From Lentzea kentuckyensis (GTDB taxonomy: Bacteria; Actinomycetota; Actinomycetes; Mycobacteriales; Pseudonocardiaceae), in contig NZ_MUYM01000072.1 of NCBI RefSeq assembly GCF_002150765.1, forward strand, positions 1-64,000: 64,000 nt of DNA, read 5' to 3'. The position numbers were made by a program, and so were the translations under genes. Below are positions 1 to 64,000 of the stretch, in pieces. Position 1 is the stretch's first letter; each line of letters starts with the position of its first letter. The notes beneath the pieces are model-generated. The model had not been told where the DNA came from. It saw nothing but the letters and a program-made list of their open reading frames with translations, and did not search any database.

Positions 1-820
1 CGTCGCGCTGCCCTCCGGTGAGACCATCCCCGCGCTCGGCATGGGCACGTGGATGATGGCCGAGAGCCCCGCCAAGCGCTCGGACGAGATCGCGGCGCTG
101 CAGGCCGGCATCGACCTCGGACTCACCCTGATCGACACCGCGGAGATGTACGGCTCCGGCGCCGCCGAGTCGCTCGTGGGCGAGGCCGTGTCCGGACGCC
201 GGGACGAAGTGTTCCTCGTGTCGAAGGTCCTGCCGTCCAACGCCTCCGCCAAGGGCGCTGTGCGGGCCTGTGAGGCCAGCCTGCGCCGTCTGGGCACCGA
301 CCGGCTGGATCTGTACCTGCTGCACTGGCGCGGCCGCGTACCGCTCGCTCAGACCCTGGACGGCTTCGCGACGCTGGTCTCGGCCGGCAAGATCCGGCAC
401 TGGGGTGTCAGCAACCTGGACCTGGCCGACCTGCGCGAGCTGAGTGAGTTGCCGGGGTTCTGCCAGACCAACCAGATCCTCTACAACCTGTCGAGGCGCG
501 GGCCGGAGCACGACCTGCTGCCGTGGCACGCCTCGGCGGGGATGCCGGTCATGGCCTACTCCCCCGTCGAGCAGGGGCGGTTGCTGGGGTCGCCGGTGCT
601 GGCGGAGGTGGCCGGGCGGCACGGGGCCACGCCCGCTCAGGTGGCGCTGGCGTGGGTGCTGCGGCTGCCGTACGTGAACGCGATTCCCAAGGCCGGCACG
701 GTCGCGCACGTGCGCGAGAACGCCGGGGCGCTGTCGGTGCGGCTGTCCTCAGAGGACCTGGCGGACCTGGACCAGGCGTTCCCGCCGCCTGACGGCCCGG
801 AGCCTCTCGCCATGCTCTGA
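1..820 (+). CDS. Aldo/keto reductase, 5' end outside window
   Basis: NAD(P)H-dependent oxidoreductase of the aldo/keto reductase superfamily, presumably cytoplasmic. The reading frame is already open at base 2, where the residues before the first Met (VALPSGETIPALG) are the typical AKR N-terminal strand, so the true start lies upstream of the window and 272 residues are visible. The catalytic tetrad can be read: Asp and Tyr in DTAEMYGSG, Lys in LVSKVLP and His in YLLHWRG. The C-terminal PKAGTVAHVREN segment matches the usual cofactor-phosphate-binding region. The substrate cannot be told from sequence. The next plus-strand gene begins almost 190 bp away, so this gene is probably transcribed alone or with genes outside the window. 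Confidence 0.93.
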   Translation, partial: VALPSGETIPALGMGTWMMAESPAKRSDEIAALQAGIDLGLTLIDTAEMYGSGAAESLVGEAVSGRRDEVFLVSKVLPSNASAKGAVRACEASLRRLGTDRLDLYLLHWRGRVPLAQTLDGFATLVSAGKIRHWGVSNLDLADLRELSELPGFCQTNQILYNLSRRGPEHDLLPWHASAGMPVMAYSPVEQGRLLGSPVLAEVAGRHGATPAQVALAWVLRLPYVNAIPKAGTVAHVRENAGALSVRLSSEDLADLDQAFPPPDGPEPLAML

Positions 821-898
821 CCCAGAGCTCACACCACGCCCGGTAGCGTGCACGACCGGTCTTACCAACCAGACACGAGGAAGCGAGGTGAGCGACAC

Positions 899-1008
899 AT
901 GCCAGGCGACAGTAGCCCGTGCGGGTCTTTCACCTCGCACGTCCAATTCGGGCACGCTTCAGTTTCTGGCGTGTGACGCACACCCCTGCACAAAAGGGGA
1001 GTCACACG
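899..1008 (+). promoter_or_regulatory. Candidate mgtC leader: 25-codon ORF with internal hairpin
   Basis: A short ORF (ATG 899, TGA 974-976, 25 codons) precedes the MgtC-family gene, with the purine-rich stretch gaggaagcgagg just upstream. Inside it, 918-941 can fold into a hairpin: CGTGCG pairs with CGCACG, extended by GGT/ACC around a CTTTC loop with one bulged T. Leader ORFs control mgtC in enterobacteria, but nothing here matches that leader in sequence (only one proline codon), so the regulatory role is inference. No M-box-like structure was recognised. Confidence 0.3.
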
Positions 1009-1437
1009 ATGCACGTCTTCGACATGACGCTGCGCATTGCCGAGAGCATGGGCCTCGGCGCGTTGATCGGTTTCGAGCGGCAGTACCGCGCGCGGATGGC
1101 CGGCCTGCGGACCAACGCCCTCGTGGCGGTGGGAGCAGCGCTGTTCGTGTTGCTGTCCGCGCAGGGTTTCGACGGACAGGGCGGCGACCCCACGCGGGTG
1201 GCCGCTCAGGTGGTGTCCGGAATCGGGTTCCTCGGTGCCGGCGTGATCCTGCGCGACGGGTTGTCGGTGCGCGGCATCAACACCGCGGCCACGCTCTGGT
1301 GCGCGGCCGCGGTGGGGGCACTGGCGGGCGCCGGAATGCACGCGATGGCGGCCGCCGGCACCGTCGCGATCATCGCGGTCAACGTCGGGTTGCGGGAACT
1401 CGGCCGGGCCGTGGACCGCAAGGACGAGGAGAGCTAG
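1009..1437 (+). CDS. MgtC/SapB family membrane protein
   Basis: Small integral membrane protein of 142 residues from the MgtC/SapB family, linked in other bacteria to growth at low magnesium and to modulation of membrane ATPases. Family signatures are visible: GALIGFERQ followed by GLRT near the N-terminus, and GIGFLGAGVILRDG around residues 66-79. About four hydrophobic helices fill the protein. ATG 1009 is preferred over in-frame upstream codons because AAAAGGGGAG sits a few bases before it and the protein then starts at the usual family N-terminus. It lacks the C-terminal cytoplasmic domain of enterobacterial MgtC, as SapB-type proteins do. The actual ion or partner is unknown. Confidence 0.9.
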   Translation: MHVFDMTLRIAESMGLGALIGFERQYRARMAGLRTNALVAVGAALFVLLSAQGFDGQGGDPTRVAAQVVSGIGFLGAGVILRDGLSVRGINTAATLWCAAAVGALAGAGMHAMAAAGTVAIIAVNVGLRELGRAVDRKDEES

Positions 1438-1442
1438 CGGCG

Positions 1443-1751
1443 CTAACGGGGTTGGTAGGTCAGGCAGTTGGCGTGGTGGTCGCCGGCGCCGGGACCGATG
1501 CGCACGCTCTGCGCCGTGCATTCCAGCGAGGCGTTGTGCGTGCAGTCGGTGCGGAGACAGGCACCCACCTGCGCCACGACCTTCTCCAGGCCGCCCTTGG
1601 TGCTCAGCGGGATGAAGGTGCCGCAGTCGGCGGCGCCGTTGTCGCCGCGCACGGTGATCGCGAACGCGTGGCAGCCGTCGTGGTTGTACGAGCAGTCGCT
1701 CACGGTGCAATCGTGGACGGCGGGCATCGCCGGGTTCTCGAGGGTGGTCAT
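1443..1751 (-). CDS. DUF1540 domain protein
   Basis: A 102-residue cytoplasmic-looking protein with two Cys-rich DUF1540-like units. The first reads CTVSDCSYNHDGCHAFAI (about residues 15-32), the second, near residues 60-80, CLRTDCTHNASLEC. Pairs of Cys spaced this way suggest metal binding, but the function of the family is unknown. ATG 1751 is chosen because GGCAGGAG lies at normal spacing upstream; a longer frame exists but its extra N-terminus looks non-coding. The gene is convergent with mgtC, only 5 bp apart, and shows no functional link to its neighbours. Confidence 0.85.
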   Translation of the reverse strand: MTTLENPAMPAVHDCTVSDCSYNHDGCHAFAITVRGDNGAADCGTFIPLSTKGGLEKVVAQVGACLRTDCTHNASLECTAQSVRIGPGAGDHHANCLTYQPR

Positions 1752-1867
1752 GTCCGCTCCTGCCGTGGTGGGAAAGGTTCGGTGATTCGGACCATGCCAC
1801 CACGGCAGGAGGGCCGCAATTCGAAAGGAATTAGGCGAGCCTATCCTCCAGAAATGCGAGACATCAT

Positions 1868-4192
1868 TTAGTTGAGCACGCAGAGCAGCGAACACGCCTT
1901 GGCGGACGACCAGTCGGTGTAGGTCCGCGCGGCGTTGGGCGGGGTGTACTTCGCCTTCGCCTTGTTGGTCATCGGGAACAACGACAGCAGCGCGTAGGTC
2001 GAGCAGTACACCTGCTTCGACTCACCCGGCTGCAGGGCGAACGGTCCGGTCTGGCAGGCCGGTTCCACCTCGTCGACCACGTAGGCGTCGGCGATCGGGA
2101 TCGGGCCGTTGTTGGTCACGGTGACGCGCCAGTACGCGGTCGCGAACAACAGGCCGAGAACACCCACCGGTGCTTCCTTCACCCACGGCCCGGCGCCGCC
2201 CGCCTTGCAGTGCGCGGGTGTGTGCGAGGCGCAGATCTCCTTGTTCACCACCACGTTCGGCATGCACGCCGCTCCAGGTGCGACCTGCCGGGTCACGGTG
2301 TTGGACGTGAGGGTGCCGGTCGCGTCGGTGCCGCCCGCGGTGTTGGCGATCGACGTGACCGGGCAGTCCGCGGAGATCGTGGTGCGGAAGCACATCTGTG
2401 GCGCGTCACCGGTGAACTCCACGACCAGCGACGGCTGGTTGCCGCCGCCGAAGTCCGCCGCGTTGTTCAGCACGAGCGACGCCGTGACGGTCAGCGAGGT
2501 GGCCGAGGCGCCGCTCAGGTCGACGGTGCCGTCCGGGGCGAAACCCGGTGTGGTCACCGGGTTTCCGTTCTGGTCGACGACCGCGACGGTGGACGCGCCG
2601 AAGTTCACGTTCGCCGGTGTCACGCCCGTCAGGCGTGCCTTCGTGTAGGTGACGGCGCGCGGTTTGCCGTCGCAGTAGAACTGCGACGGGGTGAGCGACA
2701 CGGAGGCGCCACTGCGCACGCATGGCGACGCCCCCGTGTCAGGATCCATCGAGAACAGCACGCCCGCGTCCCCCAGTCCGATCAGGCAACCGGTGGGAGC
2801 GTCGTAGGCGTAGCCGTAATCCCTGGTGACGCCACCGTTGACGTTCGGATGGGTGATGCGCGGTGGCACGCCGGCGCACGACGTTCCGGTGCTCCAGTCG
2901 TGGCACACCGCCGCTCCCACGTACGGGCCGTTCCACACCGCGAGGTAGCTGCGCACGCGGTCACCGGTGCGGATCACCTCCGGGTTGAACACCAGCACGC
3001 CGCCTTCCAGCCCGGCCGCGGCCGACGGTGCGGGCAGGGACGACCCGTCCACCGCGTAGCAGGTGGTGACGTTCGCGCCCCCGGTCGTGCTGGAACACGC
3101 GCCGGCCTCCGCACCCGTTGTGCTGTAGGCGGTGTAGGCGTTGTAGGTGGAGTTGCCGGACGGACCGACCGGTTTCGGGGCCGGCCAGCCCGCGCACGCG
3201 GTCGTGGTGCCGGGATCGAAGCAGCCGAGCACGGGGACGCCTCCGCCGGCCGGTGACGACGAGGCGAACAGCTTGCCCGCGGCGACGGTCGCCGCACCGA
3301 AGTAGTAGCTGCCGTTGTTGGTGTACGGCACGATCGGCGGGTAGGGCTGGTTCGCGCACGCGCTCTGCGTGGCGGGCGTCCAGCAGAGGACATGACCGGA
3401 AGTCGCCACGCCGTAGAGGTTTCCGCCGACCTGGACGAGTCCGGCCAGGTCGGTCGTCTGCCCGCCGCGGGGCATCAGCGGCCAGTAGCCGCAGTTGCCG
3501 GGCGCGGCGAGGTCGAGGCAGCCGACGCCGATCGACGCCGCGGTGATCGCCGCGTAGTACACGCGGGCCGGGTTCGCCGGATCGCGGACGTACTGCGGTT
3601 CGAGCGGGCTGGCGATGTCGCCGGTGTTGCCCGCGCCGAACGGGCCGGGAGTCGTGTTGAGCGGCTTCGGCCACGGACCACCCGCGCACAGGGCGCTGGT
3701 CGTGACGTCGGTGCACACGAGTTTGGGGGCCGCGGCGGCCCCGTGGTGGTAGACGTTCCACGCCTGCAGGCGCCCGTCCGGCGTGCGGTGCAGGATCGGG
3801 GTGAAACCGTCGCCACCGGTGGCGGTCGCGCTGGCCTGCACGGGTGGCGTGAGCAGGCTGGACAGCGCCCTGCCGCCGTTGCGCACGGCGGGAATGGTCG
3901 CGCTGACCGGGTTGCCCTCGGTCCCGGTCCAGCCGGGCGGCACCTGCAGCGAGCCGGGCAGGTAGGTCTGGCCCGCGCCGATGGTGTCGGTGATGGTGGC
4001 GGCACCGGGAGCACCGCTCGCGTACGACACGACCCAGGTGGCGGTGTCGCCGTGACCGGCGGGATCGGACACGCCTTGCACGGACTTGGTGAGCGTGGAA
4101 ACGGACGGCTGGGCGATCACGGGGACAGCGGCGGTGAGCGTGCTGCCAGCGAGCGCGGTCGCCAGCAACAGCACCGGCAAACGTCTTCGCAC
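1868..4192 (-). CDS. Large secreted DUF11-type repeat protein
   Basis: A 774-residue exported protein of unknown role. Residues 1-27 form a signal peptide (MRRRLPVLLLATALAGSTLT then VPVIAQP). Residues 30-100 look like a DUF11 beta-sandwich (LTKSVQGVSDPAG, TWVVSYASGA), and the C-terminal 150 residues carry a second such module (WRVTVTNNGPIPIADAYVVDEV). Between them a Cys-pair motif recurs at least five times: a Cys, then about ten residues rich in Asp/Thr, then C-A-G-x-P/W-x-P, for example CFDPGTTTACAGWPAPKP. That spacing suggests disulfide-stapled propeller-like blades. No catalytic motif or cell-wall anchor is visible. It probably acts outside the cell or in the envelope as a binding or structural protein; this is inference. 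Confidence 0.75.
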   Translation of the reverse strand: MRRRLPVLLLATALAGSTLTAAVPVIAQPSVSTLTKSVQGVSDPAGHGDTATWVVSYASGAPGAATITDTIGAGQTYLPGSLQVPPGWTGTEGNPVSATIPAVRNGGRALSSLLTPPVQASATATGGDGFTPILHRTPDGRLQAWNVYHHGAAAAPKLVCTDVTTSALCAGGPWPKPLNTTPGPFGAGNTGDIASPLEPQYVRDPANPARVYYAAITAASIGVGCLDLAAPGNCGYWPLMPRGGQTTDLAGLVQVGGNLYGVATSGHVLCWTPATQSACANQPYPPIVPYTNNGSYYFGAATVAAGKLFASSSPAGGGVPVLGCFDPGTTTACAGWPAPKPVGPSGNSTYNAYTAYSTTGAEAGACSSTTGGANVTTCYAVDGSSLPAPSAAAGLEGGVLVFNPEVIRTGDRVRSYLAVWNGPYVGAAVCHDWSTGTSCAGVPPRITHPNVNGGVTRDYGYAYDAPTGCLIGLGDAGVLFSMDPDTGASPCVRSGASVSLTPSQFYCDGKPRAVTYTKARLTGVTPANVNFGASTVAVVDQNGNPVTTPGFAPDGTVDLSGASATSLTVTASLVLNNAADFGGGNQPSLVVEFTGDAPQMCFRTTISADCPVTSIANTAGGTDATGTLTSNTVTRQVAPGAACMPNVVVNKEICASHTPAHCKAGGAGPWVKEAPVGVLGLLFATAYWRVTVTNNGPIPIADAYVVDEVEPACQTGPFALQPGESKQVYCSTYALLSLFPMTNKAKAKYTPPNAARTYTDWSSAKACSLLCVLN

Positions 4193-4470
4193 GAGCGAGA
4201 TCCCTTCGGCGGCGGATGAGTTCGGGAACTGGTCGCCGACGCTAGGGACGTGTTCCGCGGCTCATCAACGCCCTCACCCGCGTGCGTGGGATGTCCGCCC
4301 CATCAGACGAATGCGCACAGCCGGAACATGTGATTCGACAAGAGATTCCACCACGACCCCGAATCGGATTTCACCTGAACGCCGCCGATCTGCCGATCCG
4401 AGAAACCAATGCGCGGCAGTTTCGGGCGGCGCGCTATCTCAAGGTCGGCGGGCTGCCCGACACTGGCCGA

Positions 4471-5310
4471 GTGAGTCTTCACGACGAACCACTGCGGATC
4501 CGGGTTCTGGGAACGTTCGAAATCACCCGCGGCAATCGAAGATGCACGCCGACAGCGCCGAAGCAACGGGCGTTGCTCGCGCTGCTCGCCCTGCACGCCA
4601 ACGAGTTCGTGGCCACCCGCCGCATCGTGGACCAGTTGTGGACGCGGGGTGCTCCCCGATCGGCCATCGCCGCGTTGCACGGATACGTCACCGCGGCGCG
4701 GCGCGCACTCACACCGGGGTGGAAGAGTTCCCGCAATTCACATCCCGTCCTGAACACGCGCCCTTCCGGCTACGTGCTCTGCCTGGAACCGCAGCAGCTG
4801 GACCTCACCGGATTCCGTGAACTGGCGAAACGAGCACAGACGGAGATCGCGGCCGGCGACTGCGCGCGAGCACGGGAGACAGTCACAGCGGCGCTGAGTC
4901 TGTGGCGCGGCTCGCCATTGGCGGATCTGCGCGAGACCGGCATGTTCGACCACGACATCACTCGCTTGGAAAAGGAATACCTGGAATTGCTGCGCAACCG
5001 GTTCGACGTCATGCTCTGTGACGGCGACGGCCACCTCGCGGTGGGCGAACTCGAGGAGCTGTGCACGAACTACCCGCTGCGCGAACGGTTCCACGAACAG
5101 CTGATGCTCGCGCTGTGCCAGGCCGAGCGCCGCGCCGACGCGCTGACCGCCTACGCCAGGGCGTACCGCGAGCTGTCGAGTCATGCCGGCATCGAGCCAG
5201 GGCCCCGGTTGCGGGCCCTGCACCAGGTCGTCCTCAGCGGGGACGACCCGTTCGACCGCGGGCGCCGGCACCTCGCCGGGCTACGGGTGGCGCACGCCGT
5301 TTCTCCTTAA
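4471..5310 (+). CDS. SARP-family (BTAD) transcriptional activator
   Basis: A 279-residue Streptomyces antibiotic regulatory protein. The N-terminal OmpR-type winged helix spans roughly residues 5-100 (RIRVLGTFEI ... PKQRALLALLALHAN). The bacterial transcriptional activation domain follows (YVLCLEPQQLDLTGFREL ... AGDCARARETVTAALSLWRG) to about residue 255. GTG 4471 is chosen because it puts the DNA-binding domain at the N-terminus; in-frame codons reach back to 4282 and no clear ribosome site separates them. It faces the RiPP-like operon and overlaps its last gene tail to tail by 30 bp. The TTGGAG repeats at 9337-9364 have the 11-bp period SARPs recognise, so it is the likely activator of that operon. 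Confidence 0.88.
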   Translation: MSLHDEPLRIRVLGTFEITRGNRRCTPTAPKQRALLALLALHANEFVATRRIVDQLWTRGAPRSAIAALHGYVTAARRALTPGWKSSRNSHPVLNTRPSGYVLCLEPQQLDLTGFRELAKRAQTEIAAGDCARARETVTAALSLWRGSPLADLRETGMFDHDITRLEKEYLELLRNRFDVMLCDGDGHLAVGELEELCTNYPLRERFHEQLMLALCQAERRADALTAYARAYRELSSHAGIEPGPRLRALHQVVLSGDDPFDRGRRHLAGLRVAHAVSP

Positions 5311-5799
5311 CCCCCAGTCGAACAGCCGCCGGTAGCAGACCAGCGGCTCGGCCTCCGTCACCTCGGTCCGGGTGACCTCGCCGATCAGGACGGTGTGGTC
5401 GCCGTGGTCGAACACGGCGGTGGTGGTGCAGCGCAGGTAGATCGGCGCCGCGCACAGCCTGGGCACCGCACCGTCCCACTCCCACCCGACGCCGGCGAAC
5501 TTGTCCGCGCCCCGGCTCGCGAACGTCCGCGCGGTTCGTTCCTCGGTCCGGCCGAGCACGTGCACGCCGAACTCCGCGCAGTGCGTCAGCGGGTCACGGC
5601 AGCGCGAGGCGTGATCGACGACCACCAGCACCGACGGCGGATCCACGCTGTACGAGCAGATCGACGAGACGAGCAACCCGCACGGCTGCCCGCTCGCCTG
5701 GCGCGTGGTGACCACGGCCAGGCCCGACACCAGCCGGCTCATCGCGTCGGTGAACGTGGCCACTGGGAGGCCGGCGGCCACGTTCTCCGTTGCTGTCAC
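5281..5799 (-). CDS. Flavin reductase-like protein
   Basis: A 172-residue protein of the flavin reductase (FMN-binding split barrel) family, the NAD(P)H:flavin component that feeds reduced flavin to two-component monooxygenases. Typical features are VSGLAVVTTRQ near residue 25, then GLLVSSICSYSVDPPSVLVVVD, and the HxxG-like FDHGDHTVLIGEV toward the end. GTG 5799 has a strong GTAGGAGG ribosome site, which decides the start. It lies 11 bp after the TPR gene and is the last gene of the operon that begins with a precursor-like peptide. No partner monooxygenase is encoded in this operon, so it may reduce flavin for a distant enzyme or act on the peptide directly; this is open. Confidence 0.85.
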   Translation of the reverse strand: MTATENVAAGLPVATFTDAMSRLVSGLAVVTTRQASGQPCGLLVSSICSYSVDPPSVLVVVDHASRCRDPLTHCAEFGVHVLGRTEERTARTFASRGADKFAGVGWEWDGAVPRLCAAPIYLRCTTTAVFDHGDHTVLIGEVTRTEVTEAEPLVCYRRLFDWGLRRNGVRHP

Positions 5800-5810
5800 C
5801 GCGGTTCCTC

Positions 5811-7886
5811 CTACCGGGCCGTGGCGGCGGCGCAGAGTTCCCTGCGCTGCCGTGCGTCCTCGTCGTCGGTGACGGCGAGCACCGCGTCGTAGTCGAGGAT
5901 CGCCGCGCCCAGGTCGCCGGACTCCTCGTAGGCGATCGCGCGGTTGAACCGCGCCTCCGGGTTGTCGTCGAGGGTGATGGCCCGGCTCAGGTAGCTGATC
6001 GCGTCGGTGAGGTCGCCGGACGCCACCGCGATCGTGCCGCGGATCGCCCAGGCCTCCGCCAGCCGTTCGTCGCGCCGCACGGCCTCGGCCAGCGCGGCGG
6101 AGGCCTCGGCGTACTCCTCCTGTTCGACGAGCAGCTGTCCCTTGAGACACAACAGGTGTGCGTTGTCGGGCGCCAGTTCGAGCGCGGCGGCCACATCGTG
6201 TGCCGCCCCTTCGATGTCGCCGACGGCGAGCAGCAGCCCGGCGCGGTTGATCCTGGCGTCGACGTGCCGCGGGTCCAGTTCGATGACGTACCCGAAGTCC
6301 GCCAGGGCACCTTCGGTGTCGCCGAGGGCGAGGCGAGCGTCGGCGAGGTTGTAGTACGCCTCGGGGAACGGCGGCGACAGTCGCAGTGCCTCGCGGTAGG
6401 CGGCGATCGCCTCCTCGTCGCGGCCGAGCCTGCGCAGGACGTTGCCGACGTTGAAGTGGTGCTCGGGGAAGTTCGGATCGCGTTCGAGGACGTAGGTGTA
6501 GTCGGCGAGCGCGTCTTCCAGCCGGCCCATGCCGCCGTAGACCTGCGCCCGGTTGTAGCGCAGCACCAGGCGGTGCAGCGCGTGTTCGTGCGGCTCCAGG
6601 TCCCGGTCGAGCCTGGCCATGCCCTCGTTGACGAGGGCGAGCGCGACCTCGGGCTTCCTTTCGCGCACTTCCACGAGGGCCAGGCCGTTGCGGGTGAAGA
6701 CGGACTGGAACGCCTCAGCTTTGGGATCAGTCAACACTGAAGCCATCGCAATAGCCAAATTCATCCACGCCCGTGCGCGCACATAGTCCCGTTGGGCTTC
6801 CGGGTAGTGCCGGGCGTGCAACATCGCCGTCGAGTACGCCATTTCCAGGTGCACGGCCGGATCCGTGGACGCGGCACGACCCTCGACGTACAGCGCTTCC
6901 GCCTCGTCCGCCCGGCCGACCGCCGCCAGCACGATCCCGGTCTGCATGGTCAGGTGCCACCAGGTCTCGGTCTCCCGGTCCGCGACCGCCCGGCCGCGCA
7001 GGCCGGCGTCCGCGGCGGCCTGGTAGAGCCCGGTCTTGTGGCAGTGGTCCAGTGCGGCGCGCAGGGCCGCGGCACCGGCTCCGGCGGGGTCGCTGCCGTG
7101 CTCCAGGTGATATGGGATCGCACCGAGGTGCAACGAGAACTCCGTGGACCGTGCGAGCTCCTCGGCGCGGGCGTCGTGCAGCGCGGCTCTGGCCTCGTCC
7201 GACAGCGCGAGGTAGGCGGCGAGCACCAGCGGGTCGTCGTCGGTGCCGTCACTGTCCACATAGGCCTGGGCCGGGTGGTCGGGCAACGGGTGGTCTCCGC
7301 CGCAGGCTTCCACGACCTGTGCGTGTGCGGCGACCGTCTCCGCGAGCGACACGTCGATCTCGCCGCGCGGGTCCACCAGCGGTTCCCGGCTCGTGCCGAC
7401 GACCACGGTGAGGCCGGGCAGGTCGCCGCGGCGCAGCAGGACCGCGATGAACTCCTGGTCCGACGGGTCGGCCTCGTGCGCGTTCTCGAACACCAGCGTG
7501 CGCGGCCCACCGCCGAGTGCGGCCAGATAGTCGCGCAACAGCTCGGCCAGGCCGTTCGCGATGTTGCGGGTGTGCAGCCGCGAGTAGTAGCGGGTGCGTT
7601 CGCTGTCCTTCACCTCCCACTCCAGCGTGTGCCACGCGCTGGGCACCCTCCCGGCCAGTTCCGGCGTGCTGGTGAGGAGCTCGATGTTGTGCCGCTCCCC
7701 CAGTTCCGGACACCGCTCCAGCAGGTCGTCGGCGATCATCCGCACCAACGACCCCGCCGCGGTGTACGGCCCGCGCAGCCGCCGATGCGCGTCGACAGCC
7801 GCCCAGACCGGTGGCAGGTCCAGTGCGGCGAGCGCGTGCGTCCGGTCGCCTCGCCGATCCGCGCGGATCCAGTAGCGGCTGTCCAT
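5811..7886 (-). CDS. TPR protein with degenerate STAND-type ATPase region
   Basis: A 691-residue cytoplasmic protein. Residues 130-170 (LVFENAHEADPSDQEFIAVL, then LTVVVGTSR) resemble the Walker B and sensor strands of LuxR/AfsR-type STAND ATPases, where the motif is normally LLVLDDAHWADP. The expected Walker A near residues 38-50 reads RLRGPYTAAGSLVR and lacks GxxxxGKT, so ATP hydrolysis is unlikely. About 410 onward consists of tandem tetratricopeptide repeats (DALADYTYVLERDPNFPE, EAIAAYREALRLSPPFPE and others). It has no DNA-binding domain. It sits between the PqqD/M50 and flavin reductase genes with gaps of 24 and 11 bp, so it is probably a scaffold or partner-binding protein of the peptide pathway. 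That role is inferred from position only. Confidence 0.8.
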   Translation of the reverse strand: MDSRYWIRADRRGDRTHALAALDLPPVWAAVDAHRRLRGPYTAAGSLVRMIADDLLERCPELGERHNIELLTSTPELAGRVPSAWHTLEWEVKDSERTRYYSRLHTRNIANGLAELLRDYLAALGGGPRTLVFENAHEADPSDQEFIAVLLRRGDLPGLTVVVGTSREPLVDPRGEIDVSLAETVAAHAQVVEACGGDHPLPDHPAQAYVDSDGTDDDPLVLAAYLALSDEARAALHDARAEELARSTEFSLHLGAIPYHLEHGSDPAGAGAAALRAALDHCHKTGLYQAAADAGLRGRAVADRETETWWHLTMQTGIVLAAVGRADEAEALYVEGRAASTDPAVHLEMAYSTAMLHARHYPEAQRDYVRARAWMNLAIAMASVLTDPKAEAFQSVFTRNGLALVEVRERKPEVALALVNEGMARLDRDLEPHEHALHRLVLRYNRAQVYGGMGRLEDALADYTYVLERDPNFPEHHFNVGNVLRRLGRDEEAIAAYREALRLSPPFPEAYYNLADARLALGDTEGALADFGYVIELDPRHVDARINRAGLLLAVGDIEGAAHDVAAALELAPDNAHLLCLKGQLLVEQEEYAEASAALAEAVRRDERLAEAWAIRGTIAVASGDLTDAISYLSRAITLDDNPEARFNRAIAYEESGDLGAAILDYDAVLAVTDDEDARQRRELCAAATAR

Positions 7887-7910
7887 GGTGCGTCCTTTCG
7901 GTGAACCGAG

Positions 7911-9116
7911 TCAGTGGATGACGTGCTGCAAACCGCGGTCCCGGCGGGTCTGCACGCGCTCGCGGACCATGAGCCAGCCGAGCACCGCGCACTGCGCTAT
8001 CGCCACGCCGCCGAACACCACCGAGTCGAGCAACAGGGGCGCCGGCACCCCGTCACCGGTGATCCGGCCGATCACGCCGGTGGCGAACCGGTAGGCCACC
8101 GGGGCGCCGGCGAGCACGAACGTCGTGAGGCTGGCCGTGTACCCGGCCACGACGAGCCACGAGTACCAGCGCGCCACCTGGCGGTCGACCGGGTGCAGCA
8201 GCGACTCGTCGGTCTCATCGCGCCCGAACAGCCGCCGGAACCGGTTGCGGACGATCTGGCGGGCCGCGCCGTGCAGGTCGACGCAGCCGAGCACCGTGGT
8301 CACGAGGACGTAGATGTCCGTGCGCAGGTAGAAGAAGAACTGCCAGATGACCCGCAGCAGGGCGGCGAACGCCACTGCCAGCAGGAAACGACCCACACCC
8401 GACAGCGAACCGTCCGGGTGCCGCGTCAGGTCGGCGGCGATGGTGCACACGGCGATCCCGATGAGGTCGGCCAGCAGCCCGGCCACGATCGGCAGGTACC
8501 GCTTGCGCCGCGGCACCGCCACGAGCCCGTCCAGCGAGGTCTCCAGCACGATGAAGTAGAGCCGCCGCCCGATTCTCAGTCGCGATTTGACGCCGAGTCT
8601 GCGTCCGGCCAATGCGTGAAATGACTCGTGCATGAGCAGCAGTGGAATTGCGGCGACGAACAGGCCGGCCTGGATCACCATGTAATAGTCGGAGAAGAAT
8701 ATGTTGTGATAACTCGGCCTGAGGTCCGCGTTGAACACCATGACGAACAACGCCCACCCGGCCAGACCCGCGTAGACCACCCAGGCCACCGGGGAGAACA
8801 GCGCGGCACCGAGCCGTGAGAAGCGCACCGGCGCGCTCTCCGTGGCCAGTTCGCCGGACCTGCGGATGAGGTCGAGCTCGCCCAGTCCCGCGACGACGTC
8901 CTCGATGTCGACGTCTTCGCCGTAGGCCTGCTCGAACCAGCCGGCGGCCTGGCGCGGCGTGTCGCCCGCGACCAGTCTGCGCACGAGTTCGGCGCCCTCA
9001 ACTGGGAAGATGCCGTAGGAGTCGACGTCGGCCCTGCCGATCGTCACCTCGTCGCCGTCCTCCAGGAACACCAGCGGGTGCAGTGGCACCGGCCGGTCCG
9101 GATCGAACTCGGTCAC
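7911..9116 (-). CDS. PqqD-like plus HExxH (M50-like) membrane protein of a RiPP locus
   Basis: A 401-residue membrane protein. Residues 10-95 (LVFLEDGDEVTIGR ... AAGWFEQAYGEDVDIEDVVAGLGELDLI) resemble a PqqD/RRE-type winged helix, the fold that binds RiPP leader peptides. Hydrophobic segments follow, and residues 163-167 are HESFH inside LLLMHESFHALAGRRLG, the zinc-binding motif of M50 site-2-type peptidases, on the face of a membrane helix. A further intramembrane segment LLADLIGIAV may supply the third ligand. GTG 9116 is preceded by GGGGGAGGAG. The gene lies directly after the 35-residue peptide gene. The likely role is to bind the peptide and cleave or export it; no dedicated ABC exporter is present. 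The family is recognised only by motif. Confidence 0.8.
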   Translation of the reverse strand: MTEFDPDRPVPLHPLVFLEDGDEVTIGRADVDSYGIFPVEGAELVRRLVAGDTPRQAAGWFEQAYGEDVDIEDVVAGLGELDLIRRSGELATESAPVRFSRLGAALFSPVAWVVYAGLAGWALFVMVFNADLRPSYHNIFFSDYYMVIQAGLFVAAIPLLLMHESFHALAGRRLGVKSRLRIGRRLYFIVLETSLDGLVAVPRRKRYLPIVAGLLADLIGIAVCTIAADLTRHPDGSLSGVGRFLLAVAFAALLRVIWQFFFYLRTDIYVLVTTVLGCVDLHGAARQIVRNRFRRLFGRDETDESLLHPVDRQVARWYSWLVVAGYTASLTTFVLAGAPVAYRFATGVIGRITGDGVPAPLLLDSVVFGGVAIAQCAVLGWLMVRERVQTRRDRGLQHVIH

Positions 9117-9136
9117 CTCGCTCCTCCCCCTGGTGA

Positions 9137-9166
9137 GATGCGCTGGGCGCCGAGGCCCAGCGCATC
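9137..9166 (-). terminator. Perfect 12-bp hairpin between peptide gene and its maturase
   Basis: GATGCGCTGGGC (9137-9148) and GCCCAGCGCATC (9155-9166) are exact reverse complements around a 6-nt loop. The hairpin lies 11 bp after the stop codon of the peptide gene and before the ribosome site of the next gene. There is no U-tract. Such a structure commonly acts as a partial terminator or RNA 3' stabiliser that makes precursor mRNA more abundant than mRNA for the modifying enzymes. Confidence 0.65.
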
Positions 9167-9177
9167 CGCGCCGCGCC

Positions 9178-9285
9178 TTAGACCGGCTTGGTGTTGTACT
9201 GCGAGCAGGCGGCCGCCGTGAGGCGGACCGGCCCCACCTTGCGCACCGTGATCTTCTTCATTTTCGTCGACTTGGTCTTCTCCAT
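9178..9285 (-). CDS. 35-residue RiPP precursor-like peptide
   Basis: A very small gene at the head of the operon. ATG 9285 is preceded by AGAGGAGG at ideal spacing, and TAA ends it at 9178. The first half of the peptide is strongly basic (six Lys and two Arg in the first 21 residues, motif MKKITVRKVG). The last 13 residues read TAAACSQYNTKPV, with a single Cys at position 27. The leader/core layout, the following hairpin, the SARP-like repeats upstream and the PqqD/HExxH gene downstream all fit a ribosomally synthesised and modified peptide. It matches no lanthipeptide, lasso or thiopeptide precursor I know: one Cys, no LanM/LanB, no YcaO, no lasso B/C genes. The modification and activity are unknown. 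Confidence 0.75.
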   Translation of the reverse strand: MEKTKSTKMKKITVRKVGPVRLTAAACSQYNTKPV

Positions 9286-9336
9286 GAGAGCACCTCCTCT
9301 GGCCTGGATACCGACACGAGTGAGTCTGCCCGCGCT

Positions 9337-9364
9337 CTCCAAGAAATCTCCAAGAGTGCTCCAA
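9337..9364 (-). promoter_or_regulatory. Three 11-bp-spaced TTGGAG repeats, likely SARP operator
   Basis: On the minus strand TTGGAG occurs at 9364-9359, 9353-9348 and 9342-9337, an exact 11-bp period. SARP activators bind short direct repeats of this period next to the -10 box. The sequence CAGACT begins 8 bp after the last repeat and could be the -10 element. The block is about 50 bp upstream of the peptide gene and shares a 135-bp divergent region with the dehydratase gene. Confidence 0.7.
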
Positions 9365-9420
9365 AATCGAATTCACGCCTCCGGGAAATGAAAGTTTCGG
9401 CGATTGACTAAGGTGAGGCC

Positions 9421-10389
9421 ATGGCTGAGCTGCTGACCATCGACGACGTGCGGGCCGCCGCCGAGGTGCTCGACGGACGGGTGCTGCGCACGCCGACGCT
9501 CCGCTCCCCCGGGCTGTCCGCGCTGTTCGGCGTCCCGACGACGGTGAAGCTGGAGTTGTTGCAGCGCACCGGTTCGTTCAAGACGCGCGGCGCGTTCGCG
9601 AAGATCCTCTCGCTGTCCGGCGCGGCGCGGGCGGCGGGCGTGGTCGGGGTCAGCGGCGGCAACCACGGCATCGCGCTGGCGGACGTCGCTCGTTCGCTGG
9701 ACGTGGCCGCGACCGTCGTGATGCCCTCCACGGCACCCGCGCGCTCGGTGGAACTCGCCCGCGCCTCAGGGGCGGACGTGCGGCTCACCGACGATCTGCC
9801 GTCCGCGTTCGCGCTGTTGAACGAATTGGTGGCGGCAGGCAAGACGCTCGTGCACCCCTATGACGACCCGGTCGTGGCCGCGGGCCAGGGCACGGTGGGC
9901 CTGGAGTTCGCGACCGACGCCCCTGACCTGACCGACGTGCTCGTGAGCATCGGCGGTGGAGGGCTCATCTCCGGTGTCGCGACGGCGTTCCACGCGCTCG
10001 TACCCGGCATCCGCGTGTGGGGTGTGGAGGTCGAGGGCGCCGACGCGATGCACCGCGCGCTGGCCGCGGGCGGGCCGGTGGACTTCACGCCGACGTCGAT
10101 CGTCTCGACGCTCTCGGCTCCCCACGTGTCGCAGCTGACCTACGACCACACCGTCGCTCTGGTCGAGGACGTGCTGGTGGTGTCGGACGCCGAGGCCGTG
10201 CGGGGCTCGATCACGCTGGCCGAGACGCAGAAGGTGTGGGCCGAGCCCGCCGCCGGGTGTCTCGTCGCGGCGGCGGGCTCGGTGCTCGATCGGGTCGGGC
10301 CGGGGGCCCGGCTCGGGATCGTGGTGTGCGGTGGGAACGCGACCTTCGCCGATGTGGCGAGGTGGGCCGATCAGCACCTCTCCCAGTAG
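9421..10389 (+). CDS. Threonine/serine dehydratase (PLP-dependent)
   Basis: A 322-residue fold-type II PLP enzyme that deaminates threonine or serine to the 2-keto acid; racemase activity in the same family cannot be excluded. The PLP lysine is Lys54 in RTGSFKTRGAF. The substrate loop reads SGGNHGIALA near residue 77. The glycine-rich phosphate loop is VSIGGGGLISG near 177. It lacks the C-terminal ACT regulatory domain of biosynthetic IlvA, so it is probably catabolic and not isoleucine-feedback controlled. AAGGTGAG precedes ATG 9421. Its promoter region is shared with the divergent peptide operon, but a functional link is not evident. It overlaps the following convergent gene by 19 bp. Confidence 0.9.
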   Translation: MAELLTIDDVRAAAEVLDGRVLRTPTLRSPGLSALFGVPTTVKLELLQRTGSFKTRGAFAKILSLSGAARAAGVVGVSGGNHGIALADVARSLDVAATVVMPSTAPARSVELARASGADVRLTDDLPSAFALLNELVAAGKTLVHPYDDPVVAAGQGTVGLEFATDAPDLTDVLVSIGGGGLISGVATAFHALVPGIRVWGVEVEGADAMHRALAAGGPVDFTPTSIVSTLSAPHVSQLTYDHTVALVEDVLVVSDAEAVRGSITLAETQKVWAEPAAGCLVAAAGSVLDRVGPGARLGIVVCGGNATFADVARWADQHLSQ

Positions 10390-11591
10390 TTCGGCGAGAT
10401 CTGGCGGATGGTGCTGGTGGTGAAGGTGTTCCACAGGCCGAGCGGCTGGTTCGAGCCGAGCGCGTAGGTCTGCCCGAGCGTGGCGTAGGCGCGGCCGGCG
10501 GTGGTGTGGGCGTAGTTGCTCGCGGTGACGCACTGCGGGACCGGTGTGGTCGTGGTGGTCGTCGGCGGTGGGGTGTCGCCGCTCATCGCCTTGACCATGT
10601 TCACCACGGCGGCCATCTGCGGGCCGGTCTTCAACGCGTACTGGGCGGACTGGTAGCCCCACCAGTCCCAGCAACCGCGCGGGTTGCCGGTCATCGTGGT
10701 GGCCTGCGGGTAGAGCACGATCATGTTGTTCGTGTCGGCGTACTCGTTGAGGTATCCCTTGTCCATCAACGCGTTGCCGACCAGACCGTAGTACTGGTAG
10801 CAGCCGTGCAGCGTCACCATCAGCTTGCAGGGTCCGGACTCGCACGCCTTCGGCACGTACGCGAACCCCTCCGCGCCCATGCTGATCGACGCCGCGTTGC
10901 CGCCGGGTGCGTACCGGCTCTGGTCGAACCGGACGAGCTTGCCGGACAACGCCGACGCGGCCGGGTTCACCTGACCGAACAGGTGCGCCAGCATCTCCTT
11001 CACCGGATCGGCGGCGCCGCAGTTGTTGACGTACGGCGACGACGTGGACCCGCAGCTGTTCGGGCCGATCGGGCTGACCCACGCGTGACCGGCCGCGGAG
11101 GTGTTGTTGTAGGCGACCCGCGCGCCGAAGTCGCGGTAGTAGGTGGCCAGGTCGTCGTTCACCGCGGGGGCGACCGTCTGGTCGGCGGTGCCGTGGAACA
11201 GCCACACCGGGTCGCCGGACAGGTTCTGGGCCGGGTCGACGGTGCCCGCCGCCGCACGGGTGCGGGTCAACTGCTCCAGCTCGGCCGGTGTCTTGCGCGG
11301 CTGGAAGGTGTCCATGCACGCGTACAGGGCGGTGTTCACGTTGTTCTGCGCGCAGTCGTACGCGCCGGCGGAGAAGATGCCCGCGCCTTGGAACACCCCG
11401 GAGTACGCGACGTGCAGCTGGTTGGCCAGGAAGCCGCCGGACGACAACCCGCTGACGTAGGTGCCGGTGATGGTGTAACCGCCGAGGGTGCCCGCTTGGG
11501 GCGGTGGGACCGCGGCCGTGGAGATCGAGAGGGACGCCGCCGCCAGGCCGGTGGCCACGGCGAGTGCCAGGAACACTTTCCTCAATCGCAT
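10371..11591 (-). CDS. Secreted PHB-depolymerase-family esterase
   Basis: A 406-residue exported alpha/beta hydrolase of the extracellular poly(3-hydroxybutyrate) depolymerase family. A signal peptide covers about residues 1-27. The nucleophile box is GLSSGGFLAN with Ser51. WLFHGTADQTV supplies the probable catalytic Asp region, and VTLHGCYQYYG plus RGCWDWWGY are the family oxyanion and C-terminal motifs. A Thr/Pro linker near residue 345 leads to about 55 C-terminal residues (CVTASNYAHTTAGRAY ... NYWERC) that look like a small disulfide-closed binding module. Substrates could be polyesters or acylated plant polymers. Several Cys pairs fit an extracellular location. Confidence 0.87.
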   Translation of the reverse strand: MRLRKVFLALAVATGLAAASLSISTAAVPPPQAGTLGGYTITGTYVSGLSSGGFLANQLHVAYSGVFQGAGIFSAGAYDCAQNNVNTALYACMDTFQPRKTPAELEQLTRTRAAAGTVDPAQNLSGDPVWLFHGTADQTVAPAVNDDLATYYRDFGARVAYNNTSAAGHAWVSPIGPNSCGSTSSPYVNNCGAADPVKEMLAHLFGQVNPAASALSGKLVRFDQSRYAPGGNAASISMGAEGFAYVPKACESGPCKLMVTLHGCYQYYGLVGNALMDKGYLNEYADTNNMIVLYPQATTMTGNPRGCWDWWGYQSAQYALKTGPQMAAVVNMVKAMSGDTPPPTTTTTTPVPQCVTASNYAHTTAGRAYATLGQTYALGSNQPLGLWNTFTTSTIRQISPNYWERC

Positions 11592-11857
11592 GTGCTCGCC
11601 TCCGTCGTTGCAGGCAGGACGGCGCCGAGGTTAAGAGCCGATAACAGGGCTGCACCACGTGTGCGGCCTACACCTCGCGTCGCCGCACGACGTCGGTCAG
11701 AGCCATAGTGCACTTTCGGCGACAGCTGATCGCACCACAGCGGACTGGTCCGTACGGCCCTGCGGCCCAATTGCGCACGAAACTTCTTGCAACACTTCCC
11801 GGTCCGTCCCAGGCCTGTTAGACCTGGAAGAGAACCCCCCTGCAGCTTGGAGACAAC

Positions 11858-13225
11858 GTGGTTTCCTCGGCTCTTCGCGTCCTGCTCACAGCCGTGCTGG
11901 CCGTCGCCCTGTGCACACCCGTGCAAGGTTTTGCGGCCCCGCCCGGCAGCAAGGACGTCACCGTCACCCTGTTCCAATGGCCGTTCTCCCGCGTGGCCTC
12001 GGAGTGCACAGGCGTCCTGGGCCCCAAGGGCTACGGGTACGTGGAGGTCTCCCCCGCCACCGAACACGTCCAGGGTCCCCAGTGGTGGACCTCCTACCAG
12101 CCCGTCAGTTACCGGATCGCGGGCCGCCTCGGCGACGAGACCGCGTTCCGGAACATGATCACCACCTGTCACGACGCGGGCGTCAAGGTGATCGCGGACG
12201 CGGTGATCAACCACATGAGCGCGGGATCCGGCACCGGCACCGGCGGATCCGGCTACTCGAAGTACAACTACCCCGGCCTGTACAGCGACTGGGACTTCCA
12301 CACCTGCCGTTCGGCGATCAACAACTACCAGGACCGCGGCAACGTCCAGAACTGCGAGCTCGTCAACCTGTCCGATCTGGACACCGGCAGCGACTACGTG
12401 CGCGGCGCCATCGCCGGGTACCTCAACCGGCTCCTCGCCATGGGCGTGGACGGGTTCCGGATCGACGCCGCCAAGCACATCGCCGCCGCCGACATGTCCG
12501 CCATCAAGGCCAAGCTGACCAACCCGAACGTCTTCTGGGTGCACGAGGTCATCTACGGCGCGGGCGAGGCGGTGCAACCCGGCGAGTACACCGGTTCCGG
12601 CGACGTGGACGAGTTCCGCTACGCCTACGACCTCAAGCGGATCTTCAACAACGAGAACCTCGCGTACCTGCGCACGTTCGGTCAGTCGTGGGGCTTCCTG
12701 CCCAGCGGCCAAGCACGGCCGTTCGTCGACAACTGGGACACCGAACGCAACGGCTCCACACTGTCCTACAAGGACAACTCCACCTACACGCTGGCCAACG
12801 TGTTCATGCTGGCCTGGCCGTACGGCGCGCCCCAGGTGTACTCGGGCTACGAGTTCAGCGACAAGGACGCGGGCCCGCCCGGCAACTCCGTCTGCTTCAG
12901 CGGCTGGAAGTGCCAGCACCTGTGGACGCAGATCGCGAACATGGTCGCCTTCCGCAACACCGTCGCCGGCACCGACGTGAACAACTGGTGGGACAACAAC
13001 GGCCAGGACGCCATCGCGTTCGGCCGCGGCACCAAGGGTTTCGTGGCGATCAACCGGGAGACCTTCGCGGTCACCAACACGTTCCAGACCGCGCTGCCCG
13101 CCGGGACCTACTGCAACGTCCAGGAGAACGGCTGCGCCCGCGTGACCGTGGACTCCTCCGGCAAGTTCACCGCGACCCTGGGTGCGGGGACCGCGCTCGC
13201 GCTGCACGTCAACGCACGAGGGTGA
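11858..13225 (+). CDS. Secreted alpha-amylase (GH13)
   Basis: A 455-residue exported starch-degrading enzyme. The signal peptide spans about residues 1-26. The four GH13 regions are readable: VIADAVINH (111-119), GFRIDAAKH with nucleophile Asp203, WVHEVIYG with acid/base Glu230, and [10 protein letters not shown] with transition-state stabiliser Asp294. In most relatives the last motif reads NHD, so the Trp in NWD is unusual. The protein has no starch-binding domain and ends after a short beta domain C. GTG 11858 follows a GGAG. It is transcribed away from the esterase gene and toward the LacI gene, with a hairpin between. Maltooligosaccharides released here may be taken up elsewhere. Confidence 0.93.
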
Positions 13226-13228
13226 GGC

Positions 13229-13261
13229 GAGTCGGGCCCGCCCGCGCGGCGAGCCCGACTC
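13229..13261. terminator. Bidirectional terminator hairpin
   Basis: GAGTCGGGC (13229-13237) and GCCCGACTC (13253-13261) form a perfect 9-bp stem with a 15-nt loop. It lies between the convergent amylase and LacI genes and touches the LacI stop codon, so it can serve both transcripts. Confidence 0.65.
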
Positions 13262-14291
13262 AGGACCCGCAGGAGTTCCGGACGACCAGCCGGGTCGGCA
13301 GCACGACGGGTTCCTCGCGGCCGCCGCCGGTGATCATGGCCATGATCGCCTTCGCCGCCGCCACCCCGAAGCCCGGCTTGTCCTGTGCCACGGTGGTCAG
13401 CGCCGGGTCGATCACAGCGGCGATCTCGATGTCGTCGAACCCGACGAGCGCCAGGTCGTCCGGCACGCGCAGGCCCGCGGCACGGGCGGCGAGCAGCGCG
13501 CCCACCGCCATCTCGTCGCTGGCCGCGAACACCGCGGTCGGTGGCTCGTCCAGCGCGAGAAGTCGTTGCATGGCAGCGGTTCCGCTCGCCCGGTAGAAGT
13601 CGCCGGAGACCACGTGCTCGTCCCGGAACCGCAAGCCCGCCTCCTGCAACCCCTTGCGGTAGCCCGCAACACGGGCGTCCGAGGGCTGGTTGCCGACAGG
13701 TCCCGTGATCATGGCGATCCGCGAGTGGCCAAGACCGGTGAGATGCCGGACGGCCGACCGCGCGCCGCCCACGTTGTCCGAGGTCACGTAGGTGGCTCTG
13801 GGGCCGTCGACGGCGACGTCCAGCGCGACGCACGGAACTCCGGACTGCGCGAAGGCTTCGAACGCCTCGGCGTCGGAGCCGCTGTCGATCAGGACCAGGC
13901 CGCCGAGGTGGTGGCGGCGGGTCATGTTCACGTAGCCGACGGGATCGGCGAGCGACGCGCCGACTTCGCGGGCGTCGCCGCTGGTGGCGAGCATCAGCAG
14001 GTGGTAGCCGTGCGCGCTGAGCGCGGACTTCAGCCCGATCAGCAGGTCCTGCAGGTACGGGTGCCGCCAGTCGGGCCGGCGGTGGTCGGTGTCCCAGACC
14101 AGTCCGATCATCGTGGACTGCTTCGTCGACAGCGCACGCGCTGACTCGTTGGGTTGGTAGCCGAGCTCTTTCGCCACCCGCAGCACACGTTCGCGCGTTT
14201 CCTCGTTGACCGTTTCCGGCTGGTTGAAGACGCGCGACACCGTCGCCACGGACACGCCGCAGAGCTGGGCGATCTCACGCCCGGTCGCCAT
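13260..14291 (-). CDS. LacI-family transcriptional regulator
   Basis: A 343-residue repressor of the LacI/GalR family. The N-terminal helix-turn-helix and hinge read REIAQLCGVSVATVSRVFNQ followed by ETRERVLRVAKELGYQPNESARALS. The remainder is a periplasmic-binding-protein-like sugar-sensing domain (MIGLVWDTDH ... PTAVFAASDEMAVG ... VVGFDDIE-like VGFDDIEIAAV). ATG 14291 is preferred because GGAGG precedes it by 6 nt; a GTG 18 bp upstream is the alternative. It is divergent from a sugar-uptake and beta-glucosidase operon and is its probable repressor. An operator-like palindrome lies 20 bp upstream of its own start, consistent with autoregulation. Confidence 0.92.
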   Translation of the reverse strand: MATGREIAQLCGVSVATVSRVFNQPETVNEETRERVLRVAKELGYQPNESARALSTKQSTMIGLVWDTDHRRPDWRHPYLQDLLIGLKSALSAHGYHLLMLATSGDAREVGASLADPVGYVNMTRRHHLGGLVLIDSGSDAEAFEAFAQSGVPCVALDVAVDGPRATYVTSDNVGGARSAVRHLTGLGHSRIAMITGPVGNQPSDARVAGYRKGLQEAGLRFRDEHVVSGDFYRASGTAAMQRLLALDEPPTAVFAASDEMAVGALLAARAAGLRVPDDLALVGFDDIEIAAVIDPALTTVAQDKPGFGVAAAKAIMAMITGGGREEPVVLPTRLVVRNSCGS

Positions 14292-14310
14292 CCGGCCCTC
14301 CGTTTCCACC

Positions 14311-14322
14311 GTAAGCGGTTAC
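14311..14322. promoter_or_regulatory. Candidate LacI-family operator
   Basis: GTAAGCGGTTAC is a 12-bp near-palindrome with a central CG and fits the AANCGNTT core bound by many LacI-family repressors. It sits between the divergent LacI gene and the sugar-transport operon, nearer the repressor. It does not match the Streptomyces CebR box, which is built on GAGCGCTC. Confidence 0.5.
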
Positions 14323-14538
14323 ATAGACCCTATGAGCAGCGCTTTGCCTAGTCAAACCGGTGCGCGAGTTGATCTGTTTATCGTTTTGTTACTTGACGTC
14401 CACCGCGTAACCCCGCTGTCATAGGCGCCACACATCTTCGGCCGGTGGTTCGGACCACGCCGGTTCACCTGTTCCACCAACACTTTTCTGCTTCAGCGCG
14501 CCCAAAAACGACGCACACAGATCGACGGAGGCCTGGAA

Positions 14539-15795
14539 ATGCGCCCCAAAGCACTCGCCCTCGGCTGCGCCGCGCTGGCGACAGCCGTGGTGCTCAGCGG
14601 TTGCGGCAGCGACACCGCCGGCGGCGGGAAGACCAAGCTGACCATCGGGTTGTTCGGCAACTTCGGGTACGCCGAGCTGCTCAAGGAGTACGCGAGCACG
14701 CACCCGGACGTCGAGATCACGGACCGCACCGCGTCCTACTCCGACCACCACAAGAACCTCGCCGCCCACCTCGCGACCAACAGCGGCGCCGCCGACATCG
14801 AGGCCGTGGACACCGGTTACATCAACCAGTTCAAGGCGACGCCGGACAAGTTCGTCGACCTCAACACCAAGGGCGGCGGCGAACTGAAGGACCGCTGGCT
14901 GCCGTGGAAGTGGGAGGGCTCGCTCAGCAAGGACGGCAAGCAGATCGGGTACGGCACCGACGTCGGCGGCCTGGCCATCTGCTACCGGCGTGACCTGCTG
15001 CAGAACGCCGGGCTGCCCGCCGACCGCGAGCAGGTGGCGGCGCTCTGGCCGACCTGGCAGGACTTCATGGCCGCGGGCAAGAGGTTCCAGGAGAAGGCAC
15101 CCGAGGGCGTGAAGTGGTTCGACGGCGGGCCGACCGTGCTCAACGCGATCGTCGGCCAGGCCTCCGTCGGTTACTACGACAAGTCCGACAAGATCGTCGT
15201 GGGCGAGAACAAGGAGATCAAGGCCGGCTGGGACCTCGTGGTCGACGGCGTGCAGGCGGGTCTGTCGTCGAAGCTGCTGTACTCCACGCCGGTCTGGAAC
15301 ACCGGGTTCAAGCAGGGCCAGTTCGCGACCGTGACCTGCCCGGCCTGGCAGATGGCCAAGATCAAGGATCAGGCCGGCTCGGAGGCCGCCGGCAAGTGGG
15401 ACGTCACCTCGGTGCCCGGCGGTGGCGGCAACTGGGGCGGTTCGTACCTCACGGTGCCCAAGGCGGGCAAGAACGTCGACAAGGCCGTGGAGCTGGCGGC
15501 GTGGCTGACCGCGCCCGAGCAGCAGGCCAAGGTGTTCAAGAGCGCCGGGTTGCTGCCGTCGATCCCGAAGCTCTACGACGACCCGTCGATCGTCGACTAC
15601 AAGAACCCGTACTTCAACGACGCCCCGATCGGCAAGCTGTTCACCGACGCGGCGAAGAAGCTGAACCCGCAGTACCAGGGGCCGAAGGCCGGCGACATCC
15701 AGACCGCGATCGGCAACGCGATGCAGCGCGTCGAGCAGGGCAAGCAGAACGGCGAGGACTCGTGGCGCCAGTTCGTCGGCGACGTGCAGAAGTGA
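14539..15795 (+). CDS. Sugar ABC transporter substrate-binding lipoprotein
   Basis: A 418-residue extracellular solute-binding protein, lipid-anchored by the lipobox LSGC (Cys23) after a signal sequence. The following GSDTAGGG is a flexible linker. It has a bacterial SBP family 1 architecture (LTIGLFGNFGYAELLKEYAS, IQTAIGNAMQRVEQGKQ) and binds an oligosaccharide for import. It is the first gene of an operon with two permeases and a GH1 beta-glucosidase, which points to a beta-glucoside such as cellobiose, as in actinomycete CebEFG-BglC systems. The exact sugar is not determined. ACGGAGG precedes the start. Confidence 0.92.
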   Translation: MRPKALALGCAALATAVVLSGCGSDTAGGGKTKLTIGLFGNFGYAELLKEYASTHPDVEITDRTASYSDHHKNLAAHLATNSGAADIEAVDTGYINQFKATPDKFVDLNTKGGGELKDRWLPWKWEGSLSKDGKQIGYGTDVGGLAICYRRDLLQNAGLPADREQVAALWPTWQDFMAAGKRFQEKAPEGVKWFDGGPTVLNAIVGQASVGYYDKSDKIVVGENKEIKAGWDLVVDGVQAGLSSKLLYSTPVWNTGFKQGQFATVTCPAWQMAKIKDQAGSEAAGKWDVTSVPGGGGNWGGSYLTVPKAGKNVDKAVELAAWLTAPEQQAKVFKSAGLLPSIPKLYDDPSIVDYKNPYFNDAPIGKLFTDAAKKLNPQYQGPKAGDIQTAIGNAMQRVEQGKQNGEDSWRQFVGDVQK

Positions 15796-15804
15796 CGCGC
15801 TGAC

Positions 15805-16740
15805 ATGGCTTTGATCGACCGGCAAGTGGTGGACAGGGCGGCCAGGAGGCACCGCTGGGACACGAAGTTCGCGCCGTACGGGTACGTGGCGCCGTACTTC
15901 CTGATCTTCGGTGTCTTCGGGCTGTTCCCCCTGCTCTTCACCATCTGGGTCTCGCTGCAGGAACGCAACCTGCTCGACGAGAACGCCGCGCACCTGGTCT
16001 GGTTCGCGAACTACGCGCACCTGCTGGCGGACCCGTACTTCTGGAACGCCATGGGCAACACGATGAGCCTGTGGCTGCTCACCACCGTCCCGCAGATCCT
16101 GTTCGCGCTGGGGATCGCGGCCCTGCTCAACCGCAAGGTCCGGACCCGCACGCTGTTCCGGATGGGCGTGATCCTGCCGAACATCACCTCGGTGGCGGCG
16201 GTGACGATCATCTTCGCCCAGCTGTTCGGCCGGGACTTCGGCCTGGTCAACTGGGTGCTGGACCTCTTCGCTGCCGGCCAGATCGACTGGCAGGCGGGCA
16301 CGGCCACCTCGCACGTCGCGATCGCCGTCATGGTGGTGTGGCGCTGGACCGGGTACCACGCGCTGATCTTCCTGGCGTCCATGCAGGCCATCTCGCCGAG
16401 TCTGTACGAGGCCGCCACTTTGGACGGTGCGAGCGGGTGGCAGCAGTTCTGGCGGATCACGGTGCCGCTGCTGCGGCCGCAGATCATCTTCACCACGATC
16501 ATCGCGACCACCGGGAACATGCGCCTGCTCGCCGAGCCGTTGCTGTTCAACCCCGGTGCGGCGGCCGCGACCGGCGGTTCGGACCGGCAGTTCCAGACCG
16601 CGGCGCTGTACCTGTACGAGCAGGGCTTCACCAAGTACGACTTCGGCTACAGCTCGGCGATCGCGGTCGTGCTGGCGATCGCCACGATCATCGTCGCCGG
16701 TCTCGGCTACCTGGTGACCAAACGGATCCAGACGGAGTGA
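15805..16740 (+). CDS. Sugar ABC transporter permease (MalF-type)
   Basis: A 311-residue inner-membrane permease with six hydrophobic helices, beginning with YGYVAPYFLIFGVFGLFPLL. The EAA loop that contacts the ATPase reads YEAATLDGASGWQQFWRITVPLLRP across about residues 205-230. It starts 9 bp after the binding-protein gene. No ATPase gene is in the operon, so a shared MsiK-type ATPase encoded elsewhere is expected, as in many actinomycetes. Confidence 0.93.
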   Translation: MALIDRQVVDRAARRHRWDTKFAPYGYVAPYFLIFGVFGLFPLLFTIWVSLQERNLLDENAAHLVWFANYAHLLADPYFWNAMGNTMSLWLLTTVPQILFALGIAALLNRKVRTRTLFRMGVILPNITSVAAVTIIFAQLFGRDFGLVNWVLDLFAAGQIDWQAGTATSHVAIAVMVVWRWTGYHALIFLASMQAISPSLYEAATLDGASGWQQFWRITVPLLRPQIIFTTIIATTGNMRLLAEPLLFNPGAAAATGGSDRQFQTAALYLYEQGFTKYDFGYSSAIAVVLAIATIIVAGLGYLVTKRIQTE

Positions 16741-16744
16741 ACCC

Positions 16745-17632
16745 ATGACCGCTGTGCTGGAACGTCCCGCACCGGTGCGCCCCACCGGTCCCACGGGAAG
16801 GGCGCGCAGGCTGGCCAGGCGCGTGGCCGGACCGTGGACGTACGCCGCGTTGATCGCGGTGCTCGCCGGGTCGGCCTTCCCCGTGTACTGGTCGTTCGTG
16901 GTGTCCTCGCAGACGCCGGACGCGATCGACAGCGTGCCGCCGGTCCTCGTGCCGGGCGGCCACCTGTTCGAGAACATCGCCCGCGTCTTCGACACCACCG
17001 ACTTCGCGCTGGCGTTGCTGAACTCGATCATCGTGTCGGGCACGGTCACCGTGTCCGTGGTGTTGTTCTCGACGCTGGCCGGGTTCGCGTTCGCCAAGAT
17101 GAAGTTCCGCGGCCGCAACGTCCTGCTGCTGCTCATCATCGGCACGCAGGCGATCCCGACCGAGCTCGGCATCATCCCGCTGTACATGATGATGAGCGAG
17201 TTCGGCTGGGCCGGACAGATCCACGCGGTGATCGTGCCGGGGCTGGTGACCGCGTTCGGCGTGTTCTTCATGCGGCAGTACTTCGAGCGGGCCATCCCGG
17301 ACGAGCTGCTCGAGGCTGGACGGATGGACGGCTGCCACTCGTTGCGACTGTTCTGGCACGTCGCGCTGCCGGCGGCCCGGCCGGCCGCGGCGGTGCTCGG
17401 GTTGTTCACGTTCATGCAGGCGTGGAACGACTTCTTCTGGCCGCTCGTGGTGCTGGTGCCGGAGAACCCGACCGTGCAGACCGCTCTGTCCACTTTGGCC
17501 AGTGGTTACACCACCGACTACACGCTCGTGCTCACCGCCGCGACGATCGGCACGGTTCCCGTGCTGGCCGTGTTCCTGTTGTTCGGCCGCCAGATCGTCG
17601 GCGGCATCATGTCCGGTGCCGTCAAGGGCTGA
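16745..17632 (+). CDS. Sugar ABC transporter permease (MalG-type)
   Basis: A 295-residue partner permease of the same importer. It has six membrane segments and an EAA loop reading ELLEAGRMDGCHSLRLFWHV near residue 185, next to LFTFMQAWNDFFWPLVVL. Spacing to the first permease is 4 bp, so the two are almost certainly cotranslated. The N-terminal 25 residues are basic and proline-rich and lie in the cytoplasm. Confidence 0.93.
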   Translation: MTAVLERPAPVRPTGPTGRARRLARRVAGPWTYAALIAVLAGSAFPVYWSFVVSSQTPDAIDSVPPVLVPGGHLFENIARVFDTTDFALALLNSIIVSGTVTVSVVLFSTLAGFAFAKMKFRGRNVLLLLIIGTQAIPTELGIIPLYMMMSEFGWAGQIHAVIVPGLVTAFGVFFMRQYFERAIPDELLEAGRMDGCHSLRLFWHVALPAARPAAAVLGLFTFMQAWNDFFWPLVVLVPENPTVQTALSTLASGYTTDYTLVLTAATIGTVPVLAVFLLFGRQIVGGIMSGAVKG

Positions 17633-17651
17633 CCTCCCCGAGGAGATCGTT

Positions 17652-19016
17652 GTGAGTTTTCCGGCCGGCTTCCGCTGGGGTGTGGCGACCTCGGCCTATC
17701 AGATCGAAGGGGCGGCGCGACTCGACGGCCGCGGTCCGTCCATCTGGGACACCTTCGCCACCGTGCCCGGTGCCGTCGCGTCCGGCGACACCGGTGACGT
17801 GGCGGCGGACCACTACCACCGCTGGGCCGAGGACGTGCGGCTGCTCGCCGACCTGGGCGTGGACGCGTACCGGTTCTCGGTCTCGTGGTCGAGGATCCTG
17901 CCGGACGGGCACGGGCGGGTCGAGCAGCGCGGCCTCGACTTCTACCGGCGGCTGATCGAGTCGCTGCTCGACAACGGGATCGAGCCCTTCGTCACGCTCT
18001 ACCACTGGGATCTGCCGCAGGCCCTGGAGAACCGGGGCGGGTGGCGCGTCCGCGAGACCTCCGGCTGGTTCGCCGACTACGCGGCGACCGTGCACGAGGC
18101 GCTCGGTGACGTCGTCTCCAAGTGGACCACGTTGAACGAGCCGTACTGCTCCTCGATCGTCGGCTACGGCGAAGGCCGCCACGCACCGGGCGCCCGTGAA
18201 GGCCACGGTGCGCTGGCGGCGGTGCACCACCTGCTGCTGGGCCACGGCCTGGCGGTGCAGGCCATGCGCGCCAACGGGTTGCCGGGTCAGGAGTTCGGCA
18301 TCGTGCTCAACCAGTCCCCCGCCGTGCCGGTGACGGACTCCCCCGCCGACGTCGCCGCGGCGAGCCGTCAGGACTGCCTGTTGCGCCGGCAGTTCACCGA
18401 CCCGTTGTTCGGTGGCGCGTACCCGGACGAGCTGACCTCGATGTTCGGTGCCATCACCGACTTCTCGTTCCGGCACGACGGGGATCTGTCGATCATCGGC
18501 GAACCACTGGACTACGTCGGCCTCAACTACTACTACCGGCTGCACGTCGCCGACGCGCCACACCGGGAACCGGACCCGGCCAAGCGCACCGCCCACGACA
18601 TCGGCGTCGACACGACGCAGCTCCCGGACGTCCCCCGGACCGGCATGGGCTGGCCGGTGGAACCCGCCGGGCTCACCACCGCGCTGACGGACCTCAAGGC
18701 CCGGCACCCTGATCTGCCGCCCGTCTACGTCACGGAGAACGGCTGCGTCTATCCCGACGTGGACGGGTTCGCGGACCTCGACCGCATCAACTACCTCCGG
18801 GACCACATCGAGGCTGCCGAAGCGGCCGCGCGGGCCGGAGTGGACCTGCGCGGCTACTTCTGCTGGTCGCTGCTCGACAACTTCGAGTGGGCGCACGGCT
18901 ACAAGCACCGGTTCGGCCTGATCCACGTCGACTACGCGACCCAGGCCCGCTCACCGCGAGCGAGCTACCACTGGTACCGCGCGTTCATCGCTGCGGCTCG
19001 ACCGCTGGGCAGCTGA
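17652..19016 (+). CDS. GH1 beta-glucosidase
   Basis: A 454-residue cytoplasmic family 1 glycoside hydrolase that cleaves terminal beta-glucosyl residues. The N-terminal signature is FPAGFRWGVATSAYQIEGA. The acid/base is Glu163 in TLNEP and the nucleophile is Glu363 in YVTENG. It has no signal peptide, so it acts on imported disaccharides. GTG 17652 follows GAGGAGA and lies 19 bp after the permease gene, completing a binding protein-permease-permease-hydrolase operon opposite a LacI repressor. This layout is that of cellobiose utilisation loci, although other beta-glucosides are possible. Its 3' end overlaps the next convergent gene by 32 bp. Confidence 0.94.
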   Translation: MSFPAGFRWGVATSAYQIEGAARLDGRGPSIWDTFATVPGAVASGDTGDVAADHYHRWAEDVRLLADLGVDAYRFSVSWSRILPDGHGRVEQRGLDFYRRLIESLLDNGIEPFVTLYHWDLPQALENRGGWRVRETSGWFADYAATVHEALGDVVSKWTTLNEPYCSSIVGYGEGRHAPGAREGHGALAAVHHLLLGHGLAVQAMRANGLPGQEFGIVLNQSPAVPVTDSPADVAAASRQDCLLRRQFTDPLFGGAYPDELTSMFGAITDFSFRHDGDLSIIGEPLDYVGLNYYYRLHVADAPHREPDPAKRTAHDIGVDTTQLPDVPRTGMGWPVEPAGLTTALTDLKARHPDLPPVYVTENGCVYPDVDGFADLDRINYLRDHIEAAEAAARAGVDLRGYFCWSLLDNFEWAHGYKHRFGLIHVDYATQARSPRASYHWYRAFIAAARPLGS

Positions 19017-20379
19017 CCGCCGGGATCGTCAGGTCCAGCAGGTAGGCGTCGACGCCACCGCGCGTGCAGTCGCTGCGGGGATAGGCCACGTGGCCCCAGC
19101 CCTCGTAGGTCAGCAGCGCGGTGTTGCGCGGCGCCTGCCGGTGGATGTTGGCCGCCCAGGCGTACGGGGTGTTCGGGTCGTGCCGCGCGCTGAGGACGAG
19201 GATCTTCGGCGCGTGGCCGATGTCCAGCCGGTGCGGTGGGTTGCTGGGCGGTCCTGGGACGCCGGCGCACGTGGTGGCCTCGTCGTGGCCGATGAGGCTG
19301 CCGCGCATGATCGGTGACCGGCGCAGTTCCTCGGCCCGCAGCCGGGAGTACTGCTCGAAGTTCCTGATGCGCAGGGAGAAGTCCTGGCAGACCGTCGCCA
19401 GCCGGACCGACTCGTAGTTCGGCTCGAAGACGAGGGAGGCTCGGCGTTGCGTCTCCGTGCCGGCGATCAGGTCCGCGCCCCAGGCCCAGTCCGGGGCGCC
19501 CAGCGCGAAGTACAGGGAGTCGATCAGCCGCTGCCGGCCGAACGGTTCACCGTCGGCGCGGACGAGGGCCGCTTCCCAGGCCGTGTAGACGTTCTGGCCG
19601 TGCAGGGCGCAGGAAACCGTGCGGTCGCACCAGCGGGCGAACTCGGCGAACGAGTCGTCCACGGCCGCGGCCCGGTCCCCCATGAAGCGCCTGAGGTCCG
19701 CGCTGTGGTCGACGACGCTGTCGAGGGCCATCGCGCGGACCCGGTGACCGAACTTCTCGGCGTACGCCTGCCCGAACACCGTGCCGTACGACAGCCCGAG
19801 GTAGCTGATCTTCCGCTCGCCCAGCGCCCGCCGGGTGGCGTCCATGTCCTGCGCGACGGTCGCGCTGTCCGCGTGGTCGAAGATCGGCCCGCTGCGCGCA
19901 CGGCACTTGCCGAGCACGTTCTTGTTGTACTGCAACAGAGCGTCGAACCCGGCCTCGTCGGCCGGGTAGCTCGACGGCGCGTCGGTCATCAGGTCGGCGC
20001 AGCGGATCGGCAGGGTGTTGCCGGTACCCCTCGAGTCGATGCCGACGATGTCGAACCGCGCCCGGAGCTCCGGGCTGAACAGGCGGGACAAGGCGAACGC
20101 CGCCGCCGAGCCGCCCGGACCTCCGGGGTCGACCATGAGCACGCCGATCCGCCGCGCCGGATCGGTGGCCTTGTGCCGCGCCACCGCGACATCGATGCGC
20201 CGCCCCCACGGCTTCGCCCAGTCCAGCGGCACGCTCAGCGCGCCGCACTCGCCCTGCGGGTTGTCCGGGCATGGCGCCCATGCGATGGCCTTCGGTGGTT
20301 CGGCGTTCGCCGCACCTGCGCAGACCACCAGAACCATCGCGGCAAGCGAACTTGCCAGCACCCGTCTCACCAACCGCAC
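18985..20379 (-). CDS. Secreted S33-type alpha/beta hydrolase (tripeptidyl aminopeptidase-like)
   Basis: A 464-residue exported serine hydrolase of the actinomycete tripeptidyl-aminopeptidase/S33 group. The signal peptide is about residues 1-26. The oxyanion segment is VDPGGPGGSA, the nucleophile Ser197 lies in GLSYGTVFG, the Asp is in SARHDPNTP and the His in GWGHVAYP. Conserved Cys residues (CPDNPQGEC, SDCTRGG) suggest disulfides. GTG 20379 has GGGAGG upstream. It lies 32 bp after the NACHT gene on the same strand and might be read through from that operon, but its family is usually free-standing and secreted, so I do not assign it to the signalling locus. Confidence 0.88.
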   Translation of the reverse strand: MRLVRRVLASSLAAMVLVVCAGAANAEPPKAIAWAPCPDNPQGECGALSVPLDWAKPWGRRIDVAVARHKATDPARRIGVLMVDPGGPGGSAAAFALSRLFSPELRARFDIVGIDSRGTGNTLPIRCADLMTDAPSSYPADEAGFDALLQYNKNVLGKCRARSGPIFDHADSATVAQDMDATRRALGERKISYLGLSYGTVFGQAYAEKFGHRVRAMALDSVVDHSADLRRFMGDRAAAVDDSFAEFARWCDRTVSCALHGQNVYTAWEAALVRADGEPFGRQRLIDSLYFALGAPDWAWGADLIAGTETQRRASLVFEPNYESVRLATVCQDFSLRIRNFEQYSRLRAEELRRSPIMRGSLIGHDEATTCAGVPGPPSNPPHRLDIGHAPKILVLSARHDPNTPYAWAANIHRQAPRNTALLTYEGWGHVAYPRSDCTRGGVDAYLLDLTIPAVSCPAVEPQR

Positions 20380-20411
20380 AGTGCCTCCCGCTCTCAGGTG
20401 AAGTGATCACC

Positions 20412-22619
20412 CTATGAGGGAAAGGGCTTTCCGAACACGGCCGTCTGGCCGGAGGCCGAGCGCGACGCGAGGTGGGACTGCAGCGTGCGGTGCAGGAACG
20501 CGTGACCGAGCACGGTCTTCCGCATGATCACGCGATCCTCGGCGTGGGCGAAGAACTCGTCGATGTCCCGCGGCAGCGTGTCCGACTCGACAATCGCGCG
20601 CACTGCGCTGGTGTGGCTCCACCAACCGCTCAACGACACCGCGAAACCAGCGAGCCACATCCCGACACCGGTGGCCAGCAGGATGAAGTACATGGTCGGT
20701 CGCATCCCGGGGTCCGGGACGAACCTGATCAGCAACGACGGGAGCCACAGGCTCACGGCGAGACTCGCCGCGCCGGTCAGCGCGCGGACCCACAGCGTCG
20801 TCCGGGCGGCACGTCGCGCTGAACGGTGTCGTTCGCCGGACCGCCGCTGCGGCAACGAGATCACCGCGGACGTCAGGCCCGCCAGCGCTCCTGGCAGCAG
20901 ACTGAGCGGCAACGCCTCCGGCCCGCCGACGATCCCGACGCAGACGCCGGCGAACAGGCCCATCACCGGTGGAATGATCATGGCTGAGCACCCCGCGGTG
21001 ACGTCCACGTCCCACCGGCTGCCCACGGCGTCGCTGAGGTCCATCCGTGACCTCGCCTGTCGCCCCGGCATCTCGTGGTCGGCGCCGAACAGGTTGGCCA
21101 ACGCAGTCCCCACCAGCACGAACACGGTGATCAACGCCACCACGAAGTCGGTCTGGACCCACGCCACCGCGGCCACGGCCGCCCCCGCCACGACTGCCGC
21201 GACCAGGTAGAGCCGCGTCGCCGTCCGGCCGGCGAGCGGGTCGATCGTCCGCACCCACGTGAGGTCCAGCGAGTTGACCGCCACGCTGTCCTGCTCCACG
21301 GCTTCCATCAATCGCGCAAGCTTGCGCAGGTAGGCGACGATCTCCTCGTCGCTGTGGCTTACGGCGCGCACGCCGGTGCGACTGCGTTGCCTCGGCAACG
21401 CCTCCTGCAGATACGCGTCCCACAGGTGATCGAGCCGGTTCGTCAGCAACTGCGCCACAACGTCGTCAGTGACGTCCTTGCCCTGATAGGTCAGGACCGC
21501 GACCGTCAGTGCGAGCGGCGTGTTCAACAACGTGGCCAACTCTGGATTCCGCTGACACGCCGTGCGCAGCGACACCAGCTCGTCGCCGGCCATCTCCAGA
21601 TACTCGTCGACCTTCTCCGGGCTCAACGGCAGGATCTCGGCGGCCACCCCGAACCGCAGCAGGCTGCCCGTCTCGAAGTACTCCGCCGTCCGGCTGCACA
21701 CCACGAGTCCGGTGTTCAACCTGGTGCGCAGCAACGACAACACGCGCACACACCGCCTGCGGTCAGCCTGATCGCGGATCTCATCGAGCCCGTCCAGGAG
21801 CAACACCACCGGGCTGTGGTCGGCCCGCAGCCACTCCGTGACCTTGCGCTGCGGCACCGCGTACAACTCGCTGATCTCCCACGCCAGCCAGTCGATCGTG
21901 GCGTCGAGCACCTTCTCCACGTCCTCGACCCGCTCCTGGTAGGCCTGCCGCCGCCGCTCCCGGACCGCGTCGTCGACCTCCTGGTCGGTGCGCAACGCGC
22001 TGAGCACGTGCTGCAGCTCGGGCAGGTCGAGCCGCCAACTGTTCGCCGACAACGTGACCACGATCGGCACGGGTCCGTCCTGCTCGGACAACAGGTGTTC
22101 GGCGAGCCTGAGCAGCTGCGTCGTCTTGCCCGCGCCGGGCGCGCCGAGCAGCACCAGCCTGCGTTCGGTCTCGGGCGAGGCGAACAGCTCGACCACGTCG
22201 ACGTCGAGCTCGCCCTCGTCGTCACCGACCTTGCGCAACGGCCCGGAGATCGCGTCGTGCCGCTCCCGGAACCCGAGGCGCGCGGGCACGATCTGTTCCA
22301 GCGAACTGTGCAGGAATCCCTTGATCCAGGTCTTGTGCACCTGCTGACGGAGGTCGTCGAGATACCCGTCGGCAGCACGATCGAACGCCCGCCCGTCGTG
22401 CGGCCGCTCCACCGGCCCGCGCCGTTGCCACGCCAGCGCACCGGCCAGCAGTCCGACCGCCGCGAAGGCCAGCAACGCGAGCCCGGTGTGCTCCCGCATC
22501 CACGCCTGGCCCGGCAGGGGGTTCGCCGCGGCGAAGTCGCCCAGTGGCGCGAAGTAGGCGGCGGCGATGGCGGCCACCACGATGGCCGCGACCGCGGGCA
22601 ACGCCCCGCCCCGCCTCAC
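20412..22619 (-). CDS. Membrane-anchored NACHT NTPase
   Basis: A 735-residue STAND-class signalling NTPase. Two N-terminal membrane helices (about residues 8-24 and 46-63) are followed by the NACHT domain: Walker A GAPGAGKTT (159-167) and Walker B VVLLLDGLDEIRDQ about 120 residues later. The C-terminal half carries several more hydrophobic helices (LVAAVVAGAAVAAVAWV, MIIPPVMGLFAGVCVGIVGG and others) and a soluble tail. It has no leucine-rich or TPR sensor and no recognisable nuclease or TIR effector. GTG 22619 is set by GGGAGG upstream. It is the last member of a minus-strand run with a CHAT protease, which suggests a conflict or programmed-death module; that is inference from gene content. 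Confidence 0.87.
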   Translation of the reverse strand: MRRGGALPAVAAIVVAAIAAAYFAPLGDFAAANPLPGQAWMREHTGLALLAFAAVGLLAGALAWQRRGPVERPHDGRAFDRAADGYLDDLRQQVHKTWIKGFLHSSLEQIVPARLGFRERHDAISGPLRKVGDDEGELDVDVVELFASPETERRLVLLGAPGAGKTTQLLRLAEHLLSEQDGPVPIVVTLSANSWRLDLPELQHVLSALRTDQEVDDAVRERRRQAYQERVEDVEKVLDATIDWLAWEISELYAVPQRKVTEWLRADHSPVVLLLDGLDEIRDQADRRRCVRVLSLLRTRLNTGLVVCSRTAEYFETGSLLRFGVAAEILPLSPEKVDEYLEMAGDELVSLRTACQRNPELATLLNTPLALTVAVLTYQGKDVTDDVVAQLLTNRLDHLWDAYLQEALPRQRSRTGVRAVSHSDEEIVAYLRKLARLMEAVEQDSVAVNSLDLTWVRTIDPLAGRTATRLYLVAAVVAGAAVAAVAWVQTDFVVALITVFVLVGTALANLFGADHEMPGRQARSRMDLSDAVGSRWDVDVTAGCSAMIIPPVMGLFAGVCVGIVGGPEALPLSLLPGALAGLTSAVISLPQRRSGERHRSARRAARTTLWVRALTGAASLAVSLWLPSLLIRFVPDPGMRPTMYFILLATGVGMWLAGFAVSLSGWWSHTSAVRAIVESDTLPRDIDEFFAHAEDRVIMRKTVLGHAFLHRTLQSHLASRSASGQTAVFGKPFPS

Positions 22620-22674
22620 CGGGTGACCTCCCGCGCGAGGGCCGCCGTGCTCGCCCTCGCGCGAGCCTGCCCGC

Positions 22675-22818
22675 TCAACTCCCGGACCCGGTACAGGTGG
22701 CCGGGCCGCCCTCCAGCCCGGCGATGCCGTCGTTGACCGTGATCTCCCGCTTGAACCGCACACCGGCGGCGGAGTTCCGCACGCCGGGCACGGTGCCCTC
22801 GGGTTGATCGGTGGTCAC
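22675..22818 (-). CDS. 47-residue hypothetical protein beside NACHT gene
   Basis: A small frame from GTG 22818 to TGA 22675 that sits exactly between the repeat-protein and NACHT genes, with 71 and 55 bp gaps. The peptide starts VTTDQPEGTVPG, has a basic middle (GVRFKREITVND) and ends GPATCTGSGS with a single Cys. No clear ribosome site precedes it, so it may be leaderless or not a gene. If real, it could be an adaptor or trigger peptide for the adjacent CHAT/NACHT proteins. I recognise no family. Confidence 0.4.
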   Translation of the reverse strand: MTTDQPEGTVPGVRNSAAGVRFKREITVNDGIAGLEGGPATCTGSGS

Positions 22819-22889
22819 TCGATGTGTATCAGAGGGCTCACAACTGTCGTTACGCCGCCGGGAAAGCGTTGCCGGATCGCGTGGAATGG

Positions 22890-24269
22890 TCAGGCGTTCT
22901 CCCGCGCCGCGAGCCACGGCGGCTGGGTGATCGTCCACGTCGGTTCGGTCCGCCAGCGGCCGAGCACGTCGCACGGCTGCCACGGGGCGTCCGGGTGCTG
23001 CCGCGTCTCCTCGGTGGTCGCGGTGTGCCGGATGAGCACCATGAAGCCCGGTTCACCGTTCACGACCTGGAAGTAGCGGGTCCCGGTCACCAGGCGCGCC
23101 TTGATCCGCTGCACCTGGGCCGCGTCGATCGGCAGCGTGACGAGCGTCAGCGGGCTCGCGGTGGGCACCCATTCGCCCTCGCGCAGGAACATCTCCCACC
23201 GCGGTGACGTGTCGGCCGCGCAACGGATGAGCGAGAACGCCTTGTCCGGCTCGGCGGCGTCGCGCAGGGAGTCGAGCACGGCGAAGTAGTAGTGGCCGTC
23301 CACGGGCCGGGCCTGGCGGCGCGCGGATCGCACGGTCAGTCGCAGGAAGAGGCGGTACGCCTCGAAGTCGCTCAGCGGCAGCACTACCGGGGCGTCCGGG
23401 TCCGGCGAGCGCGTCAGGCCGTAGGCGGAGTCGAGGTCCAGGACGTCGTTGGGGTGCTGGAACATCGCGTAGCCGCCGGTCAGCTCGGCCTTCTTCTGGT
23501 CGCGGTGGAAGCGGACGAGGGCGGCCATCACGGCGATCGCGTGGTCGAGGGTGACCTCCTCGGCGCCGGCGTTGGGTTCGTCGGCGATCTGGCTCAGCAG
23601 GTCGCCGGGCACGAACTCGCCGTCGGCCGTGAACATGATCGGGCCGACCGAGGAATTCTCCTTGCGCGGCACACCGGCCACGGAGAACGGGTTGCCGTTG
23701 ATGGTGGCGACGTAGTGGCGCAGGATGTCGTTCTCCCACGTGGCGTCGATGCGCTGTTTGAGCTCGCCCGCCTCGGCCGCGCTGATGGCGACGTACTCCT
23801 GGCGCATGTCCTCGCCGCGGTCGATGTCGTGCAGCTTGTCGCACGACTCCCACATGTTGTGGCCCGCATATTCCTCGTCGCCGTAGAACTCGGGGCGGCG
23901 CACCAGCATGTACGCCAGGGAGAGGTCGAGGACGTCGAGCGTGGCGCGGAAGACCGCGAAGTACTTGTAGTCGGTGAACTCGGACAGGTGCTGCCGCGCG
24001 CGGATCACCTGCACCAGTTCGACGAGGAAACCGTTGGCGTAGCCGACGTTCGCCGGTCGGGCGGTCCACCGCGGTTCGGCGGGCACGCGGCTGAGCAGGT
24101 CCGAGGGTTCCCAGCGCAGGTTGTGCGTGAAGGCTTCTTCGACGGCGCCGGTCTGCCTGACCACGGCGAGCGGAAGTGCTTCGCCCGCAACGAGAATGAT
24201 GGTGTAGCTGACGTTCGGGTCCTCGACGCCCGCGTAGTAGTCGCGCAGGCCCCAGTCGGCACCGGTCAT
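22890..24269 (-). CDS. Hypothetical protein with internal ~50-residue repeats, CHAT/NACHT locus
   Basis: A 459-residue soluble protein of unknown family. By eye it contains at least four copies of a unit that begins with an aromatic Y-F/Y-x-V, continues to a hydrophobic LxxxR strand, and ends in an acidic, Trp-containing WxPxDLLxR-like turn. Copies start near residues 11, 101, 185, 326 and 398; a partial one is near 267. The first and last are clearest: LRWEPSDLLSRVPAEPRWT against PWQPCDVLGRWRTEPTWT. ATG 24269 follows a G-rich ribosome site. It is 46 bp downstream of the CHAT gene, so it may be a substrate or sensor for the protease. There are no membrane segments or catalytic motifs. Confidence 0.7.
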   Translation of the reverse strand: MTGADWGLRDYYAGVEDPNVSYTIILVAGEALPLAVVRQTGAVEEAFTHNLRWEPSDLLSRVPAEPRWTARPANVGYANGFLVELVQVIRARQHLSEFTDYKYFAVFRATLDVLDLSLAYMLVRRPEFYGDEEYAGHNMWESCDKLHDIDRGEDMRQEYVAISAAEAGELKQRIDATWENDILRHYVATINGNPFSVAGVPRKENSSVGPIMFTADGEFVPGDLLSQIADEPNAGAEEVTLDHAIAVMAALVRFHRDQKKAELTGGYAMFQHPNDVLDLDSAYGLTRSPDPDAPVVLPLSDFEAYRLFLRLTVRSARRQARPVDGHYYFAVLDSLRDAAEPDKAFSLIRCAADTSPRWEMFLREGEWVPTASPLTLVTLPIDAAQVQRIKARLVTGTRYFQVVNGEPGFMVLIRHTATTEETRQHPDAPWQPCDVLGRWRTEPTWTITQPPWLAARENA

Positions 24270-24315
24270 GTGATCGCCCCCCAGCGGATCTTTCAGGCAG
24301 CATAGCGCCGCGGCC

Positions 24316-27300
24316 TCACGCTCCGGCGTGCAGGTAGCTCGCCCACCGCGATGGCTCGGCCGGAACCCTGTTCCGCAGCGCCGACTGCACCCGGTGCAGA
24401 GCCACGGCGGAACGGCCGGCATCCGGCCCGGCCCTGCCCAGAATCTGTTGGTAGACCTTCTCCGCCACCTTCGCCGCCGTCGCGTCGTAGACGGCCCACT
24501 GGGTGCCGACGACATGGCGGAACCCGGCCGTCTGGAACGCGGCGGCGAGGTGGATCGCCTCGTCCGAGAGCGTCGGCTCGGTCCTCGCGGTGTCGCAGGC
24601 CGAGAGGTAGGCGAACTCGGCGTCGGCCAGCCGCAGGCGCGCGATGTCGGGTACGCGCAACGGTTCGTCGGCGAGCAGGAGGTGGCTCTCGGACGGGTTC
24701 GCCGGGTCGGCGTGGCCGTGGCAGGCGAAATGGGCCCACGTCGTGTTCGTCAAGGCCTCCAGCACCGCCGTGCGGGTGGCCGCCGAGCCCGGGAGCACCG
24801 TGCGGGGTCGCATCCTGGCCACCACCTCGGCCTCGAGTCCGGCGTGCGGCAGGTCGCGGGCTCTCGGCGTGGCCGGCATCGTGACGACCAGCTGGTGTGG
24901 AGCGGTGCCCGCCGAGCCGCGCCGGGCGTGCCGCAGTGCGCGGATGGTGGGTGTGTAGGAGGAGACGACGTGATCGCCGACCCACTGTCCACCGTGGACA
25001 CCGGCGGCGTGCAGCGGGAGCAGTGCCAGCGGGCCGACCGGCGACCACCACACCCTGGGCAGGCTGCCCGCCGGAGGTGCCAGCTCGTCGAGCACCGGGC
25101 GGGCGACGGTGTGCCACAGCCATTCGAGCGTCTCCAGCACCGCCTGGTCGCGAACGAGGCGGTCACCGTCGGCGAGACTGGTCTGGAACGCCGTGACACG
25201 CCGCCGCAGCTCGTCCTCTGCCAGTTCCGGCAGGGCAACGGCTCGCACCCCGCTGGGCGTCACGATCAGGGCGTCGCTGCGGTGCGCGCTCGTGTTGACG
25301 AGCACGATCGGCCCTTCTGCGGCCACCTCGGTCAGTTCCGCGAACGTCGGGCGTCGCAGGAACTCCTCGTGGCCGGGGAGCGCGCGGATGTCGGCCAGCA
25401 CGTCCTCGAAGGACGCCGCCAGCGCCATCCGGTCCGCGTCCCGTTCGCTCTCGATCGCCTCGCTCACCTGCTCGAACCGCGCGGCGAGCTCCGGCGCGTC
25501 CTCGTGCAGCGCGCCCAGGTCGGCGCGGGAGTCGAGTGCTTGGGCGGCGAGCACGCCGCGGCCGACCTCCAGCGCGACGACCGCGCCCGCCGGGCTGCCT
25601 GCGGTGAGCGCGCACGCGGCGGCCTTGGCGCCGAGGCCGCTGAAGCGGCGCAGCCAGTACTGGGCGTCGTCGCGGCCGAGCCGTCGGGAAGCCAGGCGGG
25701 GCAACAACCCCACGGCGGTGGCGAACCCCACGGCGGCCTCCTCGGCGCGTCCGGTGTCCGCTGCCAGGTCGCCCCAGTCGATGGCTGCCTCCAGACGGTC
25801 GTCGACCGGCGAGGCCGCGAACCCGGCGGCGGTGCGCAGCACCTCCAACGCCTCGGTCAGCGCGGCACGATCGCCGGTCTGCGCGTACCGGGCCCGAAGC
25901 GCGCGGCCGAGCACGCTCAGCGTGCGGGTCCGGCCGAAGTGCCGGTCGTATCGGACCGCCTCCCGCGCCAGCGCGACGGCCTCGTCGACCTCGCCTCGCG
26001 ACTGCAGCACCTCGCTCAGGTTCGTCAGGCGAACGGCCCGGTCCAGGTGCTTCCCAGGGGTGAGAGCGAGAGCGGCGCGGTGGGCGGCGATCGCGGCGTC
26101 CAGCGCGGTTCTGTCACCGTGGCGATCGAAGAGCGTGTGCTGCACCGCGCCCAGGTTGCCGAGATGACGCGCCCGCTCCGGGTGGCTCGCGGGCACACCG
26201 TCGACCACCCGGCGATGCACCTCAACGCTCTCCCGCAACGCGGCGGGATCACCGGTGCGGTCGTACCAGGAGGACAACATCGCGGCGAGATTGCCGGCGT
26301 GGTGCAGGAAGTCTCCCTCGTCCGGGATCCGGGTCGCGGACCGCCCGGTGGTCACCGCTTCCTCCAGCACGGCCAGTTCGCCGGTCGCGTCGTACCTTTT
26401 GCTCAGGCACACCGCCAGCTGACCGAGGTTGGCGGCGCTCGGCAGCCGGGCGACGGCCGCACGGGCGAGTTCGATCGCCTTGTTCACGACGGCGAGTTCA
26501 CTGTTCTCCGCGAACACCGCGAGCAATGTGACACTCGCGTTCGCGAGGTGCCGTGCGCATGGATCCAGATCGATCGCTTGCCCGTGCAGCTCAAGAGATT
26601 CCGCGAGGTCACCGCCCCTGGCCCTGGCGAGTTCGAGCAACGCCGTGGCCAGCGTGTCCAGGTGACTCGCGCGACGCTCGCGGATCGGCGTGCCGGACTC
26701 CACGGCGGCCCTGGCGAGTGCGATCCCCTCCACCAGCAGGCCGGGCTCGCCGGTCTGCTGGTACCGCGCGATGCGGCGCACGGCCTCCGCCGCGAGCAGC
26801 TCTGCCTGGTCCGGCACGGTCGTCGCGCGCGGGGAAGCGTTGAGCGCCCTCAGGTTCCGCTCTGCCCGGTCCCTGGCCTCGTGGCCCGGCGGCGCGATCG
26901 TGGCCGCCAGCGTGTGGGCTTCGACGAGCACGGCCTTGTCCCGCGCCGAGCCCGTCCGCTCCCAGCGGGTGTCCAGCATCGCGCACAGGTGTTCCTGACG
27001 TTCGATCGTGCTCTCCGCGCCGACCGGGGACATCGTGACGGCCTTGCGAGCCTCGGTGATCGCGTGGTCCAGCGCGTCCAGGTCACCCACCGCGTCGTAC
27101 CAGTCGGCGAGCGCCAACGCGTAGGAGTACTGGTAATGCGCGGGATCCTTCTGGTCGTCCGGCAGGTCGACGGCCGCACGGGACAGCGCCACCGCCTCCG
27201 CGAGCACGTGCCGCTCGCCGGTGCGCTCGAAGACCGCCCGCAGCACCCGCGAGAGCATCCGGTGATGTAGGGGACGGTCGGGACGCAGCGCCATCGCGTG

Positions 27301-27636
27301 GCGGGCCAGCGACTCGGCCTCGGCCAGGTCGCCCGGATCGCCGGTCTGCCGGTACAGCATGTGCAGCAGCAAGGCGTAGTCGCCGACCTGGAGGGCGTTG
27401 TCGGGGTCGTCGGCGAACGCGGCCCGTTCCAGCTCTCGTGCCTCGTGCAGGTCGGCGACCGCGCCCCCGCACCGGAACCGGTCGTACAGGATCCCGGCGA
27501 GGGGTGAGCGGTACCTCGCCCCTCCCTGTTCCGCCACGGCCCTGCGCCCCGCCGTCACCGCCGCCGACAGGGTCTCGGCGGACTGCGCGGCCTGCGCCAC
27601 CCGCAGCGCTTCCTCGAAACGTGCTCCCCAGTCCAT
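24316..27636 (-). CDS. CHAT-domain caspase-like protease with TPR array
   Basis: A protein of about 1106 residues. Residues 1 to about 680 are helical TPR-like repeats (RAAFADDPDNALQVGDYALL, HRAALALTPGKHLDRAVRLTN). The C-terminal 300 residues form a CHAT domain, a caspase-fold cysteine protease. The dyad is intact: His near 973 in HFACHGHA and Cys near 1014 in YLSACDTAR. CHAT proteases in bacteria act in gasdermin, Craspase-type and other immune systems by cutting a partner. ATG 27636 is used; GTG 27645 is an in-frame alternative, and a GATACG motif just upstream hints at a leaderless transcript. It heads the minus-strand run with the repeat protein, the 47-aa ORF and the NACHT NTPase. Confidence 0.9.
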   Translation of the reverse strand: MDWGARFEEALRVAQAAQSAETLSAAVTAGRRAVAEQGGARYRSPLAGILYDRFRCGGAVADLHEARELERAAFADDPDNALQVGDYALLLHMLYRQTGDPGDLAEAESLARHAMALRPDRPLHHRMLSRVLRAVFERTGERHVLAEAVALSRAAVDLPDDQKDPAHYQYSYALALADWYDAVGDLDALDHAITEARKAVTMSPVGAESTIERQEHLCAMLDTRWERTGSARDKAVLVEAHTLAATIAPPGHEARDRAERNLRALNASPRATTVPDQAELLAAEAVRRIARYQQTGEPGLLVEGIALARAAVESGTPIRERRASHLDTLATALLELARARGGDLAESLELHGQAIDLDPCARHLANASVTLLAVFAENSELAVVNKAIELARAAVARLPSAANLGQLAVCLSKRYDATGELAVLEEAVTTGRSATRIPDEGDFLHHAGNLAAMLSSWYDRTGDPAALRESVEVHRRVVDGVPASHPERARHLGNLGAVQHTLFDRHGDRTALDAAIAAHRAALALTPGKHLDRAVRLTNLSEVLQSRGEVDEAVALAREAVRYDRHFGRTRTLSVLGRALRARYAQTGDRAALTEALEVLRTAAGFAASPVDDRLEAAIDWGDLAADTGRAEEAAVGFATAVGLLPRLASRRLGRDDAQYWLRRFSGLGAKAAACALTAGSPAGAVVALEVGRGVLAAQALDSRADLGALHEDAPELAARFEQVSEAIESERDADRMALAASFEDVLADIRALPGHEEFLRRPTFAELTEVAAEGPIVLVNTSAHRSDALIVTPSGVRAVALPELAEDELRRRVTAFQTSLADGDRLVRDQAVLETLEWLWHTVARPVLDELAPPAGSLPRVWWSPVGPLALLPLHAAGVHGGQWVGDHVVSSYTPTIRALRHARRGSAGTAPHQLVVTMPATPRARDLPHAGLEAEVVARMRPRTVLPGSAATRTAVLEALTNTTWAHFACHGHADPANPSESHLLLADEPLRVPDIARLRLADAEFAYLSACDTARTEPTLSDEAIHLAAAFQTAGFRHVVGTQWAVYDATAAKVAEKVYQQILGRAGPDAGRSAVALHRVQSALRNRVPAEPSRWASYLHAGA

Positions 27637-27691
27637 CGGGATCACCGTATCGGTCTGCGCCCGTACGCACGGCCGCGTTCGCCCGGAAGGG

Positions 27692-28648
27692 CTACTTGGC
27701 GCCCCGATTCAGCTGGCTCGGGCGGTACGCGACCTTGCGGGCGCGCATCACCTCGCCCAGCGGGCGGTGTTCGGCCAGTGCGTTCCACGGGTCGAACTTC
27801 GCGGCCTCCACCTGGGCGGCGAACTCCTCGTCCGGTTCCTGCCGGCCGATCACGAGTCGCGCCACCGTCCGGTACGGCGAGTCCCAGATCGCCGCGGCGT
27901 CCTCGATCGGGGTGCGCGCCTCGTCGACGAAGAACTGCACCTGCAGCTCGTGCACCAGCGGGGCTTCGGCCAGGCGGCCGTGGACGTCGGCCGACCAGTC
28001 GTCCGCGGCGTGCGGGTTCACCCGGTCCGAGGCGGCCCGCAGCCGGACCCGGACGGCGTAGGGGCCGCAGGAGATCGGGGCCGCGCTGAAGAAGTCCTCG
28101 GTGGCGAACCCGGTGAAGGGCTTGTTCAGGGCGCCGCGCACCTCCTTGAGGTCACCGAGCAGGCGCGGTGAGCGGAGCAGGGCGCGCAGGATGCCCGGCA
28201 GGCCACCGCCACCGGCCGTGGTGATCTGGCTGAACTCCCTGCTGGTCGAGGAGCTGAACTTCTCGTGGTTGATCAGCACGAAGTCCTGGCTCGCCGCCGG
28301 GCCGCCGAACACGGACTCGCCGGTCACGCCGAGCACCTTGAACGCGAACCCGCGGATGTCCGGTGTCCGGTCGCGCGCCCGGTCGAACCCGCCGTTGGAC
28401 AGCCGCACCCACACGTCGTAGCTCGCCTCGGTGGCCAAGATGCCGTGCCTGGCCTCCTCCGGCAGGTCGGCGGGCACTTCGAGGGTGGCTCGCAGCGCCG
28501 GGCGTTGCTTGCGGTGCAACGCCCGGCCCGTGCCGAACTTCGCGGACTTGCGCCGCTGCATCTCGACGAACAGGTCGGCCTGGTCCTGGTGCCGCCGCGC
28601 CTCGTCCGGCGCGACGACCTCCTGCCATTGCGTGCTCGGTGTGCTCAT
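27692..28648 (-). CDS. Catalase-related haem protein next to lipoxygenase
   Basis: A 318-residue mini-catalase-fold protein without signal peptide. Family features are TPDIRGFAFKVLGV near residue 90, QDFVLINHEKF near 125, and a C-terminal FDPWNALAEHRPLGEVMRAR followed by RKVAYRPSQLNR. The distal motif of true catalases, HARG, is absent; the equivalent stretch reads VWVRLSNGGF, so peroxide dismutation is doubtful. In corals and some cyanobacteria, catalase-related proteins are fused to lipoxygenases and rearrange fatty acid hydroperoxides to allene oxides or related epoxides. Here the gene lies 8 bp after a lipoxygenase gene. I therefore infer a hydroperoxide-converting enzyme. General peroxidase activity is the alternative. 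Confidence 0.82.
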   Translation of the reverse strand: MSTPSTQWQEVVAPDEARRHQDQADLFVEMQRRKSAKFGTGRALHRKQRPALRATLEVPADLPEEARHGILATEASYDVWVRLSNGGFDRARDRTPDIRGFAFKVLGVTGESVFGGPAASQDFVLINHEKFSSSTSREFSQITTAGGGGLPGILRALLRSPRLLGDLKEVRGALNKPFTGFATEDFFSAAPISCGPYAVRVRLRAASDRVNPHAADDWSADVHGRLAEAPLVHELQVQFFVDEARTPIEDAAAIWDSPYRTVARLVIGRQEPDEEFAAQVEAAKFDPWNALAEHRPLGEVMRARKVAYRPSQLNRGAK

Positions 28649-28656
28649 GGCTCCCG

Positions 28657-30501
28657 CTAGATGTTGGTGCTGTTGGGGATCAGCGACGGACGCAGGTACT
28701 CGTACGGCATCGCCCTGCGCCGGTTGCGGGCGACGATCTCGGCCTCGATGCTGCCGAGATCGGCCTGGAAGCGCTGGTGTCCTGCGGACACGGGGGTGTT
28801 CCTGAAGTCGTCCTCGTAGTCGCCGAGGACCGTGTGGTGGATGGAGCCGAGGAAGTTCATGACGCAGAACTGCTGCACGGCCACGTCGAGCGGCGGCAGG
28901 TTGTCGAGCCAGTCGGTCTCGGTGTGGCCCCTGCCGGTCGGTTCGGGGGTGTAGCCGGCCAGCGGGTTGGCCGGTAGGAAGGCCATGTGGTCCTTCTGCG
29001 CGAAGTTGACCGCCGCGTGCTGCGGCCCGGCCGTCCAGATCACCATGGTCAGGATCTCGACGAGGTCCTGCACATCGGCGACCTGCCCCGGCGTGGCACC
29101 GAAGTCACGGACCTGACCACCGTCCGGTGAGGCGACCTCGGCGGCCCACGCCTGCAGTTCGTGGTCGCTCACGACGTCGGCGTCGGTGCGGTAGTAGGCG
29201 CCGACGAAGGTGCCGACCCACTCCGAGATCGCTTGCCACACCAGCAGACCGTCGTCGCGGTACGGGAAGTGCGGCAGCTCGCGGCTGCCCGCGGTGCCGG
29301 TCGCCGCGAGCGTCGCCGGCAGGTAGTTGCCGCGGAACGACCGGTTCGCGCGGTGCTTGGCGAGCCACGGGTAGGTGCTGGCCAGGTCGGACCCGATCAG
29401 GTACTCGACCGCCTTGCCCGGCTGGATCAGCAGCTCGACCGCGAGCTTGTTGATCGAGAACGTGCCCTCGAAGTGGCGCTTCAGCAACACGGCGACCGGG
29501 TGGTTGGCCGCGAGGTTGCGCACGGCGGCCAACAGCACGGGCTCGCTCATCAGGTGCGTGAAACCCAGGTGGGTCAACACCTCGTGGTAGGTGTTGTGCG
29601 CGGACAGCACGCAGTTCTTGGCGAGTTTCCACGAGTAGCCGTCGGCCGGGGTGTAGATGTCGCGGCCCGCCGGGTCCTGCCCGCACTGGATCGCGAACGG
29701 CCGCAGCGCCCCACCGCCGCGGGGGACGCAGAACGCGGCCATCGGCGCGTACATGTACTTCGGCGCCTGCGGGTGCTTGCCGTTGTCCAGTTCGGACATC
29801 GCCTCGTAGTCCACCCAGTACACCCGGCCCGCCGCGATGGCGGACTCCAGGTCGTCGCTCTCGAACCCCGGCACCGCGGTGAGGTGCGCCGAGGTGATCG
29901 GGAACTTGCCGGGGACGGCGGTCATCCGGTGCAGCCGGGTCGGGTCCGGACCGGCCACGAAGCACTCGGCGAAGTATTCGTCCGTCTCGAATCGCTCGAC
30001 GATCGACGGCGGCTGGATCAATGCGAAAACTTCTCGGAATTCGTCCAGGCTCTTTTGTCTCATTTCGCCCGTCGTGCCGCCCGGCACCGGCATGAAGTAG
30101 TCGACGAGTCCGGCCATGTCGTCGGACCGGATCATCGCCGCCAGTCGCAACGGTGCCAGCGGCTGCAGTTCGTTGACGAAATTCCACCGGCCCCTGCGCT
30201 TGAGCAGGCGCAGGTTCATCCGGAGCTTTTCCTGGGCTTCGAGGGATTTGACCTGCCAGCGCTTCGCCGGACCGTCCTCCTCCGTCGTACCTGCGGCGAC
30301 CGGGAAACCCATCTCCATGTTGTACCGGTACACCGACCGTACCGCGGCGACCTGCTCGGCCCGTTCTTCCCGGCTGTCGCGTTGCGAAATGAGATACTCC
30401 GGCACGAAACCCTCCACCCAGCCGACGCGATTTTCGCGATGATGCCACGAGTCGCGAACAAGCGCTCGCGAAGGCTCATTCAGGTCCGGGCACAGGTTCA
30501 C
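28657..30501 (-). CDS. Lipoxygenase
   Basis: A non-haem iron dioxygenase of about 614 residues that inserts O2 into polyunsaturated fatty acids. All five iron ligands can be read: His306 and His311 in YHEVLTHLGFTH, His495 and Asn499 in GPQHAAVNF, and the C-terminal carboxylate of Ile614 (STNI end). The PLAT domain of plant and animal enzymes is missing, as in many bacterial forms, and there is no signal peptide. The start is uncertain: GTG 30501 is the first candidate after the upstream gene, without a clear ribosome site. It is followed at 8 bp by a catalase-related gene and preceded by the P-loop kinase gene, apparently at the end of the lipid biosynthetic operon. Bacterial lipoxygenases are uncommon. 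Confidence 0.9.
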   Translation of the reverse strand: MNLCPDLNEPSRALVRDSWHHRENRVGWVEGFVPEYLISQRDSREERAEQVAAVRSVYRYNMEMGFPVAAGTTEEDGPAKRWQVKSLEAQEKLRMNLRLLKRRGRWNFVNELQPLAPLRLAAMIRSDDMAGLVDYFMPVPGGTTGEMRQKSLDEFREVFALIQPPSIVERFETDEYFAECFVAGPDPTRLHRMTAVPGKFPITSAHLTAVPGFESDDLESAIAAGRVYWVDYEAMSELDNGKHPQAPKYMYAPMAAFCVPRGGGALRPFAIQCGQDPAGRDIYTPADGYSWKLAKNCVLSAHNTYHEVLTHLGFTHLMSEPVLLAAVRNLAANHPVAVLLKRHFEGTFSINKLAVELLIQPGKAVEYLIGSDLASTYPWLAKHRANRSFRGNYLPATLAATGTAGSRELPHFPYRDDGLLVWQAISEWVGTFVGAYYRTDADVVSDHELQAWAAEVASPDGGQVRDFGATPGQVADVQDLVEILTMVIWTAGPQHAAVNFAQKDHMAFLPANPLAGYTPEPTGRGHTETDWLDNLPPLDVAVQQFCVMNFLGSIHHTVLGDYEDDFRNTPVSAGHQRFQADLGSIEAEIVARNRRRAMPYEYLRPSLIPNSTNI

Positions 30502-30532
30502 CGAAAAAAGTGGAATGTCCGCGATGACGGAG

Positions 30533-31066
30533 CTACGCGAGCCGATGCCGGCCGGCCGCGAGAACGCGCCGGACCTCCGCGGCCGTCTGCTCCGCGTCGA
30601 GATCCCCGGAGTCGAGCGCGTGCCCCTCCAGATCTCCCAACCGGCCGAACGCCTCATGCAGGCCGGTGATCGCCTCGACGTTCTTCAGTTCGTCACCGAC
30701 CCGCTCACGTGCCCGCGCCAGCGTGACGTCCAGAGAGGGCCGGAGGACCACATAGGACACTGTCGTCTGCTCCACGAGCGCCCGGAACGGCGCCAGGAAC
30801 CAGGGTCCGAGGATGCCGTCGACCACGACGTCGTAGCCGCCGCGCGCGAAGGTCGCGACGGTGGCCACGATCGCGTCGATGACGACCTCGTTCTGCCGTT
30901 GCGCCGCTGGCAGGAACGGCAGCACGAACCCCGTGCGGATCGAGCGGTAGAACTGGTCGGTCGTCAGGTTCACGGTCGGGGTGTCCGCGCCGGTGGCGAG
31001 CAGCGCGGCCACCGTCGTCTTCCCCGAGGCGGGCGGTCCGGTCAGGATGATCACTTCGCCAGTCAC
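30533..31066 (-). CDS. P-loop kinase-like protein (chloramphenicol phosphotransferase/zeta-like)
   Basis: A small AAA/kinase-fold NTPase of about 177 residues. Walker A is LTGPPASGKTT near residues 7-17. A DxxY-type substrate motif TTDQFYRSI and YDVVVDGILGPWFL with a candidate catalytic Asp follow, as in chloramphenicol phosphotransferase and zeta-toxin-like kinases. A C-terminal RAREREG-like lid is present (LARARERVGDELKN). GTG 31066 places the P-loop at the N-terminus as usual for the family; a TTG at 31150 is the alternative and would overlap the condensation-like gene. It lies between that gene (58 bp) and the lipoxygenase (31 bp). It might phosphorylate the pathway product as self-protection; the substrate is unknown. 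Confidence 0.75.
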   Translation of the reverse strand: MTGEVIILTGPPASGKTTVAALLATGADTPTVNLTTDQFYRSIRTGFVLPFLPAAQRQNEVVIDAIVATVATFARGGYDVVVDGILGPWFLAPFRALVEQTTVSYVVLRPSLDVTLARARERVGDELKNVEAITGLHEAFGRLGDLEGHALDSGDLDAEQTAAEVRRVLAAGRHRLA

Positions 31067-31124
31067 GTCGGCGAAAGTTAGTCGCGGGTCGTCGCGAGAA
31101 ACAGTCTTTTCTTTTCGCCGACGC

Positions 31125-32486
31125 TCATCGCTGGTGACGTGCCGCGGCAAGGATGTGGTGCATCCGCTCCACGAGTCGCGCGATGCCGTCCGCGCGCAGG
31201 AGGTTCGTCTCGAAGGTCAGGACCGGTTTCGCCGACGCGCCCATGATCGGCCCGACCCCGAGGTTGAGGGTGGCGGGGACGTTCGTGCGCTCCGCCGGGG
31301 TCTCGGTGATCGCGGGCTCGTCCGGATCCGCCGCCGCACCGGGCTCCGTCCGCTGGGCCGGTCCGGTCCAGCCGTCCCTGGCGACGACCGAGCGGACGTC
31401 GTTGAAATGGACGAACGGCGCGTGTTCCGGGTCAACGCCCAACCGGGGCAGGAACAACTCGCCGGGCGACTGGGCGTGGCGATACGCCGAGAGCGAGCCG
31501 CGGAACACTTCACGTACCGCGGACCGGAAGTCCGACGGGCCGCGCGAGTACGTGTACATGGTCATGTTCTTGAGCCGGGTGATCGATTCCTGGCGGGCCA
31601 GGTCACTCCGGTTCGAGCAGTGCAGGTAGCAGCCGAAGGCGTCGACGTCGAAGTGCTGTGCGGTGGCGAGCAGGAAGGCGGTGAGCAGGACCCCGGAGGA
31701 GCTCGTCCCGGACGTCCGGGCCACGTCGTCGGCGGAATCCAGCAGTGATCCGACGGGCGCCGTGATCGTGCGCACGGGTCCGCTGACGGCGAAGGACGGT
31801 CGCGGCAGGGCGTTGATGACCGCCATCTGCTCCTGCCAGTAGTCCAGTGCCTGGCGCTCGGCACGAAGGCCGGCCGCGGAGGTCTCCCAGCCGACCTGGT
31901 CGAGTTGCTGGAAGGGCCGGCCCGGCTCCGCCGAGGTGTCCCGCGTGATCGCCGCGAGTTCCGACCTGAACGACGTGACCACGTTCTCGCAGCCGGCGGC
32001 GTCCGCGATCATGCGTGCGACGCAGAACGCCACGTGGGTCACTTCTCCGTCCGCGGCCGCGAAGCCCGCGCGGAAGGGAAGGCCGTTCTGGATGTCGAGA
32101 GGCTCTTCGGCGGTCCGGCCGCGGAGGAGTTCGTCGGTCAGCGCCTGACCGGGCGGCACCTGGTAGCGGACGACGTCCACTTCGCCACCGCCGACGGACT
32201 CCTGGCTGACGACGCGGTTGCCGACGACGTGGAACCGCGTGCGCAGGGATTCGTGCCGGCTCACCATCCGGACGATCGCCGTCAGGAAGTCGTCGATCTT
32301 CGTGCCTGCCGGGACCGTCGTGCTGAAGCACAGGTCGTCGCTCAGGCCCCTGATCCCGGCCAGCCGGTGGTCCTTCCACCGAACCTGTTGTGCCCAGCCG
32401 ATGTCTCCAGTGCGTTGCGAGCAGTCCCGGAAAGGAACCGGGCAAGGCTGCGGCACGAGAACAACGTCAGCGTCCGCCATGGTCAT
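31125..32486 (-). CDS. Free-standing condensation-domain-like protein without catalytic His
   Basis: A 453-residue protein with the fold of NRPS condensation/CoA-acyltransferase domains. N-terminal SFRDCSQRTGDIGW-like and ESLRTRFHVVGNRVVSQE segments and a C-terminal FVHFNDVRS region match the family. The active-site HHxxxDG reads ARMIADA (in CVARMIADAAG): both histidines are gone and Asp is kept. Normal amide- or ester-forming catalysis is therefore unlikely. ATG 32486 overlaps the stop of the preceding gene as TGATG and has GAGGGG upstream. Translation coupling to the oxidoreductase places it in the lipid cluster. It may bind acyl-ACP as a non-catalytic partner or use another residue. No NRPS module is in the window. 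Confidence 0.78.
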   Translation of the reverse strand: MTMADADVVLVPQPCPVPFRDCSQRTGDIGWAQQVRWKDHRLAGIRGLSDDLCFSTTVPAGTKIDDFLTAIVRMVSRHESLRTRFHVVGNRVVSQESVGGGEVDVVRYQVPPGQALTDELLRGRTAEEPLDIQNGLPFRAGFAAADGEVTHVAFCVARMIADAAGCENVVTSFRSELAAITRDTSAEPGRPFQQLDQVGWETSAAGLRAERQALDYWQEQMAVINALPRPSFAVSGPVRTITAPVGSLLDSADDVARTSGTSSSGVLLTAFLLATAQHFDVDAFGCYLHCSNRSDLARQESITRLKNMTMYTYSRGPSDFRSAVREVFRGSLSAYRHAQSPGELFLPRLGVDPEHAPFVHFNDVRSVVARDGWTGPAQRTEPGAAADPDEPAITETPAERTNVPATLNLGVGPIMGASAKPVLTFETNLLRADGIARLVERMHHILAAARHQR

Positions 32487-33553
32487 CAAGGCCCCTCGAT
32501 CGGTAGGTCCTGGTTCACGACGCCGAGCGCGTCGGCGGCGACTCTCAGCGCCGCCGGTCCGTCCTGAAGCCCTCGTCTCCCGAACGGCGACACCGCCAGC
32601 GTCGTGACGCCGGCCGCGGCGAAGTCCCGCATCCGGCCGGCGATGCGCCGTTTCGGCCCGAGCAACGAGGTCGCGTCCAGGAAGTCGAACGGCACCGCGG
32701 CCGCCGCGCCGGAGAAATCCCTTTCCAGGTACCTCTCCTGGACTTCCGCGGCCTCCTGCGCGAAGCCCATCCGGCAGGCCAGCTGGTTGTAGTAGTTGTG
32801 CTCCTGGCTGCCCATGCCGCCGAGGTACAGCGCCGCGTACCAGCGAACCGCGTCGGCGCAGGCCCTGACGTCGTCACCGACGGCGATGGGCGTCATGGCG
32901 ACGACGTCGAAGTCCTGGAGGTCCGTGCCTGCCCGTCGCCTTCCCGTTTCGACGTGCCGCAGCAACTCTCGCGCGAAGTCCGGGGAGAAGAACGACGCCA
33001 GCCAGCCGTCGGCGATCTCGCCGACCAGCTCCAGACTCGCCGGTCCGATGGCCGCCAGGTAGAGGGGAATGCGTTCCTGGACTGGGCGCAGGCTCAGCAT
33101 CAGCGGCTTGCCGGGGCCGTCCGGCAGCGGCAGCGTCCAATGTGGACCATCGTGGGTGAGCAGCTCACGTCGCAGCGCCTTGCGGGTGATCTCGGCGTAG
33201 TCGCGCAGCCGGCCCAGCGGTTTCGCCCAGCGGACGCCGTGCCATCCCTCCGACACCTGCGGGCCGGACACACCGAGCCCGAGCCGGAAACGTCCTTGTG
33301 ACAACGTGTCCAGGGTGACCGCGGTCATCGCCGTCATCGCCGGTGACCTGGCGGGAATCTGGAACACCGACGAGCCGACGCCGATCCGGTCGGTGTGGGC
33401 GGCGACCCATGCCAGCATCGTCGCCGCGTCGGACCCGTGCGACTCGGCGACCCAGCAGACGTCGTACCCGAGGCGGTCGGCCTCGACCGCCAGTTCGAGG
33501 CCGTTGGACGCGTAGCCGGCTCCCAGATAGCCGATGTTCAGCCCGAGTTTCAT
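32486..33553 (-). CDS. LLM-class (probable F420-dependent) oxidoreductase
   Basis: A 355-residue TIM-barrel protein of the luciferase-like monooxygenase superfamily. It begins MKLGLNIGYLGAG and contains ADRLGYDVCWVAESHGSDA, a HTDRIGVGSSVFQIPARSPA stretch and GRFRLGLGVSG, which are typical of actinomycete F420-dependent dehydrogenases and reductases. FMN-dependent monooxygenase activity is the alternative, since cofactor choice cannot be read with certainty. The start overlaps the P450 stop by ATGA and the stop overlaps the condensation-like start, so it is firmly within the operon. It likely reduces or oxidises the acyl product. Confidence 0.88.
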   Translation of the reverse strand: MKLGLNIGYLGAGYASNGLELAVEADRLGYDVCWVAESHGSDAATMLAWVAAHTDRIGVGSSVFQIPARSPAMTAMTAVTLDTLSQGRFRLGLGVSGPQVSEGWHGVRWAKPLGRLRDYAEITRKALRRELLTHDGPHWTLPLPDGPGKPLMLSLRPVQERIPLYLAAIGPASLELVGEIADGWLASFFSPDFARELLRHVETGRRRAGTDLQDFDVVAMTPIAVGDDVRACADAVRWYAALYLGGMGSQEHNYYNQLACRMGFAQEAAEVQERYLERDFSGAAAAVPFDFLDATSLLGPKRRIAGRMRDFAAAGVTTLAVSPFGRRGLQDGPAALRVAADALGVVNQDLPIEGP

Positions 33554-34740
33554 CGAAGCGCCACCGGCAGGGTCTCCAGGCCGAAGGTCAGGGAGCCGTC
33601 CCGGAAGGTGACGCCGTCCTGGACGTCGAGGCGGATCTCGGGAAACGCGGCGAACAGCGCCGGCAGCACGATCTGCATCTCCAGGCGCGCGAGCGGTGCG
33701 CCGAGGCAGTAGTGGATGCCGTGGCCGAACGCGAGATGCGGTGCGGGCGCGCGGGAGGGCACGAACTCCACCGGTTGGTACCGGTGCGGGTCACGATTCG
33801 CCACCGGAAAGGAACAGAGGACGCGGTCGCCCGAACTGACGGCGGTCCCCGCGATGACGACGTCGCGCCGCACCGTGCGTGGCAACGAGAAGTGGAACAC
33901 GGTGAGGAACCGCAGGAGATCCTCTACTCCCCTGGCCGCGGACTTCTGGTCGCGCAGCATGACCTGACGGTCGGACGGCCGCTCCAGCAGCAGGAGGATG
34001 CTCTGCCCGATGAGGCTGGAGGTCGTCTCGTGGCCTGCCAGGAGCAACAGGTTTCCCATCGCGACGAGCTCGGCGTCGGTCAGCTCCGCACCGTGCCGGC
34101 GAACCAGGTCACCGAGAAGGCCTTTGCCCGGCGCCCGGCGCAGGCCGCGCACCAGATCGCCCATGTAGGACTGCATTTCGGCGCGGTTGTGCGCCCGTGC
34201 CAGCGGGGCGAGCCGGGTGTCGATGGCGATGCCGCTGCGGCGGCAGAACTCGTCGCGGTCCGTGCTCGGCACGCCCAGCAGTTCGGCGATCACGATGGCC
34301 GGGACGGGCTGGGCGAACTGGGCGACGAGATCGGCACGGTCGTCGTCGCGGAAACGGCTCAGCACCGACTGCGCGATCTGCTCGATGGCGGGACGCAGAC
34401 CGGCGATGCGGCGCGCGCTGAACTCGGAGGTGAGGAGTCCCCGCAGCCGGGTGTGCTCTGGCGGATCGAGCCCCAGCAGCGATCCGGGTCCGGTGGGTGA
34501 CGCGTCTCCCCCAGGTCCACCGGACGGCAGCCGCAGCACGTTGCTGAAGGTTTCGGGATCGCCGAGCACCCGACGGATCTCTTCGGCGTTCGTGACCAGC
34601 CAGGTCCGACCGGCACCCGGTGTCGTCATCGGCATGGCGATCTCCGTGATGCCACCCGCCGCATCGGCGGACAGCAGCTCAGGCGCCGGGTTCAGCGGCT
34701 GAGTCACGTCGCGGCGCATCGCCAGTGGCGCGGAGGTCAT
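33550..34740 (-). CDS. Cytochrome P450
   Basis: A 396-residue soluble actinomycete P450 that hydroxylates or otherwise oxidises a pathway intermediate. The haem-binding Cys is in FGHGIHYCLGAPLAR, the I-helix oxygen motif is LAGHETTS, and the K-helix reads VEDLLRFLTV, with Asp at the position of the usual ExxR Glu. LDPPEHTRLRGLLTSEFS is the normal C-helix region. ATG 34740 lies 27 bp after the acyl-CoA dehydrogenase gene. Ferredoxin and reductase genes are not nearby. It is one of two P450s in the operon and is not closely similar to the other. Confidence 0.94.
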   Translation of the reverse strand: MTSAPLAMRRDVTQPLNPAPELLSADAAGGITEIAMPMTTPGAGRTWLVTNAEEIRRVLGDPETFSNVLRLPSGGPGGDASPTGPGSLLGLDPPEHTRLRGLLTSEFSARRIAGLRPAIEQIAQSVLSRFRDDDRADLVAQFAQPVPAIVIAELLGVPSTDRDEFCRRSGIAIDTRLAPLARAHNRAEMQSYMGDLVRGLRRAPGKGLLGDLVRRHGAELTDAELVAMGNLLLLAGHETTSSLIGQSILLLLERPSDRQVMLRDQKSAARGVEDLLRFLTVFHFSLPRTVRRDVVIAGTAVSSGDRVLCSFPVANRDPHRYQPVEFVPSRAPAPHLAFGHGIHYCLGAPLARLEMQIVLPALFAAFPEIRLDVQDGVTFRDGSLTFGLETLPVALR

Positions 34741-34767
34741 TGTTCTCCTCGTGGACAGGTCGGGTGA

Positions 34768-36471
34768 TCAGAGATAGGAGGGCTCGGCGAGTCCGAAACC
34801 CCGTCCCGAACGCATGCGGGACATGGCTTCGTCCACGAGGAAGCCGGTCAGGTGCGGGGGAAGACTTCGTGGCCGGACCTCGGCCGCGGCGCGCAGCCGA
34901 TGCAGGACCGCCGCGGGCCAGCGCGCGTCCGCGGTGAACGACGCGCTGTTCGCGCTCCGCGAGCGCCGCCACGTCTCGAAGCACGCGCTGGCCACCAGCA
35001 CGCGGGCATAACGCTCGACGAGGTCGTAGACCGCGGGGTCGGCGGCAATGCCGAGACCGGCGATGTCGAGATCCGCACACCGTCCGGTGAGCGAAGCGAG
35101 CTCGGCGACGAAGTACTCCGCGTTCTCGACCAGCCCGCTCACCTCGCCGTCGCTCTCGATCTCCGCGAGCCCCACTGCGAGCGAGGTCGCCAGGCTCTCC
35201 TGTCCGCCCATGCCGACCCCGAGGGCGGCGAAGTCGAACGGCGGCAACTCGGCGTCCGGCACGAAGACGTTGTCGGGCAACGCTTTGGGCTGGGACCAAC
35301 TTCGGCGGGCCAGCAGCGGTAACCGCGGGAACAACGAGACCTGGCAGGCGGCACGTGCGGCGTGCCCGAACCCGGCGGGCTGGATGTCCCGCAGCAGTTT
35401 CTGGAAGATCGCCGTCTCGCCGTCGCGCAGGTAGAAGTGCGCGCCGAGCACACCGGTGAGGTCGTTCATCGCGTCGATGAGGATCTTCGGCACGAAGAAC
35501 TTCACGGCTTGGGCGTAGATCGCGGCTTCCGCGGGGACGACGTGCAGCGCCCGTGCCGCCACCGCGGCGAAGCAGTCGGCCGCGAGCAGGTCGGCGTGGG
35601 CTCCCGCGATCACCGCTCGGACGTGCGGCAGGTCGATCGCGGAGCCGCCGTAGAGACGGCGGCGCGTCGTGTGCCGCAGCGCGGTGCGGATGCCGGTGTC
35701 GAGTACGCCGCCGAACATGGCCACCAGCGTCGTGCGGGTCACCTGGAACGACCGCAGGGCGTTTTCCAGACCCGTTCCCGGTGCGCCCATCAGCGTCGAG
35801 GCCGGCACCCGGCAGTCGTCGAACTCGATGCCGCCGAGCTCGACTCCGCGCATTCCAGCGGTGTGGAACCGCGGCAGGTACCTCGATCCCGTGGCGTGCA
35901 GCTGCGCCTTGTCGACGAAGAGCTGCGAGTGGCTCCTGGCTCCTGCCTTGGCGCTGGTGCGGGCGAACAGCACGAACGCCTCACTGCGTTCGAGGTTCGT
36001 CACCACCTCTTTGCGGCCGTTGAGGCGAAGTTCGTCGCCGTCGATGTCGGCGCGGCATTCGGTTTCCGCCATGTCGTTGCCGTGAGCCAACTCGTGGTAC
36101 GCCACCGAGATGCGCCTGCCCGCGGCGAGCATGTCCGCGGCGCACCGGCGTTGTTCGGCACTGCCGGCCGCCCAGATGTTGACCCCGGCGATGAAGGAGC
36201 TCGCGCCGTAGCCGAGTCCCAGGCACGGGTCTCGGCGGTAGACCGACCGCATGATCTCGACCAGGTCGTCCAGCCGGTTCAGCCGTCCGCCGAGTTCGGG
36301 CGGGACGAACTCCAGGTTCAGGCCCCACCGGGTCAGCGCCTGCTCCCCGGCGGCGAACATGGACCCCGCCTCGTCGGCGGCCAGGATGTTCTTGAACCCC
36401 AACGGGTTCCCAGGGTCGAAGGGATCACCGAGCAGCTGTTCGAGCCCGTGCTGCCGAGCTGGCGGCGTCAT
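34768..36471 (-). CDS. Acyl-CoA dehydrogenase-like protein, catalytic Glu replaced
   Basis: A 567-residue flavoprotein of the acyl-CoA dehydrogenase superfamily with a C-terminal extension of about 170 residues, longer than the usual 380-residue enzymes. FAD-binding and middle-domain segments are visible (ISVAYHELAHGNDMAETE, LGGIEFDDCRVPASTLMG). At the position where the catalytic loop is normally IYEGT, it reads AGFGHAA after LLRDIQ, so the usual base is absent. It may be the structural half of a heteromer with its neighbour or use a relocated base. The start overlaps the stop of the second dehydrogenase (ATGA). A ligase, ACP and two long dehydrogenases occur together in ramoplanin-type lipid tailoring, where they make dienoyl chains. 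Confidence 0.87.
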   Translation of the reverse strand: MTPPARQHGLEQLLGDPFDPGNPLGFKNILAADEAGSMFAAGEQALTRWGLNLEFVPPELGGRLNRLDDLVEIMRSVYRRDPCLGLGYGASSFIAGVNIWAAGSAEQRRCAADMLAAGRRISVAYHELAHGNDMAETECRADIDGDELRLNGRKEVVTNLERSEAFVLFARTSAKAGARSHSQLFVDKAQLHATGSRYLPRFHTAGMRGVELGGIEFDDCRVPASTLMGAPGTGLENALRSFQVTRTTLVAMFGGVLDTGIRTALRHTTRRRLYGGSAIDLPHVRAVIAGAHADLLAADCFAAVAARALHVVPAEAAIYAQAVKFFVPKILIDAMNDLTGVLGAHFYLRDGETAIFQKLLRDIQPAGFGHAARAACQVSLFPRLPLLARRSWSQPKALPDNVFVPDAELPPFDFAALGVGMGGQESLATSLAVGLAEIESDGEVSGLVENAEYFVAELASLTGRCADLDIAGLGIAADPAVYDLVERYARVLVASACFETWRRSRSANSASFTADARWPAAVLHRLRAAAEVRPRSLPPHLTGFLVDEAMSRMRSGRGFGLAEPSYL

Positions 36472-38168
36472 CGTCCCTCCCCGCGAGGGAAGATCGACAG
36501 GGCCTCGTGGCCACCGTCGTCCAGCGCGAGCCGGCCGAGCACGCCGAAGACGTCGTGCTCGGGTGTGTCCCGCGACGGGAGCCGGTCGACGATCAGCTTG
36601 AGGGCCGAGGTCAGCCACAGGCCGTCCTGCCACAGCCGCAGGTGTCTGGTCGTCGCGGCCCCGTCCGTCCACAACCGACAGATGGCCGCCGCGGCCAGGC
36701 ACAGCTCGAAATCCCGTGCGATGTCGAATGCTTCCTGAGGCACCTGCCGCGGTCCGCGATCGACGTCGGCCATCTCCCCCAGTACTCGTCGCAGGCTTCG
36801 CAGAGCCGCCGCCGCGAGGCTCGCGGCGGCCGCCGGCACCTCCCCCGCGGTGGCCTGCGCGGCGATGGCCTCGCAGTCTTCCGCCATCGCCGGGATCAGC
36901 CAGCAGGAGCGGGCGAGCAGCCGCAGCCTGCTCGGATCCCACGGCTGCGACGGCGTGCCGAACACGCCTGAGCGGCCGGCCGGCTTCCGACCCGATCTGG
37001 TCAGGACCGGGAAATGCTCGACCGTCAGGTTTCGGCACACCGCCGTGCTGCCGTCGAAGATGCTGACGATGCGGTGATCACGGTCGAGCTTCTGGAAGGC
37101 CCGGTAGGGCTCGTTCGCGGTCAGAAAACCCCTGAGCCCGAGCAGTTCCCCGATCCTGGTGATCGCTTCCTGGCACACTTCCGGCACCAGTGCCTTGGTC
37201 ACCGCCGAGATCAGCGACAGCTCCTCCGGGGCGTTGCCGGCGGTGCTGGCCGCGGCGAAGCTCATGGCTTCCGCCGTGTGCAGTGCGGCGATGCTTCGGC
37301 CGAGTTCCTGCTGGAGATGCGGCAGGTCCGCGAGTGTCTTGCCGTACAGCCGCCGCTCCCGCAGGAACCGCAGGCCGAGCGCCAACGCGTGGTCGAGCGC
37401 GCCCAACGACAGGCCGCAGCACATCGTGCGCGTCAACTGCAGTGCCTTCAGCGTGGTTTCGACACCGGAGCCGAGCGGGCCGATCACGGCCTGGGCGTCG
37501 ACAGCGGTCTCGTGGAACGAGATGCCGCTGATGTCCGCGCCGCGGATGCCGTGCGTCGGCAGCTTCGGCGTCGCCGTCCAGGTTCGCGGATCAGCGCGGT
37601 CCTTGTCGAACAGGATCACGCTGAAGCCACGGGGTCCGCCCTCCGGGCGCGTCCGCGCGAGCACGCTGACCAGATCTCCGCGGGTCGCGTTGTTGATCAA
37701 CCACTTCTCGCCGGTGAGCACCCAGCCCTGATCGGCCGGTGTCGCCCTGAGCTCGCCGGCGAGCAGGTCGGCGCCGTGCGCGCGTTCGGTCAGCCCCCAC
37801 GAGACGATCGCGCGACCGTTGATCCGCTCGGCCAACCGGCGTCGCTGCCCGCTGTCGCCACCGAGCCAGACCGAGGCGGCCCCGAGAAACGTCTTCGGAT
37901 GGCCGACGGCCAGGGTGAGGTCTCGCCGGGCGAGCAGCCGCACCAGGCTCGTGAGGTCGAAGAGGTGGTCGAGCTCGCCTCCGTTGCGGCGGTCGACGTA
38001 GAGGCGATGGATCTCCAGGTCGTCGAGGAACGCCGCGGCGGCAGCGGGAAAGACCTCCTTGTCGTCCAGCGCCAGCAACGTGTCCGGGCACAACGCTCCG
38101 CCGGGACGTGCCGCCTGTTCGAGCGCCGCCTCGATCTGGCCGAGCCGTGCGCCCGGCGTCCAGGTCAT
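36468..38168 (-). CDS. Acyl-CoA dehydrogenase-like protein
   Basis: A 566-residue partner flavoprotein that probably introduces a double bond into an ACP- or CoA-bound acyl chain. It shows SWGLTERAHGADLLAGE (flavin and substrate contact), GEKWLINNATRGD, a family-typical ISGISFHETAVDAQAVIG, and the catalytic loop RDHRIVSIFDGSTAV, where Asp replaces the common Glu of the EGT motif. The C-terminal 170 residues form an extra helical domain as in very-long-chain enzymes. It is coupled at both ends: ATGA overlaps with the fatty acyl-AMP ligase upstream and the second dehydrogenase downstream. The pair likely forms a complex; this is inference. Confidence 0.88.
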   Translation of the reverse strand: MTWTPGARLGQIEAALEQAARPGGALCPDTLLALDDKEVFPAAAAAFLDDLEIHRLYVDRRNGGELDHLFDLTSLVRLLARRDLTLAVGHPKTFLGAASVWLGGDSGQRRRLAERINGRAIVSWGLTERAHGADLLAGELRATPADQGWVLTGEKWLINNATRGDLVSVLARTRPEGGPRGFSVILFDKDRADPRTWTATPKLPTHGIRGADISGISFHETAVDAQAVIGPLGSGVETTLKALQLTRTMCCGLSLGALDHALALGLRFLRERRLYGKTLADLPHLQQELGRSIAALHTAEAMSFAAASTAGNAPEELSLISAVTKALVPEVCQEAITRIGELLGLRGFLTANEPYRAFQKLDRDHRIVSIFDGSTAVCRNLTVEHFPVLTRSGRKPAGRSGVFGTPSQPWDPSRLRLLARSCWLIPAMAEDCEAIAAQATAGEVPAAAASLAAAALRSLRRVLGEMADVDRGPRQVPQEAFDIARDFELCLAAAAICRLWTDGAATTRHLRLWQDGLWLTSALKLIVDRLPSRDTPEHDVFGVLGRLALDDGGHEALSIFPRGEGR

Positions 38169-39934
38169 GATCCGGACCCGTCGTCGCTCAGCGCGATCTC
38201 GGGATCGACGGCGGACCACAGCGCCTTGCTGCGGCCGCGGAGAAAGGCGTCGCGGATGGCCAGCCGTTGGACCTTCCCACTGGTGGTGCGCTCCACCGAG
38301 CCTCGGCGGACGAGCTGGACGGCCGCGGCGAGGACGCCGATCTCGCGGGCGACCGTCAGCTTGACGGCACCGCCGATCTCCGCGAGCTGCTCCTCCTTCA
38401 GCCCCGGCCTGACCTCGTGCACCACCGCGATCAGCTCGTCGCCCGCGTGGCTGCTCACCCCGAACGCCGCGCCGAAGAGCCCGCGGAAGTCGGGGATCTC
38501 CTCCCTGATGGTGTGCTCGATGTCCTGCGGGTAGATGTTGCGCCCGCGGACGATGATCAACTCCTTGATGCGGCCGGTGACGTAGAGCTCGTCATCGTGG
38601 TCGATCACCGCGAGATCACCCGTGCGCAGGTACCCGGAGCGACCGTCGGCGGTGGTGCCGTTGAACACCCGTTCCGTCTCTTCGGGATTGCGCCAGTAGC
38701 CGGCACCGACGCTCGGCCCGCGCAGCCACAGCTCGCCGACCCGGCCCCGCGGCAGCACGGTGCCGTCCTCCGGATCGACGACCAGGGCGTCGAGGTCCCG
38801 GACGATCCCGCAGCTGACCAGGTCACGGGTGGCCGGGGTGGGAGCGGGGACGTTCGCCGCGGTCATGGTTCCCGCGCTGAGATCCGCTTCGTCGACCCGG
38901 CGGACCACCGGCGGGCGGTGTCCCGTTCCGGAGACGAAGACCGTGGCCTCCGCCAGGCCGTAGCAGGGGTTGAGCGCCTCCCGGCGGAAACCGGCAGGGG
39001 CGAACCGCTCGGCGAACGCGTCGAGGGTGCCGGCCTGCACCCGCTCCGAGCCGTTCGCCGCGTAGCGCCAACGAGAAAGGTCCAGCCCATCGAGTTGGTC
39101 GTCGGTGACCATGCGGGCGCACAGGTCGTAGGCGAAGTTGGGCGCCGCCGACCAGTCGAGGTCGTGTTCGTCCACGACTTCCAGCCAGCGCACGGGGCGC
39201 CTCAGGAACGCGGTCGGACTCATGATCGTCGCGGAGCTCCCGACGTACCACGCCGGAAGGATCAGGCCCATCAACCCCATGTCGTGGTAGTGCGGTATCC
39301 AGGCGCCGAACTTGGTGGTGGCGCTCATCCCGAAGTTGGACACGAGCATCGCCGCGTTCTCGGCGATGTTGGCCTGGGTCAGCATGACGCCCTTGGGGCT
39401 ACCGGTGGAGCCCGACGTGTACTGCAGCAGGGCCAACGAATCGGGCGCGGTGGCGATCGGCTCGTCCACCGGCGGAGCCTCACTCGCCGAAGTGACGACG
39501 AACGCGGTCCGCCGGAGTCCGGCCGTGTCCATGAACGTCGTCACCTCGGCCCGGGTCGCCTCGGCGGTCAGCACCGCGGCGGGCTCGGCATCGGCGGCGA
39601 TCGCCGCGACCCGGCGTTGCTGGTGCCGATAGCTGCCGGGCAACGGGGACGGCACCGCGACGACGCCCGCGTAGAGACATCCGAGGAACGCCGCGGCGAA
39701 GTCGGCACCGTCGGGGTACAGCAACAGCGCCCGGTCACCCGGCCGGCACACGAGCGCCAGCACGCCGGCGATCCTGCGGGCCGCCAGATCCAGTTCCCGG
39801 TAGGTGAGTTCGTGGACCGAGCCGTCCGCGGTTGCGTCGGTCACGTGCGCGATGGCCAGTCCCGCCGGCGTGGTCACCGCGTGCTCGTGCACCACGTCAG
39901 CGAGGTTGCGGACCGAGTCGACCCGTGGATTCAT
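38165..39934 (-). CDS. Fatty acyl-AMP ligase (FAAL-type)
   Basis: A 589-residue adenylating enzyme that activates a free fatty acid as acyl-AMP and passes it to an acyl carrier protein. The P-loop A3 motif is LLQYTSGSTGSPKGVM. The FAAL signature WIPHYHDMGLMG, the A5-type NPCYGLAEATVFVSG and the A8 region SGYLRTGDLAVI are all present, with the C-terminal Lys in TSGKVQR. ATG 39934 is preceded by a GAAGGG a little upstream; it gives the usual family N-terminus (NLADVVHEHA). The adjacent ACP is the obvious acceptor. It starts the chain-modification part of the cluster: ligase, ACP, two dehydrogenases. Confidence 0.93.
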   Translation of the reverse strand: MNPRVDSVRNLADVVHEHAVTTPAGLAIAHVTDATADGSVHELTYRELDLAARRIAGVLALVCRPGDRALLLYPDGADFAAAFLGCLYAGVVAVPSPLPGSYRHQQRRVAAIAADAEPAAVLTAEATRAEVTTFMDTAGLRRTAFVVTSASEAPPVDEPIATAPDSLALLQYTSGSTGSPKGVMLTQANIAENAAMLVSNFGMSATTKFGAWIPHYHDMGLMGLILPAWYVGSSATIMSPTAFLRRPVRWLEVVDEHDLDWSAAPNFAYDLCARMVTDDQLDGLDLSRWRYAANGSERVQAGTLDAFAERFAPAGFRREALNPCYGLAEATVFVSGTGHRPPVVRRVDEADLSAGTMTAANVPAPTPATRDLVSCGIVRDLDALVVDPEDGTVLPRGRVGELWLRGPSVGAGYWRNPEETERVFNGTTADGRSGYLRTGDLAVIDHDDELYVTGRIKELIIVRGRNIYPQDIEHTIREEIPDFRGLFGAAFGVSSHAGDELIAVVHEVRPGLKEEQLAEIGGAVKLTVAREIGVLAAAVQLVRRGSVERTTSGKVQRLAIRDAFLRGRSKALWSAVDPEIALSDDGSGS

Positions 39935-39978
39935 CGATGAGATGCCCTTCGGCTGAAGCACGGCGTGGCCGTCCCAGG

Positions 39979-40239
39979 TCAGTGGGCGGTGAGCTGGTCA
40001 GCGAGCGCTGACGTCAGTGCTGCCACGGACGGGTAGTCCCACATCATCGTGGCCTCGACGGAGACACCGAGGTGGTTCTCGATGTCGTCCACGATGGCCA
40101 GCGCGTACAGCGAGTCGACGCCGTAGTCGACCAGCGGCGTGTCCGCGTCGATGGCGGAAGGATCTCGTTTCAGGACCGCCGCGATGCGGTCGATGAGCCA
40201 GGTGCGGAACTCAGCCTCGTTGAAAGCCGCCGACGTCAT
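39979..40239 (-). CDS. Acyl carrier protein
   Basis: A free-standing 86-residue carrier protein. The phosphopantetheine attachment site is Ser in YGVDSLYALAI near residue 44, preceded by DADTPLVD. ATG 40239 is preferred over ATG 40245 because GGGAG then has normal spacing. It lies between the FabG-type reductase and the acyl-AMP ligase (gaps 44 bp each side) and should carry the acyl chain through desaturation and oxidation. It contains no other domain. Confidence 0.93.
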   Translation of the reverse strand: MTSAAFNEAEFRTWLIDRIAAVLKRDPSAIDADTPLVDYGVDSLYALAIVDDIENHLGVSVEATMMWDYPSVAALTSALADQLTAH

Positions 40240-40283
40240 GTGCATCTCCCAGTTGGTTCGTGTGCAGGGGAACAGACCGGTGC

Positions 40284-41015
40284 TCAGTGACCCATTCCGA
40301 GGCCGCCGTCGACCGGGATCACGGCGCCGGTGAGGTAGGCCGCGTCCGGCCCGGCGAGGAAGGCGACGACCGCGGCGACCTCGTCCGCGTCCGCCTTCCT
40401 GCCGAGCGGCACCGTCCCGAGAATCGCGGCCTCGCGTTCTTCCGAGAGCACCGCGGCCATGTCGGTGTCGACCAGTCCAGGTGCCACCACGTTGGCGGTG
40501 ATCCCCAGCGGTCCGAGCTCACGCGCGAGCGACCTGGCGAGCCCGACGAGGCCCGCTTTCGAGGCCGCGTAGTTCGCCTGACCAGGCCACCCGTACAGGC
40601 CCACGACCGAGGAGATGAAGATCATCCGGCCCTGGCGCGCCCGCATCATGCCGCGCACGGCACGCTTCGCCACCCGGTACGCGCCGGTGAGGTTCGTGTC
40701 CACCACGTCGGTGAACACGTCGTCCTTCAGCGCGGCGAACATCCGGTCCGACGTGATCCCGGCGTTGGCGACCAGCACCTCGACCGGTCCCTGGTCCTTT
40801 TCCACGGACGCGAACGCGGACTCGACCGAGGCCAGGTCCCGCACGTCGCACGGCACCACGGACAGACCCTCGACCGGTTCGCCCGACCGCGAGGTGACGG
40901 TGACGCTGTCGCCACCGGCGGCGAGCCGCCGCGCGATCGCCAGGCCGATCCCTCGATTGCCTCCCGTGACCAGTGCGGAACGGCCCACGTTTCGTTCTCC
41001 TGTCGTCAGCGTCAT
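40284..41015 (-). CDS. FabG-like 3-oxoacyl-ACP reductase (SDR)
   Basis: A 243-residue short-chain dehydrogenase close to FabG. The cofactor motif is TGGNRGIG, NAG reads VANAGIT, and the active site has Ser in ISSVVG and YAASK. C-terminal PVDGGLGMGH is typical of FabG. ATG 41015 overlaps the P450 stop (TGATG). It probably reduces a 3-keto or similar acyl-ACP intermediate or oxidises a hydroxy group. Housekeeping fatty acid synthesis is unlikely given the cluster context. Confidence 0.92.
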   Translation of the reverse strand: MTLTTGERNVGRSALVTGGNRGIGLAIARRLAAGGDSVTVTSRSGEPVEGLSVVPCDVRDLASVESAFASVEKDQGPVEVLVANAGITSDRMFAALKDDVFTDVVDTNLTGAYRVAKRAVRGMMRARQGRMIFISSVVGLYGWPGQANYAASKAGLVGLARSLARELGPLGITANVVAPGLVDTDMAAVLSEEREAAILGTVPLGRKADADEVAAVVAFLAGPDAAYLTGAVIPVDGGLGMGH

Positions 41016-42268
41016 CAGTAGGCGGCCTGCCCGTGCGGCACGCGTGGTTCGGCGGTGATCGGCAGCGACGCCCATCCCGAGATCGTGTGGGAGCGCAGCC
41101 GCACCCCTGGCCCTGTCTGGACCAGGTCGGTGAACCGGCTGAACAGCTCCGCGAAGAACAGCTTCAGGACGTCGCGGACGACGGAGTTCCCCACGCAGTA
41201 GTGCGGTCCGAGGCCGAAGGCCAGGTGCCTGTTCGGCCGGCGCCGGACGTCGAAGGTGGACGGGTCGGGAAAGGCGTCCTCGTCCCGGTTGGCGGAAGCC
41301 AGCCAGACCACCACGGCGTCGCCCGCGGTGATCCGCTGTCCCCGCAACTCCGTGTCCTGGACGGCATAGCGCAGGAAGTGCGTGTTGGGGGTGGCCCAGC
41401 GCAGGGCCTCCTCGACCCCGCTGCCCAGCAGGGAAGGGTCGGCCGCCCAGCTGTCCAGTGTGGACGTTCCCATGAGGTCGGCCAGGGTGGTCACCGGCAC
41501 CTGGGAGATCGTCACGTTCCCGCCGAGCAGCAGGCTGTAGCAGTTCGAGACCACCTCGCGCTGGTTCAGCGGACGACCGTCCCAGTCGGTCTCGATGAGC
41601 AGGCTGACGAGATCGTCACCGAGGTGCGCTCGCCGGTGGCGCACGACGTCGTGGAAGAAGACCAGGAGCTCGCGATGGGTCTCCCCGAGCGAGGATTCGG
41701 CCGCGCCGGGCCGGCTGAAGAACGGGTCGTCGGGCGCGATGGAAGCCACGCTGAGTTCGGTGAGGCGTGCCCAGTCGTCGACCGGCAGGTCCATGAGGGT
41801 GCCCATGACCCCCATGGCCAGCCGTCGCATGTGTGCGGCCAGGTCATAACCCCGGCCGTCGGCCAGCGGCGCGAGCGCGTCAATGACGACCTCGCGGAAT
41901 CGCTCGCGCATTCCGGTCACCGGTTTTGCCGCGAGCGCCTGCTGCAAGGGCATTCTCAGAGTGGTGTGCCGGGGCGGATCGGTGACCACTAGTTGCATTC
42001 CACCCGCCGGATCGTCGCGGCCGAGCTGATCCAGCAATGTTCCTCGTTGCGAGGAGAACACCGCGGCATTCTGCAGAACTTCCGATGCGTCCCTAAAAGA
42101 CGTGACCGACCAGAATTCGCGGCCGTCCGGAAGTGTTTGCCGGGTTACCGGTGAACTGCGCCGCATCTCCGCCCAGAGGGCGTGTGGCACGCCCTGGCCG
42201 TAGAAGCCGGGATCGACGAGTGACGTGACGTCAGCAGTGAACGGGCACTGCGGCGCGACAGCGTCCAC
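41015..42268 (-). CDS. Cytochrome P450, first gene of the minus-strand lipid operon
   Basis: A 417-residue soluble P450. The haem motif is FGLGPHYCVGNSVVR, the K-helix ExxR is EEALRWATPN, and the C-helix reads TDPPRHTTLRMPL. The I-helix is LLLGGNVTIS, with Asn where most P450s have Asp/Glu before Thr, a possible change in proton delivery. GTG 42268 follows GGGGGGAG. Reading frames extend far upstream but run antisense to the exporter gene and are not coding. It heads a run of twelve minus-strand genes reaching to 27.7 kb. Substrate unknown; acyl-ACP is plausible. Confidence 0.92.
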   Translation of the reverse strand: MDAVAPQCPFTADVTSLVDPGFYGQGVPHALWAEMRRSSPVTRQTLPDGREFWSVTSFRDASEVLQNAAVFSSQRGTLLDQLGRDDPAGGMQLVVTDPPRHTTLRMPLQQALAAKPVTGMRERFREVVIDALAPLADGRGYDLAAHMRRLAMGVMGTLMDLPVDDWARLTELSVASIAPDDPFFSRPGAAESSLGETHRELLVFFHDVVRHRRAHLGDDLVSLLIETDWDGRPLNQREVVSNCYSLLLGGNVTISQVPVTTLADLMGTSTLDSWAADPSLLGSGVEEALRWATPNTHFLRYAVQDTELRGQRITAGDAVVVWLASANRDEDAFPDPSTFDVRRRPNRHLAFGLGPHYCVGNSVVRDVLKLFFAELFSRFTDLVQTGPGVRLRSHTISGWASLPITAEPRVPHGQAAY

Positions 42269-42354
42269 ATGGCTCCCCCCATGAGTTTTCGCAGGTCCGG
42301 ACCGTTCAAGCGGCGCTGCACTGCGCACTTGGTCCAGGACGCGTCGTGTCTGAA

Positions 42355-42387
42355 CGTAACCGCACGATGTCCGACCGTAACCGCACG
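42355..42387. promoter_or_regulatory. Exact 12-bp direct repeats, candidate operator
   Basis: CGTAACCGCACG occurs at 42355-42366 and again at 42376-42387, a 21-bp (two helical turns) period. TGAACG flanks the block on both sides (42351 and 42391). The repeats lie about 90-120 bp upstream of the P450 start and on the far side of the exporter promoter, so one activator could govern both operons. No regulator gene is encoded inside the cluster. Confidence 0.55.
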
Positions 42388-42611
42388 CTTTGAACGCTGT
42401 CAACATCGATCGACCATCGCCGCTCAGATTCCCTGAATTCTTCCGGTTGCCGCGAAGCGAATTCGGATCGTTTGGACGTGTCCGCTCGGCGCCCCATTCC
42501 CGTACTGACCAGGCGAAACGCTTCGACGAGCATCGGCCGCGAATGCAACGGACAACAAAGTGACCTGTGGCGACTGATCCGGCCAGTGCGCACCGACTGT
42601 CTGGAAAGCGC

Positions 42612-42640
42612 TTGCCTGGCGGATTGCCCATCGTGATACT
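42612..42640 (+). promoter_or_regulatory. Candidate promoter of exporter operon
   Basis: TTGCCT (42612-42617) and GATACT (42635-42640) are separated by 17 bp, close to the sigma-70/HrdB consensus. Transcription would begin near 42647, about 70 bp before the preferred GTG at 42716. Confidence 0.5.
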
Positions 42641-42715
42641 GAGGATGATCGTGATGTGGAGCTGTGGCCCCAGGCCAATGACGCGCCCCGTCCGCGGGGT
42701 CATGAAGGGGTGCCG

Positions 42716-44611
42716 GTGGACACCGCCACTCGGGCAGAAACTGCCGTCCCGAACGAACACCCAAGCGCACCGCGCGGCCCGGCGGATCCGCGATTCGCAC
42801 TGGGTGCGTTTCGCCTTTCCGTGTTGCGCGAGACGGCCGCCGAGCGGGTCGAATTGCTGCGGTTGTTCCGGTATGCCGGGCGTGGGCCGGTCGCGCTGCT
42901 GGTCGGCGCGCAGGTGGTCGGCGTCGCCACGGTCACGTTGAGCGCGCTCTCGATCGGCTGGCTGGTCGGCGCGGTAGGGGCCGCCCACCGGTTCGCCGAC
43001 GTGCTCTGGCCGCTGGTGGTGGTCCTGGCGATCGTCCTGATCGACCGCCTGGCTCAGGTCGTGCAGGTGCTGCCGGCCGCGGTCGCGGCGCGGCGCGTGG
43101 ACGGGGCCGTGCGCTCGATGGTGCGCCGGATCGCGTTGGCACCGAAGGGAATCGGGCATCTCGACGACGCGGAGTTCCGCGACGACGTCGAGCGCGCCTG
43201 CGATCTCGGCATCGGCTGGCGGACCCGGACTCCCGGCAACGCGGCGGTCGGCCAGCTGACGCTGATCTTCCGGGTGGTCGGCGCGCTCGCCGCGGCCGCG
43301 GTCGTCGCCGTGCACTTCCCGTTGCTGGCGACCGGTTTGCTCGTGCTTTCGCTGCTGGCACGGATGCTGACGCGCCGGCAGTGGATGTGGCTGGTGGCGT
43401 TGGACGATGCCCGGATGGGTGAGCACCGCAAGGCGCAGTACTTCGCGGGCCTGCTCACCGAGGCCGGTCCGGCCAAGGAGGTGCGGCTGTTCGGTCTGGC
43501 GGACTGGCTGCTCGGCCGGTTCCGCGGCGCGCAAGTCGCGGCACGACGACCGGGCTGGGACGCCCGTTCGTCGGTGCTGAAGCGTCAGGGTCTGACGTTC
43601 GCCATCGCGGCCGGCAGTGCCGCCGTGACGCTGGTCGTGCTCGGCGCTTCCGGACAGAGCCCCGCGACGGTGGCGCGCTGCCTGATCGCGGCCTTCGCGG
43701 TGATGAGCCTGGCCACCCTGGGCCAGGAGGCGTTCGACATCGAATACGGCGTGACGACCGTGCGTGCTCTCGCCCGGGTCCTCTCCCGGCACGAGCCGCC
43801 GGCAACTAGCGCCGGACGTCGTTCCTCGACCGGGCGGCCGCCGCACGTGCGGTTCGAGAACGTCAGCTTCACCTATCGGGGAACCGATCGCCCGGTGCTC
43901 GACGGCCTCACGCTGGAGATCCTGCCCGGCGAAACGCTGGCCGTCGTCGGCGTCAACGGCGCGGGCAAGACGACGCTGATGAAGCTGCTGGCAGGGCTCT
44001 ACCACCCGGACTCCGGGCGCATCCTCGTCGACGGCGTCGATCTGCGCGAAATCGACCTGCTGTGGTGGCGGACCCGGATCTCCGCACTGTTCCAGGACTT
44101 CATCCGGTACGGGACGACCGTCGCCGACAACGTCGCCTTCTCCGCGCCGGAGCACGTCGGCGACGTCACCGGTGTCGACGCCGCGATCGACGCGGCCGGC
44201 GCCCGCGAGGTCGTCTCCAGGCTGCCCGACGGGACCGGGACCAGGCTGTGGCGCGGCGGCGAGCACGGCGTCGACCTGTCCGGCGGGCAGTGGCAGAAGC
44301 TCGCGATCGCGCGCACGTTGTTCGCGGCGGCGCACGGACGTGAGCTGCTGGTGCTCGACGAGCCGACCGCCCACCTGGACGTCGAGGCCGAACACGAGTT
44401 CAACGAGCGGGTGGCCGCCGGCGCCCGCGGGGCGTCGATCGTGCTGATCTCCCACCGGCTCTCCAACGTCCGCGGCGCGGACCGGATCGTCGTGCTCGAC
44501 GGCGGCCGGATCGCCGAGTCCGGTACCCACGAACAGCTGATGGCCGCGGACGGCGGCTATGCCGCGTTGTTCCGCTTGCAGGCAGCGCGATTCGCCAGGG
44601 CGGAAGCATGA
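42716..44611 (+). CDS. ABC exporter half-transporter 1
   Basis: A 631-residue fused membrane/ATPase half-transporter. Six membrane helices occupy residues 50-330 (LLVGAQVVGVATVTLSALSI, VLWPLVVVLAIVLI and others). The nucleotide-binding domain has Walker A GVNGAGKT, signature LSGGQWQ, Walker B LLVLDEPTAHLD and switch His in LISHRLS. GTG 42716 has GAAGGGG at good spacing; GTG 42656 or 42710 are alternatives. Its stop overlaps the next transporter's start by ATGA, so the two probably form a heterodimer. Likely role: export of the lipid product or self-resistance. Confidence 0.92.
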   Translation: MDTATRAETAVPNEHPSAPRGPADPRFALGAFRLSVLRETAAERVELLRLFRYAGRGPVALLVGAQVVGVATVTLSALSIGWLVGAVGAAHRFADVLWPLVVVLAIVLIDRLAQVVQVLPAAVAARRVDGAVRSMVRRIALAPKGIGHLDDAEFRDDVERACDLGIGWRTRTPGNAAVGQLTLIFRVVGALAAAAVVAVHFPLLATGLLVLSLLARMLTRRQWMWLVALDDARMGEHRKAQYFAGLLTEAGPAKEVRLFGLADWLLGRFRGAQVAARRPGWDARSSVLKRQGLTFAIAAGSAAVTLVVLGASGQSPATVARCLIAAFAVMSLATLGQEAFDIEYGVTTVRALARVLSRHEPPATSAGRRSSTGRPPHVRFENVSFTYRGTDRPVLDGLTLEILPGETLAVVGVNGAGKTTLMKLLAGLYHPDSGRILVDGVDLREIDLLWWRTRISALFQDFIRYGTTVADNVAFSAPEHVGDVTGVDAAIDAAGAREVVSRLPDGTGTRLWRGGEHGVDLSGGQWQKLAIARTLFAAAHGRELLVLDEPTAHLDVEAEHEFNERVAAGARGASIVLISHRLSNVRGADRIVVLDGGRIAESGTHEQLMAADGGYAALFRLQAARFARAEA

Positions 44612-46437
44612 TTCGCCGGGTGTGGCGGCACTTCGCGGTGATCCGGCATCTGGCCGGGTTGTCCTGGCGGGTCAGTCGCGCGGGTTCGCTGGTCACCGCC
44701 GCGGTGTTCCTCGTGGTGGCGTTCGGCAGCGTGGGCGTGGCCCAGAGCCAACGGTGGCTGATCGACGGCCTACAGGCCCACGCCGGCGACCAGAGCCTGA
44801 CGTGGCTGATCCTTCCGGTGGTGGTCGTCGCGTTCGCGCATGTGGCCTCGACCATTGCGACCAGGGTCGCGGCGCATCTACGCGTGAACCTCGTGCAGAA
44901 GGTCGAGGTCGACCTGTCCTCCGAGGTTTTCGGCTACGTCGCACGCGTCCCCACGATCAAGCATCTGGAGCGTTCGTCCTATTTGGACCGCGTCTACCTC
45001 GTTGCCAAGGGCAGCGGCGCGTTGGCCTCCTACGGCTGGTCGATCGCGGAGACAGGTGCCGCCGCACTGATGGTCGGCCTGAGCGTCTGGCTCCTCGTGC
45101 TCGTGCACCCGGCACTGCTGGTGCTCGGGCTGACCACGTTGCCGTTGCTGGTGCTCGCCGGCCGTGGCCAGTCGGCGCTGCGCCGGGTCAACGACGAGTG
45201 CGCGGAGGCGACCCGGCTCGAAGCGAACCTCCACGGCCTGTGTCTCGACGTGGACGCCGCCAAGGAAATCTGGATCAGCCGGTCAGGTCCAGAACTGTCC
45301 ACTCGGGCCGACCGGCTGTGGGCCGAGATCACCAGCGCCCAACGTAAACCGCTGCTCCGCGGCACGCTGCTGGACGCGGCGGGCTGGCTCTGCTACCTGC
45401 TCGGCCTGGGCGGCGGGCTGGCGCTGGTCGCCGCCGAGGTGATCGCCGGCCGGATCGGGATGGGCGCCCTGGTGCTCGTCGCCTCCCTGGCCGCGCAACT
45501 GCGCATGCAGCTGTGGGCGTTGCGCGACAACTACAACAGGGCCGCGGAGGCCGGCCACGTCGTGGGCCACTACCACTGGCTCCGCGACTACGTGTCCACG
45601 TTCGACGACGTCACGACGCCCGCGCCCCGGCGCCTCACCGACGGCATCACCCTGGACGAGGTCGGCTTTCGTTACAGCGACGACGGCACACCGGTGCTGC
45701 GTTCGATCAGCGCGCACCTGCCAGCCGGTTCGGTCGTGGGCCTGGTCGGCATCAACGGCGCGGGCAAGTCGACGCTCGTCAAACTGCTGGCCGGCCTGTA
45801 CCAGCCCACCTCCGGCCGGATCCTCGTTGACGGCAAGCCGTTGAGCGAACTCGGTCCACGGTCGTGGGCCTCGTCGTCGTGCGGTGTGTTCCAGGACTTC
45901 GCCCGCCTGCAGTTGCCCGTACGTGAGTCCGTCGGCGTCGGCGACCTGGCGGCGCTCGGCGACACGCACGCGATCGCCCGTGCGGTGGACGCCGCGGGAG
46001 CGTCGGAACTGGTCGGCACGCTGCCCGACGGCCTCGACACGCAGCTCGGCACGATCTTCGGCGGCGTCGACCTGTCGGGTGGGCAATGGCAGCGACTCGC
46101 TCTCGCGCGCGGAATGATGCGCACCACGCCGCTCCTGCTGGTTCTCGACGAACCCACCGCGGCGCTCGATCCCCAGGCCGAACACGACCTGTTCGAGAAC
46201 TTCGCGCGGCACGCCCGCGAAGCCGCCGCTCGCACCGGCGCGGTCACCGTCCTGGTGTCGCACCGGTTCTCGACGGTCAGCATGGCCGACCACGTGATCG
46301 TCGTCGCGGACGGAGGGATCGTCGAGTCGGGCAGTCACGCGGACCTGCTCGAGTCCGGTGGCCGCTATGCGGAGCTGTACGCGACTCAGGCCGCGGCCTA
46401 CGCGGTGCCGACGGGGAAAGGCGACCCACCCACATGA
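44608..46437 (+). CDS. ABC exporter half-transporter 2
   Basis: A 609-residue partner of the preceding half-transporter. It has N-terminal membrane helices (LVTAAVFLVVAFGSVGVAQ, LTWLILPVVVVAFAHVAS) and an ATPase domain with GINGAGKS, LSGGQWQ, LLVLDEPTAALD and LVSHRFS. Both halves therefore keep consensus catalytic residues. The extreme C-terminus (PTGKGDPPT) is encoded by a 33-bp segment that recurs 107 bp downstream. ATGA overlaps link it to the upstream half-transporter and to the following 36-codon ORF. Confidence 0.92.
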   Translation: MIRRVWRHFAVIRHLAGLSWRVSRAGSLVTAAVFLVVAFGSVGVAQSQRWLIDGLQAHAGDQSLTWLILPVVVVAFAHVASTIATRVAAHLRVNLVQKVEVDLSSEVFGYVARVPTIKHLERSSYLDRVYLVAKGSGALASYGWSIAETGAAALMVGLSVWLLVLVHPALLVLGLTTLPLLVLAGRGQSALRRVNDECAEATRLEANLHGLCLDVDAAKEIWISRSGPELSTRADRLWAEITSAQRKPLLRGTLLDAAGWLCYLLGLGGGLALVAAEVIAGRIGMGALVLVASLAAQLRMQLWALRDNYNRAAEAGHVVGHYHWLRDYVSTFDDVTTPAPRRLTDGITLDEVGFRYSDDGTPVLRSISAHLPAGSVVGLVGINGAGKSTLVKLLAGLYQPTSGRILVDGKPLSELGPRSWASSSCGVFQDFARLQLPVRESVGVGDLAALGDTHAIARAVDAAGASELVGTLPDGLDTQLGTIFGGVDLSGGQWQRLALARGMMRTTPLLLVLDEPTAALDPQAEHDLFENFARHAREAAARTGAVTVLVSHRFSTVSMADHVIVVADGGIVESGSHADLLESGGRYAELYATQAAAYAVPTGKGDPPT

Positions 46438-46546
46438 CCGCGAACGCCACGGCCGCCCAGCCCGACGGCCGCCACACGCAGCCCTGCACAACCCCAGCCA
46501 CGGCCTCCCCGACACCGACAGGGAAGGGCAACCCACCCACATGACC
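46407..46546 (+). repeat. Imperfect 33-bp direct duplication at gene junctions
   Basis: 46407-46439 and 46514-46546 match at 29 of 33 positions. Each copy includes the end of a frame coding PTGKG(D/N)PPT, the same G-rich ribosome site, and an ATGA stop/start overlap. The copies flank the 36-codon ORF, as if the translation-coupling junction had been duplicated. Confidence 0.75.
46434..46544 (+). CDS. 36-residue ORF coupled to both neighbours
   Basis: ATG 46434 overlaps the exporter stop (ATGA) and its TGA overlaps the SDR start (ATGA), so it fits perfectly in the operon. The peptide is rich in Thr, Pro and Ala (MTANATAAQPDGRH at the start, PTGKGNPPT at the end) with a single Cys near residue 18. 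It shows no family. It may be a by-product of the 33-bp duplication, a small translated coupler, or a real peptide. Confidence 0.35.
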   Translation: MTANATAAQPDGRHTQPCTTPATASPTPTGKGNPPT

Positions 46547-47323
46547 ACGGACACCGGCTTCGACCTTCAAGGCGCGCGCGTGATCGTCACCGGCGGCGGT
46601 GGCGGCATCGGAGCGGCGATGGCGCGCCGGTTCGCCGCCGCCGGCGCGGCTGTCGTGGTGACCGACGTCGACGGTGCCGCGGCGGCCGAGGTGGCCCGGC
46701 AGGTCGGAGGCGTCGCGATCACCGCGGACGCGGCGAGCGAGGCCGGCGTGCGGCGGTCCATCGCGGCGACCGTCGAGGAGTTCGGCGGCGTCGACCTGTA
46801 CTGCGCCAACGCTGGCGTCGCGCCGGAGGGCGGCCCGGAGGCCTCGTGGACTCGGGCCTGGGACGTCAACGTGATGGCGCACGTCCGGGCGGCCGAAGCG
46901 CTGCTGCCGGACTGGCTGGAGCGAGGGCGCGGCCGGTTTCTCACCACGGCGTCCGCGGCGGGGATGCTGACGATGCTCGGATCCGCCCCCTACGCCGTCA
47001 CCAAACACGGGGCGCTCGCCTTCGCCGAATGGTTGTCCATCACCTACCGGCACCGCGGCATCACCGTTCAGGCGCTGTGCCCGCAGGGGGTGCGGACCGG
47101 CATGCTCGCGGCGGCCGGGCCCGGCGTGCGATCCCTGGTGGAACCGACCGCCATCAGCCCGGAGCAGGTCGCCGACACCGTCGTCGAAGCCCTTGCGGAC
47201 GACCGGTTCCTGATCCTGCCTCACCCGGAGATCGCCGATGCCTACCGGAACAGAGCCGCGGACACCGGCCGATGGATCGCCGGGATGAACGCGCTGCAAC
47301 GCAAGATCGAGAAAACGCGATAG
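46541..47323 (+). CDS. Short-chain dehydrogenase/reductase
   Basis: A 260-residue NAD(P)-dependent oxidoreductase. Cofactor motif TGGGGGIG, NAG in CANAGVAP, active site YAVTK with preceding Ser in TTASAAG. ATG 46541 is set by the preceding GGGAAGGG and the ATGA overlap. It is likely an alcohol/ketone-interconverting enzyme of the cluster and not a FabG, since the C-terminus (LPHPEIADAYRNRA) differs. A carbamoyltransferase gene follows after 18 bp, so it may create or adjust the hydroxyl that is carbamoylated. Confidence 0.9.
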   Translation: MTTDTGFDLQGARVIVTGGGGGIGAAMARRFAAAGAAVVVTDVDGAAAAEVARQVGGVAITADAASEAGVRRSIAATVEEFGGVDLYCANAGVAPEGGPEASWTRAWDVNVMAHVRAAEALLPDWLERGRGRFLTTASAAGMLTMLGSAPYAVTKHGALAFAEWLSITYRHRGITVQALCPQGVRTGMLAAAGPGVRSLVEPTAISPEQVADTVVEALADDRFLILPHPEIADAYRNRAADTGRWIAGMNALQRKIEKTR

Positions 47324-47341
47324 GACGGAGACCCGCGCACC

Positions 47342-49327
47342 ATGCTCATTCTTGGTCTGAGCGGACATTTCTCGGACGAGGACGCGGACCTGACCCCGAA
47401 CATGGAGGGCGTGCTCACCCAGGGCGCCTTCCACGACGCGGCCGCCTGTCTGATCAAGGACGGCGAACTGCTGGCGGCGGTGGAAGAGGAAAGATTCAAC
47501 CGGATCAAGCAGACGACGAAGTTCCCCGCCAACGCGATTCGCGCGTGCCTCGACACCGCGGGAGTCTCCCCGGCCGAGATCACCGCCGTCGGGCACTTCT
47601 TCGGTGAGAGCATGCTGGACGAATGGCTCGACGAGACCTACGTGAGCCGTCCCCACCTTCCGCTGCGCGGTTCTCGTGAGCTCGTCCTGGCCCGGCTGTC
47701 CGAGGCACTGGGCCGGGAAATGCCGCCAGACCGGCTGTTCTTCATCCAGCACCACCTCGCGCACGGCATGTCCGCCTACACCCGTTCGGGGATGCGGGAA
47801 GCACTGGTGGTGGTCATGGACGGGCGCGGCGAGAAGCACTCGACCACCGTCTACCACGGCAAGGACGGGCACCTGGAAAGGCTCGCCACCTACGGTCTCG
47901 GGAAGTCGCTCGGCGCGCTCTATCTCGCCAACACCCGGCTCCTCGGGTACGGGCTCGGCGACGAGTACAAGGTCATGGGACTCGCGCCTTACGGCACCCC
48001 GGAGACCTACCGCGAGAAGTTCAGCTCCCTCTACGAACTGAGGGACAACGGCGATTTCTTCCTGCGGGACTTCGCCGTCCCCGGCTTCCGTCCCCGCCGC
48101 AAGGGGCAGGAGTTCACGCAGGCGCACATGGACTTCGCAGCGGCGCTGCAGGAGGCCCTGGAGAAGATCGCCCTGCACGTCCTCGGTCACTGGGCTGACC
48201 GGACCGGGCTGCGGGACCTCTGCTTCGTGGGTGGAGTGGCGCACAACAGCACGCTCAACGGACGCATCCTCGACTCGGGAAAGTTCCGCGAGGTGTTCAT
48301 CCACCCCGTCTCGCACGACGCCGGCGCTGCCGAGGGCGCCGCCCTGGCCGCCGCTCTCCAACTGGGCGAATCCCCTTTCAGGCAACCGCGTATGCGCAGT
48401 GCGAGCGTGGGCCCCTCCCTCGGCACCACGGCGGAGATCGAGAAGGAGCTCTCCTCCTGGAGTGATCTCGTCGAGTTCGAACGACCGGCCGACATCGTGG
48501 ACGCGGCCGCGCGACTGCTGGCCGACGGCGCCGCTCTCGGGTGGGCCCAGGGCCGGTCCGAATACGGGCCACGGGCGCTCGGCAACCGCAGCATTCTCGC
48601 CGATGCGCGGCCCGGCGAGAACAAACGGCGGATCAACGCGATGATCAAGAAACGCGAGGCCTACCGGCCGTTCGCGCCGGTCGTCACGCCGGAAGCCGCC
48701 GACACCTATTTCGACCTACCGGACACCCGCGCGAACTACGACTTCATGTCGTTCGTGGTCAAGGTGCGCGACGAACGGCGAGATGAGCTGGGGGCCGTCA
48801 CGCATGTCGACGGTAGTGCGCGCCTGCAGATCGTGGATCCGGACTCGAACCAGCGATTCCACGACCTCGTGCGCAGGTTCGGCGAGTTGACCGGTACGCC
48901 GGTGCTGCTCAACACGTCGTTCAACAACAACGTCGAGCCGATCGTGCAGACCACACAGGACGCTCTCACCTGCTTCCTCACCACCGGCCTCGACTTTCTC
49001 GTCATCGACGACTTCGTGGTGCGGCGACGCGAGGGTGCCTCCCTCGCCTTCGACGAGCTGGCCCCTCGGCTGCGCCCCGCCACCCGGCTCGTCAAGCGGA
49101 TCAGGCACACGTCCGCCGGCAGCCATGAGATCTGCCACGAACTGGTGCTCGATCACCCGAAAGGCTGGACGACGGAGATCTCCGCCGATGTTTTCACGCT
49201 GCTCGAGGGTGCGGACGGGGAACGGTCCGTGACCTCTCTCGCCGGCTCGGCCGGCGTCGGCGACGAGGTCCGGCGCGAACTGCATGACCTGTGGCAGCAG
49301 CGATTCTTCACGCTGCGTCCGGCTTGA
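47342..49327 (+). CDS. NodU/CmcH-type O-carbamoyltransferase
   Basis: A 661-residue enzyme that transfers a carbamoyl group from carbamoyl phosphate, through carbamoyl-AMP, to a hydroxyl of a natural product. The Kae1/HSP70-like N-terminal domain begins [12 protein letters not shown] and carries the metal-binding [10 protein letters not shown] near residue 140. The ATP-binding [12 protein letters not shown] and the C-terminal TobZ-like YrdC domain ([27 protein letters not shown]) are complete. About 80 C-terminal residues beyond the usual end ([18 protein letters not shown] ... LRPA) may be a carrier-protein or PqqD-like appendage. It is in an operon with the SDR and the glycosyltransferase. 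Confidence 0.92.
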
Positions 49328-49343
49328 GCTCTGGAGGTGTTCG

Positions 49344-50144
49344 TTGAAGCTGGAGACACACACGCTCGTGTCCGAGGAGCACGTGGACCGATGCAACGTC
49401 ATGCTTCGCTCGCTTTCCCCGCACTGCGCAGTACGACCGGTGCTGCACGACGACGGTTCACTGACAGCACGCTCAGTCGACCGGCTGCGTGACGAGTGGC
49501 CCGACGCGCTGATCATCTCGCGGACCGAGGCCGACCAGCGCGTCGCCGAGCTGCTGACCGGACATCCCAAGGTCCGCTGGTGGCGTTCCCACAACATCCG
49601 CGCGACGCAACTGGTCGACTACTTCCTGCTGGCAGAACAAAGTCGAGTTCTCGCCCTCGACACCGACGTGGTCTTCCTGCGGAAACCGGCCGAAATACTG
49701 GACTGGGTTTCCGCCGCCGGGAGTTCGAACCTCTGCTTCGCCTACTCTCCGGAGTTCGATCCCGACCCTTCCGGGATCCACTGGCTCCCCGACGCGGTGC
49801 CGGACGCGCCGTTCATCCCTGCCATGTGCTGCGGTTTCGCCGCGGTTGAGGTGGATGAGTTCATGGATCTCGACTACCTCGACGACCTCATCGATCGCAC
49901 CGATCCGGACATCGTCGGCCGCCAGCGTTTCGTCACGCAGATGTACTACTCGCTGATGGCCGGTCGTCTCCCCGCCCAGCGGGTCGTTTCCTTGGGCGAG
50001 CGGTACCGGTCAGGGCCCGTGGAAAATCTGCCGAGCCGGGAGGACCGGGTCATTTGTCACTATTTCGGATCCGCGGAGTCCGGTAGTGGCATCGAGGGGG
50101 TGTGGAACAGCTACCCCCACCTTCAGGAGATGTTGACGCTCTGA
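49344..50144 (+). CDS. Glycosyltransferase-like protein (GT8-like, DxD)
   Basis: A 266-residue protein of GT-A fold. The metal/nucleotide-binding DxD motif lies in RVLALDTDVVFLRKP near residue 110. PAMCCGFAAVEVDEF and RQRFVTQMYYSLMAG are typical of GT8-like enzymes in which an acceptor loop follows. TTG 49344 is used because GGAGGTG precedes it by 5 bp; no ATG fits. It is the last gene of the plus-strand arm, 16 bp after the carbamoyltransferase. The donor sugar is unknown and no sugar-nucleotide genes are in the window. It overlaps the convergent catabolic gene by 22 bp. Confidence 0.75.
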   Translation: MKLETHTLVSEEHVDRCNVMLRSLSPHCAVRPVLHDDGSLTARSVDRLRDEWPDALIISRTEADQRVAELLTGHPKVRWWRSHNIRATQLVDYFLLAEQSRVLALDTDVVFLRKPAEILDWVSAAGSSNLCFAYSPEFDPDPSGIHWLPDAVPDAPFIPAMCCGFAAVEVDEFMDLDYLDDLIDRTDPDIVGRQRFVTQMYYSLMAGRLPAQRVVSLGERYRSGPVENLPSREDRVICHYFGSAESGSGIEGVWNSYPHLQEMLTL

Positions 50145-52510
50145 GCCACCCTGGACCGGTGCGGGGTCCAGCGCAGGTGGACGTTCCGATCCGGAGAGTC
50201 CGCCCGCAGCAACGAAAGCCGCGGTCGCACGGCGTCGGTGCGCGCGCTCGGCGGTTTCCGGCTGCCGGCCTGGAACTGCACCGGCCAGTCGACACCGCGA
50301 TAGTCCTGCTCGGCGGCCGCGTGCAGGGTCCAGTGCGGGTCGTACAGGTGTGTGCGGCCGATCGCGCACAGGTCCGCGCGGCCCGCCAGCAGGATGGAGT
50401 TGACGTCGTCGTAGGAGGCGATGGCACCGACCGCGATGACGGCCGCACCGGGCACCTCGTGGCGGATCCGGTCGGCGAACGGGGTTTGGTACGAGCGGCC
50501 GTACGCCGGGCGTTCGTCCGCCGTCACCTGACCGGTGGAGACGTCGATCGCGTCGGCGCCGTGCGCGACGAACGCGCGGGCGATCTCCACGGCGTCGTGT
50601 TCGGTGTTGCCGTCGGGAGCCCAGTCGGTCGCGGAGACGCGCACGATCATCGGACGCTCGGCCGGCCACACGGCACGGACGGCGTCGAACACCTCCAACG
50701 GGAATCGCAGCCGGTTTTCCACCGTGCCGCCGTACGAGTCGGTGCGCTGGTTCGCGATCGGTGAGAGGAAGGACGACAGCAGGTAGCCGTGCGCGCAGTG
50801 CAGTTCGAGCAGGTCGAAACCGGCGGCGGCACCGCGCCGGGCGGCGGCGACGAACTCGGCCTTGATCCGGTCCATGTCGTCGCGGTCGACGACGCGCGGG
50901 ACGGGGGAGCCAGGTCCGTACGGCAGCGCGGACGGCCCGATGGTCTCCCAGTTGCCGTCGGGCAGAGGCTTGTCCATGCCCTCCCACATCAGGCGGGTCG
51001 AGCCCTTGCGCCCGGAGTGGCCCAGCTGGAAACCGATGCGGGCGGTGCTGCGCTCGTGCACGAACGACACGATCCGCGCCCACGAGTCGCGCTGCTCGTC
51101 GTTCCACAGGCCGGTGCAGCCCGGCGTGATGCGGCCCTCCGGCGAGACGCAGACCATCTCGGTCATCACCAGGCCCGCGCCGCCCATGGCCTTGGAGCCG
51201 AGGTGGACGAGGTGGAAGTCGCCCGGCACGCCGTCGACGGCGGAGTACATGTCCATCGGCGAGACGATCACCCGGTTCTTCAGCTCCAGGTTCCCGAGCC
51301 GGAACGGCTGGAACATCGCCGGGGCCACCGCCGAAAGCCCCTGGGAGGCGGCGAACGCGGTGTCGACGCGGTCGGCGAAGTCCGAGTCGCGGGTGCGCAG
51401 GTTGTCGTAGGTGATCCGGCGCGAGCGGGTCAGCAGGTTGAAGCAGAACCGGGTCGGCTCCTGCCCCGCGTACATGCCGATGTTCTCGAACCACTCCAGC
51501 GATGCCTGGGCGGCGCGCTGCGTCGACTCCACGACGGGGCGCCGTTCGGCCTCGTAGGCCGCCAGCGCGGTCTCGACGTCGCGGTGTTCGTGCAGGCAGG
51601 CGGCCAGGGCGAGGGAGTCCTCCATCGCGAGCTTGGTGCCGGACCCGATGGAGAAGTGGGCGGTGTGCGCGGCGTCGCCGACGAGGACGAGGTTGCCGTG
51701 GTGCCAACGCTCGTTGCGCACGGTGGTGAAGCTGAGCCACTTCGAGTTGTTGGCGAACACCTGGTGGCCGGCCAGTTCCTCGGCGAACAGCTCGCGGATC
51801 CGTTCGACGGCCCGGTCGTCGGAGACACCAGGCGGGAACTCCCGCGCGGTGTCGAAACCGGCCCGGCGCCAGACGTCCTCGTGCATCTCGACGATGAACG
51901 TGGAACCGCTGTCGGAGTAGGGATACCCGTGGACCTGCATGGTCCCCCACTCGGTGTCCTTGATGAAGAACTGGAACGCCTCGAACACCAGGTCCGTGCC
52001 GAGCCACATGTACTTGTTGTGGCGGCGGTCCAAAACAGGCCGGAAGACGTCCGAAAAGGACTGACGCACGAGCGAGTTGACGCCGTCCGCGCCCACCACC
52101 AGGTCGTGCGACCGGCGCAGTTCCTCGACGTCCGGGGCGGGGGTCGAGAAGTGCACCACCACGCCGAGATCGCGGCACCGGCGTTGCAACAGGCCGAGCA
52201 GCTCCTTGCGGCTCATCGCGGCGAACCCCTGCCCGCCGACGGTGTGGGTCTCGCCGCGGTGGTGGATGTCGATGTCCGTCCAGCGGGCGAACCGGCGTGC
52301 CATCGTGTCGGCGAACTCACGATCGGCGTTCTCGATCCCGCCGAGGGTCTCGTCGGAGAACACCACACCGAACCCGAAGGTGACGTCCGGGGCGTCGCGT
52401 TCCCAGACGGTGACTTCGTGCGCCGGGTCGAGCTGCTTCATCAGGGCGGCGAAGTACAGGCCACCGGGGCCGCCGCCGACGATGGCGATCTTCTGGGACG
52501 CGACCTTCAC
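50123..52510 (-). CDS. Fused FAD hydroxylase/old-yellow-enzyme oxidoreductase (aryl-CoA hydroxylase)
   Basis: A 795-residue bifunctional flavoprotein. Residues 1 to about 390 are an FAD monooxygenase (IAIVGGGPGGLYFAALM, DG motif GADGVNSLVRQ, VLVGDAAHTAHFSIGSG). Residues 400-760 form an NADH:flavin oxidoreductase/OYE barrel (FQPFRLGNLELKNRVIVSPM, DLLELHCAHGYLLSSFLSP). This fusion is known for salicylyl-CoA 5-hydroxylase and for 2-aminobenzoyl-CoA monooxygenase/reductase. The GTG start overlaps the CoA ligase stop. With the ligase it hydroxylates, and perhaps reduces, an aromatic acid as its CoA ester. Which substrate, salicylate or anthranilate, cannot be read from sequence. Confidence 0.92.
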   Translation of the reverse strand: MKVASQKIAIVGGGPGGLYFAALMKQLDPAHEVTVWERDAPDVTFGFGVVFSDETLGGIENADREFADTMARRFARWTDIDIHHRGETHTVGGQGFAAMSRKELLGLLQRRCRDLGVVVHFSTPAPDVEELRRSHDLVVGADGVNSLVRQSFSDVFRPVLDRRHNKYMWLGTDLVFEAFQFFIKDTEWGTMQVHGYPYSDSGSTFIVEMHEDVWRRAGFDTAREFPPGVSDDRAVERIRELFAEELAGHQVFANNSKWLSFTTVRNERWHHGNLVLVGDAAHTAHFSIGSGTKLAMEDSLALAACLHEHRDVETALAAYEAERRPVVESTQRAAQASLEWFENIGMYAGQEPTRFCFNLLTRSRRITYDNLRTRDSDFADRVDTAFAASQGLSAVAPAMFQPFRLGNLELKNRVIVSPMDMYSAVDGVPGDFHLVHLGSKAMGGAGLVMTEMVCVSPEGRITPGCTGLWNDEQRDSWARIVSFVHERSTARIGFQLGHSGRKGSTRLMWEGMDKPLPDGNWETIGPSALPYGPGSPVPRVVDRDDMDRIKAEFVAAARRGAAAGFDLLELHCAHGYLLSSFLSPIANQRTDSYGGTVENRLRFPLEVFDAVRAVWPAERPMIVRVSATDWAPDGNTEHDAVEIARAFVAHGADAIDVSTGQVTADERPAYGRSYQTPFADRIRHEVPGAAVIAVGAIASYDDVNSILLAGRADLCAIGRTHLYDPHWTLHAAAEQDYRGVDWPVQFQAGSRKPPSARTDAVRPRLSLLRADSPDRNVHLRWTPHRSRVAQSVNIS

Positions 52511-54093
52511 GTGAGCACCTCGTCCTCGACGATCTTGCGGAGTGCGAAGCGCTGCAGCTTGCCGCTCGCGTTGCGCGGCAACGAGGTGCGGAACCGCACG
52601 TCGCGCGGGTACTTGTACGGAGCGATGGTCCGCTTGACGTGGTCCTGGATCTCCCTGGCCTTCGCGGCGTCGCCCTCCACACCCTCGCGCAGCACCACGA
52701 AAGCGCACACGACCGAGCCGCGTTCGTCGTCCGGCTTGGCGACGACGGCCGACTCCAGCACGTCGGGGTGGGTGTCGATGGCCTCCTCGACCTCCGGGCC
52801 GCCGATGTTGTAGCCGGAGGAGACGATCATGTGGTCGCTGCGCGCGTGGTAGTGAAAGTAGCCGTCCTCGTCGCGGTGGAAGACGTCGCCGGTGACGTTC
52901 CAGCCGCTCACCACGTAGTCCTTCTGACGCGCGTCGTCGAGGTAGCGGCAGCCGACCGGGCCGATGACCCCCAACCGCCCCGGCTCGCCGGGACCGAGCT
53001 CCTCACCGTCAGATCCGAGCACGGTCGCGCGGTAGCCCGGCACCGGTTTCCCGGTGGAGCCAGGCCGGATGTCGTCGCCGGCGGCGGAGATGAAGATGTG
53101 CAACAACTCCGTGGCGCCGATGCCGTCGATCACCCGGAGCCCCAGCCGGTCGTGCAGCCGTTGCCAGGTCTCCCGCGGGATGTGCTCGCCGGCCGACACC
53201 GCGGTCCGCAGCCCGCCGAGTTTCGCCTCGCTGCCGTCCCGCAGGATCGCCTTGTACGCCGTCGGTGCCGTCGCGAGCACCGTGACCCCGTGCTGCCGCA
53301 CCAGATCCGCGACCTGCGCGGGGGTGGCGGCCTCGGTCAGCAGAGCGCACGCGCCCGCCCGCAACGGGAACACGACGAGCATGCCCAGGCCGAAGGTGAA
53401 GGCGAACGGTGCCGTGCACGCGACGAGGTCGTCCTCGTTCAGCCGCAGCACATGACGGCCGAAGGTGTTGTCGATGGACAGGATGTCGCGGTGGAAGTGC
53501 ACGGTGATCTTGGGGGTGCCGGTGCTGCCGGACGTGGGCGCCAGCAGCGCCACGTCGTCGGCGGCGGTGTCCACGGCGGTGAACTCCCCCGGCTTCGTCC
53601 CGGCACGCGCCGCGAGGTCGCCGTACGTCACCACCGTCAGCCGTGGCAGGGATCGGACGTCGTCGGCGAACCGGTCGTCCACCAACGCGATGGACGGACG
53701 GGTCCGCTCCACGATCGGCATGAGCTCGCGGGTGCGCAACGCGGCCATGGTCGTCACCACGACGCCGCCGGCTTTCAGCACGCCGAGCCACGCGGCGACC
53801 GTCCACGGGTTGTTGGGCGAACGCAGCAGAACTCGTTGTCCGGGCTGGAGTCCGAGGTCCGCGGTGAGCACCTCCGCCACCTGGTCGGCACGGGTGCGCA
53901 GCTCGCCGTAGGACCAGGTCTCCCCGTCGGGTGTGCGCAGGGCAGGACGGTCGGGGCCGAACTTCGCCGCCGGCACGTCGATCAGTTCGGTGGCGGCGTT
54001 GAGCCGGTCCGGGTAGGTCAGCTCGGGCGTCGTGAACTCGATCGTCGGCCACAGGGCCGCGGGTGGGAGGTGGTCGCGAGCGAACGTGTCCAT
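52507..54093 (-). CDS. Aryl-CoA ligase (benzoate/2-aminobenzoate type)
   Basis: A 528-residue AMP-forming CoA ligase that activates an aromatic carboxylic acid. The P-loop reads LLAPTSGSTGTPKI, A5 is DGIGATELLHIFISA, A8 is SGWNVTGDVFHRDEDG, and the catalytic Lys lies in NASGKLQRFAL. GATELLHIF is typical of benzoate- and 2-aminobenzoate-CoA ligases and differs from the fatty acyl-AMP ligase at 38-40 kb, which has a different hinge and substrate pocket. It feeds the adjacent fused hydroxylase, the start of which overlaps its stop by 4 bp. A thioesterase gene lies 38 bp upstream. Confidence 0.92.
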   Translation of the reverse strand: MDTFARDHLPPAALWPTIEFTTPELTYPDRLNAATELIDVPAAKFGPDRPALRTPDGETWSYGELRTRADQVAEVLTADLGLQPGQRVLLRSPNNPWTVAAWLGVLKAGGVVVTTMAALRTRELMPIVERTRPSIALVDDRFADDVRSLPRLTVVTYGDLAARAGTKPGEFTAVDTAADDVALLAPTSGSTGTPKITVHFHRDILSIDNTFGRHVLRLNEDDLVACTAPFAFTFGLGMLVVFPLRAGACALLTEAATPAQVADLVRQHGVTVLATAPTAYKAILRDGSEAKLGGLRTAVSAGEHIPRETWQRLHDRLGLRVIDGIGATELLHIFISAAGDDIRPGSTGKPVPGYRATVLGSDGEELGPGEPGRLGVIGPVGCRYLDDARQKDYVVSGWNVTGDVFHRDEDGYFHYHARSDHMIVSSGYNIGGPEVEEAIDTHPDVLESAVVAKPDDERGSVVCAFVVLREGVEGDAAKAREIQDHVKRTIAPYKYPRDVRFRTSLPRNASGKLQRFALRKIVEDEVLT

Positions 54094-54131
54094 CGGTGAG
54101 TCCTTCCGCGGGCGGCGGTCAGGCAGTGACG

Positions 54132-55034
54132 TCAAGCGGGGCGGATCATGCCCTCCTGGGCAACGGTGGCGAGGTGACGCTGGTCGCGGGTGAAGAAGCG
54201 GCCGGAACCCAGGCCGCGGCCCGACTCCGCGGCGACCGCTTCCTGCACGTAGAGCAGCCAGTCGTCGACCGGGCCCTGGCGGTGGAACCACATGGCGTGG
54301 TCGAGGCTCGCGGTGACCAGTCCGGGTTGCGCCCACGGCAGGTCCAGCACGCGCAGGACGGGTTCGAGGATCGTGTAGTCGCAGACGTAGGCCAGCGCGG
54401 CGAGGTCGCGCTGGGCGTCGGTGAGCCCGTCGACCGGGCGCAGCGGGTCGAACGGCTTGATCCACACCGCCTGGTGCGGGACCCGCTCGCCGTCGACCGC
54501 GAGGTAGACGGGACCGGGCACGTGCCGCATGTCGAAGCTGCGGCCGCCGGACCAGTAGGCCTTCGACTCCTCGGTCATCGTGCCGCCGGTGCGGCCGGCC
54601 AGGTAGTCCGCCGAGCCGGGCAGCTCGTCCGGGCCCGGCAGCTCGGAGGTGAACTCGGCCTGGAAGGTGCCGCTCGGCTCGCCGGCCGCGAAGTTCGCCA
54701 GGCAGACGTAGAGCGGCTTGCCGTTCTGGTAGCCGCGGACCTGCCGGGTGCTGTAGCCGCGGCCGTCGCGCAGCAGCTCCACCTCGTAGCGCACCTCCGC
54801 GCCGATGTCGGCGGGGCGCAGGAAGTAGCTGTGCATGGAGTGCATCGTCTTGCCGTCGGTGACCGAGCGCATGGCCGCGGCCGCCGCGGCGGCGACCAGG
54901 TCCCCGCCGTACGCCTTGGGCCACGGGCAGGGCTGGGTGACGGCGGTGAAGGCCAGGTCGAAGTGCTCCGGCTCGGCCTTCTCCAGGGTGATCGCCTCGG
55001 TGAAGATCGCGGAGGTTCCCAGCGGCCCGGTCAT
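54132..55034 (-). CDS. Acyl-CoA thioesterase (TesB-type double hotdog)
   Basis: A 300-residue thioesterase II family protein with two hotdog domains. VYGGDL-like KAYGGDLVAAAAAAA near residue 41, MHSMHSYFLRPAD near 65 and C-terminal WFHRQGPVDDWLLYVQEA with the catalytic Asp are family features. It releases the free acid from the hydroxylated aryl-CoA, presumably for ring cleavage. ATG 55034 overlaps the cupin stop by ATGA. The order cupin, thioesterase, ligase, hydroxylase suggests one minus-strand operon. Confidence 0.9.
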   Translation of the reverse strand: MTGPLGTSAIFTEAITLEKAEPEHFDLAFTAVTQPCPWPKAYGGDLVAAAAAAAMRSVTDGKTMHSMHSYFLRPADIGAEVRYEVELLRDGRGYSTRQVRGYQNGKPLYVCLANFAAGEPSGTFQAEFTSELPGPDELPGSADYLAGRTGGTMTEESKAYWSGGRSFDMRHVPGPVYLAVDGERVPHQAVWIKPFDPLRPVDGLTDAQRDLAALAYVCDYTILEPVLRVLDLPWAQPGLVTASLDHAMWFHRQGPVDDWLLYVQEAVAAESGRGLGSGRFFTRDQRHLATVAQEGMIRPA

Positions 55035-55513
55035 CGGGTCAGCCAGTCGCGCAGGTCCTCGTCCGGGACGTCGTCGAGGTTGACCACGATGTTCTCCGGC
55101 GTCCTGGTCGTCATCCAGGTGAGCGACTTGTTGCGGTCGAGGTTGCACTCGATGTGCGGCATGAACGGCGGCACGAACACCCAGTCGCCCTCCTCCATGT
55201 CGACGTAGTCCTCGAACTTCTCGCCGAAGTAGATCCGCGCACGGCCGGACAGCACGTATCCCCCGGTCTCGGCCTCACCGTGGTGGTGGGTGACCGAGCG
55301 GTAGCCGGGTTCGTTGGTGACCTTGCCGAACCACAGCCTCGTGGCCGGGGTGTGCTGGATGCTCACGCCGGAGATGCGGATCGCGCCACCGGAGTTCGCG
55401 GTGTCCGGGTTCTCGCTGCCACCGCGCGTCACCACCGGGGCGACCAGCCCGCTGGGCAGCCGGTACATCGAGTTGTCGCCTTCGAGCTGGTACTTGCTCA
55501 GGTCGGGCTCCAT
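55031..55513 (-). CDS. Small cupin protein, probable ring-cleavage dioxygenase or isomerase
   Basis: A 160-residue single-domain cupin. Metal-binding residues are recognisable in THHHGEAETGGYVLSG (His-rich motif 1 with Glu) and FVPPFMPHIECN (motif 2 His). It is much shorter than gentisate 1,2-dioxygenases of about 350 residues, so that assignment is unlikely. Single-cupin hydroxyanthranilate-type dioxygenases of about 180 residues are a better size match. It is the first gene of the minus-strand catabolic operon and is divergent from the RidA gene. Activity is inferred from context. Confidence 0.72.
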   Translation of the reverse strand: MEPDLSKYQLEGDNSMYRLPSGLVAPVVTRGGSENPDTANSGGAIRISGVSIQHTPATRLWFGKVTNEPGYRSVTHHHGEAETGGYVLSGRARIYFGEKFEDYVDMEEGDWVFVPPFMPHIECNLDRNKSLTWMTTRTPENIVVNLDDVPDEDLRDWLTR

Positions 55514-55517
55514 ATCT

Positions 55518-55552
55518 CGTATTCTTCACGACCGTCAGCTAGTGTCAATACG
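55518..55552. promoter_or_regulatory. Dyad operator in 40-bp divergent promoter
   Basis: CGTATT (55518-55523) and AATACG (55547-55552) are exact reverse complements; CAC (55527-55529) and GTG (55542-55544) extend the symmetry. This fills the 40 bp between the cupin and RidA genes, so a bound dimer would block both promoters. The PaaX-family gene at 56872 is the likely regulator. Confidence 0.55.
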
Positions 55553-55553
55553 C

Positions 55554-55967
55554 ATGAGGCCTGTAGCAGTGAACCCGGCCAGCCTTCCCGTCCCGCGCGG
55601 CTACTCGCACGGAACGCTCGCCGGCACCACGCTGTACCTGGGCGGTCAGACGGCCCTCGACGCCGACATGCGGATCGTGCCGGGCGGCATCGTCGAGCAG
55701 TTCCGCCAGGCGTTCGGCAACGTCCTCACCACCCTGCGCGAGGCGGGTGGCGAGCCGGAAGACCTGGTCAGCATCACGATCTACCTCACCGACATCCCGG
55801 ACTACCAGGCGCACGGCAAGGAGATCGGCAAGGTGTGGCGCGAGCTCGCCGGGCCCGTCTACCCGGCCATGGCGGGCATCGGCTGCACCGCGCTGTGGCA
55901 GCCGGAGGCCCTGATCGAGATCCTCGGGGTCGCCGTGATCCCCGAGGATCGACTGATCAGGCAATAG
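55554..55967 (+). CDS. RidA/YjgF-family deaminase
   Basis: A 137-residue protein of the RidA (enamine/imine deaminase) superfamily that also contains 2-aminomuconate deaminase. Features are GTTLYLGGQTALDADMRIV, IVEQFRQAFGNVLTTLREAG and the C-terminal EILGVAVIPEDR. The Arg that binds substrate carboxylates in RidA (usually in the C-terminal CVAR segment) is not obvious here, where GCTALWQPEALIEI occurs. Its place in an aromatic acid island suggests removal of an amino group from the ring or its fragment. It is divergent from the cupin gene and runs with the FAH hydrolase. Confidence 0.85.
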   Translation: MRPVAVNPASLPVPRGYSHGTLAGTTLYLGGQTALDADMRIVPGGIVEQFRQAFGNVLTTLREAGGEPEDLVSITIYLTDIPDYQAHGKEIGKVWRELAGPVYPAMAGIGCTALWQPEALIEILGVAVIPEDRLIRQ

Positions 55968-56000
55968 CGTTTTCATGATCAGCGAAATGGAGACGCGATA

Positions 56001-56882
56001 GTGAAGCTGGCTTCTCTGACCGTGGACGGCGTGCGACGCGCTGGCGTCGTGGACGGGCAGTCGATCACGCTGCTGTCCACCACGGTCGACGACATCGTGC
56101 GAGGCGCTCCCCTGGGAGTTCGTGGTGAGGTGCTGCCGCTGGCCGAGGTCCGCCTGGAGGCGCCGCTGCACCGCTTCAACCGCGACATCCTGTGCACCGG
56201 CTGGAACTACCTGGACCACTTCGAGGAGCTGAAGGGCAAACGCGGCGGGCAGGAACCGTCCTCACTGCCCGAGCACCCGACCTTCTTCACCAAGGGCCCG
56301 GACACCGTCATCGGCCCGTCCGACGACATCGCCTACGACCCGGACATCTCCGCGAGCTGGGACTACGAGGCCGAGATCGCGATGGTCATCGGCCGCGACG
56401 GCCGGTCGATCCCCGAGGAGAAGGCGCTGGACCACGTGGTCGGCTTCCTGGTGGCCAACGACGTCTCGCAGCGCGATCTCCAGCGCGCGCACGGCGGGCA
56501 GTGGCTCAAGGGCAAGAGCCTCGACGCCACCATGCCGCTCGGCCCGTGGCTGACCACCGTCGACGAGGTCGATCCCACCGGCATGCGGGTGCAGTGCGAG
56601 GTCAACGGTGTCCTGCTGCAGAACGCCTCCAGCGCGCAGATGGCGTTCTCCTTCGCCCGGATCATCGCCGAGCTCAGCCACGGCATGACCCTGCGTGCCG
56701 GCGATGTGATCCTCACCGGCACACCCAGCGGCGTCGGGAACGCCCGTGAGCCGCAGCTCTTCCTGCGCGACGGCGATCTCGTGGTGACTCGTGTCAGCGG
56801 ACTGGGCGAGCTGCGCAACACTGTCACCCTCACACCACTGGGCCGAGAAGGAGAAGGCGCTGAACGTCGCGGTGAAGAATGA
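56001..56882 (+). CDS. Fumarylacetoacetate hydrolase-family protein
   Basis: A 293-residue FAH-fold hydrolase, the class that opens acylpyruvates such as fumarylpyruvate, or decarboxylates oxo-acids, after aromatic ring cleavage. The fold begins at LCTGWNYLDHFEE, metal ligands are Glu residues in SWDYEAEIAMVIGRDG and Asp in VANDVSQRDLQ, and LTGTPSGVG is the family C-terminal motif. GTG 56001 follows GGAGA. It sits 33 bp after the RidA gene and overlaps the regulator gene by 11 bp. The exact dicarboxylic product depends on the ring-cleavage enzyme and is unknown. Confidence 0.92.
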   Translation: MKLASLTVDGVRRAGVVDGQSITLLSTTVDDIVRGAPLGVRGEVLPLAEVRLEAPLHRFNRDILCTGWNYLDHFEELKGKRGGQEPSSLPEHPTFFTKGPDTVIGPSDDIAYDPDISASWDYEAEIAMVIGRDGRSIPEEKALDHVVGFLVANDVSQRDLQRAHGGQWLKGKSLDATMPLGPWLTTVDEVDPTGMRVQCEVNGVLLQNASSAQMAFSFARIIAELSHGMTLRAGDVILTGTPSGVGNAREPQLFLRDGDLVVTRVSGLGELRNTVTLTPLGREGEGAERRGEE

Positions 56883-57698
56883 CGCCGACGTGGCTCTCGC
56901 CGGGCGCGACCGGCTCGGCCCGCTGATCGTCACGATCTTCGGCCTGTACGCGCGCGGCGAGGACAACTGGCTCTCCGTCGCGTCCGTCGTGCAGCTCATG
57001 GCGGACCTCGGCGTGGAGGGCCAGGCCGTGCGGTCGTCGATCTCCCGGCTGAAGCGTCGTGGCGTGGTCCGCAGCGACCGCCGTGACGGCGCCGCCGGTT
57101 ACGCCCTCGCCGAGCCGACCCTGGAGATGCTCGCCGAGGGCGACGCGCGGATCTTCGAACGCAGGCGTGCCACCGCCGAGGACGGGTGGCTCGTGGTCGT
57201 GTTCTCCGTGCCCGAGTCCGAACGCGACAAGCGCCACGCGCTGCGCACCAGCCTGACCCAGCTCGGTTTCGGCACCGCCGCGCCCGGCGTGTGGGTCGCT
57301 CCCGGCAACCTGGCCACCGAGACCCGCCGCACGCTGGCCCGCCGCGGCCTGGCCGAGTACGTCGACATCTTCACCGGCCAGCACTTCGCGTTCGGGGACC
57401 TGCGGTCGAAGGTGCGCGCGTGGTGGGACCTCGACGAGCTCGCCGACCTCTACGCCGACTTCCTGCGCCGCCACCGCCCCGAACTCGACGTCGCCATCGT
57501 CACGCCTGAGCAGGCGTTCGGGCTGTACGTGCCGATGCTGACCCAGTGGCGGCGCCTGCCCTACAGCGATCCCGGACTGCCCCTGTCCCTGCTTCCTCCC
57601 GGCTGGAACGGCGTGACGGCGGAAGCGTTGTTCGAGGAGCTGAACACCACGCTCAGCGCACCGGCGCGGGAGCACGCGCTGGCTGTGATCCACCGGAG

Positions 57699-57702
<4 letters not shown>
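56872..57702 (+). CDS. PaaX-family transcriptional repressor
   Basis: A 276-residue regulator of the PaaX/GntR-type winged-helix group, which in phenylacetate degradation senses the aryl-CoA. The N-terminal helix-turn-helix is LMADLGVEGQAVRSSISRLKRRGVV, and the long C-terminal domain (DGWLVVVFSVPESERDKRHALR, APGVWVAPG, EYVDIFTGQHFAFGD) is PaaX-like. GTG 56872 is chosen within the overlap with the FAH gene; the next GTG at 56890 is possible. It is the likely controller of the 50-57 kb island and its effector may be the aryl-CoA made by the ligase. Confidence 0.9.
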
Positions 57703-58877
<1,175 letters not shown>

Positions 58878-58950
58878 TCGCCACCTCGTCGTCGGCGACG
58901 CGGTCGGGTGGCCCCGCCCACCCGACCGCGTCAGACACTCTGCCGGGGTT

Positions 58951-58980
58951 GGAATATTCCACCGATCAGGTGACTGTCAA
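58951..58980 (-). promoter_or_regulatory. Kinase gene promoter with overlapping palindrome
   Basis: On the minus strand a perfect TTGACA (58980-58975) precedes TATTCC (58956-58951) by 18 bp, about 75 bp before the kinase start. The -10 overlaps the exact palindrome TGGAATATTCCA (58950-58961), a possible repressor site. Confidence 0.5.
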
Positions 58981-58999
58981 CCGTCAAACCACCAGTTGA

Positions 59000-59017
59000 G
59001 ACGCGACGGGGCGCGTC
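59000..59017 (-). terminator. Short GC hairpin after subtilase gene
   Basis: GACGCG (59000-59005) pairs with CGCGTC (59012-59017) over a 6-nt loop, about 20 bp downstream of the subtilase stop. The stem is short and lacks a U-tract, so this is a weak call. Confidence 0.35.
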
Positions 59018-59036
59018 GCAACGCGGTTGACCAGGG

Positions 59037-60959
<1,923 letters not shown>

Positions 60960-61004
60960 AAACGCCCCTCTCATCCGAGACAAGCCTTGTGCAGGCGCAC
61001 GGAC

Positions 61005-61022
61005 CGCGATCGGCCGATCGCG
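61005..61022. promoter_or_regulatory. Perfect 18-bp palindrome in divergent promoter region
   Basis: CGCGATCGGCCGATCGCG reads the same on both strands. It lies 46 bp upstream of the subtilase start, in the 220-bp region divergent to the Clp-type gene. It is a good candidate operator or cruciform site. No dedicated regulator is adjacent. Confidence 0.5.
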
Positions 61023-61179
61023 CAACGGAACCGTGACGCCCGACAGAGACGTCGTCGCAGCCGAGGTTTCGTAACCGAAAAAGTTGGGTATCGGCCCAAA
61101 TGACTCCGTCGGGACCACGCGATCTGGTCCTTTCGCGGCGCGGTCTGTGCTCTTCGGCCACAAGGCGCAGGATTGAGAC

Positions 61180-63189
61180 GTGGGTGACGACTGGGTGTTC
61201 GGCTTCGGGTCCACCTCGTGGGAGGAGCTGGCCGGAAAGCTGTTCGGCGGGCTGACGCAGCCCCGGTCCGCGACGCGGCGCACGGACCACTTCGGGCGCG
61301 ATCTCACCGCGGCCGCACGGGACGGCCTCCTCGATCCGGTGATCGGCCGGGAGGACGTGATCGACGAGGTGCTCGAGGTGTTGTCGCGGCGCACCAAGAA
61401 CAACCCCGTCCTGATCGGGGATCCGGGGGTGGGCAAGACCGCCGTCGTCGAAGGCATCGCGGCCAGGATCGCGAGCGGCGAGGTGCCGGCCACGCTGCGG
61501 GACCGGCGGCTGATCTCGCTGGACCTCGCGGGCCTGGTCGCCGGGGCGAAGTACCGGGGCGAGTTCGAGGAACGGCTGCGGGACGTCATCGAGGAGGTCG
61601 CCGCGACGGACCGGATGGTGGTCCTGTTCATCGACGAGCTGCACACCGTGGTGGGCGCGGGCAGTGCGGAAGGCGCGCCGCTGGACGCCGCGAACATGCT
61701 CAAACCCGTGCTCACCACCGGGAGGCTGCAGGTCATCGGCGCCACCACGGCCGAGGACTACCGGCGGCACATCGCGAAGGACGCCGCGTTGGAGCGGCGG
61801 TTCCAGCCGATCCTGGTCGCCGAACCGTCGGTCGAGGAGACGATCGCGATTCTGCGTGGGCTGCGGGCCCGGTACGAGATGCACCACGGAGTGCGGATCA
61901 CCGACGAGGCGATCGTGTCCGCCGTGGAGCTGTCGGCCCGCTACGTCACCGACCGGTTCCTGCCGGACAAGGCGGTCGACCTGGTGGACCGCGCGAGCGC
62001 ACGGGTCCGGATGCGGGCCAAGACCCCGATGCCACCGGACCCGGCGCGGATCGAGCAGCGGGTGAGACGGCTGGAGCAAAACCGGTCCACCGCGCAGGGC
62101 GAGGACGCGCTGACCCTCGACGACCAGCTCGACCGGGCCGTCGCCGAGCTGGAGGCCGCCCGCGCCGCGCTGGCCGACGCGCCGGAGGTCGGGGCGAACG
62201 ACGTCGCCGAGGTCGTATCGCGCAGCACGGGCATCCCGGTCGCCCAGCTCACCGAGGCCGAACGGCATCGCCTGCTGCACCTGGAGGACTACCTCCACCA
62301 GCGGATCATCGGGCAGGACGAGGCGGTGGAGGCGGTCGCCGACGCGGTCCGCCAGGGCCGGGCCGGTCTCAAGCACCCGCACCGGCCCGTCGGCTCGTTC
62401 CTGTTCCTCGGCCCGACCGGGGTCGGCAAGACCGAGGTCGCACGGGCGTTGGCCGAGGTGCTCTTCGGTTCGCCGGATCGGCTGATCCGCTTCGACATGA
62501 GCGAGTACTCGCAGCACCACGCGGTCACGCGGCTGATCGGCGCGCCACCGGGATACGCCGGCTACGAGGACGCCGGTCAGCTCACCGGCGCGGTCCGGCG
62601 GGTGCCGTACTCGGTGCTGCTGCTGGACGAGATCGAGAAGGCGCACACCGACGTCTTCAACACGCTGCTGCAGGTGCTCGACGCGGGCCGGCTGACCGAC
62701 GGCCAGGGACGCACCACCGACTTCTCCAACACCGTGATCATCATGGCCAGCAACATCGGCGCCGACCAGCTCCTCGCCGCGGCCACCTCGGGGGTTCCGG
62801 TCGAGCAGCTGCGGGAGCCGTTGACGGCCGCGGTCCGCCGGTGTTTCCGCCCGGAGTTCGTCAACCGCCTCGACGAGATCATCCTGTTCCGCGGTCTGGA
62901 CTCAGGCCAGCTGCGGCAGATCACCGCGCTGCTGCTCGAACGCACCCGCCAGCGGCTGCGCGAACAGAACATCACGCTGGACGTGGACGACCAGGCCGTC
63001 GACTGGCTCGCGTCCCGCGGGCACGTCCCCGAGTACGGCGCGCGGCCGTTGCGCCGCACCATCGCCAGGGAGCTCGACCGGCGGTTGTCCCGCGCGCTGC
63101 TCGCGGGCGAGTTGCGCGGCGGGCAGCACGCCCTCGTCACGGTCGCGGACGACGTCCTGACCCTGACCGTCACCGATCCCCCTGGTTGA
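61180..63189 (+). CDS. Clp/Hsp100-type AAA+ ATPase without N-domain
   Basis: A 669-residue double-ring AAA+ unfoldase. D1 has Walker A GDPGVGKT (about 80-87), Walker B VLFIDELH and the arginine-finger region ALERRFQPILV. D2 has GPTGVGKT near residue 410 and LLLDEIEKAH. The linker is short (about 45 coiled residues), like ClpC more than ClpB. The N-terminal Clp_N repeats are replaced by 35 short residues (DDWVFGFGSTSWEELAGKLF). No ClpP-binding IGF/IGL loop is seen in D2, so it probably does not feed ClpP. GTG 61180 is used. It may serve the next gene, 27 bp downstream; the substrate is unknown. Confidence 0.87.
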   Translation: MGDDWVFGFGSTSWEELAGKLFGGLTQPRSATRRTDHFGRDLTAAARDGLLDPVIGREDVIDEVLEVLSRRTKNNPVLIGDPGVGKTAVVEGIAARIASGEVPATLRDRRLISLDLAGLVAGAKYRGEFEERLRDVIEEVAATDRMVVLFIDELHTVVGAGSAEGAPLDAANMLKPVLTTGRLQVIGATTAEDYRRHIAKDAALERRFQPILVAEPSVEETIAILRGLRARYEMHHGVRITDEAIVSAVELSARYVTDRFLPDKAVDLVDRASARVRMRAKTPMPPDPARIEQRVRRLEQNRSTAQGEDALTLDDQLDRAVAELEAARAALADAPEVGANDVAEVVSRSTGIPVAQLTEAERHRLLHLEDYLHQRIIGQDEAVEAVADAVRQGRAGLKHPHRPVGSFLFLGPTGVGKTEVARALAEVLFGSPDRLIRFDMSEYSQHHAVTRLIGAPPGYAGYEDAGQLTGAVRRVPYSVLLLDEIEKAHTDVFNTLLQVLDAGRLTDGQGRTTDFSNTVIIMASNIGADQLLAAATSGVPVEQLREPLTAAVRRCFRPEFVNRLDEIILFRGLDSGQLRQITALLLERTRQRLREQNITLDVDDQAVDWLASRGHVPEYGARPLRRTIARELDRRLSRALLAGELRGGQHALVTVADDVLTLTVTDPPG

Positions 63190-63216
63190 CCCTCACACGG
63201 TGGGAGGGTCGAGGCT

Positions 63217-64000
63217 GTGCGGGTGATCATCGAGAACGTCTCGTTCCCCGCGGGTCAGCACTGCGAGACCACCACGCTCGGCGCTTTGCTGCACCACGAG
63301 GGCATCGAGTTGTCCGAGCCGATGTTGTTCGGTCTTGGCGAGGGTCTGGGCTTCGTCTACTGGGACGCGAAGAACATGGACTTCCCGTTCCTGGGCGGTC
63401 GCGTCAAACCGGCCGTGCTCACCCGGACCGCGACCGACCGGCTGGGCCTGACCCTGCACGTCCAGGAGACCACTTCGTCCCGCAAGGCCTGGCAGAACGT
63501 CGTCGACGCGCTCGCCGCGGGACGCCCGGTCGGTCTGCAGCTGGACTCCTACCACCTGGATTACTTCACGGCGAAGGTCCACTTCGGAGGCCACTTCGTC
63601 GCGATGTACGGCTACGACGCCACCCACGCCCACCTGATCGACACCGCGCAGCAGGGCGGCGCCGTGACGACCACGCTGGCGAGCCTGGAGCGAGCGCGCG
63701 GTGAACGCGGGCCGATGACCGCGCGGAACCTCTCGTACACCGTCACCGGCAGCACCGACCGGCTCGATCTGGGCGCGGCCGTCCGGAGTGCGATCTCCCG
63801 CAACGCCCACGCGTTCCTCACTCCGCCCATCGCCAACCTGGGTCATCGCGGCATCGCCAAGGCGGCCCGGCAGGTGACGCGGTGGCTCGACCGCTCGGGC
63901 GACCCGGCCCGCGACCTTCCCCTCGCCGCGATGCTGATGGAACGCGGCGGCACCGGCGGCGCGCTGTTCCGCGCCCTGTACCGCGACTTCCTCGCCGAAG
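63217..64000 (+). CDS. BtrH N-terminal domain protein, 3' end outside window
   Basis: The first 261 residues of a cysteine-hydrolase/acyltransferase-fold protein of the BtrH N-terminal family, whose founder transfers an acyl group from a carrier protein in butirosin synthesis. The catalytic Cys is in GQHCETTTLGALL near residue 16 and the His/Asp region in HFGGHFVAMYGYDATHAHLID. The downstream part (TARNLSYTVTGSTDRLD ... FLTPPIANLGHRGIAKAAR) matches the DUF4872-like half of such proteins. The frame is still open at the window end. GTG 63217 is used; GTG 63223 is an alternative. It is 27 bp after the AAA+ gene and probably cotranscribed with it. Confidence 0.82.
   Translation, partial: MRVIIENVSFPAGQHCETTTLGALLHHEGIELSEPMLFGLGEGLGFVYWDAKNMDFPFLGGRVKPAVLTRTATDRLGLTLHVQETTSSRKAWQNVVDALAAGRPVGLQLDSYHLDYFTAKVHFGGHFVAMYGYDATHAHLIDTAQQGGAVTTTLASLERARGERGPMTARNLSYTVTGSTDRLDLGAAVRSAISRNAHAFLTPPIANLGHRGIAKAARQVTRWLDRSGDPARDLPLAAMLMERGGTGGALFRALYRDFLAE

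Follow-up and report, generated by a model that had tools for sequence, protein, structure and literature searches.

The window analyzed here, a 64,000-nucleotide stretch of Lentzea kentuckyensis DNA (contig NZ_MUYM01000072.1, positions 1 to 64,000), carries on its minus strand a compact run of four genes headed by that of a 35-residue peptide. The peptide gene (9285-9178) starts with ATG, contains a single Cys codon, ends in the tail TAAACSQYNTKPV, and is preceded by the sequence AGGAGG as its ribosome-binding site (9298-9293, minus strand). It is followed on the same strand by a GTG-started gene for a 401-residue protein predicted to fuse an RRE to an M50 protease (9116-7911), a gene for a 691-residue protein with a degenerate AAA/STAND-like N-terminal domain and a TPR array (7886-5811), and a GTG-started gene for an accessory flavin reductase of 172 residues (PF01613; 5799-5281), with intergenic gaps of 61, 24, and 11 bp. 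The 5281-9285 span, the gap sizes, and the AGGAGG had been given in the original prediction, and all were re-derived from the sequence. The absence of a classical maturase from the operon, likewise claimed there, agrees with a Pfam scan in which no lanthipeptide, YcaO, lasso, or radical-SAM maturase was found in the operon or the scanned flanking ORFs; no transporter was found among the nine ORFs scanned between 1868 and 13225.

On the plus strand a SARP regulator gene (4282-5310; BTAD, 1.2e-36) converges on the flavin reductase gene, their ends overlapping by 30 bp, and upstream of the peptide gene lie three heptamer direct repeats, TTTTGGA, TCTTGGA, and TCTTGGA, spaced 11 bp apart (9366-9338, minus strand), which form a candidate SARP operator and are followed by a possible -10 element, CAGACT (9328-9323, minus strand). 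The SARP gene and the repeats are features that the original prediction did not contain. Among ten named records the nearest relative of the 401-residue protein is that of L. alba (91%), and eight of the ten are from Lentzea; in all eight, the order of the peptide, RRE-M50, TPR, flavin reductase, and SARP genes is kept.

The peptide gene and its relatives

Relatives were sought with a profile of the 401-residue protein in two genome sets, 397 from the order and 394 from the class, and matches at E 1e-10 or better were found in 53 and 18 of these genomes, respectively, with the strain itself counted in both. The 70 loci examined comprise 60 regions, drawn from about 97 distinct matched places, and the ten named-record loci, all of them other than the present window. 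By HMM search, 43 of the 70 have a TPR homologue after the RRE-M50 gene, and it is this arrangement that defines the loci called TPR-type below. They are all those whose RRE-M50 protein scores above 430 bits, plus one (L032) whose frames are in pieces; in the remaining 27 the RRE-M50 protein scores 416 bits or less.

The 35-residue peptide is encoded by a real gene that is conserved, together with its position, in relatives. Conservation of the peptide beside its partner genes, on which the original prediction had been set beforehand to stand or fall, was found: in all 43 TPR-type loci the peptide profile picks out a short upstream ORF (9.3e-10 or lower), a count that is partly circular in that 27 of the 36 peptides in the profile came from the same loci (L092 and L101, for example, lie outside the profile). 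A search of the 397 order genomes with a peptide-only profile, built from 23 peptides, gave 35 matches below 1e-9 in 27 genomes. Every one of the 35 lies upstream of an RRE-M50 gene of the 401-residue protein's family, and the 27 genomes are the same 27 that hold 29 RRE-M50 matches below 1e-130. Among 11 weaker peptide matches (1e-9 to 0.01), two lie beside an RRE-M50 gene and nine elsewhere. Across ten Lentzea precursors, compared over 27 codons from MKK onward, the first, second, and third codon positions carry 3, 3, and 11 variable sites, a pattern of purifying selection on the peptide, and purine-rich sites also precede the gene in the Lentzea relatives. A chance ORF is rejected on the strength of the 43 upstream peptides, the codon-position bias, and the peptide search of the 397 genomes. 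In several of the 27 loci that lack the TPR homologue the peptide profile gives weak matches or nothing, on the scale of E 10; examples are L114, L124, L130, L132, L138-L140, L144, and L145. Direct naming of the peptide and of the 401-residue protein through Pfam and NCBIfam yielded nothing useful, with no NCBIfam match for the seven peptides tested and no Pfam match for the one tested.

A conserved leader with a variable core beside processing genes, the general mark of a RiPP cluster, was found here. From conservation, the putative boundary divides a leader of approximately residues 1-23 (9285-9217; MKKITVRKVGPVRLT in this strain) from a core of approximately residues 24-35 (9216-9181). The common head reads M-K-K-I-x-[VI]-R-K-x-G-x-[VI]-R-L-T with small variations, and the tails vary, being AAACSQYNTKPV in this strain and, for example, ARGCYCYCCCCCGAVAMQ and TAATFYDNPLCWPF in relatives. 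Within this variation two residues recur. All 28 distinct tails have a Tyr, which first occurs 4-8 residues past LT (at 6 or 7 in 21 of them), and all 28 have at least one Cys, which in L032 stands 16 residues from the Tyr. Given background residue frequencies from the RRE-M50 and TPR proteins, and treating the tails as independent, the recurrence of both would have a chance of about 10^-42, a figure that is overstated since the tails are related. In one genome (G180) a single RRE-M50 gene is preceded by an array of seven tandem precursors; QPLYxGxC is present in all seven, and their ends differ thereafter. A more distant clade has related peptides beside RRE-M50 genes, with a leader of approximately MKKLxVRKLExxKTSA, and a TPR homologue was not found in the locus.

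A putative leader-binding domain fused to a membrane protease

Sequence family and structural model together identify the 401-residue protein as an RRE (approximately residues 12-85) fused to an M50 site-2 protease, with HExxH at residues 163-167 (8630-8616) and seven hydrophobic stretches. By itself the protein has no Pfam match, neither to PqqD nor to M50; of 55 homologues searched at E 0.05, however, 20 match Peptidase_M50 and six match PqqD. His163, Glu164, His167, and Asp267 are invariant in all 55 aligned homologues, so that the M50-type HExxH at a membrane helix is accompanied by a conserved distal Asp, and Asp267 (8318-8316) is a candidate third zinc ligand. The family profile, when compared with solved structures, matched the RREs TbiB1 (E 0.002) and TfuB1 (E 0.01); its match to the zinc metalloprotease chain 7w6y (E 0.21) is not significant. 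In the AlphaFold model (pLDDT 93, pTM 0.86), long hydrophobic helices come after a set of three strands and three helices. In a Foldseek search with this model seven of the best eight rows are RRE-bearing structures (probability 0.98-1.00), and the exception is a sorting nexin (probability 0.10). The rows are headed by leader-bound TbiB1 and TfuB1 and by TigE, and McbB, CteB, SkfB, the PbtF RRE, PqqD, and, at rank 19, RseP (probability 0.63) appear further down, interspersed with unrelated membrane and helical proteins, most of them at probability 0.10 or lower. None of the rows passes E 0.001 (the best is 0.11), probably because each domain is a small share of the model. The PqqD-like and HExxH assignment of the original prediction holds by way of the family, through the Pfam matches of homologues, the TbiB1 and TfuB1 profile matches, and the model.

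The predicted binding of the leader by the RRE is well supported by homology and by the model, and cutting of the leader at the M50 site is a good proposal by analogy with the daptide peptidase MpaP and other M50 peptidases of RiPP pathways. The suggestion in the original prediction that the HExxH protein processes or exports the peptide is upheld as to processing, to the extent that an RRE-M50 fusion is suited to binding and cutting and that the leader is conserved and the core variable.

The TPR protein, the flavin enzymes, and the SARP

In the 691-residue protein TPR is the clear Pfam assignment, and the model (pLDDT 94) shows a long TPR array after the degenerate, pseudo-STAND domain. An AAA_16-like domain is weakly detectable in at least 11 of 20 TPR-protein homologues (E 0.1 or better) and BTAD matches occur in at least 10 of the 20. 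The P-loop GxxxxGK[ST] is missing from all 20, which have an invariant RGP[YF][TS] instead; the "dead P-loop" of the original prediction is accordingly a property of the family. No DNA-binding domain or HTH is among the Pfam families found in this strain's protein. Attempts to name the N-terminal domain were set aside, as a sequence search of the PDB returned five rows, all with E above 0.09, and the best 50 of 1755 rows from Foldseek with the whole model gave no answer; those 50 are mostly TPR and other helical-repeat proteins, with no flavoenzyme by title.

Full-length homologues of the TPR protein are rare, being present in three of 346 genomes of the wider phylum at 1e-40, and the N-terminal part was matched in 11 of 197 class genomes at 1e-6, the strain itself being counted in both. 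Eleven loci were fetched from one family (f31), and none of the 11 has an RRE-M50 match. In nine of them a 24-residue peptide with a similar head (for example, MKKIIIRKPGTTKLSGTSSVIHKG or MKKIIVHKPGTAKLSAAASPRHLT) lies just before, or overlaps, the TPR start; no such peptide was found in L225 and L227. The tails of these peptides are without Tyr and Cys, and several are constant, SSVIHKG or SVIHKG. In the two f31 loci whose neighbors were scanned, smc and ftsY are present in one (L229) and an NsdA-family gene in the other (L220). Peptide-TPR pairs that lack an RRE-M50 gene imply that the link between the TPR protein and such peptides does not depend on the protease. The second constant element of the cassette looks to be this TPR protein and not the flavin enzyme.

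These loci bear on the proposal that only the peptide and the RRE-M50 protein form a unit, with the flavin reductase and the TPR protein serving another function. The distant clade, which has the first two in a locus where the TPR homologue was not found, speaks for such a proposal. We nevertheless regard it as improbable, given that a TPR gene follows every fetched RRE-M50 gene above 430 bits as well as the broken one in L032, and given that peptides of the same family also stand beside TPR genes in the f31 loci.

The flavin enzymes are less constant. The 172-residue protein is clearly a Flavin_Reduct protein by Pfam (1.9e-29), and a flavin reductase adjoins 20 of the 43 TPR-type loci, namely all eight Lentzea records and 12 more. 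The reductase of L103 is located upstream, and one that is 4 kb off on the other strand in L097 was left uncounted. An OYE-family enzyme adjoins four further TPR-type loci, and neither enzyme was found beside the cassette in 19 of the 43, two of which have short sequence, L101 ending inside the TPR gene and L122 approximately 0.6 kb past it. A flavoenzyme is therefore a frequent partner that is accessory and outside the minimal set. The original prediction that the peptide is oxidized through the flavin enzyme is weakly supported by these counts, in that a flavoenzyme is common (20 plus four of 43) but not obligatory. That no recognized modifying enzyme is obligatory across the TPR-type loci counts against a RiPP reading of the locus, as do the lack of a transporter among the nine ORFs scanned, the missing PqqD and M50 Pfam matches in this strain's own protein, the lack of flavoenzyme titles among the best 50 Foldseek rows for the TPR model, and the loci in which SARPs and repeats do not coincide.

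Direct repeats spaced at 11 bp are the operator form of SARPs. The repeats upstream of the peptide score 19 of a possible 21, a score reached by none of 200 shuffles, and an equal arrangement is present in all nine other Lentzea regions tested, each of which beats 200 of 200 shuffles. Other heptamers, equaled in none or one of 200 shuffles, are found in L088, L089, L109, L115, L117, L118, L119, L120, and L126; with the simple base shuffles used, fewer than one such case would be expected by chance among the 45 regions. The SARP protein combines a BTAD domain above the cut-off with a Trans_reg_C-like match of 25.9 bits, just under the cut-off of 26.2, and its putative target has the 11-bp-spaced repeats that go with such regulators. 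Alignments to six of eight SARP homologues begin at residues 53-68, so translation may in fact begin downstream of 4282. Within a neighborhood that takes in 3 kb before the protease start and 5.5 kb downstream of it, a SARP is present near 23 of the 43 TPR-type loci versus four of the 27 others, full flanks being available in 37 and 26 of these, respectively; for 21 TPR-type loci that are not among the eight Lentzea records, a SARP was found in 10 near windows versus two far ones of the same size. Repeats are present in L109 and L117 with no detected SARP. Conversely, of the 15 other TPR-type loci with a SARP nearby, eight (L031, L032, L087, L096, L104, L110, L116, and L121) lack repeats at this stringency (more than one of 200 shuffles). 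Judging from this anatomy, the SARP probably binds the repeats and switches on a four-gene transcript.

The main rival reading is a pheromone circuit. In such a circuit, the RRE-M50 protein would release a nearly unmodified Tyr/Cys peptide, and the TPR protein would sense it inside the cell as a receptor and act through the SARP on the peptide promoter, closing a positive loop. Large SARP/STAND regulators have a sensor half with a STAND-like domain and BTAD-like repeats of this kind, and the degenerate STAND-like domain and BTAD-like repeats of the TPR protein are consistent with such a role, as are the excess of SARPs near TPR-type loci, the f31 peptide-TPR pairs with their nearly constant tails and no RRE-M50 gene, and the 19 TPR-type loci in which no flavoenzyme was found. 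On the other hand, seven tandem precursors with differing tails and one TPR gene in G180 are ill-suited to a single receptor, the flavin reductase that adjoins 20 loci has no obvious signaling role, and a DNA-binding domain is not among the families of this strain's TPR protein. Given this balance, we consider a pheromone circuit unlikely.

A candidate RiPP pathway and its known counterparts

In light of the evidence as a whole, the locus is probably a RiPP-type biosynthetic operon, matched to no named class, in which a SARP acts as the switch, the RRE-M50 protein removes the leader, and the TPR and flavin proteins may modify the core. Under this biosynthetic reading, the SARP (4282-5310) would bind the 11-bp repeats and turn on the peptide, RRE-M50, TPR, and flavin reductase genes as one transcript. 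The peptide leader would then join the N-terminal RRE of the 401-residue membrane protein as an added β strand, and the TPR protein, which may also recognize the peptide, would hold the core or modify it at its recurrent Tyr and Cys, a step for which the 172-residue reductase would supply reduced flavin in this strain. The M50 active site would afterwards cut off the leader at the membrane, and a short Tyr/Cys peptide would be released. That the TPR protein and a flavoenzyme modify the Tyr/Cys core is a guess, although modification by a TPR protein is thinkable in view of the precedent of BhaC1 (PMC11002830).

A more specific version of the biosynthetic reading is possible, though less likely than not. 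It proposes a new class of RiPP whose maturase is a pseudo-STAND/TPR protein that reads MKKIxVRKxGxVRLT and oxidizes the core Tyr or cross-links it with Cys, and an RRE-guided intramembrane protease then frees the product. Reduced flavin would feed the TPR protein where a reductase is present, and a related peptide-TPR unit, free of the protease, is found in another actinobacterial family.

The cassette has implications beyond this strain. It offers a set of precursors in which Tyr and Cys recur, a minimal set of peptide, RRE-M50, and TPR genes, and in the SARP a likely switch for its expression. It would also make testable which of two roles, RiPP enzyme or peptide receptor, a degenerate ATPase/TPR protein can fill, and how RRE-guided membrane proteases select substrates. 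Given that the cassette contains no textbook maturase, genome mining based on known classes would probably miss it. The combination of peptide, RRE-M50, TPR, flavin reductase, and SARP genes is unnamed in the open-access titles and abstract openings that were searched, a scope that takes in few subscription papers.

Daptides provide the closest precedent for the membrane protein. The daptide peptidase MpaP is an RRE fused to an intramembrane site-2 protease and is said to remove the leader (PMC10036551), and in MpaP/DapP from Microbacterium paraoxydans and its relatives the RRE is N-terminal to the protease, as it is in the 401-residue protein. This shared domain order is the argument for viewing the locus as a daptide cluster, or as a related but shortened one. 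The same account (PMC10036551) describes clusters with several short precursors each, in Actinomycetota and others, and names as hallmarks a leader motif, ELExMEAP, which is absent from the alignment of 23 precursors here, and an invariant C-terminal Thr, which none of the 28 distinct cores has. The daptide enzymes are likewise missing nearby, with no aminotransferase, Fe-dependent alcohol dehydrogenase, or methyltransferase among the nine ORFs scanned (1868-13225), and a TPR protein and a SARP stand in the Lentzea operon instead. With all three defining features contradicted, daptide membership is rejected as highly improbable.

Other M50 peptidases of RiPP pathways resemble the 401-residue protein in being membrane-bound, namely EpeP of the epipeptides and TglG and TmoG of the pearlins; unlike it, they are described with no mention of a fused RRE in the available part of the source (PMC10885120). 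Neither the LanB-like PEARL ligase of pearlins nor a radical SAM gene was found among the nine ORFs scanned. The TMcin protease TmcP has also been assigned to the site-2 clan (PMC13252029). BhaC1 is an FMN-dependent hydroxylase of pearlin biosynthesis that contains TPRs and acts on Trp of a RiPP scaffold (PMC11002830). Compared by description only, it resembles what is proposed for the 691-residue protein in the pairing of a TPR protein with flavin on an aromatic residue, and is set apart from that protein by the degenerate AAA/STAND-like N-terminal domain of the latter.

The lasso RREs TbiB1 and TfuB1, the best solved relatives of the N-terminal domain of the 401-residue protein, have been solved with bound leader; unlike that protein they are stand-alone chains of 84-99 residues, unfused to a protease. 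RRNPP pairs consist of a small peptide and a TPR receptor, often with an HTH, that acts on the peptide's regulon. The Lentzea operon resembles them in that a small peptide gene adjoins a TPR protein gene, and differs in that its TPR protein has no HTH family match and does have a degenerate ATPase-like domain, and in that a leader-binding protease is encoded alongside. The original prediction described the operon as of an unrecognized type, which is fair for the whole cassette and too broad for the RRE-M50 fusion, such peptidases being known from daptides (PMC10036551). The RRE-M50 fusion, TPR protein, flavin reductase, and SARP are each of a known type, and their combination is a candidate new RiPP class.

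Cassettes in the genome of the window

The genome to which the window belongs holds a second cassette at locus L115 (G000:C16:1-17100), where a precursor (MQKMSIRKAGTIRLTSPSYYCPCSAN), an RRE-M50 protein (a PqqD-like leader-binding domain fused to an M50 site-2 protease), a TPR protein, a flavin reductase, and an ORF bearing a SARP regulator lie around G000:C16:5900-9300; the repeats upstream comprise three perfect copies of TGTCGAC with a spacing of 11 bp. In the window, the operon adjoins a minus-strand gene (1868-4192) whose 774-aa product carries a DUF7617 domain and is signal-like at its N terminus. Because L. alba alone among eight Lentzea records has a homologue within the 17-kb locus compared, this protein is probably no part of the cassette.

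Variation in precursors, accessory genes, and frames

At locus L110 (G180:C1:4219466-4220542), one RRE-M50 gene is preceded by seven tandem precursors, which are conserved up to and including QPLYxGxC and diverge past that motif. At L118-L121, the flavin reductase position 3' of the TPR gene is occupied by an OYE-family (Oxidored_FMN) gene. Several fragments stand in place of intact RRE-M50 and/or TPR frames at L032 (Streptacidiphilus) and L094, and these are either decayed copies or assembly errors. Finally, loci of a single actinobacterial family, f31 (L219-L224, L226, L228, and L229), hold pairs of peptide and TPR genes from which RRE-M50 is absent. The peptide tails are SSVIHKG or PRHLT; the pair at L229 adjoins smc-ftsY and that at L220 an NsdA-family gene.

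Distant RRE-M50 clades

One further RRE-M50 clade (L111, L112, L113, L123, L127-L129, and L131) has adjoining peptides of the type MKKLxVRKLExxKTSAxxxxC, and no TPR homologue was found within these loci; it is perhaps a smaller system. At 15 loci belonging to a distant clade (L114, L124, L130, L132, and L136-L146), the RRE-M50 gene is preceded by a gene of a single cluster. Both members scanned (n = 2) are ThiF/E1-like, one with a sub-threshold match to TIGR03882, and peptides such as MKIEIRRIESVRVTVIVGGPTDS are present at some of the loci. This distant clade looks like another RiPP-like system with a different chemistry.
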